NCBI RefSeq assembly: GCF_024349685.1 | Contig: NZ_AP025944.1 | Coordinates: 874,001 to 938,000 of the forward strand | DNA length: 64,000 nucleotides | From: Pseudomonas sp. LRP2-20 | GTDB taxonomy: Bacteria > Pseudomonadota > Gammaproteobacteria > Pseudomonadales > Pseudomonadaceae | Reading direction: 5' to 3' | Shown here: one piece after another, positions 1-64,000 of the stretch | How the letters are laid out: every line of letters begins with the position of its first letter | Numbering within the stretch: position 1 is the stretch's first letter | Position numbers and translations under genes: made by a program | Notes under the pieces: generated by a model | Seen by the model: the letters and a program-made list of their open reading frames with translations, nothing else | Database searches by the model: none | What the model was told of the DNA's origin: nothing

Positions 1-264
1 CCTGTGTTCGTCTATGAGTTCGCCGGTAACTCGGTGAAGCCTTATATCGAAGCTGGGATTGGCGTGGCAGCCTTTGCCAATACCGAGCTCGAGAGCAACA
101 AGCTGGGCTCGGCTTTCCAGTTCGAAGACCGAATTGGTTTCGGCCTGCGTTTTGCCGGTGGGCATGAGGTCGGGGTGAGGGCGATCCACTATTCCAATGC
201 GGGGCTGCAGACCCCTAACGATGGTGTCGAGAGCTACAGTTTGCATTACCGCATGGCCCTCTGA
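1..264 (+). CDS. pagL: Lipid A 3-O-deacylase (PagL-like), 3' end only
   Basis: The 5' end lies outside the window; about 87 residues are visible. PagL enzymes are outer-membrane beta-barrel hydrolases that remove the 3-O-acyl chain of lipid A. The visible part ends in alternating strands and contains AIHYSNAGL, which fits the His-x-Ser catalytic region of the family, followed by PNDG and the C-terminal strand YSLHYRMAL. A terminal aromatic strand is typical of outer-membrane barrels, although the last residue here is Leu rather than Phe. The gene is followed directly by an inverted pair of REP repeats. The family call rests on the motif and barrel pattern only. Confidence 0.75.
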   Translation, partial: PVFVYEFAGNSVKPYIEAGIGVAAFANTELESNKLGSAFQFEDRIGFGLRFAGGHEVGVRAIHYSNAGLQTPNDGVESYSLHYRMAL

Positions 265-274
265 TAATTCCTCT

Positions 275-378
275 ACCGGCCTCTTCGCGGCTAAAGCCGC
301 TCCCACACGTACTGCGTTGCCTGGAAAACAGATGCGGTCCGTGTGGGAGCGGGTTCACCCGCGAAGAGGCCGGACCGG
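275..378. repeat. Inverted pair of P. putida-type REP elements
   Basis: Two ~35-bp copies of the REP core (ccggcctcttcgcgg...cgctcccaca) face each other across a ~30-bp spacer. The pair sits between the convergent ends of the deacylase gene and the SDR gene, where it can form a strong hairpin and probably serves as a transcription barrier. Confidence 0.85.
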
Positions 379-390
379 ACATTACAAGGA

Positions 391-1089
391 TTAGCGGGAC
401 AGTGGCCACAGGCTGCTGATATCCAGCACCTCCAGCACCAGCTCTGGTTCGCGCAACACCAAGCGGGACAGCAGTTCATCCGCTGCACTCTGCGGCGTCC
501 AGGCATCCGGGACGGCCTGCACGGAAGTGACCGGTGACTTCAACGACTGTGGAGCCACCACTGTCAGGTCGATCCCCTGGTCCTTCAGCGCCTGACGTTG
601 TTCACGTAACCACTGCGGCACATTATTCCAACCCGCCGACACTTGGGTCGGCGAATAAAGCTGCAAGGCCGAATAGCGGTTGAAAATCGCCATGACCTGG
701 GGCTGATGCCCCTGGGCCAACAAGGGCTGCGCATGGGTCAGGCAATGCTCGCCAGCCAGTTGGTTGTCATTGACGATGGCCTCGAACAATTCGCTGTCCG
801 CTACGGCATCAGCCAGGTAGTCACTGGTCCCGGCGTTGATGATCAATACGTCCAGCGAGCACCAGGCATGGCATAGCTGTTCTGCCGCGCTGGCGGCCTG
901 GCCTTCTTGTTGCAATTGCCATGGCAGTTTCAACAGCCGGCTGCCATGGCGCACGGCCAGTGCCTCCAGCGCCTCGCTGCTTTTGCCACTTGCGCCAACC
1001 CGGTGCCCTTGCTCGAGCAAGCGCTCCACCAGGGCCAGACCCAGTCCGTTGCTGGCCCCCGTAACCCAGAAACTACGCGAGTTATTCAA
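391..1089 (-). CDS. Short-chain dehydrogenase/reductase-like protein, degenerate active site
   Basis: This 232-residue protein has a Rossmann start with the SDR glycine motif TGASNGLG at residues ~10-17 and the NAG motif (IINAGTSDY) near residue 85. The usual catalytic Tyr-x-x-x-Lys is not present: the corresponding stretch reads NRYSALQLYSPTQVS. It therefore may bind NAD(P) without being a normal oxidoreductase. Its start overlaps the photolyase stop by four bases (ATGA type), so it is the last gene of the light-response operon. Cofactor fold is well supported; substrate and activity are unknown. Confidence 0.8.
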   Translation of the reverse strand: MNNSRSFWVTGASNGLGLALVERLLEQGHRVGASGKSSEALEALAVRHGSRLLKLPWQLQQEGQAASAAEQLCHAWCSLDVLIINAGTSDYLADAVADSELFEAIVNDNQLAGEHCLTHAQPLLAQGHQPQVMAIFNRYSALQLYSPTQVSAGWNNVPQWLREQRQALKDQGIDLTVVAPQSLKSPVTSVQAVPDAWTPQSAADELLSRLVLREPELVLEVLDISSLWPLSR

Positions 1090-2528
1090 GATACTGCCCT
1101 CTGATCCTGCCGGCGTGGTAAGCCTTTGAAGGCTTCCAGTGCACGCTGGCGACTGCTGCCGAGATCGACAATCGGACTGTGATAGGAATTATTAGCAAAA
1201 AGGTCTGCAGACTTCACGGGCTGGTGGATGGCTTTTTCATCCAGCCCCCGTAATTCCGGTATCCAGTGGCGGATGAAGCGACCCTCGGGGTCGAAACGCT
1301 GCGACTGGGAAACCGGGTTGAAGATACGGAAATAGGGCACTGCGTCGGTGCCGGTCGAGGCACTCCACTGCCAGCCACCATTGTTCGCGGCCAGATCGCC
1401 GTCTATCAGGTGACGCATGAAATGGCGTTCGCCCAGGCGCCAGTCGATCAGCAGGTTCTTGCTGAGGAACATGGCAACGATCATGCGCAGGCGGTTGTGC
1501 ATCCAGCCGGTGTGCAGCAGTTGGCGCATGGCCGCGTCGATGATCGGGAAGCCGGTACGCCCCTCCTGCCAGGCCTTGAAGTCGTCCGGCGCATCGCGCC
1601 AGGGCAGGGCTTCGGTCTGGGCGCGGAAGGCTCGATGCCGGGAGACCTGTGGATAACCCGTCAGGATGTGTTTGTAGAACTCGCGCCAGAGCAGCTCGTT
1701 GATCCACGTCTGAATCCCGCTGCTGCCACTGTCGAACTCACCGTGGTTGCTGGCGAGGGCAGCATGCAGGCATTGGCGGGGCGAGATCACGCCTGCGGCC
1801 AGATAGGCAGACAGCTGGCTGGTGCCGGGTTTGGCCGGGAGGTCGCGCAAGCGTTGGTAGTCTTCGACCGTTTCATCGAGAAAGCGGCTGAGCCGCGCCT
1901 GCGCTTCGGCTTCACCGGCGGGCCAGTGATCGCTGAGTGCGCGAGCAGGCTTTTCGAAGCCGTCGATGTGCTGTGGGATCGGATCGCTGCTGATCGCCAG
2001 CGGGGCCTGTTCTTTTACGCGTCGGGCCAAGGGGGGCAGGCTGCGGTGCAGGTGCTCCAGGCAGGCCTTCTTGAACTGGGTGAAGACCTGGAAGTAGTCG
2101 CCGCTGCGCGTCAGGATGGTGCCCGGGCGGAAGAACAGCTGGTCGAGGTAGCTGTGGGCACGGATGCCGGAAGCCTCCAGCAGCTGGCGCGTGGCTGCAT
2201 CGCGCCGCTCTTCATTGATGCCGTATTCATCGTTCCAGTGCACCGCCGCGATATTGTGCTGGCGGCAGATTTCGAGCAGGGTGGCCGGGGCTTGGTCCCA
2301 GGTGTCGATCTTGCGCACCAGAAGCGGGATGTTCAGCTGGTCCAGGGACTGGCGCAACTGGCGCAGGTTGCGCAGCCAGAAGTCGACCTTGCAGGCGGCG
2401 TCGTCGTGGGCCTGCCATTGGCCGGGGCTGGCTAGCCACAAGGCCACGGTCGGGCCGCGTTCGCAGGCGACGCTGAGGGCGGAATTGTCATCGATGCGCA
2501 GGTCGCTGCGCAGCCAGATCAGTTGCAT
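1086..2528 (-). CDS. phrB: Deoxyribodipyrimidine photolyase
   Basis: This 480-residue protein is a class I CPD photolyase, which uses FADH- and an antenna cofactor to split UV-induced cyclobutane pyrimidine dimers with blue light. It begins MQLIWLRSDLRIDDN, the conserved antenna-domain start. The C-terminal FAD domain contains WINELLWREFYKH, FPIIDAAMRQL, GWMHNRLRM and GGWQWSASTGTDA, all landmarks of the family. The frame is open for another 110 codons upstream, but that segment lies inside the regulator gene and has no family similarity. I chose ATG at 2528, which gives the usual ~470-480 residues and a 10-base overlap with the regulator gene. Confidence 0.96.
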   Translation of the reverse strand: MQLIWLRSDLRIDDNSALSVACERGPTVALWLASPGQWQAHDDAACKVDFWLRNLRQLRQSLDQLNIPLLVRKIDTWDQAPATLLEICRQHNIAAVHWNDEYGINEERRDAATRQLLEASGIRAHSYLDQLFFRPGTILTRSGDYFQVFTQFKKACLEHLHRSLPPLARRVKEQAPLAISSDPIPQHIDGFEKPARALSDHWPAGEAEAQARLSRFLDETVEDYQRLRDLPAKPGTSQLSAYLAAGVISPRQCLHAALASNHGEFDSGSSGIQTWINELLWREFYKHILTGYPQVSRHRAFRAQTEALPWRDAPDDFKAWQEGRTGFPIIDAAMRQLLHTGWMHNRLRMIVAMFLSKNLLIDWRLGERHFMRHLIDGDLAANNGGWQWSASTGTDAVPYFRIFNPVSQSQRFDPEGRFIRHWIPELRGLDEKAIHQPVKSADLFANNSYHSPIVDLGSSRQRALEAFKGLPRRQDQRAVS

Positions 2529-3430
2529 GGGGCACTCGTCTCTACAGGCCGGCGGACATTGCCTAGCAGCACACGCAATGCCGCCTGCGGGGTATCGAAC
2601 AGGAAAAGGTCGGGCAGGTCGAAAGCGTGCAGCTGAGCCTGGTGCAGGGCGAGGGTGGCGCCGCCCAGCAGCTTGGTCCCGGCGATGCCCTGCAGGGTGC
2701 GCAGCAAGGCGTTGGCATCGATACGCGGGCCAAGGTGCATGAGCACTGCCCGCGGCTGCAGGGTGACCACCGCACGTTGCAACTGCGCGCTGGCCACCGG
2801 TTGCTCGAAAACTTCTACCGGGATGCCGTTGCTGCTCAGTAACCAGGCGCACAGCCACAGGCTTGGGTCGAACGGGCGCTCGCTGTCTTCGCAGAGCAGC
2901 ACGGCTGGCCCTTGTAGCGATTGATTGTCGTGATACACCCGTGCCCCTAGCTTGCTGCGCAGCCAGGTGTGGAAAAACACCTGTTCAAGGCGTGCATTGA
3001 AGTGGCTGCGCCAGCGTACGGCCAGGGACTCCAGCAAGGGCAACAGCAGCTGTTCGCACAGCGTCACGGCGGGGTACAAGGCCATGACCTGGTTCAGTTG
3101 CTGGTCGAGGGCACGTTGGGAAAGACTGGCGATGGCTTCGATCAGCTGCTGCTGGCGCGGTTGCCAGTCACCCATCGGTGCCCGCTCCAGCGGCTGGTCG
3201 AGCAGTTCGCGAACCTGGCCGACGGATGCGCCGCGCTCAAGCCAGGCGAGAATCGCCTGCACCCGCTCGAGTTGCTCTTGCCCGTACAAGCGGTGCCCCT
3301 TGGCGGTCCGTTGCGGCTTGAGCAGGCCATAGCGGCGCTCCCAGGCGCGCAAGGTGACGGGATTCACCCCAGTGCGCCGGGCCAGTTCGCCGATCGGCAG
3401 AAGCGTGTCAGACGGCATTGCGCAGGCCAA
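2519..3430 (-). CDS. MerR-family light-response regulator (class II LitR/PplR1-like)
   Basis: This 303-residue protein has an N-terminal MerR helix-turn-helix (LPIGELARRTGVNPVTLRAW, then ERRYGLLKP) and a C-terminal region laid out like the cobalamin-binding half of CarH/LitR/MlrA regulators. I do not see the DxHxxG cobalamin motif; the matching place reads EDSERPFD. That agrees with the B12-less class II LitR proteins of P. putida (PplR1), which repress light-inducible genes in the dark. It lies between the DUF523 gene (23-bp overlap) and phrB, so it is autoregulated if the operators upstream are its own. ATG at 3430 or 3418 could be the start; neither has a strong ribosome site, which suggests translational coupling. 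Confidence 0.88.
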   Translation of the reverse strand: MACAMPSDTLLPIGELARRTGVNPVTLRAWERRYGLLKPQRTAKGHRLYGQEQLERVQAILAWLERGASVGQVRELLDQPLERAPMGDWQPRQQQLIEAIASLSQRALDQQLNQVMALYPAVTLCEQLLLPLLESLAVRWRSHFNARLEQVFFHTWLRSKLGARVYHDNQSLQGPAVLLCEDSERPFDPSLWLCAWLLSSNGIPVEVFEQPVASAQLQRAVVTLQPRAVLMHLGPRIDANALLRTLQGIAGTKLLGGATLALHQAQLHAFDLPDLFLFDTPQAALRVLLGNVRRPVETSAPCN

Positions 3431-4376
3431 GGCTGTCAGGGTGCGGCTGCAGGTAGGTCTGTTGCTGCAGGTAAGGGTCCGGATGCTTGCGCAGGTAATG
3501 CTTGAGCAAGGTCAGCGGCACCACCAGCGGCACCACGCCTTGCTGGTACTGGCCGATGATGTGCTGCAGTTCGGCCTTGTCCTGTTGTGTCAGCGAGTCC
3601 TTGAAGTAGCCGCTCAGGTGCTGCAGGACGTTGCAGTGGGTGCCACGGCTGGCGCAACGGCGCAGGGCCTGCATCAGCTGGCTGAAGTAGCGGGGGCCCA
3701 CCTGCGCGGGGTCATCTTCACGGCTCATGCTGCCCAGCAGGCGGCCAAGCTGGCGATAGGCCTCGGGGTTGTTCGCCATCAGCAGGTACTTGTAGCGTGA
3801 ATGGAAGCGTACCAGGGCGCCACGGCTCAACCCTTGCGTCAGCACTTGCTGCCAGTCGGCGTAGGCATAGACACGGCTGATGAAGTTTTCCCGCAGTACC
3901 GGGTCGTGCAGGCGGCCTTCCTCCTCCACCGGTAGGTCGGGGCGACGGGCGCAGAAGGCCGCGGCATAGGCCCCCCTGCCACCTTGTGGCGCAGGGTAAC
4001 CGTTGTCCTGGTAGACCTTGACCCGTTCCAGGCCACAGGAGGGGGATTTCTGCATGAAGATGTAGCCACAGATGTCATCGAGCTCATTGGCCATCTGTTC
4101 GGCGTAGTTGCGCAGCGGGCCGCTCAGGTCGGCGCCTGGGTTGCGCGTACCGACCACAGCGGGGCTCGATGGGTCACCTACCAGGCGGATCGGCTCGCGT
4201 GGCACGCCCAGGCCGATGGCGACCTCAGGGCATACCGGCAGCCATTCGAAGTGCGCTTGCAATTGCTCAAGGCACAGATCAGAAGCCTTGTGCCCGCCGT
4301 TGTAGCGCACCTGATGACCGGTCAGGCAGGCGCTGATGGCGATACGGGGCTTATGTGCGGGGGCAGTTTCGTGCAT
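3408..4376 (-). CDS. DUF523 and DUF1722 (YbgA-type) domain protein
   Basis: This 322-residue protein has an N-terminal DUF523 domain with ISACLTGHQVRYNGGHK near residues 13-29 and a second cysteine motif KSPSCGLERV. The C-terminal half (from ~residue 190) is DUF1722, the YbgA fold. The DUF1722 domain is commonly encoded beside or fused to photolyase genes; the biochemical role is not established. The frame is open to 4409, but ATG at 4376 has a good ribosome site (GGAG, 6 bases upstream) and starts the homologous region. It is the first gene after the operators at 4395-4468, and its end overlaps the regulator gene. Confidence 0.88.
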   Translation of the reverse strand: MHETAPAHKPRIAISACLTGHQVRYNGGHKASDLCLEQLQAHFEWLPVCPEVAIGLGVPREPIRLVGDPSSPAVVGTRNPGADLSGPLRNYAEQMANELDDICGYIFMQKSPSCGLERVKVYQDNGYPAPQGGRGAYAAAFCARRPDLPVEEEGRLHDPVLRENFISRVYAYADWQQVLTQGLSRGALVRFHSRYKYLLMANNPEAYRQLGRLLGSMSREDDPAQVGPRYFSQLMQALRRCASRGTHCNVLQHLSGYFKDSLTQQDKAELQHIIGQYQQGVVPLVVPLTLLKHYLRKHPDPYLQQQTYLQPHPDSLGLRNAV

Positions 4377-4394
4377 GGCTGTCTCCGGAAAACT

Positions 4395-4418
4395 TGTACA
4401 TGGACGCAAGCGCGTACA
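4395..4418 (-). promoter_or_regulatory. Putative light-regulator operator 1 (TGTACA-N12-CGTACA)
   Basis: TGTACA and CGTACA are separated by 12 bases, inside a larger perfect dyad AACTTGTAC-N14-GTACAAGTT (4391-4422). The site begins 18 bases upstream of the DUF523 start codon, overlapping its leader. It matches in form the T(G/A)TACA-N12-TGTA(C/T)A motif I recall for the P. putida LitR homologue. Confidence 0.7.
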
Positions 4419-4444
4419 AGTTCATTCCAGCACAGCCAGAAACT

Positions 4445-4468
4445 TATGCAACTAGTATTTTTTGTATA
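4445..4468 (-). promoter_or_regulatory. Putative light-regulator operator 2 (TATGCA-N12-TGTATA)
   Basis: This is a weaker copy of the same pattern: TATGCA, 12 bases, TGTATA, 26 bases beyond operator 1. It lies in the short gap between the FAD oxidoreductase stop and the DUF523 gene, where the promoter of the downstream genes should be. Confidence 0.45.
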
Positions 4469-4484
4469 GCTTTGCCGGGTGATG

Positions 4485-5510
<1,026 letters not shown>

Positions 5511-5521
5511 TCAGGTAAACC

Positions 5522-5545
5522 TGTACAATGCACAATCTTTGTATA
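5522..5545. promoter_or_regulatory. Putative light-regulator operator 3 (TGTACA-N12-TGTATA)
   Basis: TGTACA and TGTATA are separated by exactly 12 bases in the divergent region between the FAD oxidoreductase (-) and the epimerase gene (+). Spacing and half-sites match operator 1. It may control one or both divergent genes. Confidence 0.7.
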
Positions 5546-5657
5546 AGGTTATTCCGCTTCATAGGCATGTGGCCTATGGTTATCCGAGAGCGATTGGTCT
5601 GGAAAAGTGCCTTGTTCTTAAAAATAGACCATGGCCGCACGCTGCGAGGACACAGCC

Positions 5658-6563
5658 ATGCATATATTGCTGACGGGTGGTACCGGTTTGATCGGCCAGC
5701 ACCTTTGCCAATACTGGCTAGGCAAGGGCCATCGGCTTACCGTGTGGAGCCGGCGCCCTGAACAAGTGCCTCGATTGTGTGGCAGCGAGGTGCGTGGCAT
5801 TGGCCGGCTGGAGGATCTGGGCGCTGATGAGTCGGTGGATGCGGTGGTCAATCTGGCCGGTGCGCCGATCGCCGATCGGCCTTGGTCGGCTTCGCGACGC
5901 AACCTGCTATGGGCCAGTCGCATTACCCTTACCGAACAACTGCTGGCCTGGCTGGGCAGCCGTGAGCAGCGCCCCGAGGTGCTGATTTCCGGTTCCGCCG
6001 TTGGCTGGTACGGCGATGGCGGCGAGCGTGAACTTACCGAAGCCTCGCCGCCGGTTCGCGAAGATTTCGCCAGCCAGTTGTGCATCGCCTGGGAAGAAAC
6101 CGCCCAGCGTGCGCAGCACCTTGGCATGCGCGTGGTGCTGGTACGTACCGGGTTGGTGCTGGCCAGTGACGGCGGCTTTTTGTCGCGCCTGCGCCTGCCG
6201 TTCAAGTTGGGACTGGGCGGGCCGTTGGGTGATGGCAGGCAGTGGATGCCGTGGGTACATATCGACGATCAGATCGCCCTGATAGATTTTCTCTTGCAGT
6301 ACAAGGATGCCAGCGGTCCTTATAATGCCTGCGCGCCAGAACCGGTACGTAACCGCGATTTCGCCAAGGCGCTGGGGCGTGCGCTGCATCGGCCGGCGTT
6401 CATGCCGATGCCCGGCCTGCTGCTCAAGGCGGGCCTCGGCGAGCTGTCGACCTTGCTGCTTGGTGGCCAGCGGGCGCGCCCGGTGCGCTTGCTGGCGGCG
6501 GGCTTCACCTTTCGTTTCAACGATCTGCAATCGGCCCTGGGCAACCTGTCCAGCCGCCTCTGA
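5658..6563 (+). CDS. TIGR01777 family NAD-dependent epimerase/dehydratase (YfcH-like)
   Basis: This 301-residue extended SDR has the N-terminal motif [20 protein letters not shown], the NLAGAPI segment and the SGSAVGWYG active-site region. A C-terminal DUF1731-type segment is visible ([19 protein letters not shown]...). Members are soluble and NAD(P)-binding, with unknown physiological substrate. I chose ATG at 5658 over an upstream in-frame start at 5631 because it begins the Rossmann strand and has GAGGA 8 bases upstream. It lies across a shared upstream region from the light-regulated FAD gene and is followed 13 bases later by hemH. Confidence 0.9.
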
Positions 6564-6576
6564 CATAGGACGCTGC

Positions 6577-7590
6577 ATGACCGATCACGCTCTGCTGCTG
6601 GTCAACCTGGGGTCCCCGGCCTCTACCTCGGTGGCCGATGTGCGCCGCTACCTCAACCAGTTCCTCATGGACCCTTACGTGGTCGACCTGCCCTGGCCAG
6701 TGCGGCGCTTGCTGGTGTCGCTGATCCTGATCAAGCGCCCGGAGCAGTCGGCGCACGCCTATGCCTCGATCTGGTGGGATGAAGGCTCGCCGCTGGTAGT
6801 TTTGACCCGGCGCCTGCAGGCGGCGATGGTCGAGCACTGGCCGCACGGGCCGGTGGAAATTGCCATGCGCTACGGTGAACCGGCGCTGCCCGAGGTGCTG
6901 GCACGGTTGGCGGCGCAAGGTGTGCGCAAGGTGACCCTGGCACCGCTTTATCCACAGTTCGCCGACAGTACGGTGACCACGGTGGTGGAACAGGCAAGGC
7001 AGACGCTGGCCGAGCGCCAGTTGCCGTTGCAGCTGCGCGTGCTGCAGCCGTTCTATGAGCATCCAGAGTACATCGATGCGCTGGTCGCCAGTGCCCGTCC
7101 TTACCTCGAGCAGGATTTCGACCATCTGTTGCTGAGTTTCCATGGTTTGCCGGAGCGGCACCTGAAAAAGCTGTACCCGACCGGCAAGCATGATCTGCGC
7201 GCCGCCGACTGCTGTCGCGATGCCAGTGCCGAGGTACGTGCCGTGTGTTATCGCGGGCAGTGCCTGGCCACGGCCAAGGCCTTTGCGGCGAAGATGGGCA
7301 TCCCCGATGGCAAGTGGTCGGTGTCGTTCCAGTCGCGGTTGGGGCGTGACAAGTGGATCGAACCCTACACCGAGACGCGCCTGGACGAGTTGGCCAAGGC
7401 CGGGGTGAAGAAGCTGCTGGTGATGTGCCCGGCGTTCGTCGCCGATTGCATCGAGACGCTGGAAGAGATCGGCATGCGCGGCAGCGAGCAGTTTGTCGAG
7501 GCGGGTGGCAAGGAGCTGGTGCTGGTGCCGTGCCTGAATGATCACCCGGAGTGGGTGAGGGTGTTGGCCCGAATGTGTGAGAAAGCCTGA
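6577..7590 (+). CDS. hemH: Ferrochelatase
   Basis: This 337-residue enzyme inserts Fe2+ into protoporphyrin IX, the last step of protoheme synthesis, in the cytoplasm or at the inner membrane. The family landmarks are all present: [10 protein letters not shown] at the N terminus, [11 protein letters not shown], the signature [13 protein letters not shown] with catalytic His near residue 189, and the [15 protein letters not shown] segment. The conserved Glu region ([10 protein letters not shown]) follows. The start at 6577 has an AGGA-like ribosome site, and the frame upstream is just the epimerase gene in another phase. The short 13-base gap suggests co-transcription with the epimerase gene. 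Confidence 0.97.
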
Positions 7591-7600
7591 TTGTTGGTAA

Positions 7601-7702
7601 GCCTGTTCCGGCCTCTTCGCGGGACAAGCCCGCTCCCACAAAGTCCGGTGTACGCCGATCGATGTGGGAGCGGGCTTGTCCCGCGAAGGGGCCGGATCAG
7701 GC
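7601..7702. repeat. Inverted pair of REP elements
   Basis: Two facing copies of the 35-bp REP core (ccggcctcttcgcggg... and its complement) separated by ~25 bases lie between the convergent hemH and uraA genes. No separate U-tract terminator is seen here, so the repeat pair probably provides the 3' stem-loop for both transcripts. Confidence 0.85.
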
Positions 7703-7712
7703 TAACGTTGGA

Positions 7713-8987
7713 TCAAGGCAGCTGATCATCCAGCTTCTTGTGCTTCCAGCCATCATTGCCCGGCAGGATCAGGTTCAGCGCGATCGCCACGATGGCGCAC
7801 AGGGCAATACCCTTGAGGCCCCAGTCGTCCGGGCCATCGCCACTGCCGATCAGCACGCCGCCGATACCGAACACCAGGGTCACCGAAACGATGACCAGGT
7901 TGCGCGCTTCGGCCAGGTCGATCTTGTGGCGGATCATGGTGTTCATGCCCACCGCTGCGATCGAACCGAACAGCAGGCACAGAATGCCGCCCATCACCGG
8001 TACCGGGATGCTCTGCAGCAGCGCGCCGAACTTGCCGATGAAGGCCAGGGAGATGGCGAACACCGCCGCCCAGGTCATGATCTTCGGGTTGTAGTTCTTG
8101 GTCAGCATCACCGCGCCGGTCACTTCGGCGTAGGTGGTGTTGGGCGGGCCGCCGAACAGGCCGGCTGCGGTGGTGGCCAGGCCGTCACCCAGGAGGGTGC
8201 GATGCAGGCCGGGCTTCTTCAGGTAGTCGCGGCCGGTCACGCTGCCGACTGCAATCACCCCGCCGATGTGCTCGATCGCCGGTGCCAGGGCAACCGGGAC
8301 GATGAACAGGATGGCCTGCCAGTTGAAGGCTGGCGCGGTGAAGTTGGGGATTTCCAGCCACGGTGCCGCGGCGATCTTGGCAGTGTCGACCACGCCGAAG
8401 GCGAACGACAGGGCAAAGCCCACCAGCACGCCGGCAATGATCGGCACCAGGCGGAAGATGCCCTTGCCGAACACGGCGACGATCAGGGTGGTCAGCAGTG
8501 CCGGCATGGAGATCAGCATCGCCGTCTTGTACGGCAGCAGCACGCTGCCGTCACCGGCCTTGCCCATCGCCATGTTGGCGGCGATGGGGGCCATGGCCAG
8601 GCCGATGGAAATGATCACCGGCCCGATCACCACCGGCGGCAGCATGCGGTCGATGAAGCCGGTGCCCTTGATCTTCACCATCAAGCCCATGAAGGTGTAG
8701 ACGAAACCTGCGGCCATCACGCCGCCCATGGTCTCGGCCAGGCCGAACTGGCCCTTGGCAAGGATGATCGGGGTGATGAAGGCAAAGCTCGAAGCCAGGA
8801 ATACCGGTACCTGACGGCCGGTGACCAGCTGGAACAGCAGGGTGCCGATGCCGGCGGTGAACAGGGCCACGTTCGGGTCGAGGCCGGTGATCAGCGGCAT
8901 CAGCACCAGCGCGCCGAATGCCACGAAGAGCATCTGCGCGCCCGAGACGACCTGGCGCCAGAGCGGGTCGTTGAAGCCGTCCTGCAT
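7713..8987 (-). CDS. uraA: Uracil permease (NCS2 family)
   Basis: This 424-residue, very hydrophobic protein has about 12-14 predicted membrane segments and belongs to the nucleobase:cation symporter 2 family; it imports uracil with protons. Visible family features are PLITGLDPNVALFTAGIGTLLF early in the protein and the conserved TM10 region FGGPPNTTYAEVTGAVMLT, which carries the substrate-binding glutamate. It is encoded two bases after upp, and uptake plus phosphoribosylation of uracil is the standard salvage pairing, which strongly supports uracil as substrate. Confidence 0.95.
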   Translation of the reverse strand: MQDGFNDPLWRQVVSGAQMLFVAFGALVLMPLITGLDPNVALFTAGIGTLLFQLVTGRQVPVFLASSFAFITPIILAKGQFGLAETMGGVMAAGFVYTFMGLMVKIKGTGFIDRMLPPVVIGPVIISIGLAMAPIAANMAMGKAGDGSVLLPYKTAMLISMPALLTTLIVAVFGKGIFRLVPIIAGVLVGFALSFAFGVVDTAKIAAAPWLEIPNFTAPAFNWQAILFIVPVALAPAIEHIGGVIAVGSVTGRDYLKKPGLHRTLLGDGLATTAAGLFGGPPNTTYAEVTGAVMLTKNYNPKIMTWAAVFAISLAFIGKFGALLQSIPVPVMGGILCLLFGSIAAVGMNTMIRHKIDLAEARNLVIVSVTLVFGIGGVLIGSGDGPDDWGLKGIALCAIVAIALNLILPGNDGWKHKKLDDQLP

Positions 8988-8989
8988 GG

Positions 8990-9628
8990 TCAGGCGTCCT
9001 TCTGCTTGGTGCCGAAGATCTTGTCACCGGCATCGCCCAGGCCTGGGACGATGTAACCATGCTCATTCAGGCGCTGGTCGATCGAGGCGGTGTAGATCTG
9101 TACGTCCGGGTGGGCTTTTTCCACCACGGCGATGCCTTCTGGCGCGGCGACCAGCACCATGGCGCGGATCTCCTTGCAACCGGCCTTTTTCAGCAGGTCG
9201 ATGGTGGCGACCATCGAGCCGCCGGTGGCGAGCATCGGGTCGATGATCAGGGCCAGGCGCTGATTGATGTCTGGCGCGAGCTTTTCCAGGTAGGTGTGCG
9301 CTTCGAGGGTTTCCTCGTTGCGGGCAACGCCGACAGCGCTGACCTTGGCGCCCGGGATCAGGCTGAGCACGCCGTCGAGCATGCCGATGCCGGCGCGCAG
9401 GATAGGTACCACGGTGATCTTCTTGCCGGCGATTTTTTCAACTTGCACCTTGCCGCACCAGCCGTCGATCTCGTAGGTTTCGAGGGGCAGGTCCTGGGTG
9501 GCTTCGTAGGTCAGTAGCGCGCCGACTTCCTGGGCGAGTTCGCGAAAATTCTTGGTGCTGATATCGGCACGGCGCATGAGGCCGAGCTTGTGGCGGATCA
9601 GCGGATGGCGGATCTCACGAGTAGGCAT
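8990..9628 (-). CDS. upp: Uracil phosphoribosyltransferase
   Basis: This 212-residue enzyme converts uracil and PRPP to UMP in the cytoplasm. The N terminus ([19 protein letters not shown]) and the PRPP-binding loop [13 protein letters not shown] are diagnostic. The C-terminal uracil-binding segment [17 protein letters not shown] is complete. It is the first gene of a two-gene salvage operon with uraA, two bases between stop and start. Its promoter must lie in the 160-base region shared with the divergent hpt gene. Confidence 0.97.
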
Positions 9629-9788
9629 GGGGGGCTCCGAAAGGCGGGCAAAAAAACCGCGCTAGATTAATCTATTCAGCCTTTGCTGTCGTGTAGTCCT
9701 TTTGCACGTTAGTCCATAAATGCTTGATCTGTGACGAGCGGATGCGTACCTTTGCCCGCTTTTCCAAAATGCCCCCCCGGAGAGCGCC

Positions 9789-10346
9789 ATGTCCGCCGAT
9801 CTCGAGCACATCCGTCAAGTCATGCGCGAGGCAGACTGCCTGTACCACGAAGCCGAAGTCGAAGCGGCCATCGCCAAAGTCGGCGAGCAGATCTGCAAGG
9901 ACCTGCACGACACCAACCCTGTGGTGTTCTGCGTGATGAACGGTGGCCTGATCTTCGCCGGCAAACTGCTGACCCACCTGCAGTTCCCGCTGGAGGTCTC
10001 GTACATCCATGCCACGCGTTATCGCAACCAGACCAGTGGCGGCGAGTTGTTCTGGAAGGCCAAGCCGGAAGTGTCGTTCATCGACCGTGACGTGCTGATC
10101 GTCGATGACATCCTCGACGAGGGCCACACCCTCAGCGCCATCATCGAGTTCTGCAAGCATGCCGGTGCGCGGGCTGTGCACACCGCCGTGCTGATCGACA
10201 AGGACCACGACCGCAAGGCCAGCCCGGGCCTGAAGGCCAGCTATGCCGGCCTGCCGTGCATCGATCGCTATATCTTCGGTTACGGAATGGACTATAAAGG
10301 CTATTGGCGTAACGCAAATGGCATTTTCGCTGTGAAGGGACTGTAA
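9789..10346 (+). CDS. hpt: Hypoxanthine-guanine phosphoribosyltransferase
   Basis: This 185-residue type I phosphoribosyltransferase salvages hypoxanthine (and guanine) to IMP/GMP. The PRPP-binding signature DVLIVDDILDEGHTLS is clear, as is the FCVMNGGLIFAGKL loop. Its length matches the ~185-residue Pseudomonas enzyme. It is divergent from upp, so purine and pyrimidine salvage genes share one upstream region. A cupin gene follows two bases later and is probably in the same transcript. The purine preference cannot be read from sequence alone. Confidence 0.93.
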   Translation: MSADLEHIRQVMREADCLYHEAEVEAAIAKVGEQICKDLHDTNPVVFCVMNGGLIFAGKLLTHLQFPLEVSYIHATRYRNQTSGGELFWKAKPEVSFIDRDVLIVDDILDEGHTLSAIIEFCKHAGARAVHTAVLIDKDHDRKASPGLKASYAGLPCIDRYIFGYGMDYKGYWRNANGIFAVKGL

Positions 10347-10348
10347 CC

Positions 10349-10822
10349 ATGAGCCAGCCTGCATTCATCGACCAAGCGTTGTTAACCGGGCTGGCGCAAA
10401 AGGCCGCCGATGCGCCGCGTCTGCGGCACCATCACAACTTTCACCAAATGGAAGACCCTTGCCACCGTCTGGCGATCGGCCTGCAGCCCTCGACCTACAT
10501 CGCACCGCACCGCCACCTGAGTGACGACAAGGCCGAAACCTTGCTGGTACTCAAAGGCCGCCTGGGGCTGTTGCTGTTCGATGAGCAGGGTAGACTAACC
10601 AGCACCCGCATCCTCGAAGCCGGAGGCGAGTGCATGGGGGTGGACCTGCCGCCGGGCGTCTACCATGGCCTGGTGGCACTCGACGCCAACAGCATCATGT
10701 TCGAGTGCAAGGCCGGCCCATACCGCCAGTTGGTCGAGGGTGAGCATGCGCCCTGGGCGCCACGTGAGGGCGAGGCCGGTGCGCCTGAATACCAGGCCTG
10801 GATGCTCGCGCAGTTCGATTGA
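10349..10822 (+). CDS. WbuC-family cupin-fold metalloprotein
   Basis: This 157-residue protein carries a single cupin fold. Metal-ligand motifs are visible: PHRHLSDDKAETLLVLKG (His, His, Glu) followed by the second cupin motif GVDLPPGVYHGLVAL. WbuC-type proteins occur in some O-antigen clusters, but this copy sits alone after hpt with a two-base gap and has no polysaccharide genes around it. The function is unknown; a metal-bound sugar- or nucleotide-modifying role would be a guess. Confidence 0.85.
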   Translation: MSQPAFIDQALLTGLAQKAADAPRLRHHHNFHQMEDPCHRLAIGLQPSTYIAPHRHLSDDKAETLLVLKGRLGLLLFDEQGRLTSTRILEAGGECMGVDLPPGVYHGLVALDANSIMFECKAGPYRQLVEGEHAPWAPREGEAGAPEYQAWMLAQFD

Positions 10823-10874
10823 GGTTTGCCGTTGCCTGCGTGATAGAGTGCTCCTTCATGCCAAGGAGCCTCAC

Positions 10875-11345
10875 ATGCGTGCGATTCTTCCCCTGCTGCT
10901 GGCGCTGAGCCTGCCTCTCGCCGCCGCACCGCTGCACAGCCAGTTCCTCCCGCCCGATGACCAGTCCCTGCGCCAGGAAGCGCCGACCGGCCAGCAATTG
11001 CTGCAAGTGACCGACTACTCGGTGGTGGTAGGGGCCCAGCGCCAGTCCGACCAACAGCCGATCCCGATCACCGCTTCGCTGCAGATGCGCCTGAAAGGCA
11101 AGCCGCTGAGCAAGGGCGCGACGATCAGCCAGGTGCTGCTCACCTTCGACGGCGAGGCTGGCAAAAGCCTGAAGAAGCCGCTGTACGACGACAAGACCCG
11201 AACCTTGAGCCTGAATTACCCGGTCAGCGATTATCGGGTGATCATGGACCTGCTGCGCAACGAGACGGTCTATGTGCAGTTCCTGACCTACGCCAACGGC
11301 CATATCTGGGCCGACCTGCACACCGGTACCGTACGTTCGCGTTGA
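10875..11345 (+). CDS. Exported protein of unknown function
   Basis: This 156-residue protein begins with a short, clear signal peptide (MRAILPLLLALSLPLAAAPL), probably cut after an Ala near residue 18-20, and has no later membrane segment, so it is likely periplasmic. The mature part is polar with alternating beta-rich segments (TDYSVVVGAQ, SQVLLTFDGEAG). I do not recognise the family. AAGGAG sits 7 bases upstream of the ATG at 10875. It follows the cupin gene by 52 bases and may be transcribed separately. Confidence 0.8.
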   Translation: MRAILPLLLALSLPLAAAPLHSQFLPPDDQSLRQEAPTGQQLLQVTDYSVVVGAQRQSDQQPIPITASLQMRLKGKPLSKGATISQVLLTFDGEAGKSLKKPLYDDKTRTLSLNYPVSDYRVIMDLLRNETVYVQFLTYANGHIWADLHTGTVRSR

Positions 11346-11412
11346 GGCGTGCCGCCTGTGGGGGGTAAACTGCCGGCCTTCGAAATTCCACGATGGTCAG
11401 TTGGAGCCGGCA

Positions 11413-11703
11413 ATGCGCAAAGACAAGAAGCAGGTGATTGGTGACGAAATCAGTGACGACTACATCAAGTCGTTCCTCCAGTTTGAGCCGGCCGATGGCG
11501 TGACCTCGCCTTCGCACCACAAGCTGATCAAAGGCTACCGTGGCCTGCGTGTCGATGACTTCGAGCGTTTCGTGGGCTTCTTCGTCGAGGCGGGCCTGGA
11601 CCTGGATGGCAAGGACGAGCACGGCAAGACCTTCGTCGAAGTGATCGCTGACCAGCGCAACGCGCCGGAATACCTCGAGATCATCGCCAAGGCCCGCGGT
11701 TGA
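11413..11703 (+). CDS. PA4642-family small protein
   Basis: This 96-residue acidic, soluble protein has no signal or membrane segment and begins MRKDKKQVIGDEISDDYIKS. It resembles the conserved Pseudomonas family usually labelled PA4642, whose function is unknown. In P. aeruginosa the PA4642 gene also sits beside the malate:quinone oxidoreductase locus (mqo nearby here, downstream and convergent). ATG at 11413 has GGAG 8 bases upstream; a TTG at 11401 is in frame but less likely. Confidence 0.8.
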   Translation: MRKDKKQVIGDEISDDYIKSFLQFEPADGVTSPSHHKLIKGYRGLRVDDFERFVGFFVEAGLDLDGKDEHGKTFVEVIADQRNAPEYLEIIAKARG

Positions 11704-11707
11704 TTGA

Positions 11708-11807
11708 GCCTGCACCGGCCTCTTCGCGGGGCAAGCCCGCTCCCACATTGATCGGCGTATACCGGACCTTGTGGGAGCGGGCTTGTCCCGCGAAGAGGCC
11801 AGTGCAG
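11708..11807. repeat. Inverted pair of REP elements
   Basis: Two facing REP cores (accggcctcttcgcgggg... and complement) with a ~30-base spacer lie just after the small acidic protein gene and before a canonical bidirectional terminator. Confidence 0.85.
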
Positions 11808-11827
11808 ACTGATAGAGATTCCAGGCA

Positions 11828-11857
11828 CAAAAAAACGCCCCGAGGGGCGTTTTTTCG
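11828..11857. terminator. Bidirectional rho-independent terminator
   Basis: An A-run, the stem aacgcccc-gaggggcgtt and a T-run give a symmetrical terminator between the convergent small-protein gene (+) and mqo (-). Confidence 0.92.
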
Positions 11858-11869
11858 TTTCAGGCCGGC

Positions 11870-13375
11870 TTAGGCGTAATGCTTGGCCGGGCTGTCTTCC
11901 ACCAGTTCCAGCGCCGCATCGTTGTCGGCACTGATCTTGCGGTACAGCGCTGCGTCGGTGGCCAGGGCCTTTTCGCGAGCCGGGAAGATTTCCTTGAGCT
12001 TGGCAGCCCAGGCACCTTTGGCCTGCTCGGGGAAGCAGCGCTCGATCAGCTCGAGCATGATCGACACGGTCACCGAAGCACCCGGCGAAGCGCCGAGCAG
12101 TGCCGCCAGGCTGCCGTCCTGCGCCGAGACCAGCTCGGTACCAAACTGCAGGATGCCGCCTTTCTTCGGGTCCTTCTTGATGATCTGCACACGCTGGCCG
12201 GCCACTTCCAGGCGCCAGTCTTCGGCTTTGGCCTGTGGGTAGAAGCGGCGCAGGGCCTCCAGGCGCTGTTCCATCGACTGCATCACTTCGCTGACCAGGT
12301 ACTTGGTCAGGTCCATGTTGTCGCGGGCCACGGCCAGCATCGGGCCGATGTTGCCCATGCGGACCGACAGCGGCAGGTCCATCAGCGAGCCGTGCTTGAG
12401 GAACTTGGTGGTAAAGCCGGCATAGGGGCCGAACAGCAGCGACGTCTTGCCGTCCACCACGCGGGTGTCCAGGTGGGGCACCGACATCGGTGGTGCGCCG
12501 ACCGCCGCCTGGCTGTACACCTTGGCCTGGTGCTGCTTGACGATTTCCGGGTTGTCGCAACGCAGCCACTGGCCGCTGACCGGGAAGCCGCCGAAGCCTT
12601 TGCTTTCCGGGATGCCGGACAGTTGCAGCAGCGGCAGGGCCGCGCCGCCAGCACCGAGGAAGACGAAGCGGGCGTCGACTTCGCGGGTACCGCCGCTGTT
12701 GACGTCCTTGATGCTTACGGTCCAGCCTTTGCCGTTACGGCGCAGGCCGACGACTTTCTTGCTGTACTTGACCTGGGCATCGGCGCTGTCGCCCAGCACT
12801 TTGAGCAGCTTGTTGGTCAATGCCCCGAAGTTGACGTCGGTGCCTTTGGCCACACGGGTTGCGGCGATGTGCTGGTCGGCCGGGCGGCCAGGCATCATCA
12901 GCGGCATCCACTCGTTCATCACAGCCTTGTCTTCGGTGTATTCCATCTCGGCGAAGGCGTGGTGCTGCTTGAGCAGCTCGAAGCGCTTCTTGAGGAAGGA
13001 CACACCCTTGTCACCTTCGACGTAGCTCAGGTGCGGGACCGGGTTGATGAACGCACGTGCCGAGCCGAAGTTGCTCTTCTTGCTCAGGTAAGCCCAGAAC
13101 TGGCGCGAGACCTCGAACTGGGTATTGATGTGCACGGCCTTCTTGATGTCGATACTGCCATCGGCGGCCTGGGGCGTGTAGTTCAGCTCGCACAGGCCGG
13201 CGTGGCCGGTACCTGCGTTGTTCCAGGGGTTGGAGCTTTCCGCGGCCCCGGAGTCCATTGCCTCGACGACCTCAAGCTTCAGGGTCGGGTCAAGCTCCTT
13301 GAGCAGTACGGCCAGGGTGGCACTCATGATGCCCGCGCCTACCAGTACCACATCAACCGATTCGTTCTGCGCCAT
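11870..13375 (-). CDS. mqo: Malate:quinone oxidoreductase
   Basis: This 501-residue FAD enzyme oxidises L-malate to oxaloacetate at the inner membrane and passes electrons to the quinone pool. It starts with the FAD motif [22 protein letters not shown]. Further family segments follow: [35 protein letters not shown], and [18 protein letters not shown]. Length and sequence fit the long MQO family rather than MDH. GGAG lies 9 bases upstream of the ATG. P. putida carries several mqo paralogues; this one occupies the KT2440 mqo-1 position. Confidence 0.96.
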
Positions 13376-13980
13376 TTAACGCGTCTCCACAATCTACAGC
13401 TACCTAATTGACAGCATAGGATCACTGGGGTTGCCAGGATCGCCATGTCCGACTCTTCGCAGTTCTTGCAACTTCCGCGGACACCGCCAATCAGTCTTCG
13501 GGTTCGGGTATTGAACGCCGTTTGCCACGGGTGCGGCAATTCGACTTATGGTCAAGGTGTCGTGCGTGCGTTATGGAACGACTTCAGACACTCATCCGGG
13601 ATGAGCGCTTTTGCCGTCTGTTCAGGGCTGTTCGGGACACATCTGCCGCTTTTGCACATGCCAGACTGTTCATTTGCTCGCCACACTCTCGTGAAGTTGT
13701 GAAAAACCGTTTTTTCACGCTCTTTTGGAGACGTGAACCTCAAAAGGGGACTGCGCGATGGCAACCCACAGGTTCATGCAGTGCGAAGGGCCGGAAAAGC
13801 AGGCACGACAGCCGATGCAAGACCTGAGTGGAAGGCTCTCTGTGGGCGAAGCGGGTGACGGTGCCGGGGTCAAGCGGCGGATGCGGGGCCCGATCAGGAG
13901 ACGTCCTTATAATCGGGGGGAGATTATAACGATGTCGCGGGCAGAAAGGTCGTTATTCGTGGTTTTTATTGCAGCGTTTG
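13376..13980. other. 605-bp non-coding stretch upstream of mqo
   Basis: I find no convincing gene here. Open frames in it lack ribosome sites and family likeness. It holds the mqo promoter region, a hairpin gtgaaaaaccgttttttcac (13699-13718) and a perfect inverted repeat TTATAATC-N7-GATTATAA (13907-13929). A small RNA between ~13700 and 13935 is possible, but nothing in the sequence identifies one. Confidence 0.5.
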
Positions 13981-14214
13981 TCAGGCTGCGAGGATGCGCT
14001 GGTGCCAGCGGCGGCTTGCAGGGGCGCAAACCCGGGCCTCGGCGGGCAGCTCACGGCCCAGCCAGGCAAGCTGGATTTCGCCGATCCGGACCCAGCCGCT
14101 ACCGCTGGGGGCCTGGCTGCACTGCTTGAAGGCCAGGCATTTGCCGTCGGCGTCGAGGCGGGCATAGGCATTGTGGCGCGGGCGTTGGCAGAGCAGGGTC
14201 CAGAGCGAGGCCAT
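13981..14214 (-). CDS. Small hypothetical protein (77 aa)
   Basis: A 77-residue frame begins MASLWTLLCQRPRHNAYARL and has balanced composition, including GWVRIGEIQLAWLGRELPAE, unlike the Pro/Ser/Arg-rich shadows around it. AGGA lies 9 bases upstream of ATG 14214. The frame is open further upstream to 14460, but that extension overlaps the start of the YajG gene and looks non-coding. I do not recognise a family; it is likely a small soluble Pseudomonas protein. Confidence 0.6.
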   Translation of the reverse strand: MASLWTLLCQRPRHNAYARLDADGKCLAFKQCSQAPSGSGWVRIGEIQLAWLGRELPAEARVCAPASRRWHQRILAA

Positions 14215-14359
14215 GTCGGTGCGTCCTGTGCGTTTGGGCTTGGCGCAAGGATAAGGGCGCAGCGATGAAACCATTGTGACAAGCGGGGCGGACCGATGAC
14301 TGGTCTGGGCTGGGCTGGGTATACTGTGGGCCTTTGCCGTATTTTCTGGAGAAACGCGC

Positions 14360-14944
14360 ATGTTGCAACGTCTGTTGTTCGGTTTGATCGCCGTGGCCAG
14401 CCTCAGCCTGGTCGGTTGTGCCCACAGCCCGCAACAACTCAGCCCGCAACCCACGCTCAAGGCTCAGCTCGCACCGGTTGGTCACGGCCAGCCGGTGGTG
14501 GTCAAGGTGGTTGATGGGCGGGCTTCGCAGTCCCTGGGCACCCGTGGTGGCATGTACCCCGAAACCAGCACCATCAGCGTCAGTGGCAATGATGTGGTGC
14601 CCAAGCTGCAGGCCCAGGCCGAGGCCGCCGTGCGCCTGCTCGGCTTCACCCCGACGCCCAACGCCTACAACGCTCCGCAGCTGACCGTGACCCTGGCCGA
14701 GCTGAAGTACCAGTCGCCGAAGGACAACCTGTACGTGACTGAAGCCACCATCGGTGCCACCTTCCGTGCCGATGTGCAGAATGCCAACCGCCGCTACAGC
14801 GGCCGCTACGGTGCTTCGCTGGACCAGCGCTTCGGCATGGCGCCGAACCAGGACACCAACACCCAGCTGGTGAGCGACGTGCTGAGCGATGCGCTGACCC
14901 GCCTGTTCAAGGACCCGACCATCGGGCAGGTGCTGGGCGAGTAA
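14360..14944 (+). CDS. YajG-family lipoprotein
   Basis: This 194-residue protein has a lipoprotein signal ending in the lipobox LVGC with Cys20, so it is probably anchored in the outer membrane (residue +2 is Ala, not Asp). The mature part has the YajG pattern, with VVVKVVDGRASQSLGTRGG near the N terminus and ATFRADVQNANRRYSGRYGA in the middle. In E. coli YajG is encoded upstream of the muropeptide permease AmpG; no ampG is seen beside it here. The function is unknown. ATG 14360 follows GGAGAAA. Confidence 0.88.
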   Translation: MLQRLLFGLIAVASLSLVGCAHSPQQLSPQPTLKAQLAPVGHGQPVVVKVVDGRASQSLGTRGGMYPETSTISVSGNDVVPKLQAQAEAAVRLLGFTPTPNAYNAPQLTVTLAELKYQSPKDNLYVTEATIGATFRADVQNANRRYSGRYGASLDQRFGMAPNQDTNTQLVSDVLSDALTRLFKDPTIGQVLGE

Positions 14945-14961
14945 GCCTCACGCTGCAAACG

Positions 14962-15001
14962 AAAAACCCGCTGCCTGAGTGCCAGGTGGCGGGTTTTTTG
15001 T
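14962..15001 (+). terminator. Rho-independent terminator after the YajG gene
   Basis: The stem aaaacccgc(c)...gcgggtttttt surrounds a short loop and ends in a T-run, 18 bases after the stop codon. Confidence 0.85.
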
Positions 15002-15002
15002 T

Positions 15003-15114
15003 GCCTGTACTGGCCTCTTCGCGGGCGAGCCCGCTCCCACAGGTACGGCACCGTTCTCAAGGCCTGTGATATCCCTGTGGGAGCGGGCTCGCCCGCGAAG
15101 AGGCCGGTACAGGC
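15003..15114. repeat. Inverted pair of REP elements
   Basis: The outer arms gcctgtactggcctcttcgc and its complement enclose two REP cores with a ~40-base spacer, between the YajG terminator and a small minus-strand gene that ends at 15115. Confidence 0.87.
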
Positions 15115-15321
15115 TTACGCGGCGGCTATATGGAAATCCAGCAAGCTGACGCCGGTACTGGCATCCACCTCGGGCAGGTCTTCGTGCACATGCCCACCCA
15201 GCGCGCAGTAGACCAGCCACTGGCGGTCCTGGACATTGATGGCAAAACCATCGATCAACGCCTGTTGCTCATCACTCTGGGCTACGAGATAGAGGCGGTC
15301 CTGGTTTTCGGCGTGCAGCAT
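15115..15321 (-). CDS. Small hypothetical protein (68 aa)
   Basis: A 68-residue acidic frame begins MLHAENQDRLYLVAQSDEQQ and includes VQDRQWLVYCALGG. GGAG sits 7 bases upstream of ATG 15321, which decides this start over the longer frame reaching 15423. It has no signal or membrane segment and I do not recognise a family. The sequence shows protein-like composition and two beta-strand-like stretches. Its end abuts the REP pair. Confidence 0.6.
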   Translation of the reverse strand: MLHAENQDRLYLVAQSDEQQALIDGFAINVQDRQWLVYCALGGHVHEDLPEVDASTGVSLLDFHIAAA

Positions 15322-15481
15322 CGACAAGCTCCGGTACGGGAAAAGGCCGCTAGCGTGGCCTGACCTGATGACGAGCTTATGACAGATGAAATCAAGTGAC
15401 ACTTTGTCGCCAAGACCGGGCATGCGGGGCGGACTTCGGTAGAATGCCGGGCTTCGCTGTGGCTATGACCGAGGTTGCGTG

Positions 15482-15742
15482 ATGTCTTTGCAAGTGCTCT
15501 GGGGGTTTCTCTACGCCCACCCGACCAAGCTGATCAATCTGCTGGCGCTTTTGCTGACCTGCCCAGGCGGGTTGCTGCTGCAAAGTGCGCGCAGGCGTGA
15601 GGTAACGGCCCGTGAGCGCCTGGCGGTGGATGAGGGCGTGGTGGATGCCTTCGACCAGCGCGTGCCGCGCTACTACTACATTCTCGGCTTTTCCTGCCTG
15701 GCCATGGCCCTGCTGCTGTCCTGGTTCAGCACCTGGATCTGA
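15482..15742 (+). CDS. Small inner-membrane protein (86 aa)
   Basis: This 86-residue protein has two hydrophobic segments, residues ~17-34 (KLINLLALLLTCPGGLLL) and ~67-84 (YILGFSCLAMALLLSWFSTW), linked by a charged, Arg/Glu-rich loop. GAGG lies 7 bases upstream of ATG 15482. I do not recognise a family or function. It faces the acyltransferase gene convergently across a hairpin. Confidence 0.72.
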   Translation: MSLQVLWGFLYAHPTKLINLLALLLTCPGGLLLQSARRREVTARERLAVDEGVVDAFDQRVPRYYYILGFSCLAMALLLSWFSTWI

Positions 15743-15749
15743 AATGCCT

Positions 15750-15772
15750 GGGGCCGCTTTGCGGCCCCAAAT
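15750..15772. terminator. Hairpin between convergent genes
   Basis: The stem ggggccgc-ttt-gcggcccc is perfect with a short, weak AAATTT tail. It sits eight bases after the small membrane protein stop and just beyond the acyltransferase stop, so it can serve both strands. Its core also resembles the second class of repeat seen elsewhere in the window. Confidence 0.65.
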
Positions 15773-15776
15773 TTGA

Positions 15777-16946
15777 TCAGGCGACAGGCGCCTGCTGCTT
15801 GACCTGGTACTGATTGCGTACCGGCGTCGCATACTGCAACACCAGGTACGGCCGCTGCTCCTCGGGGCAGGCATCCAGGCGGCGCTGCCATTCTTCCCTG
15901 GCCTTGGCCAGCTCTTCGGCCGGGAACACCTTCTCGGCGCTCGGCACCTGCAGTGCGTCGTCCTTCTCGCTCCACATCGCGTAGGCCAGGTAATGCACCG
16001 GGAACAGGCGGTAGCCGCCGAGGATCTGCCGGTCGGTTTCCAGTGCCAGCTGCTTGGTGTCCTCGTAGTACTCGGTCACCGGCGGGGCGAAGTTGATGTG
16101 TACCCGGCCCTTGTAGCCGGTGATGCCCTTGGCGATGCTGTTATCGTCCTCGCCCGGCGCCTTCTTGTAGGTGCCGGTGGTGGCGCGGATGTACAGCTCG
16201 CGAGCCTTGGCCTGGTCGCATGGGTCGTATTCGTAGCTGATCGACACCGGGATCAGGTTCAGGCTCTGGATCACCGCGCCGAACGGCTCGTCCTTGCGGC
16301 TCATGTGGAACATCTTGAGGATCGCCGAATCGGTACGGTCGTCACCGTCCTTGGCGCGGCCTTCGGCCTGGGCGATCCAGATCGACGTGCCGTCATTGCG
16401 GATCGAGTGGTTGATGTAGGCCGAGAGCAGCTGGTAGGCCGCGAGCTTTTCGCGGCGGCCGCTGATCGAGCGGTGCACGATGAAGCTCTTGTTCAGGCGC
16501 ATCATGTCGCTGACGAACGGCTTTTGCAGCAGGTTGTCGCCGATGGCGATGCGCGGTGTCGGCAGGCCGGCGTGGTACACCGCGTAGTTGACGAAGGCCG
16601 GGTCCATGACGATGTCGCGGTGGTTGGCCAGGAACAGATAGGCGGTGCCCGACTTGAGCTGCTCGACGCCGGAATAGGTGACGCCGTCGGTGGCACGCTC
16701 GATGGTCTGGTCGACGTAGTACTCGACTTTGTCCTGCAGGGTCGAGACGCAGGTGACGCCGGCGAATTCCTTGCGCAGACGCCGGGCGATCAGCGGCTTG
16801 AGCAGCCAGCCGAGGGCACCGGCCGCACGCGGGAATTTGAAGTGGGTGAGGATATCGAGGAATGCCGGGTCGCTGAGCAGGCGTGCCAGAACGGCAGGGA
16901 CCTCAGCATCGTCGTACGGTCGGATGGCATCGAATTCGCCCATCAT
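15777..16946 (-). CDS. 1-acyl-sn-glycerol-3-phosphate acyltransferase-family protein
   Basis: This ~389-residue protein contains the PlsC-type active-site motif NHxxxxD (FLANHRDIVMD) in its first half and a following RLNKSFIVHRSISGRR block that fits acyltransferase motif II. It is larger than PlsC (~240 residues) and lacks an obvious N-terminal membrane helix, so it is a distinct subgroup, and the acceptor is unknown. Two adjacent ATG codons (16946, 16943) could start it; AGAG lies upstream. The C terminus (residues ~320-389) has no recognised domain. Confidence 0.8.
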   Translation of the reverse strand: MMGEFDAIRPYDDAEVPAVLARLLSDPAFLDILTHFKFPRAAGALGWLLKPLIARRLRKEFAGVTCVSTLQDKVEYYVDQTIERATDGVTYSGVEQLKSGTAYLFLANHRDIVMDPAFVNYAVYHAGLPTPRIAIGDNLLQKPFVSDMMRLNKSFIVHRSISGRREKLAAYQLLSAYINHSIRNDGTSIWIAQAEGRAKDGDDRTDSAILKMFHMSRKDEPFGAVIQSLNLIPVSISYEYDPCDQAKARELYIRATTGTYKKAPGEDDNSIAKGITGYKGRVHINFAPPVTEYYEDTKQLALETDRQILGGYRLFPVHYLAYAMWSEKDDALQVPSAEKVFPAEELAKAREEWQRRLDACPEEQRPYLVLQYATPVRNQYQVKQQAPVA

Positions 16947-17069
16947 GCTCTCTTGTTGGAAACGGCTAGGGTAATAAGGTAAGGGGTGGGGCCCGAAAAA
17001 CGGCTCGGGCACTCGCAAGCCCTGTAAACAGACCGGCAATTATACGCACAAGTCACCCCGGAGGCCGCG

Positions 17070-17252
17070 ATGCTCGAAAAAGCGTTCTACGATTGCCCTT
17101 ATTGTGGCGAGGAAGTCGAAACGACAGTGGACCTGTCCGGCGGGGACCAGGAGTACATCGAGGACTGCCAGGTGTGCTGCAAGCCTATCCGCTTTGTGCT
17201 GCAGGTTCATGGCGAGGAATGGATGCTGGATGTCTACGGTGAGAACGACTGA
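17070..17252 (+). CDS. CPXCG-motif cysteine-rich protein
   Basis: This 60-residue protein has a four-cysteine zinc-ribbon arrangement: DCPYCGEEVE near residues 8-17 and DCQVCCKP near residues 32-39. It belongs to the small conserved CPXCG family, whose function is unknown. Its stop overlaps the next start by one base (TGATG), a sign of translational coupling. CGGAGG lies upstream of the ATG. Confidence 0.9.
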   Translation: MLEKAFYDCPYCGEEVETTVDLSGGDQEYIEDCQVCCKPIRFVLQVHGEEWMLDVYGEND

Positions 17253-17512
17253 TGCGGCGGATCTACGAACCGGAAAACCTGCTGGAAGCCGAAATGCTGG
17301 TGGGCATGCTCGTCAGCGAGGGCATCGACGTGCACCTGGCCGGCCGCGACCTGATGGGTGGCGTCGGTGAGTTGCCGTTGCAGGGTTTGCTCGGGCTGGC
17401 GGTGCCCGATGAACAGGCCGAATACGCACGGCAACTGATCGATGCGTACAATGGTGCCGAGCCGCTTGCCGGCGACGAGCCGGAGAGTCATCCCGGTACC
17501 TTGATCTGCTAG
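17252..17512 (+). CDS. DUF2007-family putative signal-transducing protein
   Basis: This 86-residue protein starts MRRIYEPENLLEAEMLVGML and has the alternating beta-alpha pattern of DUF2007 (LGLAVPDEQAEYARQLI). The family has a ferredoxin-like fold and is thought to bind small ligands, but no function is proven. It is coupled by one base to the cysteine-rich protein gene upstream and followed 15 bases later by the SRAP gene, so the three are likely one operon. Confidence 0.87.
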   Translation: MRRIYEPENLLEAEMLVGMLVSEGIDVHLAGRDLMGGVGELPLQGLLGLAVPDEQAEYARQLIDAYNGAEPLAGDEPESHPGTLIC

Positions 17513-17527
17513 GTTCTGAAATCGCCC

Positions 17528-18148
17528 ATGTGTGGACGTTATGCCCTGTTCCGCTGGCCCCAGGCGCTGGCCAGCCTGCCGGGCTTCCCTGCCGGCCAGC
17601 CGGCCCAATGGAACATCTCGCCCGGTGCCTCGGTGCTGATCCAGCGCCAGCTCGACGGCCAGCAGCAACTGGCCAAGGCACGCTGGGGGCTGACCCCCGC
17701 CTGGCTCACCGACCTTTCCCGCACCCCTGCCCATGCCCGGGCCGAGACCTTGGCCGAGCAGCCGATGTTTCGCGAAGCGTTTCGCCTGCGCCGTTGCCTG
17801 ATGCCGGCCAACGGTTTCTACGAGTGGCGCGGTTCGGTGCGCAAGCGGCCTTTCTGGCTGACGCCGGGGGAGGGCGCATCGTTGTATTTTGCCGCCGTGT
17901 GGGAAGCCTATCCGGTGCAGGACCAGGTGTGGCTGAGCTGCGCGGTGGTAACCCAGGCCGCGATGAACCAGCGCCGGCCGCTGATCCTCGACGAGGCCGG
18001 CCAGGCTGCCTGGCTGGACCCTGACACACCGCTGCCGCGCCTGCATGAGCTGCTCGCCAGCCCACCGGCGACGCTGCGCGAGCGGGCCCTGGCGAACTTC
18101 GTCAACGACCCGAAACTGGACGCGCCGGAGTGCCTGACGCCCGCTTAG
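17528..18148 (+). CDS. SOS response-associated peptidase (SRAP, YedK/HMCES family)
   Basis: This 206-residue protein begins MCGRYALF, giving Cys2 after Met removal; this cysteine forms a stable thiazolidine crosslink with abasic sites in single-stranded DNA. The second signature, RCLMPANGFYEWRG, is present near residues 91-104. The conserved His region of the family corresponds to the C-terminal part around LLASPP. Length is typical (YedK ~222). No LexA box was identified, so SOS control is not supported here. Confidence 0.93.
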   Translation: MCGRYALFRWPQALASLPGFPAGQPAQWNISPGASVLIQRQLDGQQQLAKARWGLTPAWLTDLSRTPAHARAETLAEQPMFREAFRLRRCLMPANGFYEWRGSVRKRPFWLTPGEGASLYFAAVWEAYPVQDQVWLSCAVVTQAAMNQRRPLILDEAGQAAWLDPDTPLPRLHELLASPPATLRERALANFVNDPKLDAPECLTPA

Positions 18149-18227
18149 GTAAAATCTTCCCTGCGGCTATGGCGGGGTACGGGCGACTCAGCCTAGGATA
18201 CAGCGCATGTAAAAAGGGAGTGTTTTG

Positions 18228-19043
18228 ATGCGTAAGTCTTTTGTCGTCAGCCTGTTGAGTGCTGGCATCCTGCTGGCCGGCTGCCAGGCGGTGAATACCA
18301 CCAGTGGCGGTGCTGTCGGCGTACAGCGTCAGCAGTACATGTTCAGCATGCTCTCGACCGATGAGGTCAACCAGATGTACGCCCAGTCGTACCAGCAGAC
18401 CCTCGGTGAGGCGTCGAGCAAGGGCGTGCTGGACAAGTCCAGTGCCGACGCCAAGCGCGTGCAGGCCATCGCCAGCCGTCTGATCGCCCAGGCGCCCAAG
18501 TTCCGTCCCGATGCCGCGCAATGGAACTGGGAAGTCAACGTCATCAAGAGTGACGAGCTCAATGCCAACTGCGGGCCGGGCGGCAAGATCATCGTGTATA
18601 CCGGGCTGATCGACCAGCTCAAGCTCACCGATGCGGAAATCGCCGCTGTAGTCGGGCACGAGATCGCCCACGCCTTGCGCGAGCACAGCCGTGAAGCGAT
18701 GTCCAAGGCCTACGGTGTGCAGATGGCACGCCAGGGTGCGGGTGCGTTGCTTGGCCTTGGCCAGGACAGCATGGCCTTGGCCGACGCCGTGGTGAACTAT
18801 TCCATGACCCTGCCCAACAGCCGCGCCAACGAGAACGAGGCCGACCTGATCGGCCTGGAGCTGTCGGCGCGTGCCGGCTACGACCCGAATGCCGCGATCA
18901 CCTTGTGGAACAAGATGAGCAAGGCTTCGGAGGGCGCACCGCCCGAGTTCATGAGCACTCACCCGGCGTCCAGCAGCCGGATCGCCTCGTTGCAGGCGGC
19001 GATTCCGAAGGTGATGCCGCTGTACGAAGCGGCCAAGAAGTAA
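18228..19043 (+). CDS. M48-family metallopeptidase lipoprotein (LoiP-like)
   Basis: This 271-residue protein has a lipoprotein signal (lipobox LLAGC, Cys19) and the zinc-peptidase motif HEIAH at residues 144-148, followed by the third-ligand segment ENEADLIGLEL. This layout matches the periplasmic, outer-membrane-anchored M48C proteases such as E. coli LoiP, which degrade misfolded envelope proteins. The residue after the lipid Cys is Gln, so no inner-membrane retention signal is seen. ATG 18228 has GGAG 8 bases upstream; a TTG one codon earlier is in frame. Confidence 0.92.
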   Translation: MRKSFVVSLLSAGILLAGCQAVNTTSGGAVGVQRQQYMFSMLSTDEVNQMYAQSYQQTLGEASSKGVLDKSSADAKRVQAIASRLIAQAPKFRPDAAQWNWEVNVIKSDELNANCGPGGKIIVYTGLIDQLKLTDAEIAAVVGHEIAHALREHSREAMSKAYGVQMARQGAGALLGLGQDSMALADAVVNYSMTLPNSRANENEADLIGLELSARAGYDPNAAITLWNKMSKASEGAPPEFMSTHPASSSRIASLQAAIPKVMPLYEAAKK

Positions 19044-19050
19044 TACTCAT

Positions 19051-19151
19051 AGGGGCTGCTTTGCAGCCCATCGCCGGCAAGCGCGGCTCCCACAGGGTAT
19101 CGCCTTCCCCGTGGCAGCTGCGCTTACCGCGATGGGCCGCAAGGCGGCCCC
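19051..19151. repeat. Second-class palindromic repeat (GGGGCNGC...GCCGGCAAGCGCGGC)
   Basis: The element reads ggggctgctttgcagcccat, then cgccggcaagcgcggctccc, a spacer, and an imperfect inverted copy ending in gggccgcaaggcggcccc. Similar elements are at 45776-45880 and 63131-63253. It lies between the convergent M48 peptidase and GDT1 genes. Confidence 0.75.
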
Positions 19152-19162
19152 AGCTTTTCAGG

Positions 19163-19747
19163 TCAGCCTACCCAGCCGCTGGTTTTCATCGCCGAGTACA
19201 CGGCCACGATCGCCAGCACGAAGAATGCGGTAGCCGCCAGGCGACGAATCAGCGTCAGTGGCAGTTTCTCTGCAGCGAAGTTACCCGCCAGCACGACCGG
19301 CACGTTGGCAATCAGCATGCCCAGGGTCGTCCCGATAATAACCAGGATCAGGTGTGGGTACTGGGCTGCCAGCATTACCGTGGCGACCTGGGTCTTGTCA
19401 CCGATCTCGGCCAGGAAGAAGGCGATCAGCGTGGTCAGGAACGGGCCGAAGCGGCGCGCCGGGTTCTCGTCATCGTCCATCTTGTCTGGCACCAGGGTCC
19501 ACAGCGCGGTGGCTGTGAAGCTTGCGGCAAGCACCCAGTGCAACACCGACTCACTGAAGAAACTGCCGACCCAGGCACCCACCGCACCGGCCGCGGCATG
19601 GTTGGCCAGGGTGGCGGCGATGATGCCGGCGATGATTGGCCAGGGCTTGCGGAAGCGTGCGGCGAGGATGAGCGCGAGCAATTGCGTCTTGTCGCCGATT
19701 TCGGCCAAGGCAACGATTGCGGTGGGGACCAACAGAGATTCCAGCAT
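19163..19747 (-). CDS. TMEM165/GDT1-family Mn2+ exporter
   Basis: This 194-residue inner-membrane protein has six predicted helices in two homologous halves, each with the family signature E-x-G-D-K-T: EIGDKTQ at residues 16-22 and 114-120. GDT1/UPF0016 proteins move Mn2+ (and Ca2+) and in bacteria relieve manganese toxicity. The Mn role is supported by the yybP-ykoY riboswitch in its leader (19820-19960). Ribosome site AGGA lies 6 bases upstream of ATG 19747, next to a CCGCCCCC stretch predicted to be part of the switch. Confidence 0.94.
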   Translation of the reverse strand: MLESLLVPTAIVALAEIGDKTQLLALILAARFRKPWPIIAGIIAATLANHAAAGAVGAWVGSFFSESVLHWVLAASFTATALWTLVPDKMDDDENPARRFGPFLTTLIAFFLAEIGDKTQVATVMLAAQYPHLILVIIGTTLGMLIANVPVVLAGNFAAEKLPLTLIRRLAATAFFVLAIVAVYSAMKTSGWVG

Positions 19748-19749
19748 CA

Positions 19750-19960
19750 GGATTCCTATGGGGGCGGGTCGACACGGCTATGACACGTACAGCCTCCCCG
19801 CCCCGGGTAAGGTGTGCGTGTCATAGGTCTTGTCAAACCCCGGACCTGTCTGTGCAGGTCGCTGGGTCGCACGCGCCATGGCCTGTGGGCCAAGTATGTT
19901 GACGCGTACCGGGCGAGCAGGGCGCTCGCGGGAGACTACTCCCCTAGGACGGGGCGGATT
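19750..19960 (-). promoter_or_regulatory. yybP-ykoY manganese riboswitch with expression platform
   Basis: Read on the minus strand from ~19953, the leader contains the aptamer hallmarks ggggagtag (loop L1) and cgtcaacatacttgg (loop L3), with the helices gcccgg/ccggg-like arms between them. These two loops form the Mn2+ site in this class. Downstream are two competing stems: ctatgacacg/cgtgtcatag (arms ~19817-19826 and 19778-19787) and ggggcggg/cccgcccc. The second ends four bases before the ribosome site AGGA. That arrangement suggests control of translation start, ON with Mn2+. Aptamer call confident; platform is inferred. Confidence 0.85.
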
Positions 19961-19996
19961 CTGCCTAGCCGAAACGGTTTCGGCAAGCCCTGATTT

Positions 19997-20995
19997 TTAT
20001 CCACGTGTGGCGCGGTAGATACGGAAGCCATCGGCCTCGGCGCAGGTCTGGCAGTTGCCCAGGGCGCCTTCGATCAGTGGCTGATAGCGCAGGAAGCTAT
20101 TCGCCACAAGGCGCATTTCGCCACCTTTTCGCAGATGTTGGCTGGATTTTTTCAGCAGGTTTTCCGACGCCTGGTAATTGGTGTGCACCCCGGTGTGGAA
20201 CGGTGGGTTGCTCAGGATCAGGCTGAGGTCGGCGGGCGCGGCATCAATGCCATCGCCGCTGATGACCTCGCCTTCAAGGCTGTTGGCCGCCAGGGTCAGG
20301 CGGCTGGCGGCCACGGCGAAGGCATCGACATCCAGCAGGGTAACCCGGCTCTGTGGATAACGACGTTTGACCGTGGCACCGAGCACGCCAGCGCCACAGC
20401 CGAAGTCCAGCACATGGCCGACCGGCAGGTTGTCCAGGTGCTTGAGCAGCAGGGCCGTGCCGCGGTCGAGGCGGCCGTGGCTGAACACGCCCGGCAGACT
20501 TACCAGTTGCAGCGGGCCGTCTTCGAGGTCGAGCGTGAAGCGCTCAGCCAGGCTTTCCAGCGGTGTCGCTTGCGGGGCGTTGGCCACGGTTACCTGCCAC
20601 AGCTGGCAATGCCGTGCGCTGTCGAGTTTGCGCGGTTTGCCGAAAGCCTGCAGCTGCTTGGCTGCGCCCTCGATGCCGCCACGCTTTTCACCCACCAGGA
20701 ACAGATCACGGCCAGCCAGGCGCGAGGCCAGGGCATTGAGCAGGTAGGCCGCCAGTTCGCGGGACTTGGGCAGGAACAGCACGGCCGTCTCGAAGGCGAC
20801 CGGCGGCACATCGACGCCGTAGTGGCTGCGCCCGGCAAAGCGGCTCTCGAGCATGGCCTGGTCACCGGCATGCCAAGTCCAGCCGTGGGCCTGGGGCAGT
20901 TGCCCGAGCAAGCCGTCGGCGGGGGCACCGGCGAGCAGCAGCGGGCCCTGGAACAGCTCTGCCTGGCGGAGCAACACTTCACTGCGCGGGTCCAT
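19997..20995 (-). CDS. rsmC: 16S rRNA (guanine1207-N2)-methyltransferase RsmC
   Basis: This 332-residue protein has a degenerate N-terminal methyltransferase-like half and an active C-terminal half. The latter shows the SAM motif [15 protein letters not shown] and the catalytic NPPFHTG loop (~residue 235), the hallmark of base-amino methyltransferases. Length agrees with E. coli RsmC (343), which methylates G1207 of 16S rRNA in the 30S subunit. RlmG is the closest alternative; length and the two-half layout favour RsmC. Stop codon at 19997 is followed by a gccgaaa/tttcggc hairpin without a clear T-run. Confidence 0.9.
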
Positions 20996-21058
20996 GGACG
21001 ACGCCTCCTGAAAAAGTGGCGCAGTGTAGCAGAGCTGGGCGCGGGACTGAGCGGGCGC

Positions 21059-22024
21059 TCAGCTGACCACGCGGCGTGGCTGGCCTTCGAAGAAGGCCTG
21101 GGCGTTTTCGCTGAGCTGGCCGACGATGCGCTGGCGCGACTCCACCGCGCCCCAGGCGCTGTGCGGGGTGATCAGCAGGCGCGGGATGCCCTTTTCCAGC
21201 AGCGGGTTGCCATTGACCGGCGGCTCGACGCTCAGCACATCGGTGGCGGCGCCGCCCAGGTGGCCGTTGCGCAAGGCGTCGGCCAGGGCCTGTTCGTCGA
21301 TCAGCCCACCACGGGCAGTGTTGACCACCAGCGCACCTTTCTTCAGCAGCGCCAGTTCGCGGGCGCCGATCATGTGCCGGGTATGCTCGTTGAGTGGGCA
21401 GTGCAGGGTCAGCGCGTCGACCTGCGGCAGCAGTTCGTCCAGCGCCAGGCGATCATCACGGGCCGGGCGGCCAGGGATCTGCCCGCTCAGCACGCGCATG
21501 CCGAAGGCTTCGGCCAGCCGTGCCACTGCGCCACCCAGTTCGCCATGGCCGAGCAGGCCGAGGGTCTTGCCTTGCAGTTCGACGATCGGGAAATCCAGCA
21601 GGCAGAACTGGCTGGCCTTGGCCCATTGGCCGTCGGCCACCGCCTGGTTGTAGTCGCACAGGCGCGTGGCCAGGGCCAGCAGCAGGGCGAGGGTGTGCTG
21701 GGCCACCGACGGTGTGCCGTAGCCCTGGCAATTGCAGACGGTAATGCCCTGGGCGCGGGCAGCTGCCAGGTCGACATTGTTGGTGCCGGTCGCGGCCACC
21801 AGGATCAGCTTCAGCTGCGGGTTGGCGGCCAGGGTGGCGGCATCGAGCATGACCTTGTTGCTGATCACCGCCACAGCGCCCTGCAGGCGTTCGGCGACCT
21901 GCTCCGGGCGGGTGGCGGCAAACAGCTCGAATTCGTCGAACTGTTGCTGCAACGGTGAAAGGTCGAGGTCGCCAAGGTCCAGGGATTGGTGATCGAGAAA
22001 CACGGCACGGCGCAAGCTGGGCAT
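21059..22024 (-). CDS. hprA: D-2-hydroxyacid dehydrogenase (glycerate dehydrogenase-like)
   Basis: This 321-residue protein is a D-isomer-specific 2-hydroxyacid dehydrogenase. The NAD-binding motif GLLGHGELGGAVARLAE and the signature blocks (VDALTLHCPLNEHTRHMI and KKGALVVNTARGGLIDEQAL) are present. The catalytic His region (ITPHSAWGAVESRQR) is also seen. It resembles hydroxypyruvate/glycerate dehydrogenases, but substrate cannot be fixed from sequence. GGAG 8 bases upstream decides ATG 22024 over the longer frame to 22048. Confidence 0.87.
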   Translation of the reverse strand: MPSLRRAVFLDHQSLDLGDLDLSPLQQQFDEFELFAATRPEQVAERLQGAVAVISNKVMLDAATLAANPQLKLILVAATGTNNVDLAAARAQGITVCNCQGYGTPSVAQHTLALLLALATRLCDYNQAVADGQWAKASQFCLLDFPIVELQGKTLGLLGHGELGGAVARLAEAFGMRVLSGQIPGRPARDDRLALDELLPQVDALTLHCPLNEHTRHMIGARELALLKKGALVVNTARGGLIDEQALADALRNGHLGGAATDVLSVEPPVNGNPLLEKGIPRLLITPHSAWGAVESRQRIVGQLSENAQAFFEGQPRRVVS

Positions 22025-22186
22025 CGGTGGGGCTCCGGTGGCAGGCAAGGGGTTGATCCATCCACCCGCACAATGCCACTCATACCTCGCACAGCCAAAT
22101 CATTCCTTCGGCTGATTTGACCGTCACATTCAGCTACTACAGTAGTTCCAGACTTGTTCGGCATGCTTTTCAGAAAAGGGATCACC

Positions 22187-23869
22187 ATGTTGCAGACCCG
22201 CATCATCAAGCCCGCCGAGGGCGCCTATAGCTTCCCGCTGTTGATCAAGCGCCTGCTGATGTCCGGCAGCCGCTACGAAAAGACCCGCGAGATCGTCTAC
22301 CGCGATCAGCTGCGCCTGACTTATCCACAGCTCAACGAGCGTATCGCCCGCCTTGCCAACGTGCTCACCGCGGCCGGGGTCAAGGCTGGTGATACCGTGG
22401 CGGTGATGGACTGGGACAGCCACCGTTACCTGGAATGCATGTTCGCCATCCCGATGATTGGTGCGGTGGTGCACACCATCAACGTGCGCCTGTCGCCGGA
22501 ACAGATCCTCTACACCATGAACCACGCCGAAGACCGCTTCGTGCTGGTCAACAGCGATTTCGTCGGCCTCTATCAGGCCATCGCCGGGCAACTGACCACG
22601 GTCGACAAGACCGTGCTGATCACCGATGGCCCAGACAAGACCGCCGACCTGCCGAACCTGGTCGGCGAATACGAACACCTGCTCGCCGCCGCCAGTCCGC
22701 ACTACGACTTCCCGGATTTTGACGAGAACTCGGTGGCCACCACCTTCTACACCACCGGCACCACCGGCAACCCCAAGGGCGTCTACTTCACCCACCGCCA
22801 GCTGGTGCTGCATACCCTGGCCGAGGCCGCAGTGACCGGCAGCATCGACAGCGTGCGCCTGCTCGGCAGCAACGACGTGTACATGCCGATCACGCCGATG
22901 TTCCACGTGCATGCCTGGGGCATCCCCTACGCGGCCACCATGCTTGGCATGAAGCAGGTCTACCCGGGCCGCTACGAGCCGGACATGCTGGTCAAGCTGT
23001 GGCGCGAAGAGAAGGTCACCTTCTCCCATTGTGTGCCGACCATCCTGCAGATGCTGCTCAACTGCCCGTCCTCCCAGGGCGAGCATTTCGGTGGCTGGAA
23101 AATCATCATCGGCGGCAGTGCGCTCAACCGGGCGTTGTATGAGGCGGCGTTGGCCCGCGGTATCCAGCTGACGGCGGCGTACGGCATGTCGGAAACCTGC
23201 CCGCTGATTTCCGCCGCGCACCTGAATGACGAACTGCAGGCCGGTAGCGAGGATGAACGCGTCACCTACCGCATCAAGGCCGGCGTGCCGGTGCCGCTGG
23301 TGGAGGCTGCGATCGTCGATGGCGAAGGCAACTTCCTGCCGGCCGATGGCGAGACCCAGGGCGAACTGGTGCTGCGTGCGCCCTGGTTGACCATGGGTTA
23401 CTTCAAGGAGCCGGAAAAGAGCGAGGAGCTGTGGCAGGGCGGCTGGCTGCACACCGGTGACGTCGCCACCCTCGACGGCATGGGCTACATCGATATCCGC
23501 GACCGCATCAAGGATGTGATCAAGACTGGCGGCGAGTGGATCTCCTCGCTGGACCTCGAAGACCTGATCAGCCGTCATCCGGCCGTGCGCGAAGTGGCGG
23601 TGGTCGGGGTTGCCGACCCGCAATGGGGCGAGCGGCCGTTCGCCCTGCTGGTGGTGCGCGACGACAAGGCCATCGATGCCAAGGCGCTCAAGGAACATCT
23701 CAAGCCTTTTGTCGAGGAAGGGCACATCAACAAGTGGGCCATTCCGAGCCAGATCGCCGTTGTTACTGAAATTCCCAAGACCAGTGTCGGCAAGCTCGAC
23801 AAGAAGCGCATCCGCCAGGACATTGTCCAGTGGCAAGCCAGCAACAGCGCCTTCCTGTCCACCTTGTAA
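22187..23869 (+). CDS. alkK: Medium-chain fatty acid-CoA ligase (AlkK-like)
   Basis: This 560-residue ANL-superfamily enzyme activates fatty acids to acyl-CoA via acyl-AMP. The AMP-binding P-loop TTGTTGNPKGV (~residues 190-200), the YGMSETCPL motif, the HTGDVATLDGMGYI motif (~425) and the C-terminal lysine region (KTSVGKLDKKRIR) are all visible. Overall it reads like AlkK and the KT2440 protein at the same locus, which acts on medium-chain acids. AAAAGGG lies upstream of ATG 22187; an earlier in-frame start at 22154 lacks a ribosome site. Confidence 0.92.
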   Translation: MLQTRIIKPAEGAYSFPLLIKRLLMSGSRYEKTREIVYRDQLRLTYPQLNERIARLANVLTAAGVKAGDTVAVMDWDSHRYLECMFAIPMIGAVVHTINVRLSPEQILYTMNHAEDRFVLVNSDFVGLYQAIAGQLTTVDKTVLITDGPDKTADLPNLVGEYEHLLAAASPHYDFPDFDENSVATTFYTTGTTGNPKGVYFTHRQLVLHTLAEAAVTGSIDSVRLLGSNDVYMPITPMFHVHAWGIPYAATMLGMKQVYPGRYEPDMLVKLWREEKVTFSHCVPTILQMLLNCPSSQGEHFGGWKIIIGGSALNRALYEAALARGIQLTAAYGMSETCPLISAAHLNDELQAGSEDERVTYRIKAGVPVPLVEAAIVDGEGNFLPADGETQGELVLRAPWLTMGYFKEPEKSEELWQGGWLHTGDVATLDGMGYIDIRDRIKDVIKTGGEWISSLDLEDLISRHPAVREVAVVGVADPQWGERPFALLVVRDDKAIDAKALKEHLKPFVEEGHINKWAIPSQIAVVTEIPKTSVGKLDKKRIRQDIVQWQASNSAFLSTL

Positions 23870-24168
23870 CGCCCAGCCGGTCGCGTACGAAGTAACGCGA
23901 CCCGCATGCTAGACGGGCTGAAGCCTTGCCAAACGAAAAAAATCGGCCATGCTTCAGCACGGCCAACGCGCAGTCTGCGCAAATCACACTTTAGAGGGAT
24001 CAAGCACCTGTGCCTGCTGGCTATAGTCGGGGCCAGGGGATTTTCAGAAATGGGGGAGGGCGGCGCGCGCAAGACGCGTCGTCGCGGGTGAAAGCCCGCA
24101 TACCGGTCGCACGGGCCGTTTCTGAAGGGACTCACTGCCATAACAATAAAGTACATGGAGTAGCGTCG
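23870..24168. other. Intergenic and leader region before the DUF1302 gene
   Basis: This ~300-bp stretch holds no gene I can support. It has a perfect hairpin ggtcgcgt-N8-acgcgacc (23879-23902), which may end the ligase transcript, and a second cggccatgc/gcacggcc stem (~23944-23962). The leader close to the DUF1302 start contains a Crc/Hfq-type motif, listed separately. The promoter is likely the target of the LuxR activator encoded downstream. Confidence 0.5.
24142..24149 (+). promoter_or_regulatory. Putative Crc/Hfq catabolite-activity motif (AACAATAA)
   Basis: AACAATAA matches the A-rich AAnAAnAA motif that Hfq/Crc binds in Pseudomonas mRNA leaders. It lies ~20 bases upstream of the DUF1302 start and just ahead of its ribosome site, the position at which Crc blocks translation. 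Confidence 0.5.
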
Positions 24169-26055
24169 ATGAAATCTGCAAACCCGTTCTGGCGCCGGGC
24201 CAAGTTGCCCTTGGCCGTCAGCCTTGCTTCAACGCTCGCAAGTCCTGCTTTCGCTGTCAGCTTCAATATTGGTGAAATCGAAGGCCAGTTCGACTCGTCG
24301 CTCTCCGTTGGCGCCAGCTGGTCCACTGCCAACCCCAACAAGAACCTGATCGGTGTCAACAACGGCGGCAAGGGCCTGTCGCAGACCTCCGACGACGGCC
24401 ACCTGAACTTCAAGAAGGGTGAAACCTTCTCGAAGATCTTCAAAGGCATCCATGACCTTGAACTCAAGTACGGCGACACCGGTGTGTTCGTGCGTGGCAA
24501 GTATTGGTACGACTTCGAGCTGAAAGACGAAGGCCGCGAGTTCAAGGACATCAGTGACTCGGGCCGCAAGGAAGGCGCCAAGTCGGCGGGCTCGGAGCTG
24601 CTCGATGCGTTCGTCTACCACAACTACTCGATCGGTGATCAGCCTGGTTCGGTACGTTTTGGCAAGCAGGTGGTGAGCTGGGGTGAAAGCACCTTCATCG
24701 GCGGCGGCATCAACTCGATCAACCCGATCGACGTAGCAGCCTTCCGCCGTCCGGGTGCCGAGATCAAGGAAGGCCTGATCCCGGTCAACATGTTCTACAT
24801 CTCGCAGAGCCTGACCGACAACCTGTCGGCCGAGGCCTTCTACCAGCTGGAGTGGGACCAGACCGTCGTCGACAACTGCGGCACGTTCTTCTCCCAGCCT
24901 GACATCATCGCCGACGGCTGCACCGACAACCTGCGCGTGCTCAACAGTAGCCGCACCGTGCCGGCTGCGGCCCGGCAGTTCCTCGCCACCCGTGGCGTCA
25001 ATATCAATGAAGAGGGTGTGATGGTCGCCCGGGGCGCAGACCGCGACGCGCGGGACAGTGGCCAGTTCGGTGTGGCCATGCGCTACATGTTCGAACCGCT
25101 CGACACCGAGTTCGGCGCCTACTTCATGAATTATCACAGCCGCGCACCGATCTTCAGCGCTACCGGCGCCTCGCCGTCGGTGTTCCAGGGCATCGCCGGG
25201 CTGCCGGCGCAGCTGCGTGCGCTGGCCCCGCTGATCGTTGCGGGCAACTCGAAGTACTTTGTCGAGTACCCCGAAGACATCCGCCTCTACGGCCTGAGCT
25301 TCTCCACCACTCTGCCTACCGGTACTGCGTGGAGCGGTGAGATCAGCTACCGGCCTAACGCCCCGGTGCAGCTGAACACCACCGATATCCTGTTCGCCGG
25401 TGTACGGCCACTGGGTGGCGCGCTGACCAACGCCTCCCTGCTCACCGGTACCCCGGGCCAGGACCTGCACGGCTATCGCCGCAAGGAAATCACCCAGTTC
25501 CAGACCACTCTGACGCACTTCTTCGACCAGGTGATGGGCGCCAGCCGCATGACCGTGGTGGGTGAACTGGGCGTCACCCATGTCGGTGGCCTGGAAAACG
25601 CGCACGACACCCGCTATGGCCGCGATCCGGTGTTCGGCCCTGGCCCGCTGCCCGCTACCGGCGGCGCTGACACCTGCCAGGCGCTCAATGCCAGCACCAT
25701 CGCCGGCGCCGGCGCAGGCGCCTCGACCACCAACCTCAACCGCAAGTGCGAGAATGACGGTTACACCACCAGCACCTCCTGGGGTTACCGCGCACGGGTC
25801 ATCTGGGACTACAACGACGTGTTCGCCGGGGTCAACCTCAAGCCGAACGTGGCCTGGTCGCATGACGTCTCTGGTTACTCGCCAGGCCCTGGCGGCAACT
25901 TCGAGGAAGGGCGCAAGGCTGTCAGCCTGGGCCTGGACGCGGAGTACCAGAACACCTACACCGCCAGCCTTTCGTACACCAACTTCTTCGACGGCAAGTA
26001 CAGCACCGTGGATGATCGCGACTTCGTCGCCCTCAGCTTCGGCGTGAACTTCTAA
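24169..26055 (+). CDS. DUF1302 outer-membrane-type protein
   Basis: This 628-residue exported protein has a signal peptide (hydrophobic LPLAVSLASTLASPAFA, cut near residue 30) and a mature part made of repeated amphipathic strands, ending in FVALSFGVNF with a terminal Phe. That pattern fits an outer-membrane beta barrel. DUF1302 proteins are nearly always encoded next to DUF1329 proteins, as here, and their joint role (export, uptake or hydrolysis of hydrophobic compounds) is unresolved. GGAG lies 9 bases upstream of ATG 24169. Confidence 0.9.
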   Translation: MKSANPFWRRAKLPLAVSLASTLASPAFAVSFNIGEIEGQFDSSLSVGASWSTANPNKNLIGVNNGGKGLSQTSDDGHLNFKKGETFSKIFKGIHDLELKYGDTGVFVRGKYWYDFELKDEGREFKDISDSGRKEGAKSAGSELLDAFVYHNYSIGDQPGSVRFGKQVVSWGESTFIGGGINSINPIDVAAFRRPGAEIKEGLIPVNMFYISQSLTDNLSAEAFYQLEWDQTVVDNCGTFFSQPDIIADGCTDNLRVLNSSRTVPAAARQFLATRGVNINEEGVMVARGADRDARDSGQFGVAMRYMFEPLDTEFGAYFMNYHSRAPIFSATGASPSVFQGIAGLPAQLRALAPLIVAGNSKYFVEYPEDIRLYGLSFSTTLPTGTAWSGEISYRPNAPVQLNTTDILFAGVRPLGGALTNASLLTGTPGQDLHGYRRKEITQFQTTLTHFFDQVMGASRMTVVGELGVTHVGGLENAHDTRYGRDPVFGPGPLPATGGADTCQALNASTIAGAGAGASTTNLNRKCENDGYTTSTSWGYRARVIWDYNDVFAGVNLKPNVAWSHDVSGYSPGPGGNFEEGRKAVSLGLDAEYQNTYTASLSYTNFFDGKYSTVDDRDFVALSFGVNF

Positions 26056-26080
26056 GAATACTGATCCAGGAAGACACGAG

Positions 26081-27445
26081 ATGAACAAGACCAGAAGTCT
26101 GCTGCAAGCCGGTGTACTGGGCCTGTCCCTGCTGGCGACCAGCGTCATGGCTGCGGTATCCGCCGACGAAGCGGCAAAACTGGGCAGCACCCTGACCCCG
26201 ATGGGCGCGGAAAAGGCCGGTAACGCCGATGGTTCGATCGGCCCGTGGGAGCCGTTGTCCAAGACTGCAGGCAGTGTCGATGCCAAGGGCTTCCTCGCTG
26301 ACCCGTATGGCAGCGACAAGCCGCTGTTCACCATCACCGCGCAGAATGCCGAGCAGTACAAGGACAAGCTCTCGCCAGGCCAGCTGGCCATGCTCAAGCG
26401 TTACCCGGACACTTACAAAATCCCGGTGTTCAAGACCCATCGCGGTGCCACGGTGCCTGACGATGTGTTCGCCGCCATCAAGAAGAACGCCACTGCGACC
26501 ACCCTGGTCGAAGGCGGCAACGGCCTGAACAACTTCCAGACAGCGGTACCGTTCCCAATCCCGAAAAGCGGCCTGGAAGTGATCTGGAACCACATCACCC
26601 GCTACCGCGGCGGCAGTGTCACACGCCTGGTGACCCAGGCCACGCCGCAGCAGAATGGTTCGTACAGCCTGGTGTACTTCCAGGACCAGTTCGTGTTCCG
26701 CGACCGGATGAAGGACTACGACCCGAACAACCCAGGCAACATCCTGTTCTACTTCAAGCAGGAGGTGACCGCTCCGGCACGCCTGGCCGGTACCGTGCTG
26801 CTGGTGCACGAGACCCTCGACCAGGTCAAGGAACCGCGCAAGGCATGGATCTACAACGCCGGTCAGCGCCGCGTGCGTCAGGCCCCGCAGGTGTCGTACG
26901 ACGGCCCGGGTACCGCGGCCGACGGCCTGCGCACCTCGGACAACCTGGACATGTACAACGGCGCGCCGGACCGCTACGACTGGAAGCTCGAGGGCAAGAA
27001 GGAGATGTACATCGCCTCCAACGCCTTCAAGCTGGATGACCCCAAGCTCAAGTACGCCGACATCCTCAAGGCCGGGCACATCAACCAGGACTTGTCCCGC
27101 TACGAACTGCGCCGCGTCTGGCACGTGGTTGCAACGCTCAAGCCCGGCCAGCGGCACATCTACGCCAAGCGTGACTTCTATATCGACGAGGACACCTGGC
27201 AAGCGGCGGTGATCGACCAGTACGATGGTCGCGGTCAGCTGTGGCGCGTGTCCGAGGCCCACGCCCAGCCGTATTACAACGTGCAAGTGCCGTGGTACAC
27301 CCTCGAAGCCATCTACGACTTGCAGTCGGGCCGCTACCTGGCCCTGGGCATGAAGAACGAAGAGAAGCGCGCTTACGACTTCGGCTTCAGTGCCAGCAAG
27401 GCCGATTTCCAGCCAGCCGCCTTGCGTCAGTCGGGTATCCGTTGA
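26081..27445 (+). CDS. DUF1329 periplasmic protein
   Basis: This 454-residue protein has a signal peptide (LLQAGVLGLSLLATSVMA) and a soluble mature domain with the DUF1329 pattern, resembling the LolA/LolB-like fold. Visible segments include VIWNHITRYRGG and YELRRVWHVVATLKPGQRH, the latter followed by a DFYIDEDTW block. It follows the DUF1302 gene by 25 bases with AGGAAG upstream of its ATG, so they form one operon. The likely picture is a periplasmic partner handing hydrophobic substrate to or from the barrel; this is inference. Confidence 0.9.
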   Translation: MNKTRSLLQAGVLGLSLLATSVMAAVSADEAAKLGSTLTPMGAEKAGNADGSIGPWEPLSKTAGSVDAKGFLADPYGSDKPLFTITAQNAEQYKDKLSPGQLAMLKRYPDTYKIPVFKTHRGATVPDDVFAAIKKNATATTLVEGGNGLNNFQTAVPFPIPKSGLEVIWNHITRYRGGSVTRLVTQATPQQNGSYSLVYFQDQFVFRDRMKDYDPNNPGNILFYFKQEVTAPARLAGTVLLVHETLDQVKEPRKAWIYNAGQRRVRQAPQVSYDGPGTAADGLRTSDNLDMYNGAPDRYDWKLEGKKEMYIASNAFKLDDPKLKYADILKAGHINQDLSRYELRRVWHVVATLKPGQRHIYAKRDFYIDEDTWQAAVIDQYDGRGQLWRVSEAHAQPYYNVQVPWYTLEAIYDLQSGRYLALGMKNEEKRAYDFGFSASKADFQPAALRQSGIR

Positions 27446-27480
27446 GCTGAAAACCTGCAACTCCGTGTGACTCTCCCAGA

Positions 27481-27508
27481 ACGCCCCGGCTTGCCGGGGC
27501 GTTTCTGT
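27481..27508 (+). terminator. Rho-independent terminator after the DUF1329 gene
   Basis: The stem acgccccggc-tt-gccggggcgt is perfect and is followed by TTCTGTCT, 36 bases beyond the stop codon. Confidence 0.8.
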
Positions 27509-27697
27509 CTGGCCGGTCGATAAGGCCGATGAATACCTCGCCAAAGCCCCGTTCCAGCCCCTGTCCATCAGCCATGTTGCTTTTTGTCGCAGTCTTTTCC
27601 AGGCTAATGGCGCCCATCATCTTCAAATGCGTGGCATTACCCGCTAGTCTCGCAAGCATCCGTACCGCCGTAGTTTTTCCAACAGAACGAGCCGGCC

Positions 27698-30415
27698 ATG
27701 ACAGATCTGTCCCGTACGCATGGATTCGCCAGCCAGGCGCTGGGCCTGCTGGACGGGCGTTTCTTCCGGCCTCCGCAGCCGGACGGCCACGTGCCGCGTG
27801 CACGCTTGTGCCAGCGCTTGCAGGGCGGCCTTGGCGGGCGCCTGTTGCTGGTCAACGCCCCTGCCGGCTTTGGCAAAAGCTCCCTGGCCATTGAGTTCTG
27901 CGAGTCGCTGCCCAGCCATTGGCGCAGCCTCTGGCTCGGACTGAGTCAACGGGACGCTGACCCCGGTCGTTTCCTCGAACGCCTGCTCGAAGGCCTGCAG
28001 CAGTACTGCCCGGCACTGGGTGGGCAGGCCATGGGCCTGCTGAAGATGCGTCAGCGCCACCAGCCCTTTGCCTTCGAAGAATGGCTCGACAGCTTGCTCG
28101 ACGAGTTGGCGCTCTACCTCCAGGCCGATACGCCTTTGCTGCTGGTGCTGGACGACTACCATCTGGCCCAGGGGCCGGTACTCGATCGCTGCCTGCAGTT
28201 CTTCCTCAACCACTTGCCCGCTGGCCTGGTACTGCTGGTGACCAGCCGCCAGCGCCCGGACTGGCACCTGGCGCGTCTGCGCCTGTCCCGGCAGTTGACC
28301 GAACTCAGCGAGCAGGACCTGCGACTTACCCCGGAAGAGTCACTGGCGGTGATTGGTCGCCAACCCACGGGGCTGCGCGGTCAGGCGCTCGACAACCTGA
28401 TTCAGCGCAGTGACGGCTGGGTGGCCGGGCTGCGTTTCTGGCAGTTGGCAGCCAGCGAAGCCGGTGACGAACATGCCTTGCCCCAGGCCCTGCACGGTGG
28501 TGAAGGGTTGATCCGCGACTACCTGCTGGAAGAAGTCATCGAGATGCTGCCTGCGGATGTGCAGGCGTTTCTGTTTGACACGTCCTGCCAGGAGCGCTTC
28601 TGCGCGGCGCTGTGCGATGCACTGCGTGACCGTCATGACAGCGAAGCGATCCTGCGTTATCTGCAGGCGCATCAGGTTTTCCTGGTGCCACTGGACGAAC
28701 ATGGCCACTGGTATCGCTACCATCACCTGTTCTCCGACCTGCTGCGCAGCCGCCAGTCCAGCGAACCGCTGGCGCGCCTGCACTTGCGTGCCTGCCGCTG
28801 GTTCCAAGCCCAGGGCTTGCTCGACGAGGCGGTGGAGCAGGCGTTGCGCGCCGGCCACCTCGATGTCGCTGCCGACCTGGTGCAGAGCCTGTCCGAGGAG
28901 CAACTGCTGGCCGAGCAGAACGTCGGCATGCTGCTGCGCTGGAAGATGGACTTGCCCGACAGCCTGCTGATCAGCACGCCGCGCTTGATCGTGCTGTACA
29001 GCTGGGCGCTTGGCCTGGCGTGCCAACTGGATGCCGCTGAGGAACTGGCCAGTTACCTCAGCCGCTTCCTGCCGGCACCTTCAGCCACTGCACAGAAGTC
29101 GATGCTGGCGCAGTGGCTGGCGCTGAGCGGGGTCATTGCCCGTGGCCGGGGTGACCGCGAGCGCACGCTGGCCTATTGCGGCGAAGCGTTGCAGAGCCTG
29201 CCGAGCAAACGCTACGGGCAACGCCTGGTGTGCCTGTCGACGCTGTCCAACCTGGCCATTGCCGATGGCGACTTCTGGCGTGCGCGCGGCTGGAACCGCG
29301 AAGCGCTGGAACTGGCGCAGCGTGTCGGCAACCCGTTGTTCGAGGCGCTGGCGCATTACGATCGTGCGCGGGTGCTGCATGCCCGCGGCGAGGTATTGCG
29401 GGCGCTGGATGAAGTGCGCCAAGGTTTGCAGCGCCTGCAGGGGCTGTCGGCACAGCGGCTGTACGCGGTGCGGGCGCGGCTGACCCTGTACGAGGGTTAC
29501 CTGCTGGTGGCGCGCCTGCAACCCGCGCAAGGGCGGGCGCGCCTGCGTGCGGGGCTGGGCGAGGCGCGCGCCTGCCGTGACATCAGCGTGCTGATCGGCC
29601 ATTGCGTGATTGCCTCGCTCGATGGCCGTGAGGGCCAGTATGCCGAGGCGTTCGCCGAGCTGGCCGAGGCGGAGCGGTTGATGCACATCTGGGATGTGCC
29701 ACCGATCTTCTACCTGGCGATGATTACCCTGGTGAAGTGCGAGCTGTGGCTCGCCCAGGGCCGTATCGACCTGGCGGAATCCTGGTTGCTGCGCCTGGGG
29801 CAGACCTACGGCGGCGAGCACCCGGCGGCGGCACCAGAGTTCCACCCCTTGCTGCCGCTGCATATCGAATTGCAGCAGGCACTGCTCGAGCGTGTGCAGC
29901 AGCGCAGCGAAGATGCCGTGGCACGCCTGTGCGCCCTGGCCGAACGCGGGCAGGCCAGTGGCGGCATGATGCTCACCCTGCACGCATTGTCGCAGTGGGT
30001 CGACCTGCTGTTGAGCGAGGGGCGTGAGGCACAGGCAGTGCAGCTGCTGCCCAAGGCGTTGAACGCAGCCCGGGGTGGGGTTGTGCAACCTTTCCAGCGG
30101 CTGATCGAATTGCACCCTGCATGGCTGCGTGAGCAGTTGCTTGCGCAACCCGCCTGCCACGCCCAGGCAGAACTTCTGGCTCGCCTGCCCGAGCCGGCGG
30201 CCCCTACAGGCAGCGCCGCTGAAGCATTGAGCGGTCGGGAGCTGGCGGTACTCGAGTTGATCGCCCAAGGCTGTTCCAACCAGCAGATCAGCGAGCGGCT
30301 GTTCATCTCCCTGCACACCGTCAAGACCCATGCCAGCCATATCAACAGCAAGCTTGGGGTGGAGCGTCGTACCCAGGCAGTGGCCCGGGCCAAGTCGTTG
30401 GGCTTGCTGGCCTGA
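27698..30415 (+). CDS. MalT-like LuxR-family transcriptional regulator
   Basis: This 905-residue protein is a large ATP-binding (LAL/MalT-type) activator. It has a Walker A motif NAPAGFGKSS near residues 52-61 and a Walker B-like LLLVLDDYHLA near 147-157. A long helical TPR-like sensor region follows, and a C-terminal LuxR helix-turn-helix is at ~840-900 (LSGRELAVLELIAQGCSNQQ, then ISERLFISLHTVKTH). Such proteins activate transcription when bound to ATP and an inducer. Its position right after the DUF1302-DUF1329 operon suggests that operon is the target. The inducer is unknown. Confidence 0.93.
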   Translation: MTDLSRTHGFASQALGLLDGRFFRPPQPDGHVPRARLCQRLQGGLGGRLLLVNAPAGFGKSSLAIEFCESLPSHWRSLWLGLSQRDADPGRFLERLLEGLQQYCPALGGQAMGLLKMRQRHQPFAFEEWLDSLLDELALYLQADTPLLLVLDDYHLAQGPVLDRCLQFFLNHLPAGLVLLVTSRQRPDWHLARLRLSRQLTELSEQDLRLTPEESLAVIGRQPTGLRGQALDNLIQRSDGWVAGLRFWQLAASEAGDEHALPQALHGGEGLIRDYLLEEVIEMLPADVQAFLFDTSCQERFCAALCDALRDRHDSEAILRYLQAHQVFLVPLDEHGHWYRYHHLFSDLLRSRQSSEPLARLHLRACRWFQAQGLLDEAVEQALRAGHLDVAADLVQSLSEEQLLAEQNVGMLLRWKMDLPDSLLISTPRLIVLYSWALGLACQLDAAEELASYLSRFLPAPSATAQKSMLAQWLALSGVIARGRGDRERTLAYCGEALQSLPSKRYGQRLVCLSTLSNLAIADGDFWRARGWNREALELAQRVGNPLFEALAHYDRARVLHARGEVLRALDEVRQGLQRLQGLSAQRLYAVRARLTLYEGYLLVARLQPAQGRARLRAGLGEARACRDISVLIGHCVIASLDGREGQYAEAFAELAEAERLMHIWDVPPIFYLAMITLVKCELWLAQGRIDLAESWLLRLGQTYGGEHPAAAPEFHPLLPLHIELQQALLERVQQRSEDAVARLCALAERGQASGGMMLTLHALSQWVDLLLSEGREAQAVQLLPKALNAARGGVVQPFQRLIELHPAWLREQLLAQPACHAQAELLARLPEPAAPTGSAAEALSGRELAVLELIAQGCSNQQISERLFISLHTVKTHASHINSKLGVERRTQAVARAKSLGLLA

Positions 30416-30590
30416 AGCTAGCCGCAAGGGGCATGGCGTCATAAAATAATGGCTCTGAGCCATCATGCCTTTTCGGGGCGAGTCCGCTGCATTTTCCACC
30501 CTCATCTTTCCAGACCGGTTGCCGATAAAGGTTTCGGCGGTATGCATGGCCTCACGCCATCCACTCAACTACTCAATACAGGTCGTGTTG

Positions 30591-32198
30591 ATGCTGCAGT
30601 ACGGGCAAAAAAGCTTTCTGATCGTCGACGACTTCACCGACTTTCGCACGTCGACCCGTTCCATGCTGCGCGAACTGGGCGTGCGCGATGTGGACACTGC
30701 GGACAGCGGCGAGCAGGCCCTGCGCATGTGCGGGCAGAAGCGCTACGACTATATCCTCCAGGACTTCCACCTCGGCGATGGCAAGAAGAACGGCCAGCAG
30801 GTCCTTGAGGACTTGATCCTCGACAAACTGATCAGCCATGAATGCGTATTCATCATGGTCACTGCCGAGAGCAGCCAGGCCATCGTGCTCAGTGCTCTCG
30901 AGCACGAGCCGGATGCCTACCTGACCAAGCCGTTCAACCGCGTGGGCCTGGCCCAGCGCCTGGACAAGCTGACCCAGCGCAAAACCTTGCTCAAGCCGAT
31001 TCTGCAGGCCCTCGACCGTGGTCGCCCGGCTGAAGTGCTGGCGGCGTGTGCCGAGCTGTGCAAGAAGGATCCGCGTTTTGCGCCGTTGTGCCTGCGTTAT
31101 CGCGCCGACGCGCTGCGCGACCTCAACCGCTTCGATGAGCTGGAGAAGTTTCTCAAGAGCATCCTCGCCAGCCGCCCGCAGCCCTGGGTGTATTCGGCGC
31201 TGGGCAGCTTGATGCACAAGCGAGGGCAGAACGCCCAGGCCCAGGGCGTCTATGAGCAGGCGCTCAAGGCATTCCCGATCATGCCCGGGCTGTACGATGG
31301 CATGGCCGAAGTGCTGGTCGCTCAAGGCGAAACCCGGCGTGCCCAGAGCATGCTTGAGGAAGCGGTGCGTTTGTCACCCCTGGCGGTGCGCCGGCAGGCT
31401 GCACTGGGCAAGTTGGCGCTGAGCAACGAAGATTTCGAAAGCGCCTCCAAGGCCTTCCGCCATGCGGTGAATCAGGGCCAGAGCTCGCGCTACAAGGATG
31501 CCGAAAGCAACCTTGGTCTGGTCCAGGCGCTGATGAGCAAGAACGCCGGCTTCGGCCTGGATGCCCGTGCCCGGGTCGAAATCAACACCGTGCTCAGTGA
31601 AGTGGCCAAGGACAACATCGAAGACCAGGGCCTGCAAGTGCGTGCCCGGCTGATGAAGGCCGCCAGCCTGCAGCAGGCGGGCGACCCCGAGACCGCCGCC
31701 AAGCTTACCGAGCAGGCCATGCAGCGGCTGGAGAAGATGGACCAGTTCTTCTCGGTCGAAGCCGCCCTGACCGTGGCCAAACAGTTGCAGTCGCTCGGCC
31801 AGGAAGCGGCCGGCGGCACCATTCTCAAGGGGTGCGTGGAAACCTATGGCGACGACCCCAAGGTCATGCAGAGCGTGGCCAAACTGACTGATGACCCGGC
31901 CGTGTTGGGCGCCGTCACCGAAGCGGTCGACCTCAACCGCCAAGGCGTGCGCAGCTACCAGGCAGGGCAGCTCAACGAAGCCTTGCAGATGTTCCGCAAG
32001 GCCCTGTCGCTGCAACCGAAGAACATCAGTATCGCGCTCAACACGGCGCAGGCCTTGCTGCGCATCGGTGGTGAGGTGACCCCGCCAGCGATCCAGCAGG
32101 AATGCCGCGACTGCCTGACCCGCGTGGCCGGCATCCCGACCAGCGACAGCCGCTACGACCGCTACCGCAAACTGCACATCAAGGTCTTCGGCGCATGA
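30591..32198 (+). CDS. Response regulator with TPR-rich output region
   Basis: This 535-residue protein has an N-terminal receiver domain (residues ~5-125). FLIVDDFTD gives the acidic pocket, YDYILQDFHLGDG the phospho-accepting Asp, FIMVTAESS the Thr/Ser switch and YLTKPFN the conserved Lys. The remaining ~400 residues are helical tetratricopeptide-like repeats with no DNA-binding domain, so the output is likely protein-protein. Start chosen at ATG 30591, which begins the receiver; GTG 30585 and TTG 30588 are in frame. Its stop overlaps the kinase start (ATGA). Confidence 0.88.
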   Translation: MLQYGQKSFLIVDDFTDFRTSTRSMLRELGVRDVDTADSGEQALRMCGQKRYDYILQDFHLGDGKKNGQQVLEDLILDKLISHECVFIMVTAESSQAIVLSALEHEPDAYLTKPFNRVGLAQRLDKLTQRKTLLKPILQALDRGRPAEVLAACAELCKKDPRFAPLCLRYRADALRDLNRFDELEKFLKSILASRPQPWVYSALGSLMHKRGQNAQAQGVYEQALKAFPIMPGLYDGMAEVLVAQGETRRAQSMLEEAVRLSPLAVRRQAALGKLALSNEDFESASKAFRHAVNQGQSSRYKDAESNLGLVQALMSKNAGFGLDARARVEINTVLSEVAKDNIEDQGLQVRARLMKAASLQQAGDPETAAKLTEQAMQRLEKMDQFFSVEAALTVAKQLQSLGQEAAGGTILKGCVETYGDDPKVMQSVAKLTDDPAVLGAVTEAVDLNRQGVRSYQAGQLNEALQMFRKALSLQPKNISIALNTAQALLRIGGEVTPPAIQQECRDCLTRVAGIPTSDSRYDRYRKLHIKVFGA

Positions 32199-32887
32199 GC
32201 CAGGATAATCAGGGGCTGGATTTTTCCACGGTGATCGCCTCCACCGTGCATGACCTGAAGAACTCACTGTCTGCGCTGATCCAATCCCATGACCAGTGGC
32301 TGGCACGGCTACCCGAAGAATGGCGCAGCGGTACCGAGCAGGGCGTGATCGAGCATGAGTTCCGCCACCTCAACGGCATGCTGGTGCAGTTGCTGGGGCT
32401 GTACAAGCTGGGGGTGAACCAGCTGCCGATATGCCCGGACTACCACGAGCTGGATGACTTCATCGAGGCCCAGCTGGCGGCCCACCAGGAAGTGCTGCAG
32501 CACAATGACATCCTGGCGACCTGGCGTGTCGACACCGACAACCCGCTGGGTTTCTTCGACCGCGAGCTGGTGGCCTCGGTGATCGCCAACGTGATCACCA
32601 ACGCCACCCGCTATGCCGGCCATGCGCTGTTGGTCAGCATTGGCGAGGAGCACGAGCATCTGGTCATCAGCGTCAACGACGACGGCCCGGGCTATCCAGC
32701 GCGGATGCTCGAGCGTCAGCAGGATTACGTGCAGGGCATCGACTCGCAGAGCGGCAGTACCGGGCTCGGGCTGTATTTCGCGGCGCGGATTGCGGCGTTG
32801 CATGAGCGCAACGGCGTGCGCGGGCGGATCGAGATTGCCAATGGCGGGGCACTTGGGGGCGGGTTGTTCAGGTTGTATTTGCCGTAG
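32195..32887 (+). CDS. Sensorless histidine kinase
   Basis: This 230-residue protein has a short HisKA-like H-box (STVHDLKNSLSALIQ) at residues ~17-31, followed directly by the HATPase domain: N-box VIANVITNATRYA, G1 VNDDGPGYP and G2 GSTGLGLYFAARIA. No sensor domain or membrane segment precedes the H-box, so it is a cytoplasmic kinase that must receive its signal from another protein. It is coupled by a 4-base ATGA overlap to the TPR response regulator, its obvious partner. The pathway controlled is unknown. Confidence 0.9.
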   Translation: MSQDNQGLDFSTVIASTVHDLKNSLSALIQSHDQWLARLPEEWRSGTEQGVIEHEFRHLNGMLVQLLGLYKLGVNQLPICPDYHELDDFIEAQLAAHQEVLQHNDILATWRVDTDNPLGFFDRELVASVIANVITNATRYAGHALLVSIGEEHEHLVISVNDDGPGYPARMLERQQDYVQGIDSQSGSTGLGLYFAARIAALHERNGVRGRIEIANGGALGGGLFRLYLP

Positions 32888-32921
32888 CGTCAGGGCTGCC
32901 ATGTGTTCGCCACAACATCTT

Positions 32922-33167
32922 CAGCGCCTGTGAGATCGAGCGCCGCCCGCGCGGCGCATCGCGAGCTGCGCTCGCTCCTACGTTTGTTTCGGGCCAGTAA
33001 TGCCTGTGACAGGCGCGCGCGACCGCCTTGTTCGTACGACGCGATACCGAGTCAGGCGCCAAGGCGTTCGCGTGCAATCCCCCAGGAATATTTGGCCCGA
33101 AACAAACGTAGGAGCGAGCGCAGCTCGCGATGCGCCGCGCGGGCGGCGCTCGATATCTCAGGCGCTG
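32922..33167. repeat. Long palindromic repeat element, copy 1
   Basis: This is a ~246-bp element with ~60-bp almost perfect inverted arms. The left arm (32932-32995) contains gcgccgcccgcgcggcgcat, and the right arm (33094-33157) is its complement. A ~98-base centre separates them. A second copy with the same arms lies at 42292-42530. It fills most of the 340-bp gap between the kinase and MBL genes. Each arm is open in several frames, but these are not genes. Confidence 0.88.
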
Positions 33168-33227
33168 CATCTCCCAAGACAGACACCCCAGACCACGCTA
33201 ACATCCGGGCAGTAGTCAGGAGCCCCC

Positions 33228-33872
33228 ATGAACACTGCCCCAACCACCCTCATCCGCGAAACCTTCCCCGTAGGCCCCCTGCAGTGCAACTGCACGCTGA
33301 TCGGCGACCCGGTCAGCAAGAAGGCCATCGTCGTCGACCCGGGTGGTGACCCGGACAAGATCCTCGCCCGGCTGCAGGCCCATGGCCTGACCCTGGTGAG
33401 CATCATCCACACCCACGCGCACTTCGACCATTTCCTTGCTTCGGGCAAGCTCAAGGAACTCACCGGCGCCACCTTGCACCTGCACAAGCAGGACCAGCCG
33501 CTGTGGGACAACCTGGAGATGCAATGCCAGATGTTCGGCGTGCCCTACACCCCGGTGCCGTCGCCAGACCGTTGGCTCGGCGATGACGAGGAGCTCGCCT
33601 GTGGTTGTGGCGTGGCCCTGCACACGCCAGGGCACACGCCAGGCTCGATGAGTTTCTGGTTCGCCGACGCCAAGCTGCTGATCGCCGGCGATACCCTGTT
33701 CCGCCGTGGTATCGGCCGCACCGACCTGTGGGGCGGTGACCAGCGCGCCATCGTGCGCTCGATCAAGGAGCGGCTGTATCGCCTGGACGAAGATGCCGTC
33801 GTGGTCACTGGCCACGGGCCGGATACACGCCTGGGCGACGAGATGCGCGAGAACCCGTTCGTGCGGGCCTGA
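33228..33872 (+). CDS. MBL-fold metallohydrolase (glyoxalase II-like, YcbL type)
   Basis: This 214-residue protein has the metallo-beta-lactamase motif HTHAHFDH (residues ~61-68), the later metal ligands TPGHTPGSMSF and LLIAGDTLFRRGIGRTDL, and the final His segment VVVTGHGPDTRLGDE. It is shorter than GloB (~258) and lacks its glutathione-binding C terminus, which fits the YcbL/type II glyoxalase-like group. It may hydrolyse S-lactoylglutathione or another thioester; substrate is unproved. Confidence 0.87.
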   Translation: MNTAPTTLIRETFPVGPLQCNCTLIGDPVSKKAIVVDPGGDPDKILARLQAHGLTLVSIIHTHAHFDHFLASGKLKELTGATLHLHKQDQPLWDNLEMQCQMFGVPYTPVPSPDRWLGDDEELACGCGVALHTPGHTPGSMSFWFADAKLLIAGDTLFRRGIGRTDLWGGDQRAIVRSIKERLYRLDEDAVVVTGHGPDTRLGDEMRENPFVRA

Positions 33873-33981
33873 GCCTGCATGAAAAGCCTTTCATGGAATT
33901 TTTCCGTATCCTGGCAATCCAAGGCTGGCATAGATCCCTCCGTGATCTGCCGCACACACGAATTTTTGTAGGAGCTTGTCC

Positions 33982-34707
33982 ATGTTCACCATGCGTCGTC
34001 TGATTATCGTCGCAACCGCTGCAGCCCTGATGACCGGCTGTGCCGGGCAGAATCCTTACGACAGCCAAGGCCAGGCGCAGGGCGAGTCCTCGGGGATGAG
34101 CAAGACCGCCAAGTACGGTGGCCTGGGCGCCCTGGCCGGCGCAATCGCCGGTGCTGCCATCGACCACAACAACCGTGGCAAGGGCGCGTTGATCGGTGCC
34201 GCCGCCGTCGGTGCCGCCGCCGCCGGCTACGGCTACTACGCCGACAAGCAGGAGGCCGAGCTGCGCGCGAAAATGGCCAACACCGGCGTTGAAGTTCAGC
34301 GCCAGGGCGACCAGATCAAACTGATCATGCCGGGCAACATCACCTTCGCCACCGACTCGGCCAACATTTCGCCGAGCTTCTACAACCCGCTGAACAACCT
34401 GGCCAACTCGTTCAAGTCGTTCAACCAGAACACCATCGAAGTGGTCGGCTTCACCGACAGCACCGGCAGCCGCCAGCACAACATGGACCTGTCGCAGCGC
34501 CGCGCTCAGGCCGTGAGCACCTACCTGACCTCGCAGGGCGTGGATGCTTCGCGTGTGACCGTACGTGGCATGGGCCCGGACCAGCCGATCGCCAGCAATG
34601 CCGACGCCAATGGCCGCGCGCAGAACCGCCGTGTAGAGGTCAACCTGAAGCCGATTCCAGGTCAGCAGTATGACCAGCAACAAGGCCAGGTTCAGCAGTA
34701 CCCGTAA
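33982..34707 (+). CDS. OmpA-family lipoprotein (YiaD-like)
   Basis: This 241-residue protein has a lipoprotein signal (LMTGC, Cys20), two glycine-zipper segments (GGLGALAGAIAGAAI and GALIGAAAVGAAAAGYGY) and a C-terminal OmpA peptidoglycan-binding domain from ~residue 115. The latter shows VVGFTDSTGSRQHNMDLSQR and the RRVEV motif. It should sit in the outer membrane and bind peptidoglycan non-covalently. AGGAG lies 8 bases upstream of ATG 33982. The tail is rich in Gln and Tyr. A clear terminator follows. Confidence 0.93.
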   Translation: MFTMRRLIIVATAAALMTGCAGQNPYDSQGQAQGESSGMSKTAKYGGLGALAGAIAGAAIDHNNRGKGALIGAAAVGAAAAGYGYYADKQEAELRAKMANTGVEVQRQGDQIKLIMPGNITFATDSANISPSFYNPLNNLANSFKSFNQNTIEVVGFTDSTGSRQHNMDLSQRRAQAVSTYLTSQGVDASRVTVRGMGPDQPIASNADANGRAQNRRVEVNLKPIPGQQYDQQQGQVQQYP

Positions 34708-34727
34708 GCCGTTCAGTACGGCGCAAT

Positions 34728-34765
34728 GAAAAAGGGCAGGCCGGTCACGGTCTGCCCTTTTTCAT
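34728..34765. terminator. Bidirectional rho-independent terminator
   Basis: The stem aaaaagggcag-N12-ctgcccttttt is flanked by A and T runs, so it can end both the OmpA-lipoprotein transcript (+) and the pta transcript (-). Confidence 0.9.
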
Positions 34766-34766
34766 T

Positions 34767-36854
34767 TCAGCGGATGCTGCTGGCCTGAATCGCAGTCAGG
34801 GCGATGGTATGCACGATATCGTCCACCTGCGCCCCGCGTGGCAAGTCGTTCACTGGCTTGCGCAACCCCTGCAGCATTGGCCCCAGGCTGACCCCGTCGG
34901 TGCTCCGCTGCACCGCCTTGTGGGTGGTGTTGCCGGTGTTCAGGTCCGGGAACACGAACACCGTCGCCCGCCCGGCCACCTGGCTCTCTGGGGCCAACTG
35001 GCGAGCGACTTGCGGGTTGGCAGCCGCGTCATACTGCAGCGGCCCGTCGATCAGCAGCCCTTGCTCCGCAGCCTGCGCCAGGCGCGTGGCTTCGCGCACT
35101 TTCTCGACTTCCTCGTCACTTGCCGAATCGCTCGAATAGCTGATCATCGCCACCCGTGGCGCGATGCCGAAGGCCTGCGCCGATTCGGCGCTCTGCCGGG
35201 CGATTTCGGCCAGCTCACTGGCGCTGGGGTGCGGGTTCATCACGCAGTCGCCGTAGACCAGCACCTGCTCGGGGAACAGCATGAAGAACACCGACGATAC
35301 CAGGCTGGCGCCGGGCGCGGTCTTGATCAGTTGCAGGGCCGGGCGAATGGTGTTGGCAGTGGAGTGCACCAGGCCCGAGACCAGGCCATCGACCTCGTCC
35401 AGGGCCAGCATCATGGTGCCGATCACCACCGGGTCTTCCAGTTGTTGCTCGGCCATGGGCGCATTGAGGTTCTTGCTCTTGCGCAGGTTGACCATCGGTT
35501 CGACATAGCGCCCGCGAATCAGCTCGGGGTCGAGTATCTCCAGGTCTGGCGGCAGGGTAATGCCTTGCGCGCGGGCTACCGCTTCGACTTCCTCGGGCTT
35601 GGCCAGCAGCACGCATCGGGCGATGCCGCGCGCCTGGCAGATTGCCGCAGCCTGTACCAGCAGCGGCTCGGCGCCTTCCGGCAGGACGATGCGCTTGTTG
35701 GCCTGTTGTGCCCGCTGGATCAGCTGGTAGCGGAATACCGCTGGCGACAGGCGCATTTCCCGTGGTGTGCCGCAGCGCTGGTGCAGCCAGGCGGCGTCCA
35801 GGTGGCTGGCGACGAAGTCGGTGATGAATTCGGCCCGGTCACGGTCATCCACCGGGATTTCGCGGTTCAGCGAGTTGAGCAGGTTGGCGGTGTCGTACGA
35901 GCCGGTGCTCACCGACAGGATCGGCAGGCCGGCCTGCAGGGCGCCACGGCACAGGTCGAGGATACGTGCATCGGGTTTGCTGTCACTGGTCAGCAGCAGG
36001 CCGGCCAGGGGCACGCCGTTGATGGCGGCCAGGCTCACGGCGAGGATGATGTCGTCGCGATCGCCCGGGGTCACCACCAGGGTGCCCGGGGTCAGCAGGG
36101 GCACGGTATTGGCCACGGTGCGGGCGCAGATGATGATCTTGTTCATCCGGCGTTGCTCGTAGTCGCCGGCGTTTAGCACCTGGGCACCCAACAGTTCGGC
36201 CACGTCGCGGGTGCGCGGGGCGTTCAGCTCGGGCTGGTAGGGAATGCAGCCGAGCAGGCGGAAGTCGTTGCCGCGCAGCAGCGGCGAATGTTCGCGCAGG
36301 CGGGTGGCAAAGTCGGCCATGCTCTCGTCGGTGCGCACCTTGTTGAGGATCAGCCCGAGCACTTTCGGATCGCGTGGGCCGCCGAACAGCTGGGCCTGCA
36401 GCTCGACCCGCCCGGACAGCTCGCTGAGCACTTCGTTTTCCGGGGCGGAAACCAGGATCACTTCGGCATCCAGGCTCTTGGCCAGGTGCAGGTTGACCCG
36501 CGCCGCATAGCTGGCATGGCGGGTCGGCACCATGCCCTCGACCACCACCACGTCATTGCCGACGCAGGCTTGCTGGTACAGGCGGATGATCTGTTCGAGC
36601 AACTCGTCCAGCTGGCCATCGCCGAGCATGCGCTCGACATGGGCCAGGCTCAGTGGCACCGGTGGCTTGATGCCGTGGGTGCGTGCAACCAGTTCGGTGG
36701 AGCGCTCCGGGCCCGTGTCGCCGGGGTGAGGCTGGGCGATCGGCTTGAAGAAGCCGACCTTGAGCCCTGCGCGCTCCAGGGTGCGGACCAGGCCCAGGCT
36801 GATCGAAGTCAGGCCGACACCAAAGTCGGTCGGCGCAATGAAAAATGTCTGCAT
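34767..36854 (-). CDS. pta: Phosphate acetyltransferase
   Basis: This 695-residue long-form enzyme interconverts acetyl-CoA and acetyl phosphate. The N-terminal P-loop/DRTGG part starts MQTFFIAPTDFGVGLTSIS and includes VVVVEGMVPTRH. The C-terminal catalytic PTA_PTB domain contains RIVLPEGAEPLLVQAAAIC, NTIRPALQLIKT and MISYSSDSASDEEVEKVREA. Length equals the usual Pseudomonas enzyme. No ackA lies beside it. GAGAAG lies 5 bases upstream of ATG 36854, which is preferred to the open extension to 36896. Confidence 0.95.
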   Translation of the reverse strand: MQTFFIAPTDFGVGLTSISLGLVRTLERAGLKVGFFKPIAQPHPGDTGPERSTELVARTHGIKPPVPLSLAHVERMLGDGQLDELLEQIIRLYQQACVGNDVVVVEGMVPTRHASYAARVNLHLAKSLDAEVILVSAPENEVLSELSGRVELQAQLFGGPRDPKVLGLILNKVRTDESMADFATRLREHSPLLRGNDFRLLGCIPYQPELNAPRTRDVAELLGAQVLNAGDYEQRRMNKIIICARTVANTVPLLTPGTLVVTPGDRDDIILAVSLAAINGVPLAGLLLTSDSKPDARILDLCRGALQAGLPILSVSTGSYDTANLLNSLNREIPVDDRDRAEFITDFVASHLDAAWLHQRCGTPREMRLSPAVFRYQLIQRAQQANKRIVLPEGAEPLLVQAAAICQARGIARCVLLAKPEEVEAVARAQGITLPPDLEILDPELIRGRYVEPMVNLRKSKNLNAPMAEQQLEDPVVIGTMMLALDEVDGLVSGLVHSTANTIRPALQLIKTAPGASLVSSVFFMLFPEQVLVYGDCVMNPHPSASELAEIARQSAESAQAFGIAPRVAMISYSSDSASDEEVEKVREATRLAQAAEQGLLIDGPLQYDAAANPQVARQLAPESQVAGRATVFVFPDLNTGNTTHKAVQRSTDGVSLGPMLQGLRKPVNDLPRGAQVDDIVHTIALTAIQASSIR

Positions 36855-36885
36855 GCGTGCTTCTCGGAATAAGCGGTGCAAGGAA

Positions 36886-37188
36886 TCAACGGCCAAGGGT
36901 AGCGCTATCAGCCCCTTGTGCGCACCAGCCGCAAGCGAATGCCTGGCCGATGCACCCGGCGCGCTGCCCGGCGTCGAGTACCCACGGGCGAGCCTGCCAC
37001 GGTGGCTGGTGGCGCAGGTGCTGGGTGTGGCCGCAGGACAACTCGACCACCCAGTGGCCTTCTTCGTCCTGGTGGAAGCCGGTGATCCGACTGATGGGTC
37101 GCCCCTCGTCCGCGCTGCGGTCGCAATCGGGCGATGCCTTGGTTACACTTGTCCGCTCTACATACTTTTGCAAAAGGTCTTGCCCCAT
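36886..37188 (-). CDS. DUF3565 family protein
   Basis: This ~100-residue protein has the DUF3565 core: ISRITGFHQDEEGHWVVELS, then CGHTQHLRHQPPW, and a later Cys pair (ACGWCAQG) suggesting metal binding (CxxC and CGH). The function is unknown. The start is uncertain: ATG 37188 and ATG 37218 are both possible and both overlap the start of slyD on the other strand. The two divergent genes therefore overlap at their 5' ends. Confidence 0.75.
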   Translation of the reverse strand: MGQDLLQKYVERTSVTKASPDCDRSADEGRPISRITGFHQDEEGHWVVELSCGHTQHLRHQPPWQARPWVLDAGQRAGCIGQAFACGWCAQGADSATLGR

Positions 37189-37672
37189 GCTGATCGCCGC
37201 CAACAAGGCTGTCTCCATCGACTATACCCTGACCAACGACGCCGGGGAGACCATCGACAGCTCCGCCGGTGGCGCGCCGCTGGTTTACCTGCACGGTGCC
37301 GCCAACATCATCCCAGGCCTGGAAAAAGCCCTGGAAGGCAAGCAGGCTGGTGACGAACTGGACGTTGCCATCGAGCCGGAAGATGCTTACGGCGAATACC
37401 TGGCCGAGCTGGTCAGCACCCTGAACCGCAGCCTGTTCGAAGGCGTTGACCAACTGGAAGTCGGCATGCAGTTCCACGCCTCCGCGCCGGACGGCCAGAT
37501 GCAGATCGTCACCATCCGCGATATCGATGGCGACGACATCACCGTCGACGGCAACCACCCACTGGCTGGCCAGCGCCTGAACTTCAAGGTCAAGGTTGTC
37601 GACGTGCGTGACGCCAGCGAAGAAGAAATCGCTCACCGTCACATCCACGGTGAAGGTGGCCATCACCACTGA
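37187..37672 (+). CDS. slyD: FKBP-type peptidyl-prolyl isomerase SlyD
   Basis: This 161-residue cytoplasmic FKBP has the N-terminal isomerase part (MLIAANKAVSIDYTLTNDAG, PGLEKALEGKQAGDE), the inserted IF chaperone flap (roughly 70-125) and a His-rich C terminus, HRHIHGEGGHHH, that binds Ni2+/Zn2+. The tail is shorter than in E. coli SlyD (196 residues). It assists folding and metal delivery, for example to hydrogenase-type enzymes. Upstream region is shared with the overlapping DUF3565 gene; AAAAGG precedes the ATG. Confidence 0.94.
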   Translation: MLIAANKAVSIDYTLTNDAGETIDSSAGGAPLVYLHGAANIIPGLEKALEGKQAGDELDVAIEPEDAYGEYLAELVSTLNRSLFEGVDQLEVGMQFHASAPDGQMQIVTIRDIDGDDITVDGNHPLAGQRLNFKVKVVDVRDASEEEIAHRHIHGEGGHHH

Positions 37673-37700
37673 TTTTCTGCGCTAAGCTCAGAAAGTCGCC

Positions 37701-37767
37701 AGGCGCTCGGACAAGCCGGCATGCCTCCCCAGCGGGAGGTGCGCGGCTTGGAAGAGCGCCTTTTTAG
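37701..37767 (+). terminator. Elaborate hairpin terminator after slyD
   Basis: An outer stem aggcgctc/gagcgcct encloses an inner stem (aagccggcatgcctccc with gggaggtgcgcggctt) and is followed by TTTTTAG. It is longer than an ordinary terminator; it ends slyD, or it could be the 3' end of a small structured RNA. Confidence 0.75.
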
Positions 37768-37818
37768 TGGGCGCAATTTGCCCCCAGCGGCAACCGGGAA
37801 CCTGAGAGGGGATTCATC

Positions 37819-38301
37819 ATGAGTGCATTTCACGACCTGACGTTGAAAGCGCTGAACGGCGAGGACCTGCCCCTGGCACCGTTCAAGGGCCAGGTGGTGC
37901 TGGTGGTCAATGTCGCCTCCAAGTGTGGCCTGACGCCGCAATACGCCTCATTGGAAAAGCTCCAGCAGCAGTTCAAGGGCAAGGGCTTCAATGTGCTGGG
38001 CCTGCCCTGCAACCAGTTCGCCGGCCAGGAGCCTGGCAGCGAAAAGGAAATCCAGGATTTTTGCAGCCGCAACTACGGCGTGAGCTTCCCGCTGAGTGCC
38101 AAGCTCGAAGTCAATGGCCATGACCGTCACCAGCTGTACCGTCTGCTGGCGGGCGAGGGGGCGGAGTTCCCCGGTGACATCACCTGGAACTTCGAGAAGT
38201 TCCTGGTGGGCAAGGACGGCCGGGTGCTGGCGCGCTTCGCCCCGCGTACCGCGCCGGATGACCCGACCGTGGTACAGGCAATCGAGAGAGCGCTGACCTG
38301 A
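37819..38301 (+). CDS. Glutathione peroxidase family protein
   Basis: This 160-residue thiol peroxidase has the GPx motifs VVNVASKCGLTPQYASLE (peroxidatic Cys near residue 36), GLPCNQFAGQEPG (second Cys and Gln) and TWNFEKFLVGKDG (catalytic Trp/Asn). Cys takes the place of selenocysteine. It reduces hydroperoxides, probably with thioredoxin as in most Cys-GPx of bacteria. GAGAGGGG lies 8 bases before the ATG. It follows the slyD terminator and looks monocistronic. Confidence 0.94.
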   Translation: MSAFHDLTLKALNGEDLPLAPFKGQVVLVVNVASKCGLTPQYASLEKLQQQFKGKGFNVLGLPCNQFAGQEPGSEKEIQDFCSRNYGVSFPLSAKLEVNGHDRHQLYRLLAGEGAEFPGDITWNFEKFLVGKDGRVLARFAPRTAPDDPTVVQAIERALT

Positions 38302-38310
38302 CTGCGTACC

Positions 38311-38384
38311 CTGTGGGAGCGGGTTTACCCGCGAATGCTGCAGTGGCCATACCGACGCATTCGCGGGTAAACCCGCTCCCACAG
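38311..38384. repeat. Inverted pair of half REP elements
   Basis: The arms ctgtgggagcgggtttaccc and its complement surround a short centre with gcgaatgc/gcattcgc. Each arm holds only the bottom half of the usual REP core, so this is a shortened version of the pairs seen elsewhere. Confidence 0.8.
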
Positions 38385-38489
38385 TCTTCCACCTCGATAC
38401 CTGCGAATCACTCAAATCAATAATGCTGGGCCCAGGCCCGCGCTGCCCCTAACCTCAGGCGCATTTCCTCCTTCAGACGGAAGCGCCCC

Positions 38490-39593
38490 ATGTCCAGCAA
38501 CCCCCTGTTCCAGCCCTTCACCCTCGGCGCGCTCGAGCTGCCGACCCGCGTCGTCATGGCGCCCATGACCCGTACCTTCTGCCCCGGTGGCGTGCCGCAC
38601 GCTGGCGTGGTCGAGTACTACCGCCGCCGTGCCGCAGCAGGCGTGGGGCTGATCATCACCGAGGGCACCACGGTCGGGCACAAGGCCGCCAACGGCTACC
38701 CCAATGTGCCGCGTTTCCATGGTGAAGATGCCTTGGCCGGCTGGAAGCAGGTGGTCGATGCAGTGCATGCCGAAGGTGGTCGTATCGTGCCACAGCTGTG
38801 GCATGTGGGCACCGTGCGCCGCCTGGGCACCGAACCGGACGCGAGCGTGCCGGGCTACGGGCCGAGCGAGAAGGTCAAGGACGGCCAGGTGCTGGTGCAT
38901 GGCATGACCCATGACGATATCCGCGACGTGATCGCCGCCTTCGCCCAGGCGGCCCGCGACGCCAAGGCCATCGGCATGGACGGCGTGGAGATCCATGGCG
39001 CCCACGGCTACCTGATCGACCAGTTCTTCTGGGACGCCAGCAACCGCCGCAGCGACGAGTATGGCGGTGACCTGGCCGGCCGCTCGCGCTTCGCCATCGA
39101 GCTGATCCAGGCCGTGCGCGCAGCCGTGGGGCCGGACTTCCCGATCATCTTCCGCTTCTCGCAGTGGAAGCAGCAGGACTACAGCGCGCGCCTGGTCGAA
39201 ACGCCAGAAGCATTGGCCGCGTTCCTTGAGCCGCTGTCGGCAGCGGGTGTGGATATCTTCCACTGCTCGACCCGGCGCTTCTGGGAGCCAGAGTTCGAAG
39301 GTTCCGAGCTCAACCTGGCCGGCTGGACCCGCACGCTCACCGGCAAGCCGACCATCACCGTCGGCAGCGTGGGGCTCGATGGCGAGTTCCTGCAGTTCAT
39401 GGTCGCCACCGACAAAGTGGCCAAGCCCGCCAGCCTTGAAGGCTTGCTGCGCCGTCTGGGCGATGAAGAGTTCGACCTGGTGGCGGTGGGCCGCGCACTG
39501 CTGGTCGATGCCGAATGGGCGCAGAAGGTGCGTGAGGGGCGTGAAGCGGATGTGCTGCCGTTCAGCCGCGAGGCGTTGACGACCCTGGCTTGA
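38490..39593 (+). CDS. Old Yellow Enzyme-family NADH:flavin oxidoreductase
   Basis: This 367-residue FMN enzyme has the TIM-barrel pattern of the OYE family: LPTRVVMAPMTR at the start, VPQLWHVG, the substrate-binding pair GMDGVEIHGAHGYLIDQF, and SNRRSDEYGGDLAGRSRF. Members reduce activated alkenes, nitro compounds and other electrophiles with NAD(P)H. The physiological substrate is not known. Its last 32 bases overlap the end of the convergent glycosyltransferase gene, so there is no room for a terminator between them. Confidence 0.92.
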   Translation: MSSNPLFQPFTLGALELPTRVVMAPMTRTFCPGGVPHAGVVEYYRRRAAAGVGLIITEGTTVGHKAANGYPNVPRFHGEDALAGWKQVVDAVHAEGGRIVPQLWHVGTVRRLGTEPDASVPGYGPSEKVKDGQVLVHGMTHDDIRDVIAAFAQAARDAKAIGMDGVEIHGAHGYLIDQFFWDASNRRSDEYGGDLAGRSRFAIELIQAVRAAVGPDFPIIFRFSQWKQQDYSARLVETPEALAAFLEPLSAAGVDIFHCSTRRFWEPEFEGSELNLAGWTRTLTGKPTITVGSVGLDGEFLQFMVATDKVAKPASLEGLLRRLGDEEFDLVAVGRALLVDAEWAQKVREGREADVLPFSREALTTLA

Positions 39594-40776
39594 CCGCCAG
39601 CGCGGCGCCAGCCGGCCGGGTGCTGGCTGGCGCCGTGTGGCAGGCGTTGAACAGGTGCGATTCGAACTGCTCGACGATCGCCGGCCAGCCTTGGCGGCTG
39701 GCATGCTGGCGGGCGTTGAGGCGGACCCGGCGCAGGGTCTCACTTTCTTCCAGCAGCCAGCAGGCGGCGTCGATGAACGCGCACTGGTCGCCAGGCATGG
39801 CCAGCGCGCCGCTGTGGCCATGGCGGATATGCTGGGCCGCGGCGGCTTCATCGTAGGCGACCACGGCCAGGCCCGAGGCCATGGCTTCGAGCACCACGTT
39901 GCCGAAGGTTTCAGTCAGGCTCGGGAACAGGAACAGATCGCCGCTGGCATAGTGCTCGGCCAGTACTTCGCCGCGCTGGGCGCCGCAGAACACTGCATCT
40001 GGCATCTGCTGCGCGAGCGCTGCCCGCTGCGGGCCATCACCCACCACCACCAGTCGGATGTGCCGCCCTGGATAGGCTTTCTGCAAGGCTTGCAGGCAGG
40101 GCTGCAACAGCGCCAGGTTCTTTTCCGCGGCCAGGCGCCCGACGTGCAGCACGGCGATGTCATCGGCGCCAAGCCCCCAGCTTTCGCGTAAGGCTCGGCT
40201 GCGCCGGGCCGGGTTGAACAGGCTGGCATCGACGCCTCGGGCCATCAAGGCCAGGCGCTCGAAACCGCGGCGTTCCAGCTCCAGGCGCTGGCTGACGCTG
40301 GGCACCAGGGTGGCGGCGGTGCGCCGATGGAACCAGCGCAGGTAATGGGTCAGCAGGCGTGCCAGCAGGCCGAGGCCGTATTGCCCGGAGTATTGCGGGA
40401 AATTGGTGTGAAAGCCGCTGACCACGGCAACCCCCAGGCGCCGCGCGGCGCGCAGGGCACTGAGGCCCAATGGCCCTTCGGTGGCGATGTACAGCACGTC
40501 CGGGCGCTGCCTGCGCCAGCGGCGCAACAGCTTGTGCATCGATACCTCGCCCCACTGCAGGCCGGGATAGCCGGGCAGTGCCCAGCCACGGCAGAGCAAC
40601 AGGCCTTGGTCTTCGTCCGCCGGTGCCTCGTTGGCCTGTCGTGGGCGAACGATCTCCACCTGATGGCCACGCTGTCGCAAACCTTCGCTGAGGCGGCCAA
40701 TGGTGTTGGCCACACCGTTTATCTCGGGTGGGAAGGTTTCGCTGACAAGCGAGATACGTAGGGCAGGTGTATTCAT
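39562..40776 (-). CDS. Family 4-type (GT-B) glycosyltransferase
   Basis: This 404-residue protein has a two-domain GT-B layout. The N-terminal domain starts LRISLVSETFPPEINGVANT and includes VVSGFHTNFPQYSG; the C-terminal nucleotide-sugar domain includes DIAVLHVGRLAAEKNLALL and FPSLTETFGNVVLEAMASG with the EX7E motif. It resembles glycosyltransferases of the alpha-mannosyl/glycolipid (MgtA-like) group, but donor and acceptor are unknown. It stands alone, with no polysaccharide genes around. Its promoter region is shared with the divergent BdlA-like chemoreceptor gene. Confidence 0.88.
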   Translation of the reverse strand: MNTPALRISLVSETFPPEINGVANTIGRLSEGLRQRGHQVEIVRPRQANEAPADEDQGLLLCRGWALPGYPGLQWGEVSMHKLLRRWRRQRPDVLYIATEGPLGLSALRAARRLGVAVVSGFHTNFPQYSGQYGLGLLARLLTHYLRWFHRRTAATLVPSVSQRLELERRGFERLALMARGVDASLFNPARRSRALRESWGLGADDIAVLHVGRLAAEKNLALLQPCLQALQKAYPGRHIRLVVVGDGPQRAALAQQMPDAVFCGAQRGEVLAEHYASGDLFLFPSLTETFGNVVLEAMASGLAVVAYDEAAAAQHIRHGHSGALAMPGDQCAFIDAACWLLEESETLRRVRLNARQHASRQGWPAIVEQFESHLFNACHTAPASTRPAGAALAVKPGSSTPRG

Positions 40777-40956
40777 GAGAAAAAAGTTTCCACCTGCTGC
40801 GTTGCGCTCACATGACAGTCTGGTGACGCGCAGGTGACGCCTGATTTCTGGCAGTTTCAGCGTTGTGAATATTTCTTTTCAGGGTGCTCAAGCGGCACGC
40901 GGCGCAGCCGATGAAGATGCATCCGAATCGGTTTGATGCGCTCCGGGAGTGCGGTG

Positions 40957-42273
40957 ATGTTCAACAGCAAGCTCAAGAAAGAAATCCAGCAACTGCGCGA
41001 AGAGCTGATGGCCATCGAGCAGGTCAAGAGCAGCCTCGACAGCGAGATGCTGGTGCTGCAGCTCGACCCCCAGGGGCGCATCGAGCAGGTCAACGGCAAT
41101 TTCGAGAGCGAGATGCTCTACCGCGCCGAGCAGCTGATTGGCCGCAACATCGAAGATATCGTGCCAGCGCACGTGAAGAAGCTCGATTTCTACCAGCGCA
41201 TGAAAAACGCCATCAGCCGTGGCGAGCACCTCAATGGCGCCTTCCGTCTGCTGCGCGGCAACGGCCAGGAAGCCTGGCTGCGCTCTATCCTGCAGCCGGT
41301 GAAGAGCGCTGATGGCCGTATCAGGCATTTCTCCATGCACTCCAGCGACCTGACCCGCACCATCGAAGCGTCCCGTGAGCACGAGAGTCTGATCAAGGCA
41401 CTGATGCGTTCCACCGCCGTGATCGAGTTCAACCTCGACGGCGAGGTGCTTACCGCCAACGACCGCTTCCTGCAGACGGTGGGCTACAGCCTGGAACAGG
41501 TGCGTGGCAAGCATCACCGCCTGTTCTGCGAACCTGAGGAAGCCAACTCGGCGGGTTACCAGGCCTTCTGGGACAAGCTGCGCCGTGGCGAGTACGTGGC
41601 CGACCGTTTCAAGCGGATCGATGCCCATGGCCGCACGATCTGGCTGGAGGCTTCCTACAACCCGATCTTCGATGCCCATGACGTGCTGTACAAGGTGGTC
41701 AAGTTCGCCACCGTGATCACTGAGCAGGTCAATCAGGAACAGGCCGTGGCGCAAGCCGCCGACATCGCCTACAACACCTCCCTGGAAACCGACAGCAGTG
41801 CCCGCAAGGCCACCGAAGTCGTGACCCAGACCGTGGACGTGATGCGCGGCCTGGAAGGGTCGATGCAGGACGCCGCCGAGGGTATCCAGGCACTGGACAA
41901 GCAGTCCAAGGTGATTGGCGCAATCATCAAGACCATCAGCGATATTGCCGGGCAGACCAACCTGCTGGCGCTCAACGCGGCCATCGAGGCCGCCCGTGCT
42001 GGTGAGCAGGGCCGTGGCTTCGCCGTGGTCGCTGACGAAGTGCGGCAGTTGGCCTCGCGTACCAGCAGTGCCACCGAGGAGATTGCCAAGGTGGTGCAGC
42101 AGAACGAACAGCTGGCCCAGGCGGCGGTGGACATCATCGATACCAGCAAGCGCCAGGCGGAGCAGGGGTTGGCGCTGGCGGCGGATACCGGTGGGGTGAT
42201 CGTCGAGATCCAGGAAGGGGCGAAGAAAGTGGTCGATGCGGTGGGGCAGTTTTCCAGCCAGTTGAGCCATTGA
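40957..42273 (+). CDS. BdlA-like soluble PAS-PAS chemoreceptor
   Basis: This 438-residue protein has two PAS domains (residues ~20-135 and ~145-255) followed by a short methyl-accepting signalling domain. The latter has the hairpin tip [20 protein letters not shown] and [19 protein letters not shown]. It has no membrane segment or HAMP domain, as in P. aeruginosa BdlA, which links c-di-GMP to biofilm dispersion. PAS ligands (heme, FAD or none) cannot be assigned. GGGAG lies 8 bases upstream of ATG 40957, preferred to an open extension from 40933. Confidence 0.9.
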
Positions 42274-42291
42274 TCATGGCTTGGGTTGTGT

Positions 42292-42530
42292 AGCGCCTGT
42301 GAGATTGAGCGCCGCCCGCGCGGCGCATCGCGAGCTGCGCTCGCTCCTACGTTTGTTTCGGGCCAGTAATGCCTGTGTCAGGCGCGCGCGACCGCTTTGT
42401 GGGTACGACGCAATATCGCGCCATGCGCCAAGGCGTTCGCGCGCAAATCCCCCAGGAATCATTGGCCCGAAACAAACGTAGGAGCGAGCGCAGCTCGCGA
42501 TGCGCCGCGCGGGCGGCGCTCGATCTCAAG
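42292..42530. repeat. Long palindromic repeat element, copy 2
   Basis: This is the second copy of the element at 32922-33167. The arms (42301-42361 and 42464-42527) are nearly identical to copy 1 and to each other's complement; the ~100-base centre has diverged by a number of substitutions. It starts 19 bases after the BdlA-like stop and runs straight into the toxin-domain frame. Confidence 0.88.
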
Positions 42531-43079
42531 GGCGGCAAATCCCTCCAGCCGTACCCCTCGCAGCAACACCCAATCCCGAACGTCCCCCAACCCCCGTTGC
42601 ATACGGTGCCGTGTTTCAAGGCGGACAATTTGCCAGCGTCGAAGCATGGCGAGTTTGAACGGCAGTTGAAAGGGCAGCAGGATGGATTGAACCGGCTCAC
42701 AGTTGAAGAATTTTTGGAGAATGTTGTAAATCCCAAGGAGCGTGATCCGAAGGTTGCGAGAAATGCAAGAAGGAAATTGTATGATGATCTGAGGAGAAGA
42801 GCTTATGACGAGCTATCTAAGGGTATGAGCCGAGTTGAAGCAAAAAAACTCTCAGCGAAACAGGCGAAGGAAACTATGTCCTCTCTTGCTGCGCTGCATA
42901 ATCCAGATTTAATCGCCGGTGGCAGGGATGTCATTGCGGACTTCGGGGATAGACAAGTAAATTCCACTATAGGTCCCCAGTGGAAAAGCAGGGTAGGCGA
43001 GCTAATACAATCAGTCAAAAAGCAGTCCAAAGAGGACGGTGTCTCAGGCTTTTTGAATGTTAGATTGCATAAGTGCTAA
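42369..43079 (+). CDS. Orphan Ntox15 (Tde1-type DNase) toxin domain, 5'-truncated
   Basis: From about 42594 the frame encodes a polymorphic-toxin tip: TVPCFKADNLPASKHGEFER, then GQQDGLNRLTVEEFLENV, and a final HNPDLIAGG (42897-42923). The last carries the HxxD motif of Ntox15 DNases such as Agrobacterium Tde1. The PAAR, Rhs or other delivery part expected upstream is missing. Instead the frame opens inside the palindromic element (first ATG 42369, also 42423), without a ribosome site. It is either a displaced orphan tip or a relic; the domain itself is intact to its stop. Composition is AT-richer than the neighbours, a sign of transfer. Confidence 0.75.
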   Translation: MPVSGARDRFVGTTQYRAMRQGVRAQIPQESLARNKRRSERSSRCAARAALDLKGGKSLQPYPSQQHPIPNVPQPPLHTVPCFKADNLPASKHGEFERQLKGQQDGLNRLTVEEFLENVVNPKERDPKVARNARRKLYDDLRRRAYDELSKGMSRVEAKKLSAKQAKETMSSLAALHNPDLIAGGRDVIADFGDRQVNSTIGPQWKSRVGELIQSVKKQSKEDGVSGFLNVRLHKC

Positions 43080-43098
43080 CAAACTGAGGAGCACAACA

Positions 43099-43716
43099 AT
43101 GGACGACGTTTACTCACTTTTCATAGAGGAAATGGGCGAGCCGGTGTTCAGGCAGGAGGTGCCTCCTTCTAGCATTGAGCGCTACAGAGGTAAGTTGCCG
43201 GAAAAACTTTTGGCGTACTGGGCCGAGCACGGCTGGTGCGGATATGGTGATGGGATATTTTGGACCGTCAATCCTCAAGATTACGAGGGCGTAGCTGCCT
43301 CATTCATAGAGGGCACTCCGCTAGAAGGGCGGGATACCTATCACATCATTGCCCGTGGCGCTTTTGGTGACCTTTATCTGTATGGTGAGAATTCCGGATT
43401 TTCATTAAATATCGTAGCCCATACTTCAAACTATTGCGGTTCGGCTGGTGAACTTGATGCGAATAATATGGATAAGGAGGTAGAGGGTTTCTTTCTTTTG
43501 ATGGAGCGAGAATCCAATGATTTTGGGGAGTTCTTTGCGCCTGCAAAGGAACGTTTAGGTGTCCTTGGGTGTGATGAGATGTACGGGTTTGTTCCTGCGC
43601 TGGCGTTTGGAGGATTAAGCAAGCTTGATAATCTTCAAAAGGTTAGTGCAGTAGAGCATTTGATACTGCTCTCTCAGTTGTCACCTCTTAAACCCTACAG
43701 CTTCTCCGATTTTTAA
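43099..43716 (+). CDS. GAD-like/DUF1851 immunity protein
   Basis: This 205-residue acidic protein has an N-terminal GAD-like domain (LFIEEMGEP through YWAEHGWCGYGDGIFWTVNP) and a C-terminal DUF1851 domain (ALAFGGLSKLDNLQKVSAVE). This is the domain pair of Tdi immunity proteins that neutralise Ntox15 DNases. It begins 19 bases after the toxin stop, with GAGGAG 7 bases upstream of the ATG. AT-rich codons match the toxin and differ from the flanking genes. It is complete and probably expressed, unlike the toxin whose start is in doubt. Confidence 0.85.
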   Translation: MDDVYSLFIEEMGEPVFRQEVPPSSIERYRGKLPEKLLAYWAEHGWCGYGDGIFWTVNPQDYEGVAASFIEGTPLEGRDTYHIIARGAFGDLYLYGENSGFSLNIVAHTSNYCGSAGELDANNMDKEVEGFFLLMERESNDFGEFFAPAKERLGVLGCDEMYGFVPALAFGGLSKLDNLQKVSAVEHLILLSQLSPLKPYSFSDF

Positions 43717-43732
43717 TAAAACACGCTGGGTA

Positions 43733-43753
43733 AAGGGCTGCCCGGCAGCCCTT
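43733..43753. terminator. Hairpin between immunity gene and cysZ
   Basis: The stem aagggctg-ccc... gcagccctt (aagggctgcccggcagccctt) is perfect but has no strong T-run. It sits between convergent genes and can act on both strands. Confidence 0.6.
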
Positions 43754-43760
43754 CGCTCAA

Positions 43761-44489
43761 TCAGTTCCGCTCGCGCACCCAGAACAACGTAGCCCCCGCC
43801 ACCGCCGCCGGCATCATCAGCACGTTGACGCCAGGAATCAGCAACGCCAGGTAGGTGATGCCGCCAAAGCCCAGCGACTGCCAGCGCTTGCTGCGCAACC
43901 AGGCAAGCATGTCCTGCCAGCTCATCTTGTTGTTGTCCGCCGGGTAGTCGATGTACTGGATGGCCATCATCCACACGCCGAAGATCAGCCACAACGGCGC
44001 GGCGACGACGTTGACCACGGGGATCAGCGACAGGATGAACAGGCCGATCGCCCGCGGCAGGAAGTAACCGAGCTTGCGCATCTCGCGGCCGAAGGTGCGC
44101 GGCACCATGGCCATCAACTCGCCCCAGCTGAATGCCGGGAACGGGTCTTCACCACGAACGACCACCTCGACCTTTTCCGCGAGAAAACCATTGAACGGCG
44201 CGGCGATGACGTTGGCCACCAGGGTGAAGGTGAAGAACACCATCAGCACCAGCAAGGCCACGAACAGTGGCCACAGAATGTAGGAAAGGAAGCTCAACCA
44301 GCTGGGCAGGGTCGGCATCAGCGCGTCGAGCCACAGGCTGAACTCGTGGCCGGCGAAGTAGATCAGGCCGCCGAACAGCAGCAGGTTGATCGCCAGCGGC
44401 AACAGCACGAACATCCGCAGGTTGGGGCTCAGCACCAGTTTCAGGCCTTCGCGCAGGTACTGGGGGCCGGAGAGGACAGGGGCTTGCAT
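43761..44489 (-). CDS. cysZ: Sulfate transporter CysZ
   Basis: This 242-residue inner-membrane protein has several long hydrophobic segments ([20 protein letters not shown] near the N terminus and [20 protein letters not shown] in the middle) in the EI24/CysZ family pattern. CysZ takes up sulfate with high affinity for cysteine synthesis. Conserved segments [24 protein letters not shown] and [11 protein letters not shown] are present. It is divergent from trxB, an arrangement that may reflect shared redox/sulfur regulation, but no CysB site was identified. Confidence 0.92.
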
Positions 44490-45763
<1,274 letters not shown>

Positions 45764-45775
45764 GCTGACATTGCT

Positions 45776-45880
45776 GGGGCCGCTTTGCGGCCCCTCGCCG
45801 GCAAGCGCGGCTTCTACAGGGGTTATGCAGTCCCTTGTGGGAGCCGCGCTTGCCGGCGAAAGGGGCGCAAAGCGCCCCCA
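45776..45880. repeat. Second-class palindromic repeat
   Basis: The element reads ggggccgctttgcggcccct, then cgccggcaagcgcggct, with an inverted copy gagccgcgcttgccggcgaa and ggggcgcaaagcgccccc. It has the same design as 19051-19151 and 63131-63253. Confidence 0.8.
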
Positions 45881-45881
45881 C

Positions 45882-45912
45882 AAAAAAAACCGGCCATCTG
45901 GCCGGTTTTTTC
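45882..45912. terminator. Bidirectional rho-independent terminator
   Basis: aaaaaaaccggcc-atct-ggccggtttttt is a symmetrical terminator between the convergent trxB (+) and nadC (-) genes. Confidence 0.92.
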
Positions 45913-45927
45913 ATGCCTGCGATTCGC

Positions 45928-46791
<864 letters not shown>

Positions 46792-47020
46792 CTAGATGCC
46801 GGCGATTATAGGGCAGGGGGACGGCGCCGTGTACAGCTGCCTGGCAGGCGACCATTGGTCAGGCCAGATGAGCATTTTGCCAAAAACACAGTCATTTACC
46901 CGCCAGTGAAGAGTACTGGCAGCTGTCGGCATTTTTACCGATAATGGCGTCCAACATTTGGCGTCATAGCTTTGACGATTTCTCGCCCTATCGAATACGT
47001 CACCCAGCAAGGAGTCCGGG

Positions 47021-49165
47021 ATGCATAAAGAAGGCAAGGTGGTGCCCCTGGCGGCCGCCATCGATCGAGGCGCACGTACGCCTTTACCTTGCCTTCCGGT
47101 GTTGCTCCTGCAAGTGCGTGACAAGGCCGCCCTGCAACTGCGCCAGGGCCTGCAGGCGCTGTTCGACAATGCCGACGATACGCTGTTCGAAATGGCCGAC
47201 CGGGCGGCTGACCGCTTCGACCAGAACTTGTACTTCGAGGCCATGCGTGACCTGCGCCTGAAGCGCAAGCACATCGAACGCGGTTTTCTCGACATCTTCT
47301 ACGACACGTTCGCCCGGATCGGCCAGTTCGACCCGCTGGGCCAGCTGGGGGCGACTAACAAGGCACAAATGGAGCGTGCCGCCGCTGTCGACGGCATGGT
47401 TGCCCGGGTGCTGTCGCGTGATGGCGTCGCCCTTGAGCAACTGGGCCAGCGCTTGCAGTGCCTGCTCGGGCGCAGCTTCGACGAACAGCAGAACCCGTTC
47501 GGGCCTGCTGCGCTGTGTGGCTATTTCCTGGACGCCGGGCGCAATCTGGGCGTGGGCTTGCGGGTCAAGCTGATCCTGCTGAAGCTGTTCGAGCGTTATG
47601 TGCTGCGTGATATCGACGTGCTTTATGCTGAAGCCAACCAGTTGCTGGCCGCTGCTGGCGTGATGCCGGAACTGCAGCCGGCACCGCGTCGGCGCGCCGA
47701 GGACCGCCGCCTGAGTTCGCGGCGAGTGTCGGCCAGCCTCGAGCCTGATGCCATGGGCGCAGACAGCGCCGGGCATGCCTTCATGCGTTCACTCGAAGGC
47801 CTGCTGTCGCCGTGCCGAGGCCGCATCGCCCCGCGCCTGCAAGCTGCCGCCAGCGCCCAGCCGATCAGCACCGCCGATTTGCTGCGCCTGCTTTCGCACC
47901 TGCAGCACTATGTGCCGGCCACGATCGACGATGACGACTTCGACCTGGGCCAGCAGCTTGAACAGTTGCTGCTGCGGGTCAGCGTGCGCAGCGGTACCCG
48001 CCGGCGCATCGCGTGCGCCGACGAGGACATGATCAACCTGGTCGGCCTGCTGTTCGCTTACATCGCAGCCGACGACAACCTGCCGCTGAGTCTGCGCGCA
48101 CTGATCGTTCGCCTGCATATACCGCTGCTCAAGGTGGCGCTGCTGGACAAAAGCCTGTTCAGCCGTGCCAGCCACCCGGCGCGGCGCCTGCTCAACGAGA
48201 TCGCCGCTGCCGCGATCGGCTGGGAAACCGGCAGCGAAGGCCTGCGCGACAGCCTGCATCTGCGCGTGGAGCGCATCGTCCAGCGCCTGCTCAATGATTT
48301 CACCGATGACGCCACGCTGTTCGCCGAGTTGCTGGAGGATTTCCTCGCCTTCAGCCAGGACGAGCGCCGGCGCAACGAACTGCTGGAACAACGTACGCGC
48401 GATGCCGAAGAAGGCCGCGCCCGAGCTTTGCAGGCCCGCCAGCAGGTGCAGCAGGCGCTCAACCAGCGCCTGCGCGGTCGCACGCTGCCGCAAGGGGTCG
48501 TGCACATGCTCGTGCAGTCCTGGAGCCAGGTGCTGTTGCTGGCCTGGCTCAAGCAGGGCGAAGCGTCCCAGGCCTGGCAGCAAGCGCTGGCGACCATGGA
48601 TAGCTTGCTCGCCAGCATTGTCCCGCATCAATCACCGCAGGTGTTGCTGCAACAAGTGCCAGGCCTGCTCAAGGCCCTGCGTGACGGCCTGGCCAGCGTG
48701 GCGCTGGACTCGGCGGCAAGCCGTGGATTCTTCCAGCAGCTGGAGCAGCTGCACCTGCGCGCGTGTGCACAGGGCACACTGCCTGCTGGCAGCGATGCAC
48801 TGGCCGAAGTCCTGGTGGCCGAGGATATCGTACTGGCCGTCGCCGACGAGTCCGCCTGCGCGCCGCTGCATCAACTCGATGAGCAAGCGGCAGAGCTGCG
48901 CCTGGTGCAGCGCCTGCGTATCGGTGCCTGGGTCGAAATGCTCGATGATGACGAGCCGCTGCGCTGCAAGCTGGTCGCGCGCATCGACAGCAGCGACCGG
49001 CTGGTGTTCGCCAACCGCACCGGGATGAAGGTGCGCGAATGGAACACGGTCAGCCTGGCCCAGGCCCTGCGCCGTGGCGCTGCGCGATTGCTGGATGACG
49101 GCCTGCTGTTCGAGCGGGCACTGGAAACCGTGCTCCAAGGCCTGCGCCAGCAGCAGGTGCAGTGA
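47021..49165 (+). CDS. DUF1631 domain protein
   Basis: This 714-residue soluble protein fits the DUF1631 family, which fills most of its length with helices: RLKRKHIERGFLDIFYDTFA near residue 80, and LVGLLFAYIAADDNLPLSLR in the middle. The last ~80 residues (RLRIGAWVEMLDDDEPLRCK through LVFANRTGMKVREWN) look beta-rich and PilZ-like, hinting at c-di-GMP or RNA binding, but I cannot confirm the RxxxR motif. Function unknown. It lies between nadC and ampD, as in other pseudomonads. AAGGAG precedes the ATG. Confidence 0.85.
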   Translation: MHKEGKVVPLAAAIDRGARTPLPCLPVLLLQVRDKAALQLRQGLQALFDNADDTLFEMADRAADRFDQNLYFEAMRDLRLKRKHIERGFLDIFYDTFARIGQFDPLGQLGATNKAQMERAAAVDGMVARVLSRDGVALEQLGQRLQCLLGRSFDEQQNPFGPAALCGYFLDAGRNLGVGLRVKLILLKLFERYVLRDIDVLYAEANQLLAAAGVMPELQPAPRRRAEDRRLSSRRVSASLEPDAMGADSAGHAFMRSLEGLLSPCRGRIAPRLQAAASAQPISTADLLRLLSHLQHYVPATIDDDDFDLGQQLEQLLLRVSVRSGTRRRIACADEDMINLVGLLFAYIAADDNLPLSLRALIVRLHIPLLKVALLDKSLFSRASHPARRLLNEIAAAAIGWETGSEGLRDSLHLRVERIVQRLLNDFTDDATLFAELLEDFLAFSQDERRRNELLEQRTRDAEEGRARALQARQQVQQALNQRLRGRTLPQGVVHMLVQSWSQVLLLAWLKQGEASQAWQQALATMDSLLASIVPHQSPQVLLQQVPGLLKALRDGLASVALDSAASRGFFQQLEQLHLRACAQGTLPAGSDALAEVLVAEDIVLAVADESACAPLHQLDEQAAELRLVQRLRIGAWVEMLDDDEPLRCKLVARIDSSDRLVFANRTGMKVREWNTVSLAQALRRGAARLLDDGLLFERALETVLQGLRQQQVQ

Positions 49166-49254
49166 GCTGGCGGCATTACAATCATTCACATGCACAGCGC
49201 CCCACGCCCAAGGCATACTGCAGCTCTGTACCGGTGCTTTTCAGGATCTGCCCC

Positions 49255-49827
49255 ATGCAATTGGACCGTGCCACTGGCTGGTTCCACGGAAACGGAATCA
49301 CCCACTGCCCCTCGCCGAACTTCAACGCCCGCCCGGAGGGTGAAGCGATTTCCCTGCTGGTGATCCACAACATCAGCCTGCCGCCGGCCTGCTTCGGCAG
49401 CGGCAAGGTCCAGCAGTTCTTCCAGAACCGCCTGGACCCGAACGAACACCCTTACTTTGCCAGCATCAGCCACCTGACCGTTTCGGCGCACTTGTTCGTC
49501 GAACGCGACGGTGCAGTGACCCAGTTCGTCTCGTTGCTCGACCGTGCCTGGCATGCCGGCGTGTCGAGTTTCGACGGGCGTGAGGGCTGCAACGACTTTT
49601 CCATCGGCATCGAGCTGGAAGGCACCGACGATCTGCCCTATACCGATGCCCAGTACACCGTGCTGGAGCAACTGACCCGGCAAATCCAGGCCGCCTGGCC
49701 GGTGATCGGCCTTGAGCGTATCCAGGGCCACAGCGACATTGCCCCGGTGCGCAAGACCGACCCCGGCCCGGCGTTCGACTGGGAGCGCTACCACAAGGCC
49801 ATGGGGTACAACGAGGACAACGCATGA
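49255..49827 (+). CDS. ampD: 1,6-anhydro-N-acetylmuramyl-L-alanine amidase AmpD
   Basis: This 190-residue cytoplasmic Zn amidase cleaves anhydro-muropeptides in cell-wall recycling and so keeps AmpR-controlled beta-lactamase off. Zinc ligands are visible: HNISLPP (His38) and GHSDIAPVRKTDPG (His and Asp near residues 160-170); the Glu region IGIELEGTDD is also present. ATG 49255 begins the homologous part (MQLDRATGWFHG); upstream in-frame starts lack a family match. Coupled to ampE by ATGA overlap. Confidence 0.96.
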   Translation: MQLDRATGWFHGNGITHCPSPNFNARPEGEAISLLVIHNISLPPACFGSGKVQQFFQNRLDPNEHPYFASISHLTVSAHLFVERDGAVTQFVSLLDRAWHAGVSSFDGREGCNDFSIGIELEGTDDLPYTDAQYTVLEQLTRQIQAAWPVIGLERIQGHSDIAPVRKTDPGPAFDWERYHKAMGYNEDNA

Positions 49828-50654
49828 GTTTTCTGGTGCTGTTACTGGCGCTGTGGGTAGAGAAGTTCTCTGCCCTGCGCCATCAGGTGCAACGAGACGC
49901 TTTCTTCCTGGGCGAACTGGTGCGCCTGGAGCGCAGCGGCAAGGTCCACCCCTGGTGGACGCTGGCGATCCTGGTGCTGGCGCCGGTGCTGGTGCTGGTG
50001 CTGTTGCTGCACGTGCTGGACCCGGTTGCCTACGGCTTGCTGGCCTTGCCGCTGCACTTGCTGGTGCTGATCTACAGCCTGGGGCGCGGCGATGCCAAGG
50101 CTTCCCTGGGGCCGTTTCGCGATGCCTGGCGGCGTGGCGATGACCAGGCTGCACTGCATGTGGCCGAGCGCGACCTGGGCTTGGCGGCCGACGAGCCACA
50201 CAGCCTGCTGGTGCGGGTGCAGGGTTACCTGTTGTGGCAGGCCTACCAGAGCTTCTTCGCGGTGATCTTCTGGTACTTCGTGCTCGGCCCCGGCGCGGCG
50301 CTGGCCTACCGCTTGCTGGCACTGACCGCCGAGCATAGCCTTCAGCCTGCGCTCAAGGCCCGTGCCGAGCAGCTGCGGCACATCATGGACTGGCTGCCGG
50401 TGCGGGTGCTGGCCCTGAGCTTCGCGCTGGTCGGCAATTTCGTCGCGGTGACGCGGGTGATGCTGCACGAGCTGCTCAACTGGCACATCAGTGCCGGGCA
50501 CCTGGTGGCCAGGGTCGGGCGCGTTGCCGATGACATCCCCGAGGAAGAAGACCCCCAGCGCGGGCTGGGGAGACTGGACAGCCTGTGGGAGCTGCTGCTG
50601 CGTTGTGCGGTGCTGTGGTACGCAGGGTTTGCCCTGTGGACAGTCCTCGTATAG
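49824..50654 (+). CDS. ampE: Regulatory signalling membrane protein AmpE
   Basis: This 276-residue inner-membrane protein has about four membrane segments, including WTLAILVLAPVLVLVLLLHV and FFAVIFWYFVLGPGAALAYR. It has the family fold seen in E. coli AmpE (284 residues). It overlaps ampD by four bases. The pair is conserved and AmpE is thought to sense or aid in beta-lactam/muropeptide signalling, but its mechanism is not settled. Confidence 0.94.
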   Translation: MSFLVLLLALWVEKFSALRHQVQRDAFFLGELVRLERSGKVHPWWTLAILVLAPVLVLVLLLHVLDPVAYGLLALPLHLLVLIYSLGRGDAKASLGPFRDAWRRGDDQAALHVAERDLGLAADEPHSLLVRVQGYLLWQAYQSFFAVIFWYFVLGPGAALAYRLLALTAEHSLQPALKARAEQLRHIMDWLPVRVLALSFALVGNFVAVTRVMLHELLNWHISAGHLVARVGRVADDIPEEEDPQRGLGRLDSLWELLLRCAVLWYAGFALWTVLV

Positions 50655-50762
50655 TCGGCTGCGGTCGCTCCTAAAGAGGCATTCGCGGGCAGCGGTTAAC
50701 CTTAAGTTACAAACCTCCGATTCGATCTGCGTTATACAAGTGGCCTAGTGCTATCTCTGCAG

Positions 50763-50770
50763 AACAACAA
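50763..50770 (+). promoter_or_regulatory. Putative Crc/Hfq motif (AACAACAA)
   Basis: AACAACAA followed by GAA fits the AAnAAnAA Hfq/Crc motif. It lies 20 bases before the GTG start of the chemoreceptor gene and just ahead of its GGAGG, the typical site of translational repression by Crc. Confidence 0.5.
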
Positions 50771-50789
50771 GAATCCATGGAGGTGCCCC

Positions 50790-52802
50790 GTGAAGCGTCT
50801 GCTCTACCCGGCCATCGCATTGATGAATCGGCTGAGCTTCGGCCAGAAGTTCAGCCTCATCAGCGTCCTGTTCTTCCTGCCCATGTTGGCCACCAGCTTT
50901 TATCTGGTGCGTGATGCCTACCAGCAGTTCCAGGCCACCCGCGCCGAGTTGCAGGGCATGGCGCCGCTGGCTGACAGCCTTAGCCTGCGCGCCGACCTGG
51001 AGGCGCTGGGCAACCTCTTGCAGATCAATGCCGTGCTTGGCCAGTCGGGCCAGGCCGGGGACCTGGAGGCACGAATCGCTGCATTGCAGGACAAGGTCCA
51101 GGCGCAGTTGCACAGGCTGCAAGGGGATGCGGCGGTACCTCAAGGCAAGCTCGAAGAATTGGCTGGGGCATTTGCCAGTGCCCGGGCGGAATCGTCGCTG
51201 CAGAACAAGGCCGCACTGTTCGACAAGCTGCTGGCCCAGGCGCAGATGCTGGCCAAGCAGGTGGTCAGCCAGTCTGGCCTGAGCCAGGACAGCCAGGCTT
51301 CGGTGCGTCAGTTGAGCGAACTGCTGGGGGGCGCCACGGCGCAGGTCACCCAGGCCCTGGGTGAAGGCCGGGCCATGGGCGCCATTGCCCTGGGGCGGGG
51401 GTTCATCGACTCTTCTGGCAGTGCCCGTTTCGAAGACCTGCTGCAACGCCTCGATCGCCTTGGCGCCGACTATGCCTTGCGGCTGGATGATGCCCTCGCC
51501 ACGGAGCGGACTGCCAAGGCCAGCTTGGCGGGCGCGGCAGCAAGCAGCCAGGCGACGGTCAGGCAGGCCGCGTCGTTGTTCGAAGAGCAGGTGGTGGTGG
51601 CGGAAACGCTCGATGCCCCTTGGCCGGCGTTCTATCAGCAGGTCAGCGAACTGATGGCGCAGACCTATCGTTTCAACGATGCCTTGCTTGCGGACCTGCA
51701 GGGGCAGTTGCAACAGCGCCTGGCTGAGCAGCGCGTGCGCATGCTCGCCCTGGGCGTGGTGCTGGCCGGTGTCTTCGTGCTGATCCTGTACTTGTATGGC
51801 GGCTTCTATGTATCGACCCGGGCCACCTTGCGCCGGCTGGGCTGTGCCATGGACAAAGTGGCTGCCGGTGACATGACGGTCAGCTTCCAGGCCCACAGCC
51901 GCGATGAACTGGGTGAGTTGGGTCAGGGCTTCAGTGAAACCGTGCGTCGTATCCGCGGCCTTATCGACCAGGTCGGGCGCACCGTGGTGGCCGTCGAAGA
52001 GCAGGCCGGGCAGGTGCTGGCGGTGTCGGCGCGGAGCAATCAGGCGGTCAGTGGCCAGCGTGAACAGATAGAGCAGGTGGCCACGGCGATGAACCAGATG
52101 AGCGCCACTTCGCAGGAGGTGGCGCGCAGTGCCGCGCTGGCCGCCAACGGGGCACAGCAGGTCAATCGTGAAAGCGCCAATGGCCGCACGTTGGTGGAGA
52201 GCCAGCAAGACAGCATCGGCCGCCTTGCCGAGGAAATCGACCAGACCGTGCTGGCAATCAATCGGCTGGCTGACGACAGCCAGGCAATCGGCCAGGTGCT
52301 GGAGGTTATTCGCAGCATTGCCGAGCAGACCAATCTACTGGCGTTGAATGCGGCCATCGAAGCTGCCAGGGCCGGTGAGCAAGGGCGTGGGTTCGCCGTG
52401 GTGGCTGATGAAGTGCGCACCCTGGCCCGGCGTACCCAGGACTCCACTGAGCAGATCGCGCTGATGATCCAGCGCCTGCGTGAGGGGGTGGCTGCGGCGG
52501 TGCAGGCGATGGGCAGCAGCCATCAGATGGCGGCGGGTACGGTCGATGAAGCACGCCAGGTGCAGCAGGCGCTGGGCAATATCCTGGGTGCAGTGGGGGG
52601 CATCGTCGAGCAGAACCAGCAGATTGCGGCGGCGGTCGAGCAGCAGACGGCGGTGGCCCATGACATCGACCGCAACATCGTCGCGATCAACCGGGCGGCG
52701 CAGGACACCACCCAAGGGGCTTGCCAGGCCGAGGATGCCAGCCGGGTGCTGTCGACGCAGGTGGTGGAGCTGAAACGCCTGATCGGGGCGTTCAGGGTTT
52801 AA
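50790..52802 (+). CDS. Membrane methyl-accepting chemotaxis protein
   Basis: This 670-residue receptor has a first membrane helix ([20 protein letters not shown], ~20-40), a large periplasmic region (~40-315), and a second helix ([20 protein letters not shown], ~317-338). HAMP follows (~340-392), then a signalling domain with the tip [20 protein letters not shown]. The start is GTG 50790, decided by GGAGG 6-8 bases upstream; an upstream GTG at 50748 has no ribosome site. The ligand is not predictable. In P. aeruginosa an orthologous transducer lies beside ampDE. Confidence 0.92.
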
Positions 52803-52818
52803 GGCCGGCTCTTGAGTT

Positions 52819-52926
52819 GCCTGTATTGGCCCATTCGCGGGTGAACCCGCTCGCACAGAGACTGCGCAACACTCGGTCTCTGTGCAATACCTGCGGGAGC
52901 GGGTTCACCCGCGAAGAGGCCGGTAC
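52819..52926. repeat. Inverted pair of REP elements
   Basis: Two facing REP cores (gcctgtattggcccattcgc and its complement gcgaagaggccggtac) surround a spacer that itself contains the hairpin gcacagagac/gtctctgtgc. It separates the convergent chemoreceptor and TatD genes. Confidence 0.85.
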
Positions 52927-53702
52927 TACCAGCCAAACAGCTCACAGGCATTGCGACTGCTGGCCTCAGCCAGTGTTTCAGGCTCAATGCCCATCAGCTC
53001 GGCCAACGCCTCGGCAATCTCCGGCAGATGTTCCGGGCTGTTGCGCTCGCCGGCATACATCGCCGGGGCCATGTCCGGCGAATCGGTCTCCAGCACGATG
53101 CTCTCCAGCGGCAGGCGCGGGAGGGTCTTGCGCAGGCGTAGCGCCTGCGGCCAGGTCGCTGCGCCACCCAGGCCAAGCCGAAAGCCCAGCTTGATGTACT
53201 CGCGCGCCTCTTCGTAACTGCCGGCAAAGGCATGGATCACCCCCGCGCGCGCCGGCTTGTAGCGCTTGAGCGTGGCAATCACCTGGGCATGGCTGCGACG
53301 CACATGCAACAGGGCAGGCAGCCCGAAGTCACAGGCCATCTGCAACTGGGCCTCGAACAGCGTCTGCTGGCGTTGCTTGTCCAGTGCTTCGAGGTAGTAG
53401 TCCAGGCCGAACTCGCCGACTGCGCACAGCCGTGGGTCGCCGTGCAGGCGCTCCAGCCATTCGCGCAGCTGCGTCAAGTGCTCCGGCCGGTGCTGCTCCA
53501 GGTAGATCGGGTGCAGCCCCAGTGCCGCATGCACGCTGCGTTGCGCGCAGGCCAGGTCCCACACCCGCTGGAAATTCGCCTGGTACACCCCCAGCACCAC
53601 CATGCGCTCCACCCCGCGCGCCGCCGCGTTGGCCAGCAGGCGCGGGCGGTCGGCATCGAAGTCGGGGAAGTCCAGGTGCGTGTGGGTGTCGATCAGGCGC
53701 AT
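52926..53702 (-). CDS. TatD-family metal-dependent hydrolase
   Basis: This 258-residue TIM-barrel protein has the metal motif IDTHTHLDF at residues 4-12 and the further ligands AVGEFGLDYY and PALLHVRRSH. The final Asp is in LETDSPDM. Family members are 3'-5' DNases/metallophosphoesterases. This copy resembles the YjjV/YcfH branches. It follows fruR on the minus strand with a two-base gap, so it is likely co-transcribed, although no functional link with fructose is known. Confidence 0.92.
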   Translation of the reverse strand: MRLIDTHTHLDFPDFDADRPRLLANAAARGVERMVVLGVYQANFQRVWDLACAQRSVHAALGLHPIYLEQHRPEHLTQLREWLERLHGDPRLCAVGEFGLDYYLEALDKQRQQTLFEAQLQMACDFGLPALLHVRRSHAQVIATLKRYKPARAGVIHAFAGSYEEAREYIKLGFRLGLGGAATWPQALRLRKTLPRLPLESIVLETDSPDMAPAMYAGERNSPEHLPEIAEALAELMGIEPETLAEASSRNACELFGW

Positions 53703-53704
53703 GT

Positions 53705-54700
53705 TCAGGCTGCTGTGATGCGTTGCTTGAAGGTGCGGCCAATGGCGTGCACGCCAGGTTCGTAGCGTTTTTCCTCGATCGCGGCCAGGGCCAGCTCCAG
53801 CGCGGTGGCGGCGATCAGGCCGTGCTGTTGGGCCATGGCGTTGACCGGCAGCGGCAGGAAGTCGAGCAGTTGGTTGTCACCGAACGTGCCCAGCTGCAGC
53901 TGACGCGAATCGGCCGGGCGCGCCTGCAAGGTATCGAACACACCTTGCAGCAGCACATAGGAGGTGGTCACCAGGGCATCCGGCAGTCCGCCGTGTTCTT
54001 CGATCAATTGTTGCATCAGGCGTTGGCCGCATTCACGGCTGAAGGCCTCGCCCTGATAGCGACGCACCACACCGTCGAAACCTTGCATGGCTTCGTCGAA
54101 GCCACCGGCACGGGCCTGGCTCACCGACAGTTCCTGACGTGCGCCGATCAGCGCGATGCTGCCCGGGGCGGTCGCCAGCAGGCTCTCGGCCAGCTGACGG
54201 CTGGCATCGCGGTCATCGCTGATCACCGAACAGAAGTGGGCCGGGTTCAGGCGCCGGTCGATGGCGATCACCGGCAGGCCTTTGTCCTGCAGCTCACGGT
54301 AGCTGTCGTCCTCTGGCGGCAGGCAACTGGCCACGAACAGCGCATCGCAACGGCGGGCGCGGAACAGCTGCTGCAGCTGGCGCTCACTGTCGGGCTGGTC
54401 GTCGCTGCTGGCAATCAGCAGCTGGTAGCCACGGGCGCGGGCGCCTTGCTCAAGCTGTTTGGCGATGCGGGCATAGCTGGGGTTCTCCAGATCCGGGAGA
54501 ATGAAGCCCAGGGTGCGGGTGTGCCGGCTGCGCAGGCCGGCTGCTTGCGGGTTGGGCGTGAAGCCATGGGCCTCGACCACCGCGCGCACGCGCTCGACAG
54601 TGCTGTTGCTGATGCGCTGCTGTTCGGCCTTGCCATTGATGACATAACTGGCAGTGGTCACTGACACACCGGCCAGACGGGCGATATCGCTGAGTTTCAC
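53705..54700 (-). CDS. fruR: Fructose repressor FruR (Cra)
   Basis: This 331-residue LacI-family regulator has the N-terminal helix-turn-helix KLSDIARLAGVSVTTASYVI and hinge NPQAAGLRSRHTRTLGF, then a periplasmic-binding-type effector domain. In P. putida, Cra responds to fructose-1-phosphate and represses fruBKA. The start is GTG 54700, with AAGGA 7 bases upstream; the frame continues further up without a family match. It is divergent from fruB and tatD follows. Length matches the KT2440 protein. Confidence 0.95.
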   Translation of the reverse strand: MKLSDIARLAGVSVTTASYVINGKAEQQRISNSTVERVRAVVEAHGFTPNPQAAGLRSRHTRTLGFILPDLENPSYARIAKQLEQGARARGYQLLIASSDDQPDSERQLQQLFRARRCDALFVASCLPPEDDSYRELQDKGLPVIAIDRRLNPAHFCSVISDDRDASRQLAESLLATAPGSIALIGARQELSVSQARAGGFDEAMQGFDGVVRRYQGEAFSRECGQRLMQQLIEEHGGLPDALVTTSYVLLQGVFDTLQARPADSRQLQLGTFGDNQLLDFLPLPVNAMAQQHGLIAATALELALAAIEEKRYEPGVHAIGRTFKQRITAA

Positions 54701-54858
54701 CGAATTTTCCTTGTTATTACCGGGACTGGCTACGGAACCAGGACCGGGTAGTTTGACCCGGGTTGGCCGCCACGCGCAGGCGACCATTGTCGCAATTGTC
54801 CGACAGGATGGGGCTTTTTCATCAGGAGATTATCGAGTAACGTGGCCGCTTGGTCAGA

Positions 54859-54870
54859 TTAAACGTTTCA
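54859..54870. promoter_or_regulatory. fruR: Cra operator (TTAAACGTTTCA)
   Basis: TTAAACGTTTCA is the exact operator I recall for Cra at the P. putida fruB promoter. It lies in the divergent fruR-fruB region, 128 bases upstream of the fruB start, where it can control fruBKA and possibly fruR. Confidence 0.85.
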
Positions 54871-54997
54871 GCTATTAATTTTTCTGCCTCGGCCGCCGCC
54901 CATGCAAGGCTGTCGAACTGGCTGATTCTGTGAATATCACAACAATACCTCAGTACCCGGCATCAAAACCAAGCTGGGGCTGCAAAAGGAGAAGGTC

Positions 54998-57850
54998 ATG
55001 CTCGAGCTCGCCAAAGAGCAGATAGCCATGGGCCAGAAGGCCGCCAACAAGGCCGAGGCGCTAAGCCTGCTGGCGGATCAGCTGGTGGCCGACGGCCTGG
55101 TCGCCGAAGGTTATCTTGACGGCCTGCAGGCGCGCGAAGCGCAAGGCTCGACGTTCCTTGGCCAGGGCATCGCCATCCCGCACGGCACCCCGCAGACCCG
55201 TGAGCTGGTGTTCGCCACGGGCGTGCGCCTGCTGCAGTTCCCCGAAGGCGTGGACTGGGGCGATGGCCAGATCGTCTACCTGGCCATCGGCATTGCCGCC
55301 CGCTCCGATGAACACCTGCGCCTGCTGCAGTTGCTGACCCGTGCCCTCGGCGAAACCGACCTGGCCGAGGCGCTGCGCCGGGCCAGCTCCGCCGAGGCGT
55401 TGCTCAAGTTGCTGCAAGGTGCGCCACAGGCGCTGGCGCTGGACGCGCAACTGGTCGGCCTGAACCTGCCGGCGGAAGATTTCGATGAACTGGCCTGGCG
55501 CGGTGCCCGCCTGCTGCAGCGCGCCGGTTGTGTCGACAGCGGCTTCGCGGCCGTGCTGCAACAGGCCGACCCCCTGCCACTGGGCGAGGGTCTGTGGTGG
55601 CTGCACAGCGAGCGCCAGGTGCGCCAGCCCGGCCTGGCCTTCATCACCCCGCAGCAGCCCCTGCGTTATCGTGACCAGCCGCTCAATGGCCTGTTCTGCC
55701 TGGCCAGCCTCGGCGCGGCCCATCAGGCGCTGCTCGAGCGCCTGTGCGAAGTGTTGATCGAAGGCCGTGGGCAAACGCTCTACCAGGCCACCAGCAGCCG
55801 CGCGGTACTGGAGGTGCTGGGCGGTGAGGCACCGGTAGACTGGCCCAGTGCGCGGGTCGTGCTGGCCAACCCGCATGGGCTGCATGCCCGCCCGGCGAAG
55901 GTCCTGGCGCAACTGGCCAAGGGCTTCGAGGGCGAAATCCGCGTGCGTGTGCTCGACAGCGCGCAGCCGGCGGTGTCGATCAAGAGCCTGAGCAAGCTGC
56001 TCAGCCTGGGCGCCCGTCGCGGCCAGGAACTCGAACTGATGGCAGAACCGACGATTGCCGCCGATGCCTTGCCGGTCCTGTTGGCAGCCATCGAGCAGGG
56101 CCTGGGCGAAGACGTCGAGCCGTTGGCGCAAACGGCCGCAGTGGCCGTTGCCAGCGCAGTCGACGTACTTCAGGCGCCTGCTGCAGGCAGCCGTATCCAG
56201 GGCGTCAGTGCATCCCCCGGTATCGCCAGCGGGCCGGCGCATGTCTGTGTCGAGCGCGAAATCGACTACCCACTGCGCGGCGAGTCGCCAGCCCAGGAGC
56301 GCCTGAAGCTGCGCGGCGCGCTGGATGCCGTCAATGGTGAATTGCAGGCGCTGGTGCAGCGCAGCGACAAGTCGATAGGCGAGATCTTCGTCACCCACCA
56401 GGAAATGCTCGCCGACCCGGCCCTGAGCGACGATGTCGACGTACGCCTGGCCCAGGGCGAAAGTGCGGCAGCGGCCTGGATGGCGGTGATCGAAGCAGCG
56501 GCGCGCCAGCAGGAAGCGCTGCACGATGCGCTGTTGGCCGAGCGTGCTGCCGACCTGCGCGACATTGGCCGCCGGGTGTTGGCCCAGTTGTGTGGCGTGC
56601 AGGCCCAGGCCGAACCTGAACAACCTTACGTACTGGTGATGGGCGAGGTCGGCCCCTCCGATGTCGCCCGCCTGGACCCGGCCCGCGTCGCCGGCATCGT
56701 CACCGCTCACGGCGGTGCCACCGCGCACAGTGCGATCGTCGCCCGCGCCCTGGGCATCCCGGCGGTGGTCGGCGTGGGCCCGGCGATGCTGCTGGTCGAT
56801 TCCGGCACTCCACTGCTGCTCGACGGCCAGCGCGGCGTGGTCAGCGTCGCACCGCCGGCTGATGAACTGCAACGCGCACTGGCCGAGCGTGACCTGCGCG
56901 AACAACGCCTGCAAGCCGCCTGGGCCAAGCGCCATGAGCCGGCCGTGACCCGCGATGGCCATGCCATCGAAGTGTTCGCCAACATCGGCGAGAGCAGCGG
57001 CATCGACAAGGTGGTGGAGCAGGGTGCCGAAGGCGTTGGCCTGCTGCGCACCGAGCTGATATTCATGGCCCATTCCCAGGCACCCGACGTGCCTACCCAG
57101 GAAGCGGAGTACCGCCGGGTGCTCGATGGCCTCGGCGGCCGGCCACTGGTGGTGCGCACCCTCGATGTGGGGGGCGACAAGCCATTGCCGTACTGGCCGA
57201 TCGCCGCCGAGGAAAACCCGTTCCTTGGCGTGCGCGGCGTGCGCCTGACCCTGCAACGCCCGCAGATCATGGAAGACCAGCTGCGCGCCTTGCTGCGTGC
57301 CGCCGATCAGCGGCCCCTGCGCATCATGTTCCCCATGGTCGGGCAGGTGCACGAGTGGCGTGAGGCGCGGGCCATGGTCGAGCGCCTGCGCCTGGAAATC
57401 CCGGTCGCCGACCTGCAAGTCGGGATCATGGTCGAAGTGCCGTCCGCCGCCCTGCTGGCGCCGCAACTGGCCCGCGAAGTGGACTTCTTCAGCATCGGCA
57501 CCAACGACCTGACCCAGTACACCCTGGCCATTGACCGTGGTCACCCGAGCCTTTCCGCCCAGGCCGACGGCCTGCACCCGGCGGTGCTGAGCCTGATCGA
57601 CATGACCGTGCGCGCCGCCCACGCCGAGGGCAAGTGGGTCGGTGTTTGTGGCGAACTGGCCGGCGACCCGCAGGCGGTGGCCGTGCTGCTGGGCCTGGAT
57701 GTGGACGAGCTGAGCGTGGCTGCCCGCAGCATTGCCGAAGTCAAAGCCCTGGTGCGCCAGGCTGATCACCAAACGGCCCGCGCCCTGGCGCGCGAGGCCT
57801 TGCAACAGGACAGCGCCGCGGCGGTTCGCGCGCTGGTGGAGCGTTACTGA
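54998..57850 (+). CDS. fruB: PTS fructose EIIA-HPr-EI fusion protein FruB
   Basis: This 950-residue cytoplasmic protein combines three phosphotransfer domains. EIIA-Fru is at residues ~1-145 with the active His in GQGIAIPHGTP (His62). HPr is at ~285-370 with NPHGLHARP (His296). Enzyme I is at ~400-950 with GGATAHSAIV (His577) and the PEP-binding signature FSIGTNDLTQYTLAIDRGH. It passes phosphate from PEP to FruA. Between EIIA and HPr (~145-280) is a linker of less clear type. AAGGAG precedes ATG 54998. First gene of fruBKA. Confidence 0.97.
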   Translation: MLELAKEQIAMGQKAANKAEALSLLADQLVADGLVAEGYLDGLQAREAQGSTFLGQGIAIPHGTPQTRELVFATGVRLLQFPEGVDWGDGQIVYLAIGIAARSDEHLRLLQLLTRALGETDLAEALRRASSAEALLKLLQGAPQALALDAQLVGLNLPAEDFDELAWRGARLLQRAGCVDSGFAAVLQQADPLPLGEGLWWLHSERQVRQPGLAFITPQQPLRYRDQPLNGLFCLASLGAAHQALLERLCEVLIEGRGQTLYQATSSRAVLEVLGGEAPVDWPSARVVLANPHGLHARPAKVLAQLAKGFEGEIRVRVLDSAQPAVSIKSLSKLLSLGARRGQELELMAEPTIAADALPVLLAAIEQGLGEDVEPLAQTAAVAVASAVDVLQAPAAGSRIQGVSASPGIASGPAHVCVEREIDYPLRGESPAQERLKLRGALDAVNGELQALVQRSDKSIGEIFVTHQEMLADPALSDDVDVRLAQGESAAAAWMAVIEAAARQQEALHDALLAERAADLRDIGRRVLAQLCGVQAQAEPEQPYVLVMGEVGPSDVARLDPARVAGIVTAHGGATAHSAIVARALGIPAVVGVGPAMLLVDSGTPLLLDGQRGVVSVAPPADELQRALAERDLREQRLQAAWAKRHEPAVTRDGHAIEVFANIGESSGIDKVVEQGAEGVGLLRTELIFMAHSQAPDVPTQEAEYRRVLDGLGGRPLVVRTLDVGGDKPLPYWPIAAEENPFLGVRGVRLTLQRPQIMEDQLRALLRAADQRPLRIMFPMVGQVHEWREARAMVERLRLEIPVADLQVGIMVEVPSAALLAPQLAREVDFFSIGTNDLTQYTLAIDRGHPSLSAQADGLHPAVLSLIDMTVRAAHAEGKWVGVCGELAGDPQAVAVLLGLDVDELSVAARSIAEVKALVRQADHQTARALAREALQQDSAAAVRALVERY

Positions 57851-58797
57851 TGGCCAAGATCCTCACCCTGACCCTGAACCCGGCGCTGGATATCACCGTC
57901 AGCCTCGATGCCTTGCGCCCGGGGCACGTCAACCGTGCCCAGGCCCAGCAAAGTCACGCGGCGGGTAAAGGCCTGAACGTGGCCCAGGTGCTCGCCGACC
58001 TGGGCCACAGCGTTACGGTCGGGGGCTTTCTGGGCCGCGACAACCCGCAACCGTTCGAGGCACTGATCGCCCGGCGCGGTTTTGCCGACTGCTTCGTGCG
58101 GGTGGCCGGTGAAACCCGCAGCAACCTCAAGCTGGTCGAGGCCGACGGCCGGGTCACCGACATCAACGGGCAGGGCCCGGAAGTCGACCAAGCCGCCCGC
58201 GCCGGGTTGCTGCACCGCCTGGCGCAGGTGGCGCCAGGGCACGACGCGGTGGTCGTGGCCGGTAGCCTGCCGCGCGGTATCAGCCCTGAGTGGTTCCGCC
58301 AGTTGCTCGAGCAGTTGCAGGCACAAGGGCTGAAAGTGGCCCTCGACAGCAGTGGCGACGCGTTGCGTGCCGGGCTGCAGAGCGCGCCATGGCTGGTCAA
58401 ACCCAATACCGAAGAGCTGGGCGAAGTGCTCGGCCTGGTCGTGCAGACCGCCGCCGAGCAGCGCGCCGCTGCCGAGCAACTGCTGGCCAGTGGTATCGAG
58501 CATGTGGTGGTTTCGGCGGGCGAGCAGGGCGTCAGCTGGTTTACCGCCGGCCAGGCGCTACAGGCGCGGCCGCCGCAGGTGCGAGTTGCCAGCACCGTGG
58601 GCGCGGGTGATTCGCTGGTCGCCGGTATGGTCCACGGCCTGCTGGCAGGGGAATGCCCACAGCAGACCTTGCGCCGAGCCACGGCCATCGCGGCGCAGGC
58701 CGTGACCCAGGTCGGCTTCGGCATCAGCGACCGCGAGCAACTGGCGCACCTGGAAGCCGCCGTGCAACTGACAGAACAACAAGAGGGTTGCCGATGA
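57850..58797 (+). CDS. fruK: 1-phosphofructokinase
   Basis: This 315-residue PfkB-family sugar kinase turns fructose-1-phosphate into fructose-1,6-bisphosphate. The N-terminal signature HAAGKGLNVAQVLADLG, the VVAGSLPRG stretch and the C-terminal active-site motif VGAGDSLVAGMVHG with catalytic Asp are complete. Its ATG overlaps the fruB stop by one base and its stop overlaps fruA by four, so the operon is tightly coupled. By removing fructose-1-phosphate it also lowers the Cra inducer. Confidence 0.96.
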   Translation: MAKILTLTLNPALDITVSLDALRPGHVNRAQAQQSHAAGKGLNVAQVLADLGHSVTVGGFLGRDNPQPFEALIARRGFADCFVRVAGETRSNLKLVEADGRVTDINGQGPEVDQAARAGLLHRLAQVAPGHDAVVVAGSLPRGISPEWFRQLLEQLQAQGLKVALDSSGDALRAGLQSAPWLVKPNTEELGEVLGLVVQTAAEQRAAAEQLLASGIEHVVVSAGEQGVSWFTAGQALQARPPQVRVASTVGAGDSLVAGMVHGLLAGECPQQTLRRATAIAAQAVTQVGFGISDREQLAHLEAAVQLTEQQEGCR

Positions 58798-60524
58798 ACA
58801 TTGCCATTGTCACCGCCTGCCCCAATGGGCAGGTGTCCAGCGTGCTCAGTGCCCGCCTGCTGGCAGCTGCCGCCCAGCGCCGCGGCTGGAGCACCAGTGT
58901 CGAGGTACAGGATGCCGAACATCCCGAGCGCCAGCTGACGCCGGCGCAGATTGCCGAGGCCGATTGGGTGCTGGTGGTCAGTACCGGCCCGGTTGAGCTT
59001 GCGCGCTTCGCCGGCAAGCGTGTGTACCAGAGCACCCCGGCGCAGGCCCTGGCCGACCGTGAGGGCTTCCTCGACGAGGCGGCGGGCAAGGCCGAAGTGC
59101 TGGCTGCCCAAGCGCTCGGCACGGTGCCTTCAGCGGCGGTACGCATTGTTGCGGTTACCGCCTGCCCGACGGGCGTGGCGCATACCTTCATGGCTGCCGA
59201 AGCCCTGCAACAGGCGGCGCAACAGTTGGATTACCAGCTCACCGTCGAGACCCAGGGCTCGGTCGGTGCACGCAACCCGCTGTCAGCCCAGGCCATTGCC
59301 GAGGCCGATGTGGTGCTGCTGGCCGCCGACATCGAGGTGCCGACGGCACGCTTTGCCGGCAAGCGTATCTACCGCTGCGGCACCGGTATCGCCCTCAAGC
59401 AGGCGCGTGCGACCTTGGAAAAAGCCCTGGCCGAGGCCAAGGTCGAAAGTGCCGCGGACCCTGCCTCGGCGGCGCCGGCCAAGGCTGAGAAAAGCGGCGT
59501 CTACAAGCACTTGCTGACCGGTGTTTCGTTCATGTTGCCGATGGTGGTGGCCGGTGGTTTGCTGATCGCGCTGTCGTTCGTCTTCGGCATCGAAGCCTAC
59601 AAGCAACCGGGTACCTTGCCTGCCGCGCTGATGCAGATTGGGGGCGAGGCGGCGTTCAAGTTGATGGTGCCGCTGCTCGCGGGTTACATCGCCTGGTCCA
59701 TCGCCGACCGACCGGGGCTGGCGCCGGGCATGATCGGGGGCTTGTTGGCCAGCACCTTGGGTGCCGGTTTCATCGGTGGCATCGTCGCCGGCTTTCTCGC
59801 CGGCTACAGCGCCAAGGCCATCGCCCGCTGGGCCCGCCTGCCGAGCAGCCTGGATGCGCTCAAGCCAATCCTGATCATCCCGCTGCTGGCCAGCCTGTTC
59901 ACCGGCCTGGTGATGATCTACGTGGTCGGCCAGCCAGTGGCGGCCATGCTCGAAGGGCTGACGCATTTCCTCGACAGCATGGGCACCACCAACGCCATCC
60001 TGCTCGGGCTGCTGCTGGGCGGGATGATGTGCGTCGACCTCGGCGGGCCGATCAACAAGGCCGCCTATGCCTTCTCGGTGGGGCTGCTGGCGTCTTCCAG
60101 CTATGCACCGATGGCGGCGACCATGGCCGCCGGCATGGTGCCGCCGATCGGGCTGGGCATCGCCACCTTCCTGGCCCGGCGCAAGTTCGCCCAGAGCGAG
60201 CGCGAGGCGGGCAAGGCGGCGTTGGCGCTGGGGCTGTGCTTCATTTCCGAAGGGGCTATCCCGTTTGCTGCCAAGGACCCGCTGCGGGTGATCCCGGCGA
60301 GCATTGCCGGTGGCGCCTTGACCGGTGCGCTGTCGATGTACTTCGGATGCAAGCTGATGGCGCCGCATGGTGGGCTGTTCGTGCTGCTGATCCCCAATGC
60401 GATCAACCATGCGCTGTTGTATCTGCTGGCGATTGTGGCGGGGAGCCTGGTGACGGCGGTGGTGTACGCGCTGATCAAGAAGAGCGAGCGGGTGGAGTTG
60501 GCGGTGGCGCCAGTGAAAGCTTAA
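58794..60524 (+). CDS. fruA: PTS fructose transporter EIIBC FruA
   Basis: This 576-residue transporter has a degenerate N-terminal EIIB' domain (MNIAIVTACPNGQ, Cys9), an active EIIB domain with VTACPTGVAHTFMAAEAL (Cys124), and a C-terminal membrane EIIC with about ten helices and the GGPINKAAYAFSVG and SEGAIPFAAKDP motifs. It imports fructose as fructose-1-phosphate using phosphate from FruB. It is the last gene of fruBKA, and a REP pair follows. Domain order matches E. coli FruA. Confidence 0.96.
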   Translation: MNIAIVTACPNGQVSSVLSARLLAAAAQRRGWSTSVEVQDAEHPERQLTPAQIAEADWVLVVSTGPVELARFAGKRVYQSTPAQALADREGFLDEAAGKAEVLAAQALGTVPSAAVRIVAVTACPTGVAHTFMAAEALQQAAQQLDYQLTVETQGSVGARNPLSAQAIAEADVVLLAADIEVPTARFAGKRIYRCGTGIALKQARATLEKALAEAKVESAADPASAAPAKAEKSGVYKHLLTGVSFMLPMVVAGGLLIALSFVFGIEAYKQPGTLPAALMQIGGEAAFKLMVPLLAGYIAWSIADRPGLAPGMIGGLLASTLGAGFIGGIVAGFLAGYSAKAIARWARLPSSLDALKPILIIPLLASLFTGLVMIYVVGQPVAAMLEGLTHFLDSMGTTNAILLGLLLGGMMCVDLGGPINKAAYAFSVGLLASSSYAPMAATMAAGMVPPIGLGIATFLARRKFAQSEREAGKAALALGLCFISEGAIPFAAKDPLRVIPASIAGGALTGALSMYFGCKLMAPHGGLFVLLIPNAINHALLYLLAIVAGSLVTAVVYALIKKSERVELAVAPVKA

Positions 60525-60541
60525 AGCTATCTGTTGGCCTT

Positions 60542-60645
60542 GCTGGCCTCTTCGCGGGTAAACCCGCTCCCACAGGATTTGTGCAGGTCTGAAGATTGCG
60601 CGATCCCTGTGGGAGCGGGTTTACCCGCGAAGAGGCCGGTACAGG
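60542..60645. repeat. Inverted pair of REP elements
   Basis: Two facing REP cores (gctggcctcttcgcgggtaa and its complement) with a ~35-base spacer separate fruA (+) from the DUF3820 gene (-). Confidence 0.87.
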
Positions 60646-60867
60646 CTAGCGCTGATGCTTCTGCCGCAAGGGCACCAGCAGGTCGGCCAGGCCGTTATGG
60701 TCGACCTCATGCATCAACGCCAGCAACCCGCCCAACTCTCCTGCCGGAAAGCCCTTGCGCGCAAACCATGCCAGATAGTCGCCCGGCAAGTCGGCAATGA
60801 TCCGCCCCTGGTACTTGCCAAAGGGCATGGTGCGGGTAACCAGCAGTTCGAGCATTTCCGGTTTCAT
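60646..60867 (-). CDS. DUF3820 family protein
   Basis: This 73-residue soluble protein has the DUF3820 core MPFGKYQGRIIADLPGDYL followed by AWFARKGFPAGELG, which resembles the small quorum/exonuclease-associated family. Function is unknown. ATG 60867 begins the conserved core; the frame is open to 60972, and that longer version would add a hydrophobic stretch (TALCMIAAWVLVQIAVWSAL) with no known role, so the short form is preferred. It stands between fruA and the DUF2383 gene. Confidence 0.8.
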   Translation of the reverse strand: MKPEMLELLVTRTMPFGKYQGRIIADLPGDYLAWFARKGFPAGELGGLLALMHEVDHNGLADLLVPLRQKHQR

Positions 60868-61068
60868 CGACGAAGCCTGGCAGTGAATGAGCGCCGACCA
60901 TACTGCAATCTGCACGAGCACCCAAGCGGCAATCATGCATAACGCCGTTTTCAGGTTTCCTCTTGAGATCACTAACCTATTGTTTTTAAAAGTTTTATTT
61001 TAGTTGTGCGGTTTGGCATGAAGGCTGCTCCAGTACAAGTGAATATCACCTGCCAAGGAGTTCGTGCC

Positions 61069-61545
61069 ATGAGCAACCCCAACAAAGACGTGATCGACGT
61101 ACTGAACGACCTGATCGAGTACAGCAAGGATGGCGAAAAAGGCTTCAAAGCCTCGGCCGATGATGTCAAAAACCCCGAACTGAAGGCGTTCTTCGTCCAG
61201 CGTGCCGGAGAGTGCGCCAATGCCGCCAGCGAGTTGCAGAGCGAAGTACGCCGATTGGGTGGAGATCCGGAAACCTCCACCAGCATCAGCGGCGACCTGC
61301 ACCGTGGCTGGGTCAACCTCAAATCGATGGTCACCGGCAAGGATGAGGAAGCGGTGCTCAACGAAGTTGAGCGTGGTGAAGACCATGCCCTCAAGGCCTA
61401 CAAGGAAGCACGTGAGAAACTGGTCAAGCTTGGCCGCCAGGCCAGTGATCAGAGCTATGCGCTGGTTGAGAAACAGCTGCAGGGTGTGCAGCGTAACCAC
61501 GACCAGGTGAAGGCACTGCGCAACGCCGCCCGCGCCCGTTCCTAG
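61069..61545 (+). CDS. PA2169-family four-helix-bundle protein (DUF2383)
   Basis: This 158-residue soluble, charged, helical protein starts MSNPNKDVIDVLNDLIEYSK and has the DUF2383 pattern with Glu/His positions (QRAGECANAASELQSEVRRL, NEVERGEDHALKAYKEA) typical of a ferritin-like bundle. Members are often stress- or stationary-phase induced; metal binding is possible but not shown. AAGGAG lies 8 bases before ATG 61069. Its end overlaps the end of the convergent GGDEF gene by four bases. Confidence 0.88.
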   Translation: MSNPNKDVIDVLNDLIEYSKDGEKGFKASADDVKNPELKAFFVQRAGECANAASELQSEVRRLGGDPETSTSISGDLHRGWVNLKSMVTGKDEEAVLNEVERGEDHALKAYKEAREKLVKLGRQASDQSYALVEKQLQGVQRNHDQVKALRNAARARS

Positions 61546-63038
61546 TCCATCGGCCCCTCGACCCGGTTGCGGCCATTGGCCTTGGCCCGGTAGAGCGCTT
61601 CGTCCGCGGCACCCAGCACCTGTGTCAGGTCTTGCTGGGTGCCGGGGATGTAGACCCCGACGCCAATGCTCACTGTCACCGAGTGAGCATCATCGGCAAA
61701 CGGTGCCAGCGCCTCGACCTGGGCACGAATGCGCTCGGCCAGTAGCAGCGCGCCGGCCAGTTCGGTTTCCGGCAGGATCACCTGAAATTCTTCTCCGCCG
61801 TAGCGTGCAGCCAGGTCTGCCGGGCGCCGGATACACCGCTCCAGTGTACTGGCGACCTCGCGCAACGCGTGGTCCCCTCCCGCGTGGCCATGGCGCTGGT
61901 TGAATGCCTTGAAATGATCCACATCCACCATCAGTACCGCCAGCGGCTTGCGGTTGCGCTGCGCGCGTGACCATTCCTGTCGCAACACCTGGTCCAGCCG
62001 GCGACGGTTGGCCAGGCCGGTCAGGCTGTCGGTGGCGGCCAGGGTCGCCAGGCCCAGTTCGGCTTCGTGGCGGCGGCGCAGTTCGCGGCCCAGCAGCAAG
62101 GTCAGCCAGAGAATGCCGATACACAGCACCCCTGTGGCGACGCTGACCAGAATGGCCGTGCGCCGCCATGACTGGAACACTTCGTCGGCGGAGTGCACCA
62201 CCAGTACGATCAGCGGCAGGTCGGCGACCTGGGCGAAGGTGTACATGCGCTGGGAAGGGGAGCTGCCAGAGCGGGCGGTGAAGCTGCCGCTGTGCTCGCT
62301 GAGAATGCGCTTGAAGTTTGGGCGTTCGCCGTAATAGCTGCCGATTGCCGAATCCTCTGGGCTTGCAGGTTCCCGGGCGAGCAGCTGGCCGTTGGTATTG
62401 AACAGGTTGATGCTGCTTTCATCGCCGATATCCAGACGGCGGAACAACTCACTGAAGTACGACAGGCGCAGAGCCCCGGCGGCCAATCCGGCAAATTCGC
62501 CGTGCGGGCCATTGATGCGTCGGCTGAAACTGATGCACCAGTCCATGTTACCCAGCTTGGCCTTGAAGGGCGGCCCCACCAGCAAACCCAGGTTTGGATC
62601 ATGCTGGTGTGCCTGGAAAAAGACGCTGTCGGCGAAGCTGGCCTTGGGGGGGACGGGGCTGCTGGAGTCCCCGACCACATTGCCATCCTTGTCCAGCCAC
62701 AGCACATTACCGCGCTTGCGGTCGACGAAGGCTTCATTGAACAGCAGATGCTGGCGCAGCGGGCCGGAGATCTCCGGCAGTTCCTTGCGGCTGACCGCCC
62801 AGATCAGGCCTTTTAGCGAGTGGTCGTAGAGTTCGACATTGCGCAGGATGTCGCTTTCGATCAGCTGGACGATGTTGTTCGAGGAGCGGATGGCCGATTG
62901 CTCCACACTGTCGCGCTCGCGGGCCAGCAGGTAGCTGACGATGGCCACGATGGCGAGCACGGCAAGGCAACTGCCCAGGTTGAGGATCAGCTCGGGGTGC
63001 GACCTGTAGAGTGCGAAACGCGAAGATCGAGTGGGCAT
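61542..63038 (-). CDS. Membrane diguanylate cyclase (Cache-GGDEF)
   Basis: This 498-residue protein has an N-terminal helix (LILNLGSCLAVLAIVAIVSY, ~17-38), a periplasmic PDC/Cache-type sensor region (~40-285), a second helix (ILVSVATGVLCIGILWLTLL) and a C-terminal GGDEF domain. DSLTGLANRRRLD begins the GGDEF domain and the active loop is intact as GGEEF. An inhibitory RxxD site (RPAD) lies five residues before it. It should make c-di-GMP with product inhibition. Start uncertain: ATG 63038 or 63080. Confidence 0.9.
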   Translation of the reverse strand: MPTRSSRFALYRSHPELILNLGSCLAVLAIVAIVSYLLARERDSVEQSAIRSSNNIVQLIESDILRNVELYDHSLKGLIWAVSRKELPEISGPLRQHLLFNEAFVDRKRGNVLWLDKDGNVVGDSSSPVPPKASFADSVFFQAHQHDPNLGLLVGPPFKAKLGNMDWCISFSRRINGPHGEFAGLAAGALRLSYFSELFRRLDIGDESSINLFNTNGQLLAREPASPEDSAIGSYYGERPNFKRILSEHSGSFTARSGSSPSQRMYTFAQVADLPLIVLVVHSADEVFQSWRRTAILVSVATGVLCIGILWLTLLLGRELRRRHEAELGLATLAATDSLTGLANRRRLDQVLRQEWSRAQRNRKPLAVLMVDVDHFKAFNQRHGHAGGDHALREVASTLERCIRRPADLAARYGGEEFQVILPETELAGALLLAERIRAQVEALAPFADDAHSVTVSIGVGVYIPGTQQDLTQVLGAADEALYRAKANGRNRVEGPMD

Positions 63039-63130
63039 GCGCGCTACTGCTGAGGCAGGGCCATTTGCGGCGGGCGACATTCTAGGGAAGCGTGGATTGT
63101 CGGACAAGATTTGTCCGACGGAAATACGCA

Positions 63131-63253
63131 GGGGGCTGCTTTGCAGCCCATCGCCGGCAAGCTCGGCTCCCACAGGTATTTCACCGCCCTTGAGGCCTGT
63201 GGTGTCCTGGTGGGAGCCGCGCTTGCCGGCGAAACGAGGGCAAAGCCCTCGCC
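63131..63253. repeat. Second-class palindromic repeat
   Basis: The element reads ggggctgctttgcagcccat, cgccggcaagctcggctcccac, a spacer, and an inverted copy (gggagccgcgcttgccggcg, gagggcaaagccctc). It follows the upstream region of the GGDEF gene and precedes the end of the porin gene. Confidence 0.78.
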
Positions 63254-63265
63254 AGCGGTCTCAGG

Positions 63266-64000
63266 TCAGAAGATGTTCAGTGGGTAATCGACGATCACAC
63301 GCACTTCATCGTTGTCGCTGTTGCTGTCGATCGAGGCATAACCCTGGCTGCCACGGTGGGTGGCATAGCGCAGTTGCACCGCCAGATCCTTCAGGTCGCC
63401 TTCCTGGAACACATATTTCACATCCATGTCGCGCTCCCAGTGCATGGCGTTCTTGCCATCGGCGCGGTAGTAGTCGTAGTGGCTGGTGTCCTGGGTGGCC
63501 TTGGTCAGGTCTGCCTCACCGCGCGAGTACGACAGCGAGGTGCTCAGGCCCGGAATACCGATACCGGCGAAGTTGTAGTCGTACTGCAGCTTCCACGAAC
63601 GCTCGTTGGGGGCGTTGAAGTCCGAGTACATGCGCGAGTTGTCCAGGTACACGCTGTCGCCCAGGTTGATGTAGTCGAACGGCGTGTTGCCGTTGACCCG
63701 CTGGTAGGCGGCGGTGACGCTGTGGTAACCGGCGTTGACCGTGAAGTGCAGGCTGTAGGTGTTGTTGTCGATCTTGCCCAGCAGCGCCTGGCCGGTGTCC
63801 TGGGTGTGGTAGAAGTGCACGCCCGGGTTGAGGCTGACCAGGTCGTTGACCACGTAGGTGTAGTCGAAGTCGGCGTAGTACTGGTTCCAGACGTCCTTGA
63901 GCTCGGCCGCATACAGGTTGGCGGTGACGTTCTCGGTACCGCTCCACGCGGCGCCTGCCCAGTTCAGGTGCTTGCTGGTCTGGCCCTGCATGTCGCCGTA
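63266..64000 (-). CDS. OprD-family outer-membrane porin, 3' part only
   Basis: About 245 C-terminal residues are visible; the start lies beyond the window. The sequence is a run of amphipathic beta strands with OprD-type segments: [19 protein letters not shown] ([13 protein letters not shown]), [19 protein letters not shown], and the closing strand [13 protein letters not shown] with terminal Phe. OprD porins bring in amino acids, aromatic acids or other small anions; which substrate cannot be told. It lies upstream of the DGC gene's repeat, on the minus strand. Confidence 0.88.

What the first reader, a model, noticed from the sequence alone, without database searches (positions are those of the whole stretch)
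42292..43716. Orphan Ntox15 DNase toxin tip with its immunity gene, directly abutting a palindromic element
An AT-rich cassette between a BdlA-like receptor and cysZ encodes an Ntox15 domain with HxxD (HNPD, 42897) and a GAD-like/DUF1851 immunity protein 19 bases later. The toxin has no PAAR, Rhs, Hcp or other delivery part and no plausible ribosome site. Its frame emerges from the right half of a ~240-bp palindrome whose other copy is 9 kb away. This looks like a toxin tip plus immunity pair that was displaced from a T6SS effector locus, with the palindrome possibly marking the junction. The immunity gene is intact, so it may protect the strain against toxins of relatives.
Basis: partly seen in the sequence, partly recalled or inferred. 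Interest (0 to 1): 0.72.

Follow-up and report, generated by a model that had tools for sequence, protein, structure and literature searches.

The report
Toxin gene beheaded, antidote kept
A Pseudomonas strain has lost the front two thirds of an antibacterial DNA-cutting weapon gene at its original place in the chromosome but kept the matching antidote gene whole, which may still shield it from relatives that carry the complete weapon; this is a known kind of event, seen here very clearly.

Summary
The parts are as described: an Ntox15 DNase domain (HNPD at 42897), 19 bases later an intact Tdi-type immunity gene, and a large palindrome upstream. The reading "displaced toxin tip, palindrome at the junction" is wrong. 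The nearest relative found, Pseudomonas sp. R28(2017), has a complete 448-residue DUF6861–Ntox15 effector plus immunity gene at the same bdlA–cysZ site. The window lacks 957 bp of that locus: ribosome site, start codon, codons 1–287. The gene was truncated in place. Between palindrome and break lie 58 bp of the effector's own upstream flank, so the palindrome is not the junction; it is a REP-pair (REPIN-like) element whose core occurs 247 times in the genome. The genome has one complete and one frameshifted paralogue and five immunity loci. On the window branch the immunity gene shows 11 synonymous and 0 amino-acid changes, the tip 10 and 3; these do not differ significantly. Best reading: a disarmed T6SS-type DNase effector whose immunity gene survives as orphan immunity. 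Protection, expression and T6SS delivery are untested, and plain recent decay remains a serious rival. The kind is known (Vibrio immunity arrays, Bacteroidales orphan Tdi). Most interesting by-product: effector N-halves and toxin tips re-assort between loci.

The parts
40933..42273 (+). bdlA-like receptor gene (PAS-PAS-MCP), left neighbour; conserved flank
42292..42534 (.). Large REP-pair palindrome (REPIN-like); R28 has a 36-bp hairpin here instead
42535..42592 (+). Remnant of the effector's 5' flank; 98% identical to own locus B and 93% to own locus C (over 53-54 bp), where it ends about 100 bp upstream of the effector start codon
42592..42594 (.). Deletion junction: 957 bp of the R28 locus (its 5044-6000) absent
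42594..43079 (+). Ntox15 DNase tip (161 codons, open frame, no convincing start signal of its own)
42897..42908 (+). HNPD = HxxD catalytic motif
   Evidence: role of the motif from PMC4096383 and PMC10470768 (passages)
43086..43091 (+). GAGGAG, ribosome-site-like sequence of the immunity gene
43099..43716 (+). tdi-type immunity gene, 205 aa, intact (GAD-like + T6SS_Tdi1_C)
43761..44489 (-). cysZ (EI24/CysZ family), right neighbour
32923..33187 (.). Second palindrome copy in the window, not part of the effector locus

Best explanation
An ancestral DUF6861-Ntox15 DNase effector gene with its immunity gene stood between bdlA and cysZ. In this lineage a deletion, 957 bp relative to R28, removed the ribosome site, start codon and the whole N-terminal half, so the effector can no longer be made as a deliverable protein. 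The immunity gene kept its own ribosome-site-like sequence and its reading frame, and most likely persists as orphan immunity against kin that still carry the complete effector. Shown by sequence: in-place truncation, intact immunity gene, conserved catalytic core. Inferred: delivery of the parent by T6SS, expression of the immunity gene today, and protection.
For: R28 (L107) aligns at 40001-42326 (94.7%), 42502-42592 (95.7%) and 42594-45761 (97.5%) and has the complete gene between; Pfam gives DUF6861 6.3e-62 plus Ntox15 1.6e-29 for it. Complete genes at the same site also in L108, L066, L067. Own genome: 2 DUF6861 loci, none at the window site, 5 Tdi1_C loci, 2 VipB (T6SS sheath) loci. Immunity gene on the window branch 11 synonymous, 0 nonsynonymous (neutral P between 5e-8 and 7e-7). 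Of 15 evaluable broken or N-less effector copies, 11 keep an intact adjacent immunity gene; of 46 evaluable full-length copies, 46 do (my count from the table; intact = one open frame covering at least 190 of 207 profile positions, start codons not checked). Expressing tdi without tde was enough to protect a target strain of Agrobacterium (PMC4096383, passage); orphan Tdi proteins 61-65% identical to Tdi1 protect in Bacteroidales (PMC10470768, passages).
Against: The tip too is constrained on this branch (10 synonymous, 3 nonsynonymous; P 4e-5 to 4e-4), so most of the branch may predate the deletion, and the constraint on the immunity gene may too; tip and immunity gene do not differ (Fisher 0.22). 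No promoter-like site in 42200-43200, but none in the R28 stretch either, so the scan is uninformative. At this same site G077 and G311 have lost both toxin and immunity, so retention is not general. In my searches only one genome shows this deletion.
Confidence: 0.62

Rival explanations
1. Plain decay: the deletion is recent and both tip and immunity gene are leftovers that have not yet had time to break; the immunity gene protects against nothing relevant.
For: Tip and immunity gene are both still constrained on the branch and do not differ; at the same site G077 and G311 have lost both.
Against: 11 of 15 broken effector copies in the genus sample keep intact immunity genes; own locus B repeats the pattern, frameshifted effector with intact immunity gene.
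Confidence: 0.25
2. Two-step displacement in place: a new tip-immunity module entered between the N-half and this tip, as modelled for Vibrio, and the new module with the N-half was lost later.
For: The break lies at the N-half/tip boundary; a complete effector followed by orphan tips and immunity genes exists in L142 and L144; model in PMC5361080 (section 13).
Against: No remnant of another module; apart from the palindrome core, everything left and right of the break aligns with R28, so one deletion suffices.
Confidence: 0.07
3. Displaced orphan tip: tip and immunity gene were moved here from a T6SS effector locus elsewhere, with the palindrome at the junction.
For: No delivery part; palindrome nearby.
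Against: Complete effector at the same site in four genomes; 58 bp of effector flank lie between palindrome and break.
Confidence: 0.02
4. Stand-alone intracellular nuclease with antidote, toxin-antitoxin-like, translated from an internal start such as TTG 42630.
For: Catalytic core conserved; AF2 model pLDDT 87.9 matches 8fzy; tip constrained; other short predicted Ntox15 proteins exist, not examined.
Against: No convincing ribosome site; no second genome with this near-identical short form among the listed hits.
Confidence: 0.03
5. Assembly artefact next to a long palindrome.
For: Long palindromes can trouble assembly (general knowledge).
Against: Single-contig genome of 6,034,532 bases, completeness 100; the break is 58 bp outside the palindrome. 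Reads were not available.
Confidence: 0.01

Closest known systems
Tde1/Tdi1, Agrobacterium T6SS DNase effector and immunity protein (PF15604; GAD-like + PF08906)
   Same: Ntox15 domain with HxxD, immunity gene directly downstream (PMC4096383 passages)
   Different: Here the N-terminal half is gone; the parents carry DUF6861, whereas Tde1 has a short N-terminus with glycine-zipper repeats (PMC10240207 passages)
Orphan Tdi genes of Bacteroidales (PMC10470768, passages)
   Same: Tdi homologue without a working partner toxin
   Different: Here it sits at its native place behind the truncated effector, not in an acquired immunity array
Orphan immunity genes of Vibrio cholerae T6SS clusters (PMC5361080, abstract and section 13)
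   Same: Effector lost, immunity gene retained
   Different: There a new effector displaces the old; here a simple deletion fits
Orphan Rhs toxin fragment of Salmonella (PMC3967940, abstract)
   Same: Toxin fragment without translation start or export part, linked to an intact immunity gene
   Different: There the fragment lies downstream of the main gene; here there is no main gene in cis
REPIN (REP doublet forming a hairpin, PMC3116915 passages)
   Same: Two inverted REP units, hairpin, high copy number
   Different: Here outer arms extend beyond the REP units; no REP was found beside the only Y1 transposase hit

Membership tests
Ntox15 domain (PF15604) | Profile match over the curated cut-off | tested here: met
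   103.6 bits against cut-off 22.5, profile 5-152/153
Ntox15 domain (PF15604) | HxxD catalytic motif and conserved core | tested here: met
   HNPD; 16 columns, the motif included, are the same in all 29 aligned sequences, window included
Ntox15 domain (PF15604) | Fold of a solved Ntox15 domain | tested here: met
   AF2 model matches four chains of 8fzy, TMq 0.67-0.77
Working Tde-type T6SS effector | N-terminal delivery half (DUF6861 in the parents) | tested here: not met
   Absent at the window site, present in R28 and at two other loci of this genome
Working Tde-type T6SS effector | Own translation start | tested here: not met
   R28's ribosome-like site and ATG lie in the missing 957 bp; only weak signals remain in the window; translation itself not tested
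Working Tde-type T6SS effector | Secretion by T6SS | not testable with these tools
   T6SS sheath genes exist in the genome; no paper in the held library contains the term DUF6861
Tdi immunity protein | GAD-like plus Tdi1 C-terminal domain | tested here: met
   8g0k_B, 8fzz_B and 6itw_A matched
Tdi immunity protein | Neutralises the cognate DNase | not testable with these tools
   needs an assay
Displaced orphan toxin tip | Lies away from its native locus or downstream of a main gene | tested here: not met
   Complete effector at the same locus in four genomes; no main gene in cis
Orphan immunity gene | Intact immunity gene without a working cognate effector in the genome | tested here: met
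   Gene intact; the two other Ntox15 tips of the genome are only about 56% identical in DNA; cross-protection not testable
REPIN | Inverted REP pair forming a hairpin, many copies | tested here: met
REPIN | REP next to a cognate Y1 transposase | tested here: inconclusive
   One Y1_Tnp locus, no exact GTAGGAGC within its 3.3 kb; other transposase types not searched

The most novel reading that the evidence does not exclude
The tde-tdi loci of these pseudomonads form a scattered cassette family in which a near-constant 5' block (REP hairpin or palindrome, about 160 bp of flank, DUF6861 half) is exchanged between loci while tips and immunity genes stay and diverge; the palindrome next to the 5' block acts as anchor or breakage point, producing both tip swaps and beheaded effectors with surviving immunity genes.
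Probability: 0.15. Interest if true: 0.5.

Novelty: new member of a known kind. Interest (0 to 1): 0.3.

Why it matters
It gives a clean before-and-after pair (R28 and this strain) for the loss of an antibacterial effector with retention of its immunity gene, in which protection could be tested directly. It also corrects a tempting reading (displaced tip, palindrome as junction) and points to exchange of a constant N-terminal half between unlinked effector loci.

Tried and rejected
Displaced-tip reading: rejected by the R28, CC120222-01a, G145 and G057 loci. Palindrome as junction: rejected. Palindrome as a known RNA: the only Rfam match in 41800-44000 (MIR6297, 39.4 bits against a gathering score of 114) is taken as a hairpin look-alike. 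Y1 transposase as source of the palindrome: one gene, no exact REP head beside it. Promoter scans: no site in the window or R28 stretch, uninformative. NCBIfam: no toxin model near its cut-off; a TaeI-family immunity model matches the immunity protein at 148 bits, far below its cut-off of 450. Selection cannot date the deletion. Microhomology at the junction: at most about 2-3 bases, with one or two C not assignable (read by eye), so no repeat-mediated mechanism is claimed. Papers seen: passages of PMC10470768, PMC4096383, PMC10240207, PMC8546570 and PMC3116915; abstract, start of the introduction and section 13 of PMC5361080; abstract of PMC3967940; all others only in search listings. DUF6861 gave no paper in the held library.

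Full report
Observation. The frame at 42594-43079 is an Ntox15 domain (E 1.4e-29 for the 236-aa frame, profile 5-152 of 153) and the gene at 43099-43716 is GAD-like plus T6SS_Tdi1_C. Solved relatives are entries 8fzz, 8g0k and 8fzy (Ntox15 domains and DUF1851 partners) and 6itw, Agrobacterium Atu4351. HNPD stands at 42897; the two genes are 19 bases apart. Sixteen columns, the motif included, are the same in all 29 sequences of an alignment that contains the window, and an AF2 model of the tip (pLDDT 87.9, pTM 0.78) matches four chains of the Ntox15 structure 8fzy with E from 4.2e-08 to 1.7e-07. No strong ribosome site precedes any of the three candidate starts looked at, while the immunity gene has GAGGAG seven bases before its ATG.

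In-place truncation. A scan of one-genome-per-species contigs gave 16 loci that encode relatives. The nearest, Pseudomonas sp. R28(2017) (L107), aligns with the window at 40001-42326 (94.7%), 42502-42592 (95.7%) and 42594-45761 (97.5%). Between the last two blocks R28 has 957 bp more (its 5044-6000): 96 bp of upstream sequence with an AGGGAGA ribosome-like site, the start codon and codons 1-287 of a 448-aa protein. Pfam, given 447 of its residues, finds DUF6861 (6.3e-62) and Ntox15 (1.6e-29). The window therefore has the upstream flank of the effector up to 42592, joined to the tip at 42594. Complete effector and immunity genes stand at the same site in Pseudomonas sp. CC120222-01a (L108), G145 (L066) and G057 (L067).

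The site in relatives. One search found cysZ in 397 of 398 genus genomes (own included) and returned loci for the own and the 29 best other genomes. In those 29 the bdlA-cysZ interval holds a complete effector in 2 (G145, G057), a decayed one in 2 (G077, G311), no trace at tblastn E 1e-4 in 24 (23 with 31 to 1010 bp, G364 with 4706 bp) and could not be bounded in 1 (G308). G077 and G311 lost both toxin and immunity gene here, which speaks against a general retention of immunity. P. vlassakiae (L109) has the tip at 89% beside cysZ, but its contig ends there.

The rest of the genome. Ntox15 occurs at three places: the window (A), 1638925- (B) and 1833271- (C). B has its N-terminal and tip parts in different frames and an intact immunity gene. 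C is complete, 448 aa, followed by three immunity genes of which the middle one is broken. DUF6861 is found only at B and C. Two T6SS sheath (VipB) loci are present. So one of three effector genes is whole, while A and B keep intact immunity genes.

Palindrome. It is a pair of inverted REP units with outer arms. 41 places, its own included, were aligned in the genome with only 40 of 162 candidates scored, so this is a lower bound. The REP core occurs 247 times with up to 2 mismatches, backwards control 0. The list of that call is cut; in its part up to position 1,640,828, where both strands are shown, I count 34 minus/plus pairs about 150 bp apart and 4 singles. This suggests about 120 palindromes (inference). 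R28 carries a 36-bp hairpin instead, so the palindrome core and the deletion are two separate differences. The 53-54 bp that follow the palindrome in the window are 98% and 93% identical to the sequence between palindrome and effector start at B and C. All three effector loci of this genome thus have the element and this flank upstream. Because the flanks are homologous, the three cases are not independent.

Selection. With CC120222-01a and P. vlassakiae as outgroups, the window branch has 10 synonymous and 3 nonsynonymous changes in the tip, and 11 and 0 in the immunity gene; the R28 branch has 4 and 0, and 5 and 2; 1 change in the tip and 3 in the immunity gene could not be assigned. Both window values depart from neutrality (tip P 4e-5 to 4e-4; immunity gene 5e-8 to 7e-7) but do not differ from each other (Fisher 0.22). 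This fits a recent deletion and does not prove selection on the immunity gene after it.

Genus sample. 45 of 398 genus genomes have a tip match. I examined 61 loci from these genomes; one hit at a contig end (G195 C11) was not fetched, and L160 gave no hit. By my count from the table (for L076 together), 15 broken or N-less effector copies could be judged: 11 have an intact adjacent immunity gene (own A and B, L139, L140, L141, two in L142, L143, L144, L146, L148) and 4 do not (L069, two in L145, L076). Full-length copies, including four more distant ones (L156-L159) and five ends of giant frames (L161-L165), number 47; 46 of 46 evaluable have an intact immunity gene (L042 is cut). Intact means one open frame covering at least 190 of the 207 profile positions; start codons were not checked. 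Left out: L147 and L166 (contig start) and a fragment in L055 (end of the locus). Some frameshifts in draft genomes may be sequencing errors.

Short forms elsewhere. The protein search (120 listed of 132; lengths limited to about 130-413 aa, so full-length parents are outside it) lists the near-identical 149-aa protein only for this genome. It also lists many short Ntox15 proteins (130-237 aa, 42-80% identical), some on large contigs; I did not examine them, and some may be further truncated copies or start-prediction variants.

Mosaic. In the N-half, R28's gene at A is closer to this genome's C (94.5%) and B (93.1%) than to its own-site counterpart in CC120222-01a (89.6%); in the tip it is 89.4% identical to CC120222-01a and 56% to B and C (sliding view). 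The replaced half may be that of CC120222-01a, which is 93.0% identical to a copy of MN1F (L112) with a different tip. Either way, constant halves and tips have different histories, as in other polymorphic toxins.

Literature. Tde DNase activity through HxxD and protection by tdi alone are shown in PMC4096383 (passages); orphan Tdi proteins that protect are in PMC10470768 (passages); effector loss with immunity retention is modelled in PMC5361080 (section 13); a toxin fragment without start signals but with a working immunity gene is in PMC3967940 (abstract). The glycine-zipper role of the Tde1 N-terminus is in PMC10240207 (passages). That DUF6861 plays the same role is my inference from its Gly-rich stretch; no paper in the held library contains that name.

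Verdict. In-place truncation: about 0.95. A still useful orphan immunity gene: about 0.6. A known kind of event, well resolved here.

Noticed in passing
L107 5140-6483, L108 5140-6483, L064 8917-10256, L065 7263-8606: N-halves of some effector genes are more alike between unlinked loci than between the same locus of two species, while the tips behave the opposite way: exchange of the constant half.
   Followed up: partly
window 42292-42534 and 32923-33187; genome-wide: REP-pair palindrome family: 41 places aligned (lower bound), 247 REP cores; no exact REP head beside the only Y1 transposase hit.
   Followed up: partly
L107 4943-4978 against window 42292-42534: R28 has a compact 36-bp hairpin where the window has the full palindrome; by eye an 18-bp self-complementary stretch stands once in R28 and twice, in two variants, in the window, so the core may have been inserted, or lost between repeats.
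   Followed up: no
L142, L144, L147: Complete effector followed by orphan tips and further immunity genes (L142, L144); tip cut by a contig start followed by four immunity genes (L147).
   Followed up: partly
L108 3809-4829: Two extra reverse-strand ORFs (168 and 167 aa) without Pfam match at E 0.01 between bdlA and the complete effector in CC120222-01a.
   Followed up: no
L161-L165: Ntox15 tips in giant open frames of 2718-3134 aa in five genomes, each followed by an immunity gene.
   Followed up: no
window 52808-52941: Another inverted repeat, 61-nt arms, 72% complementary.
   Followed up: no
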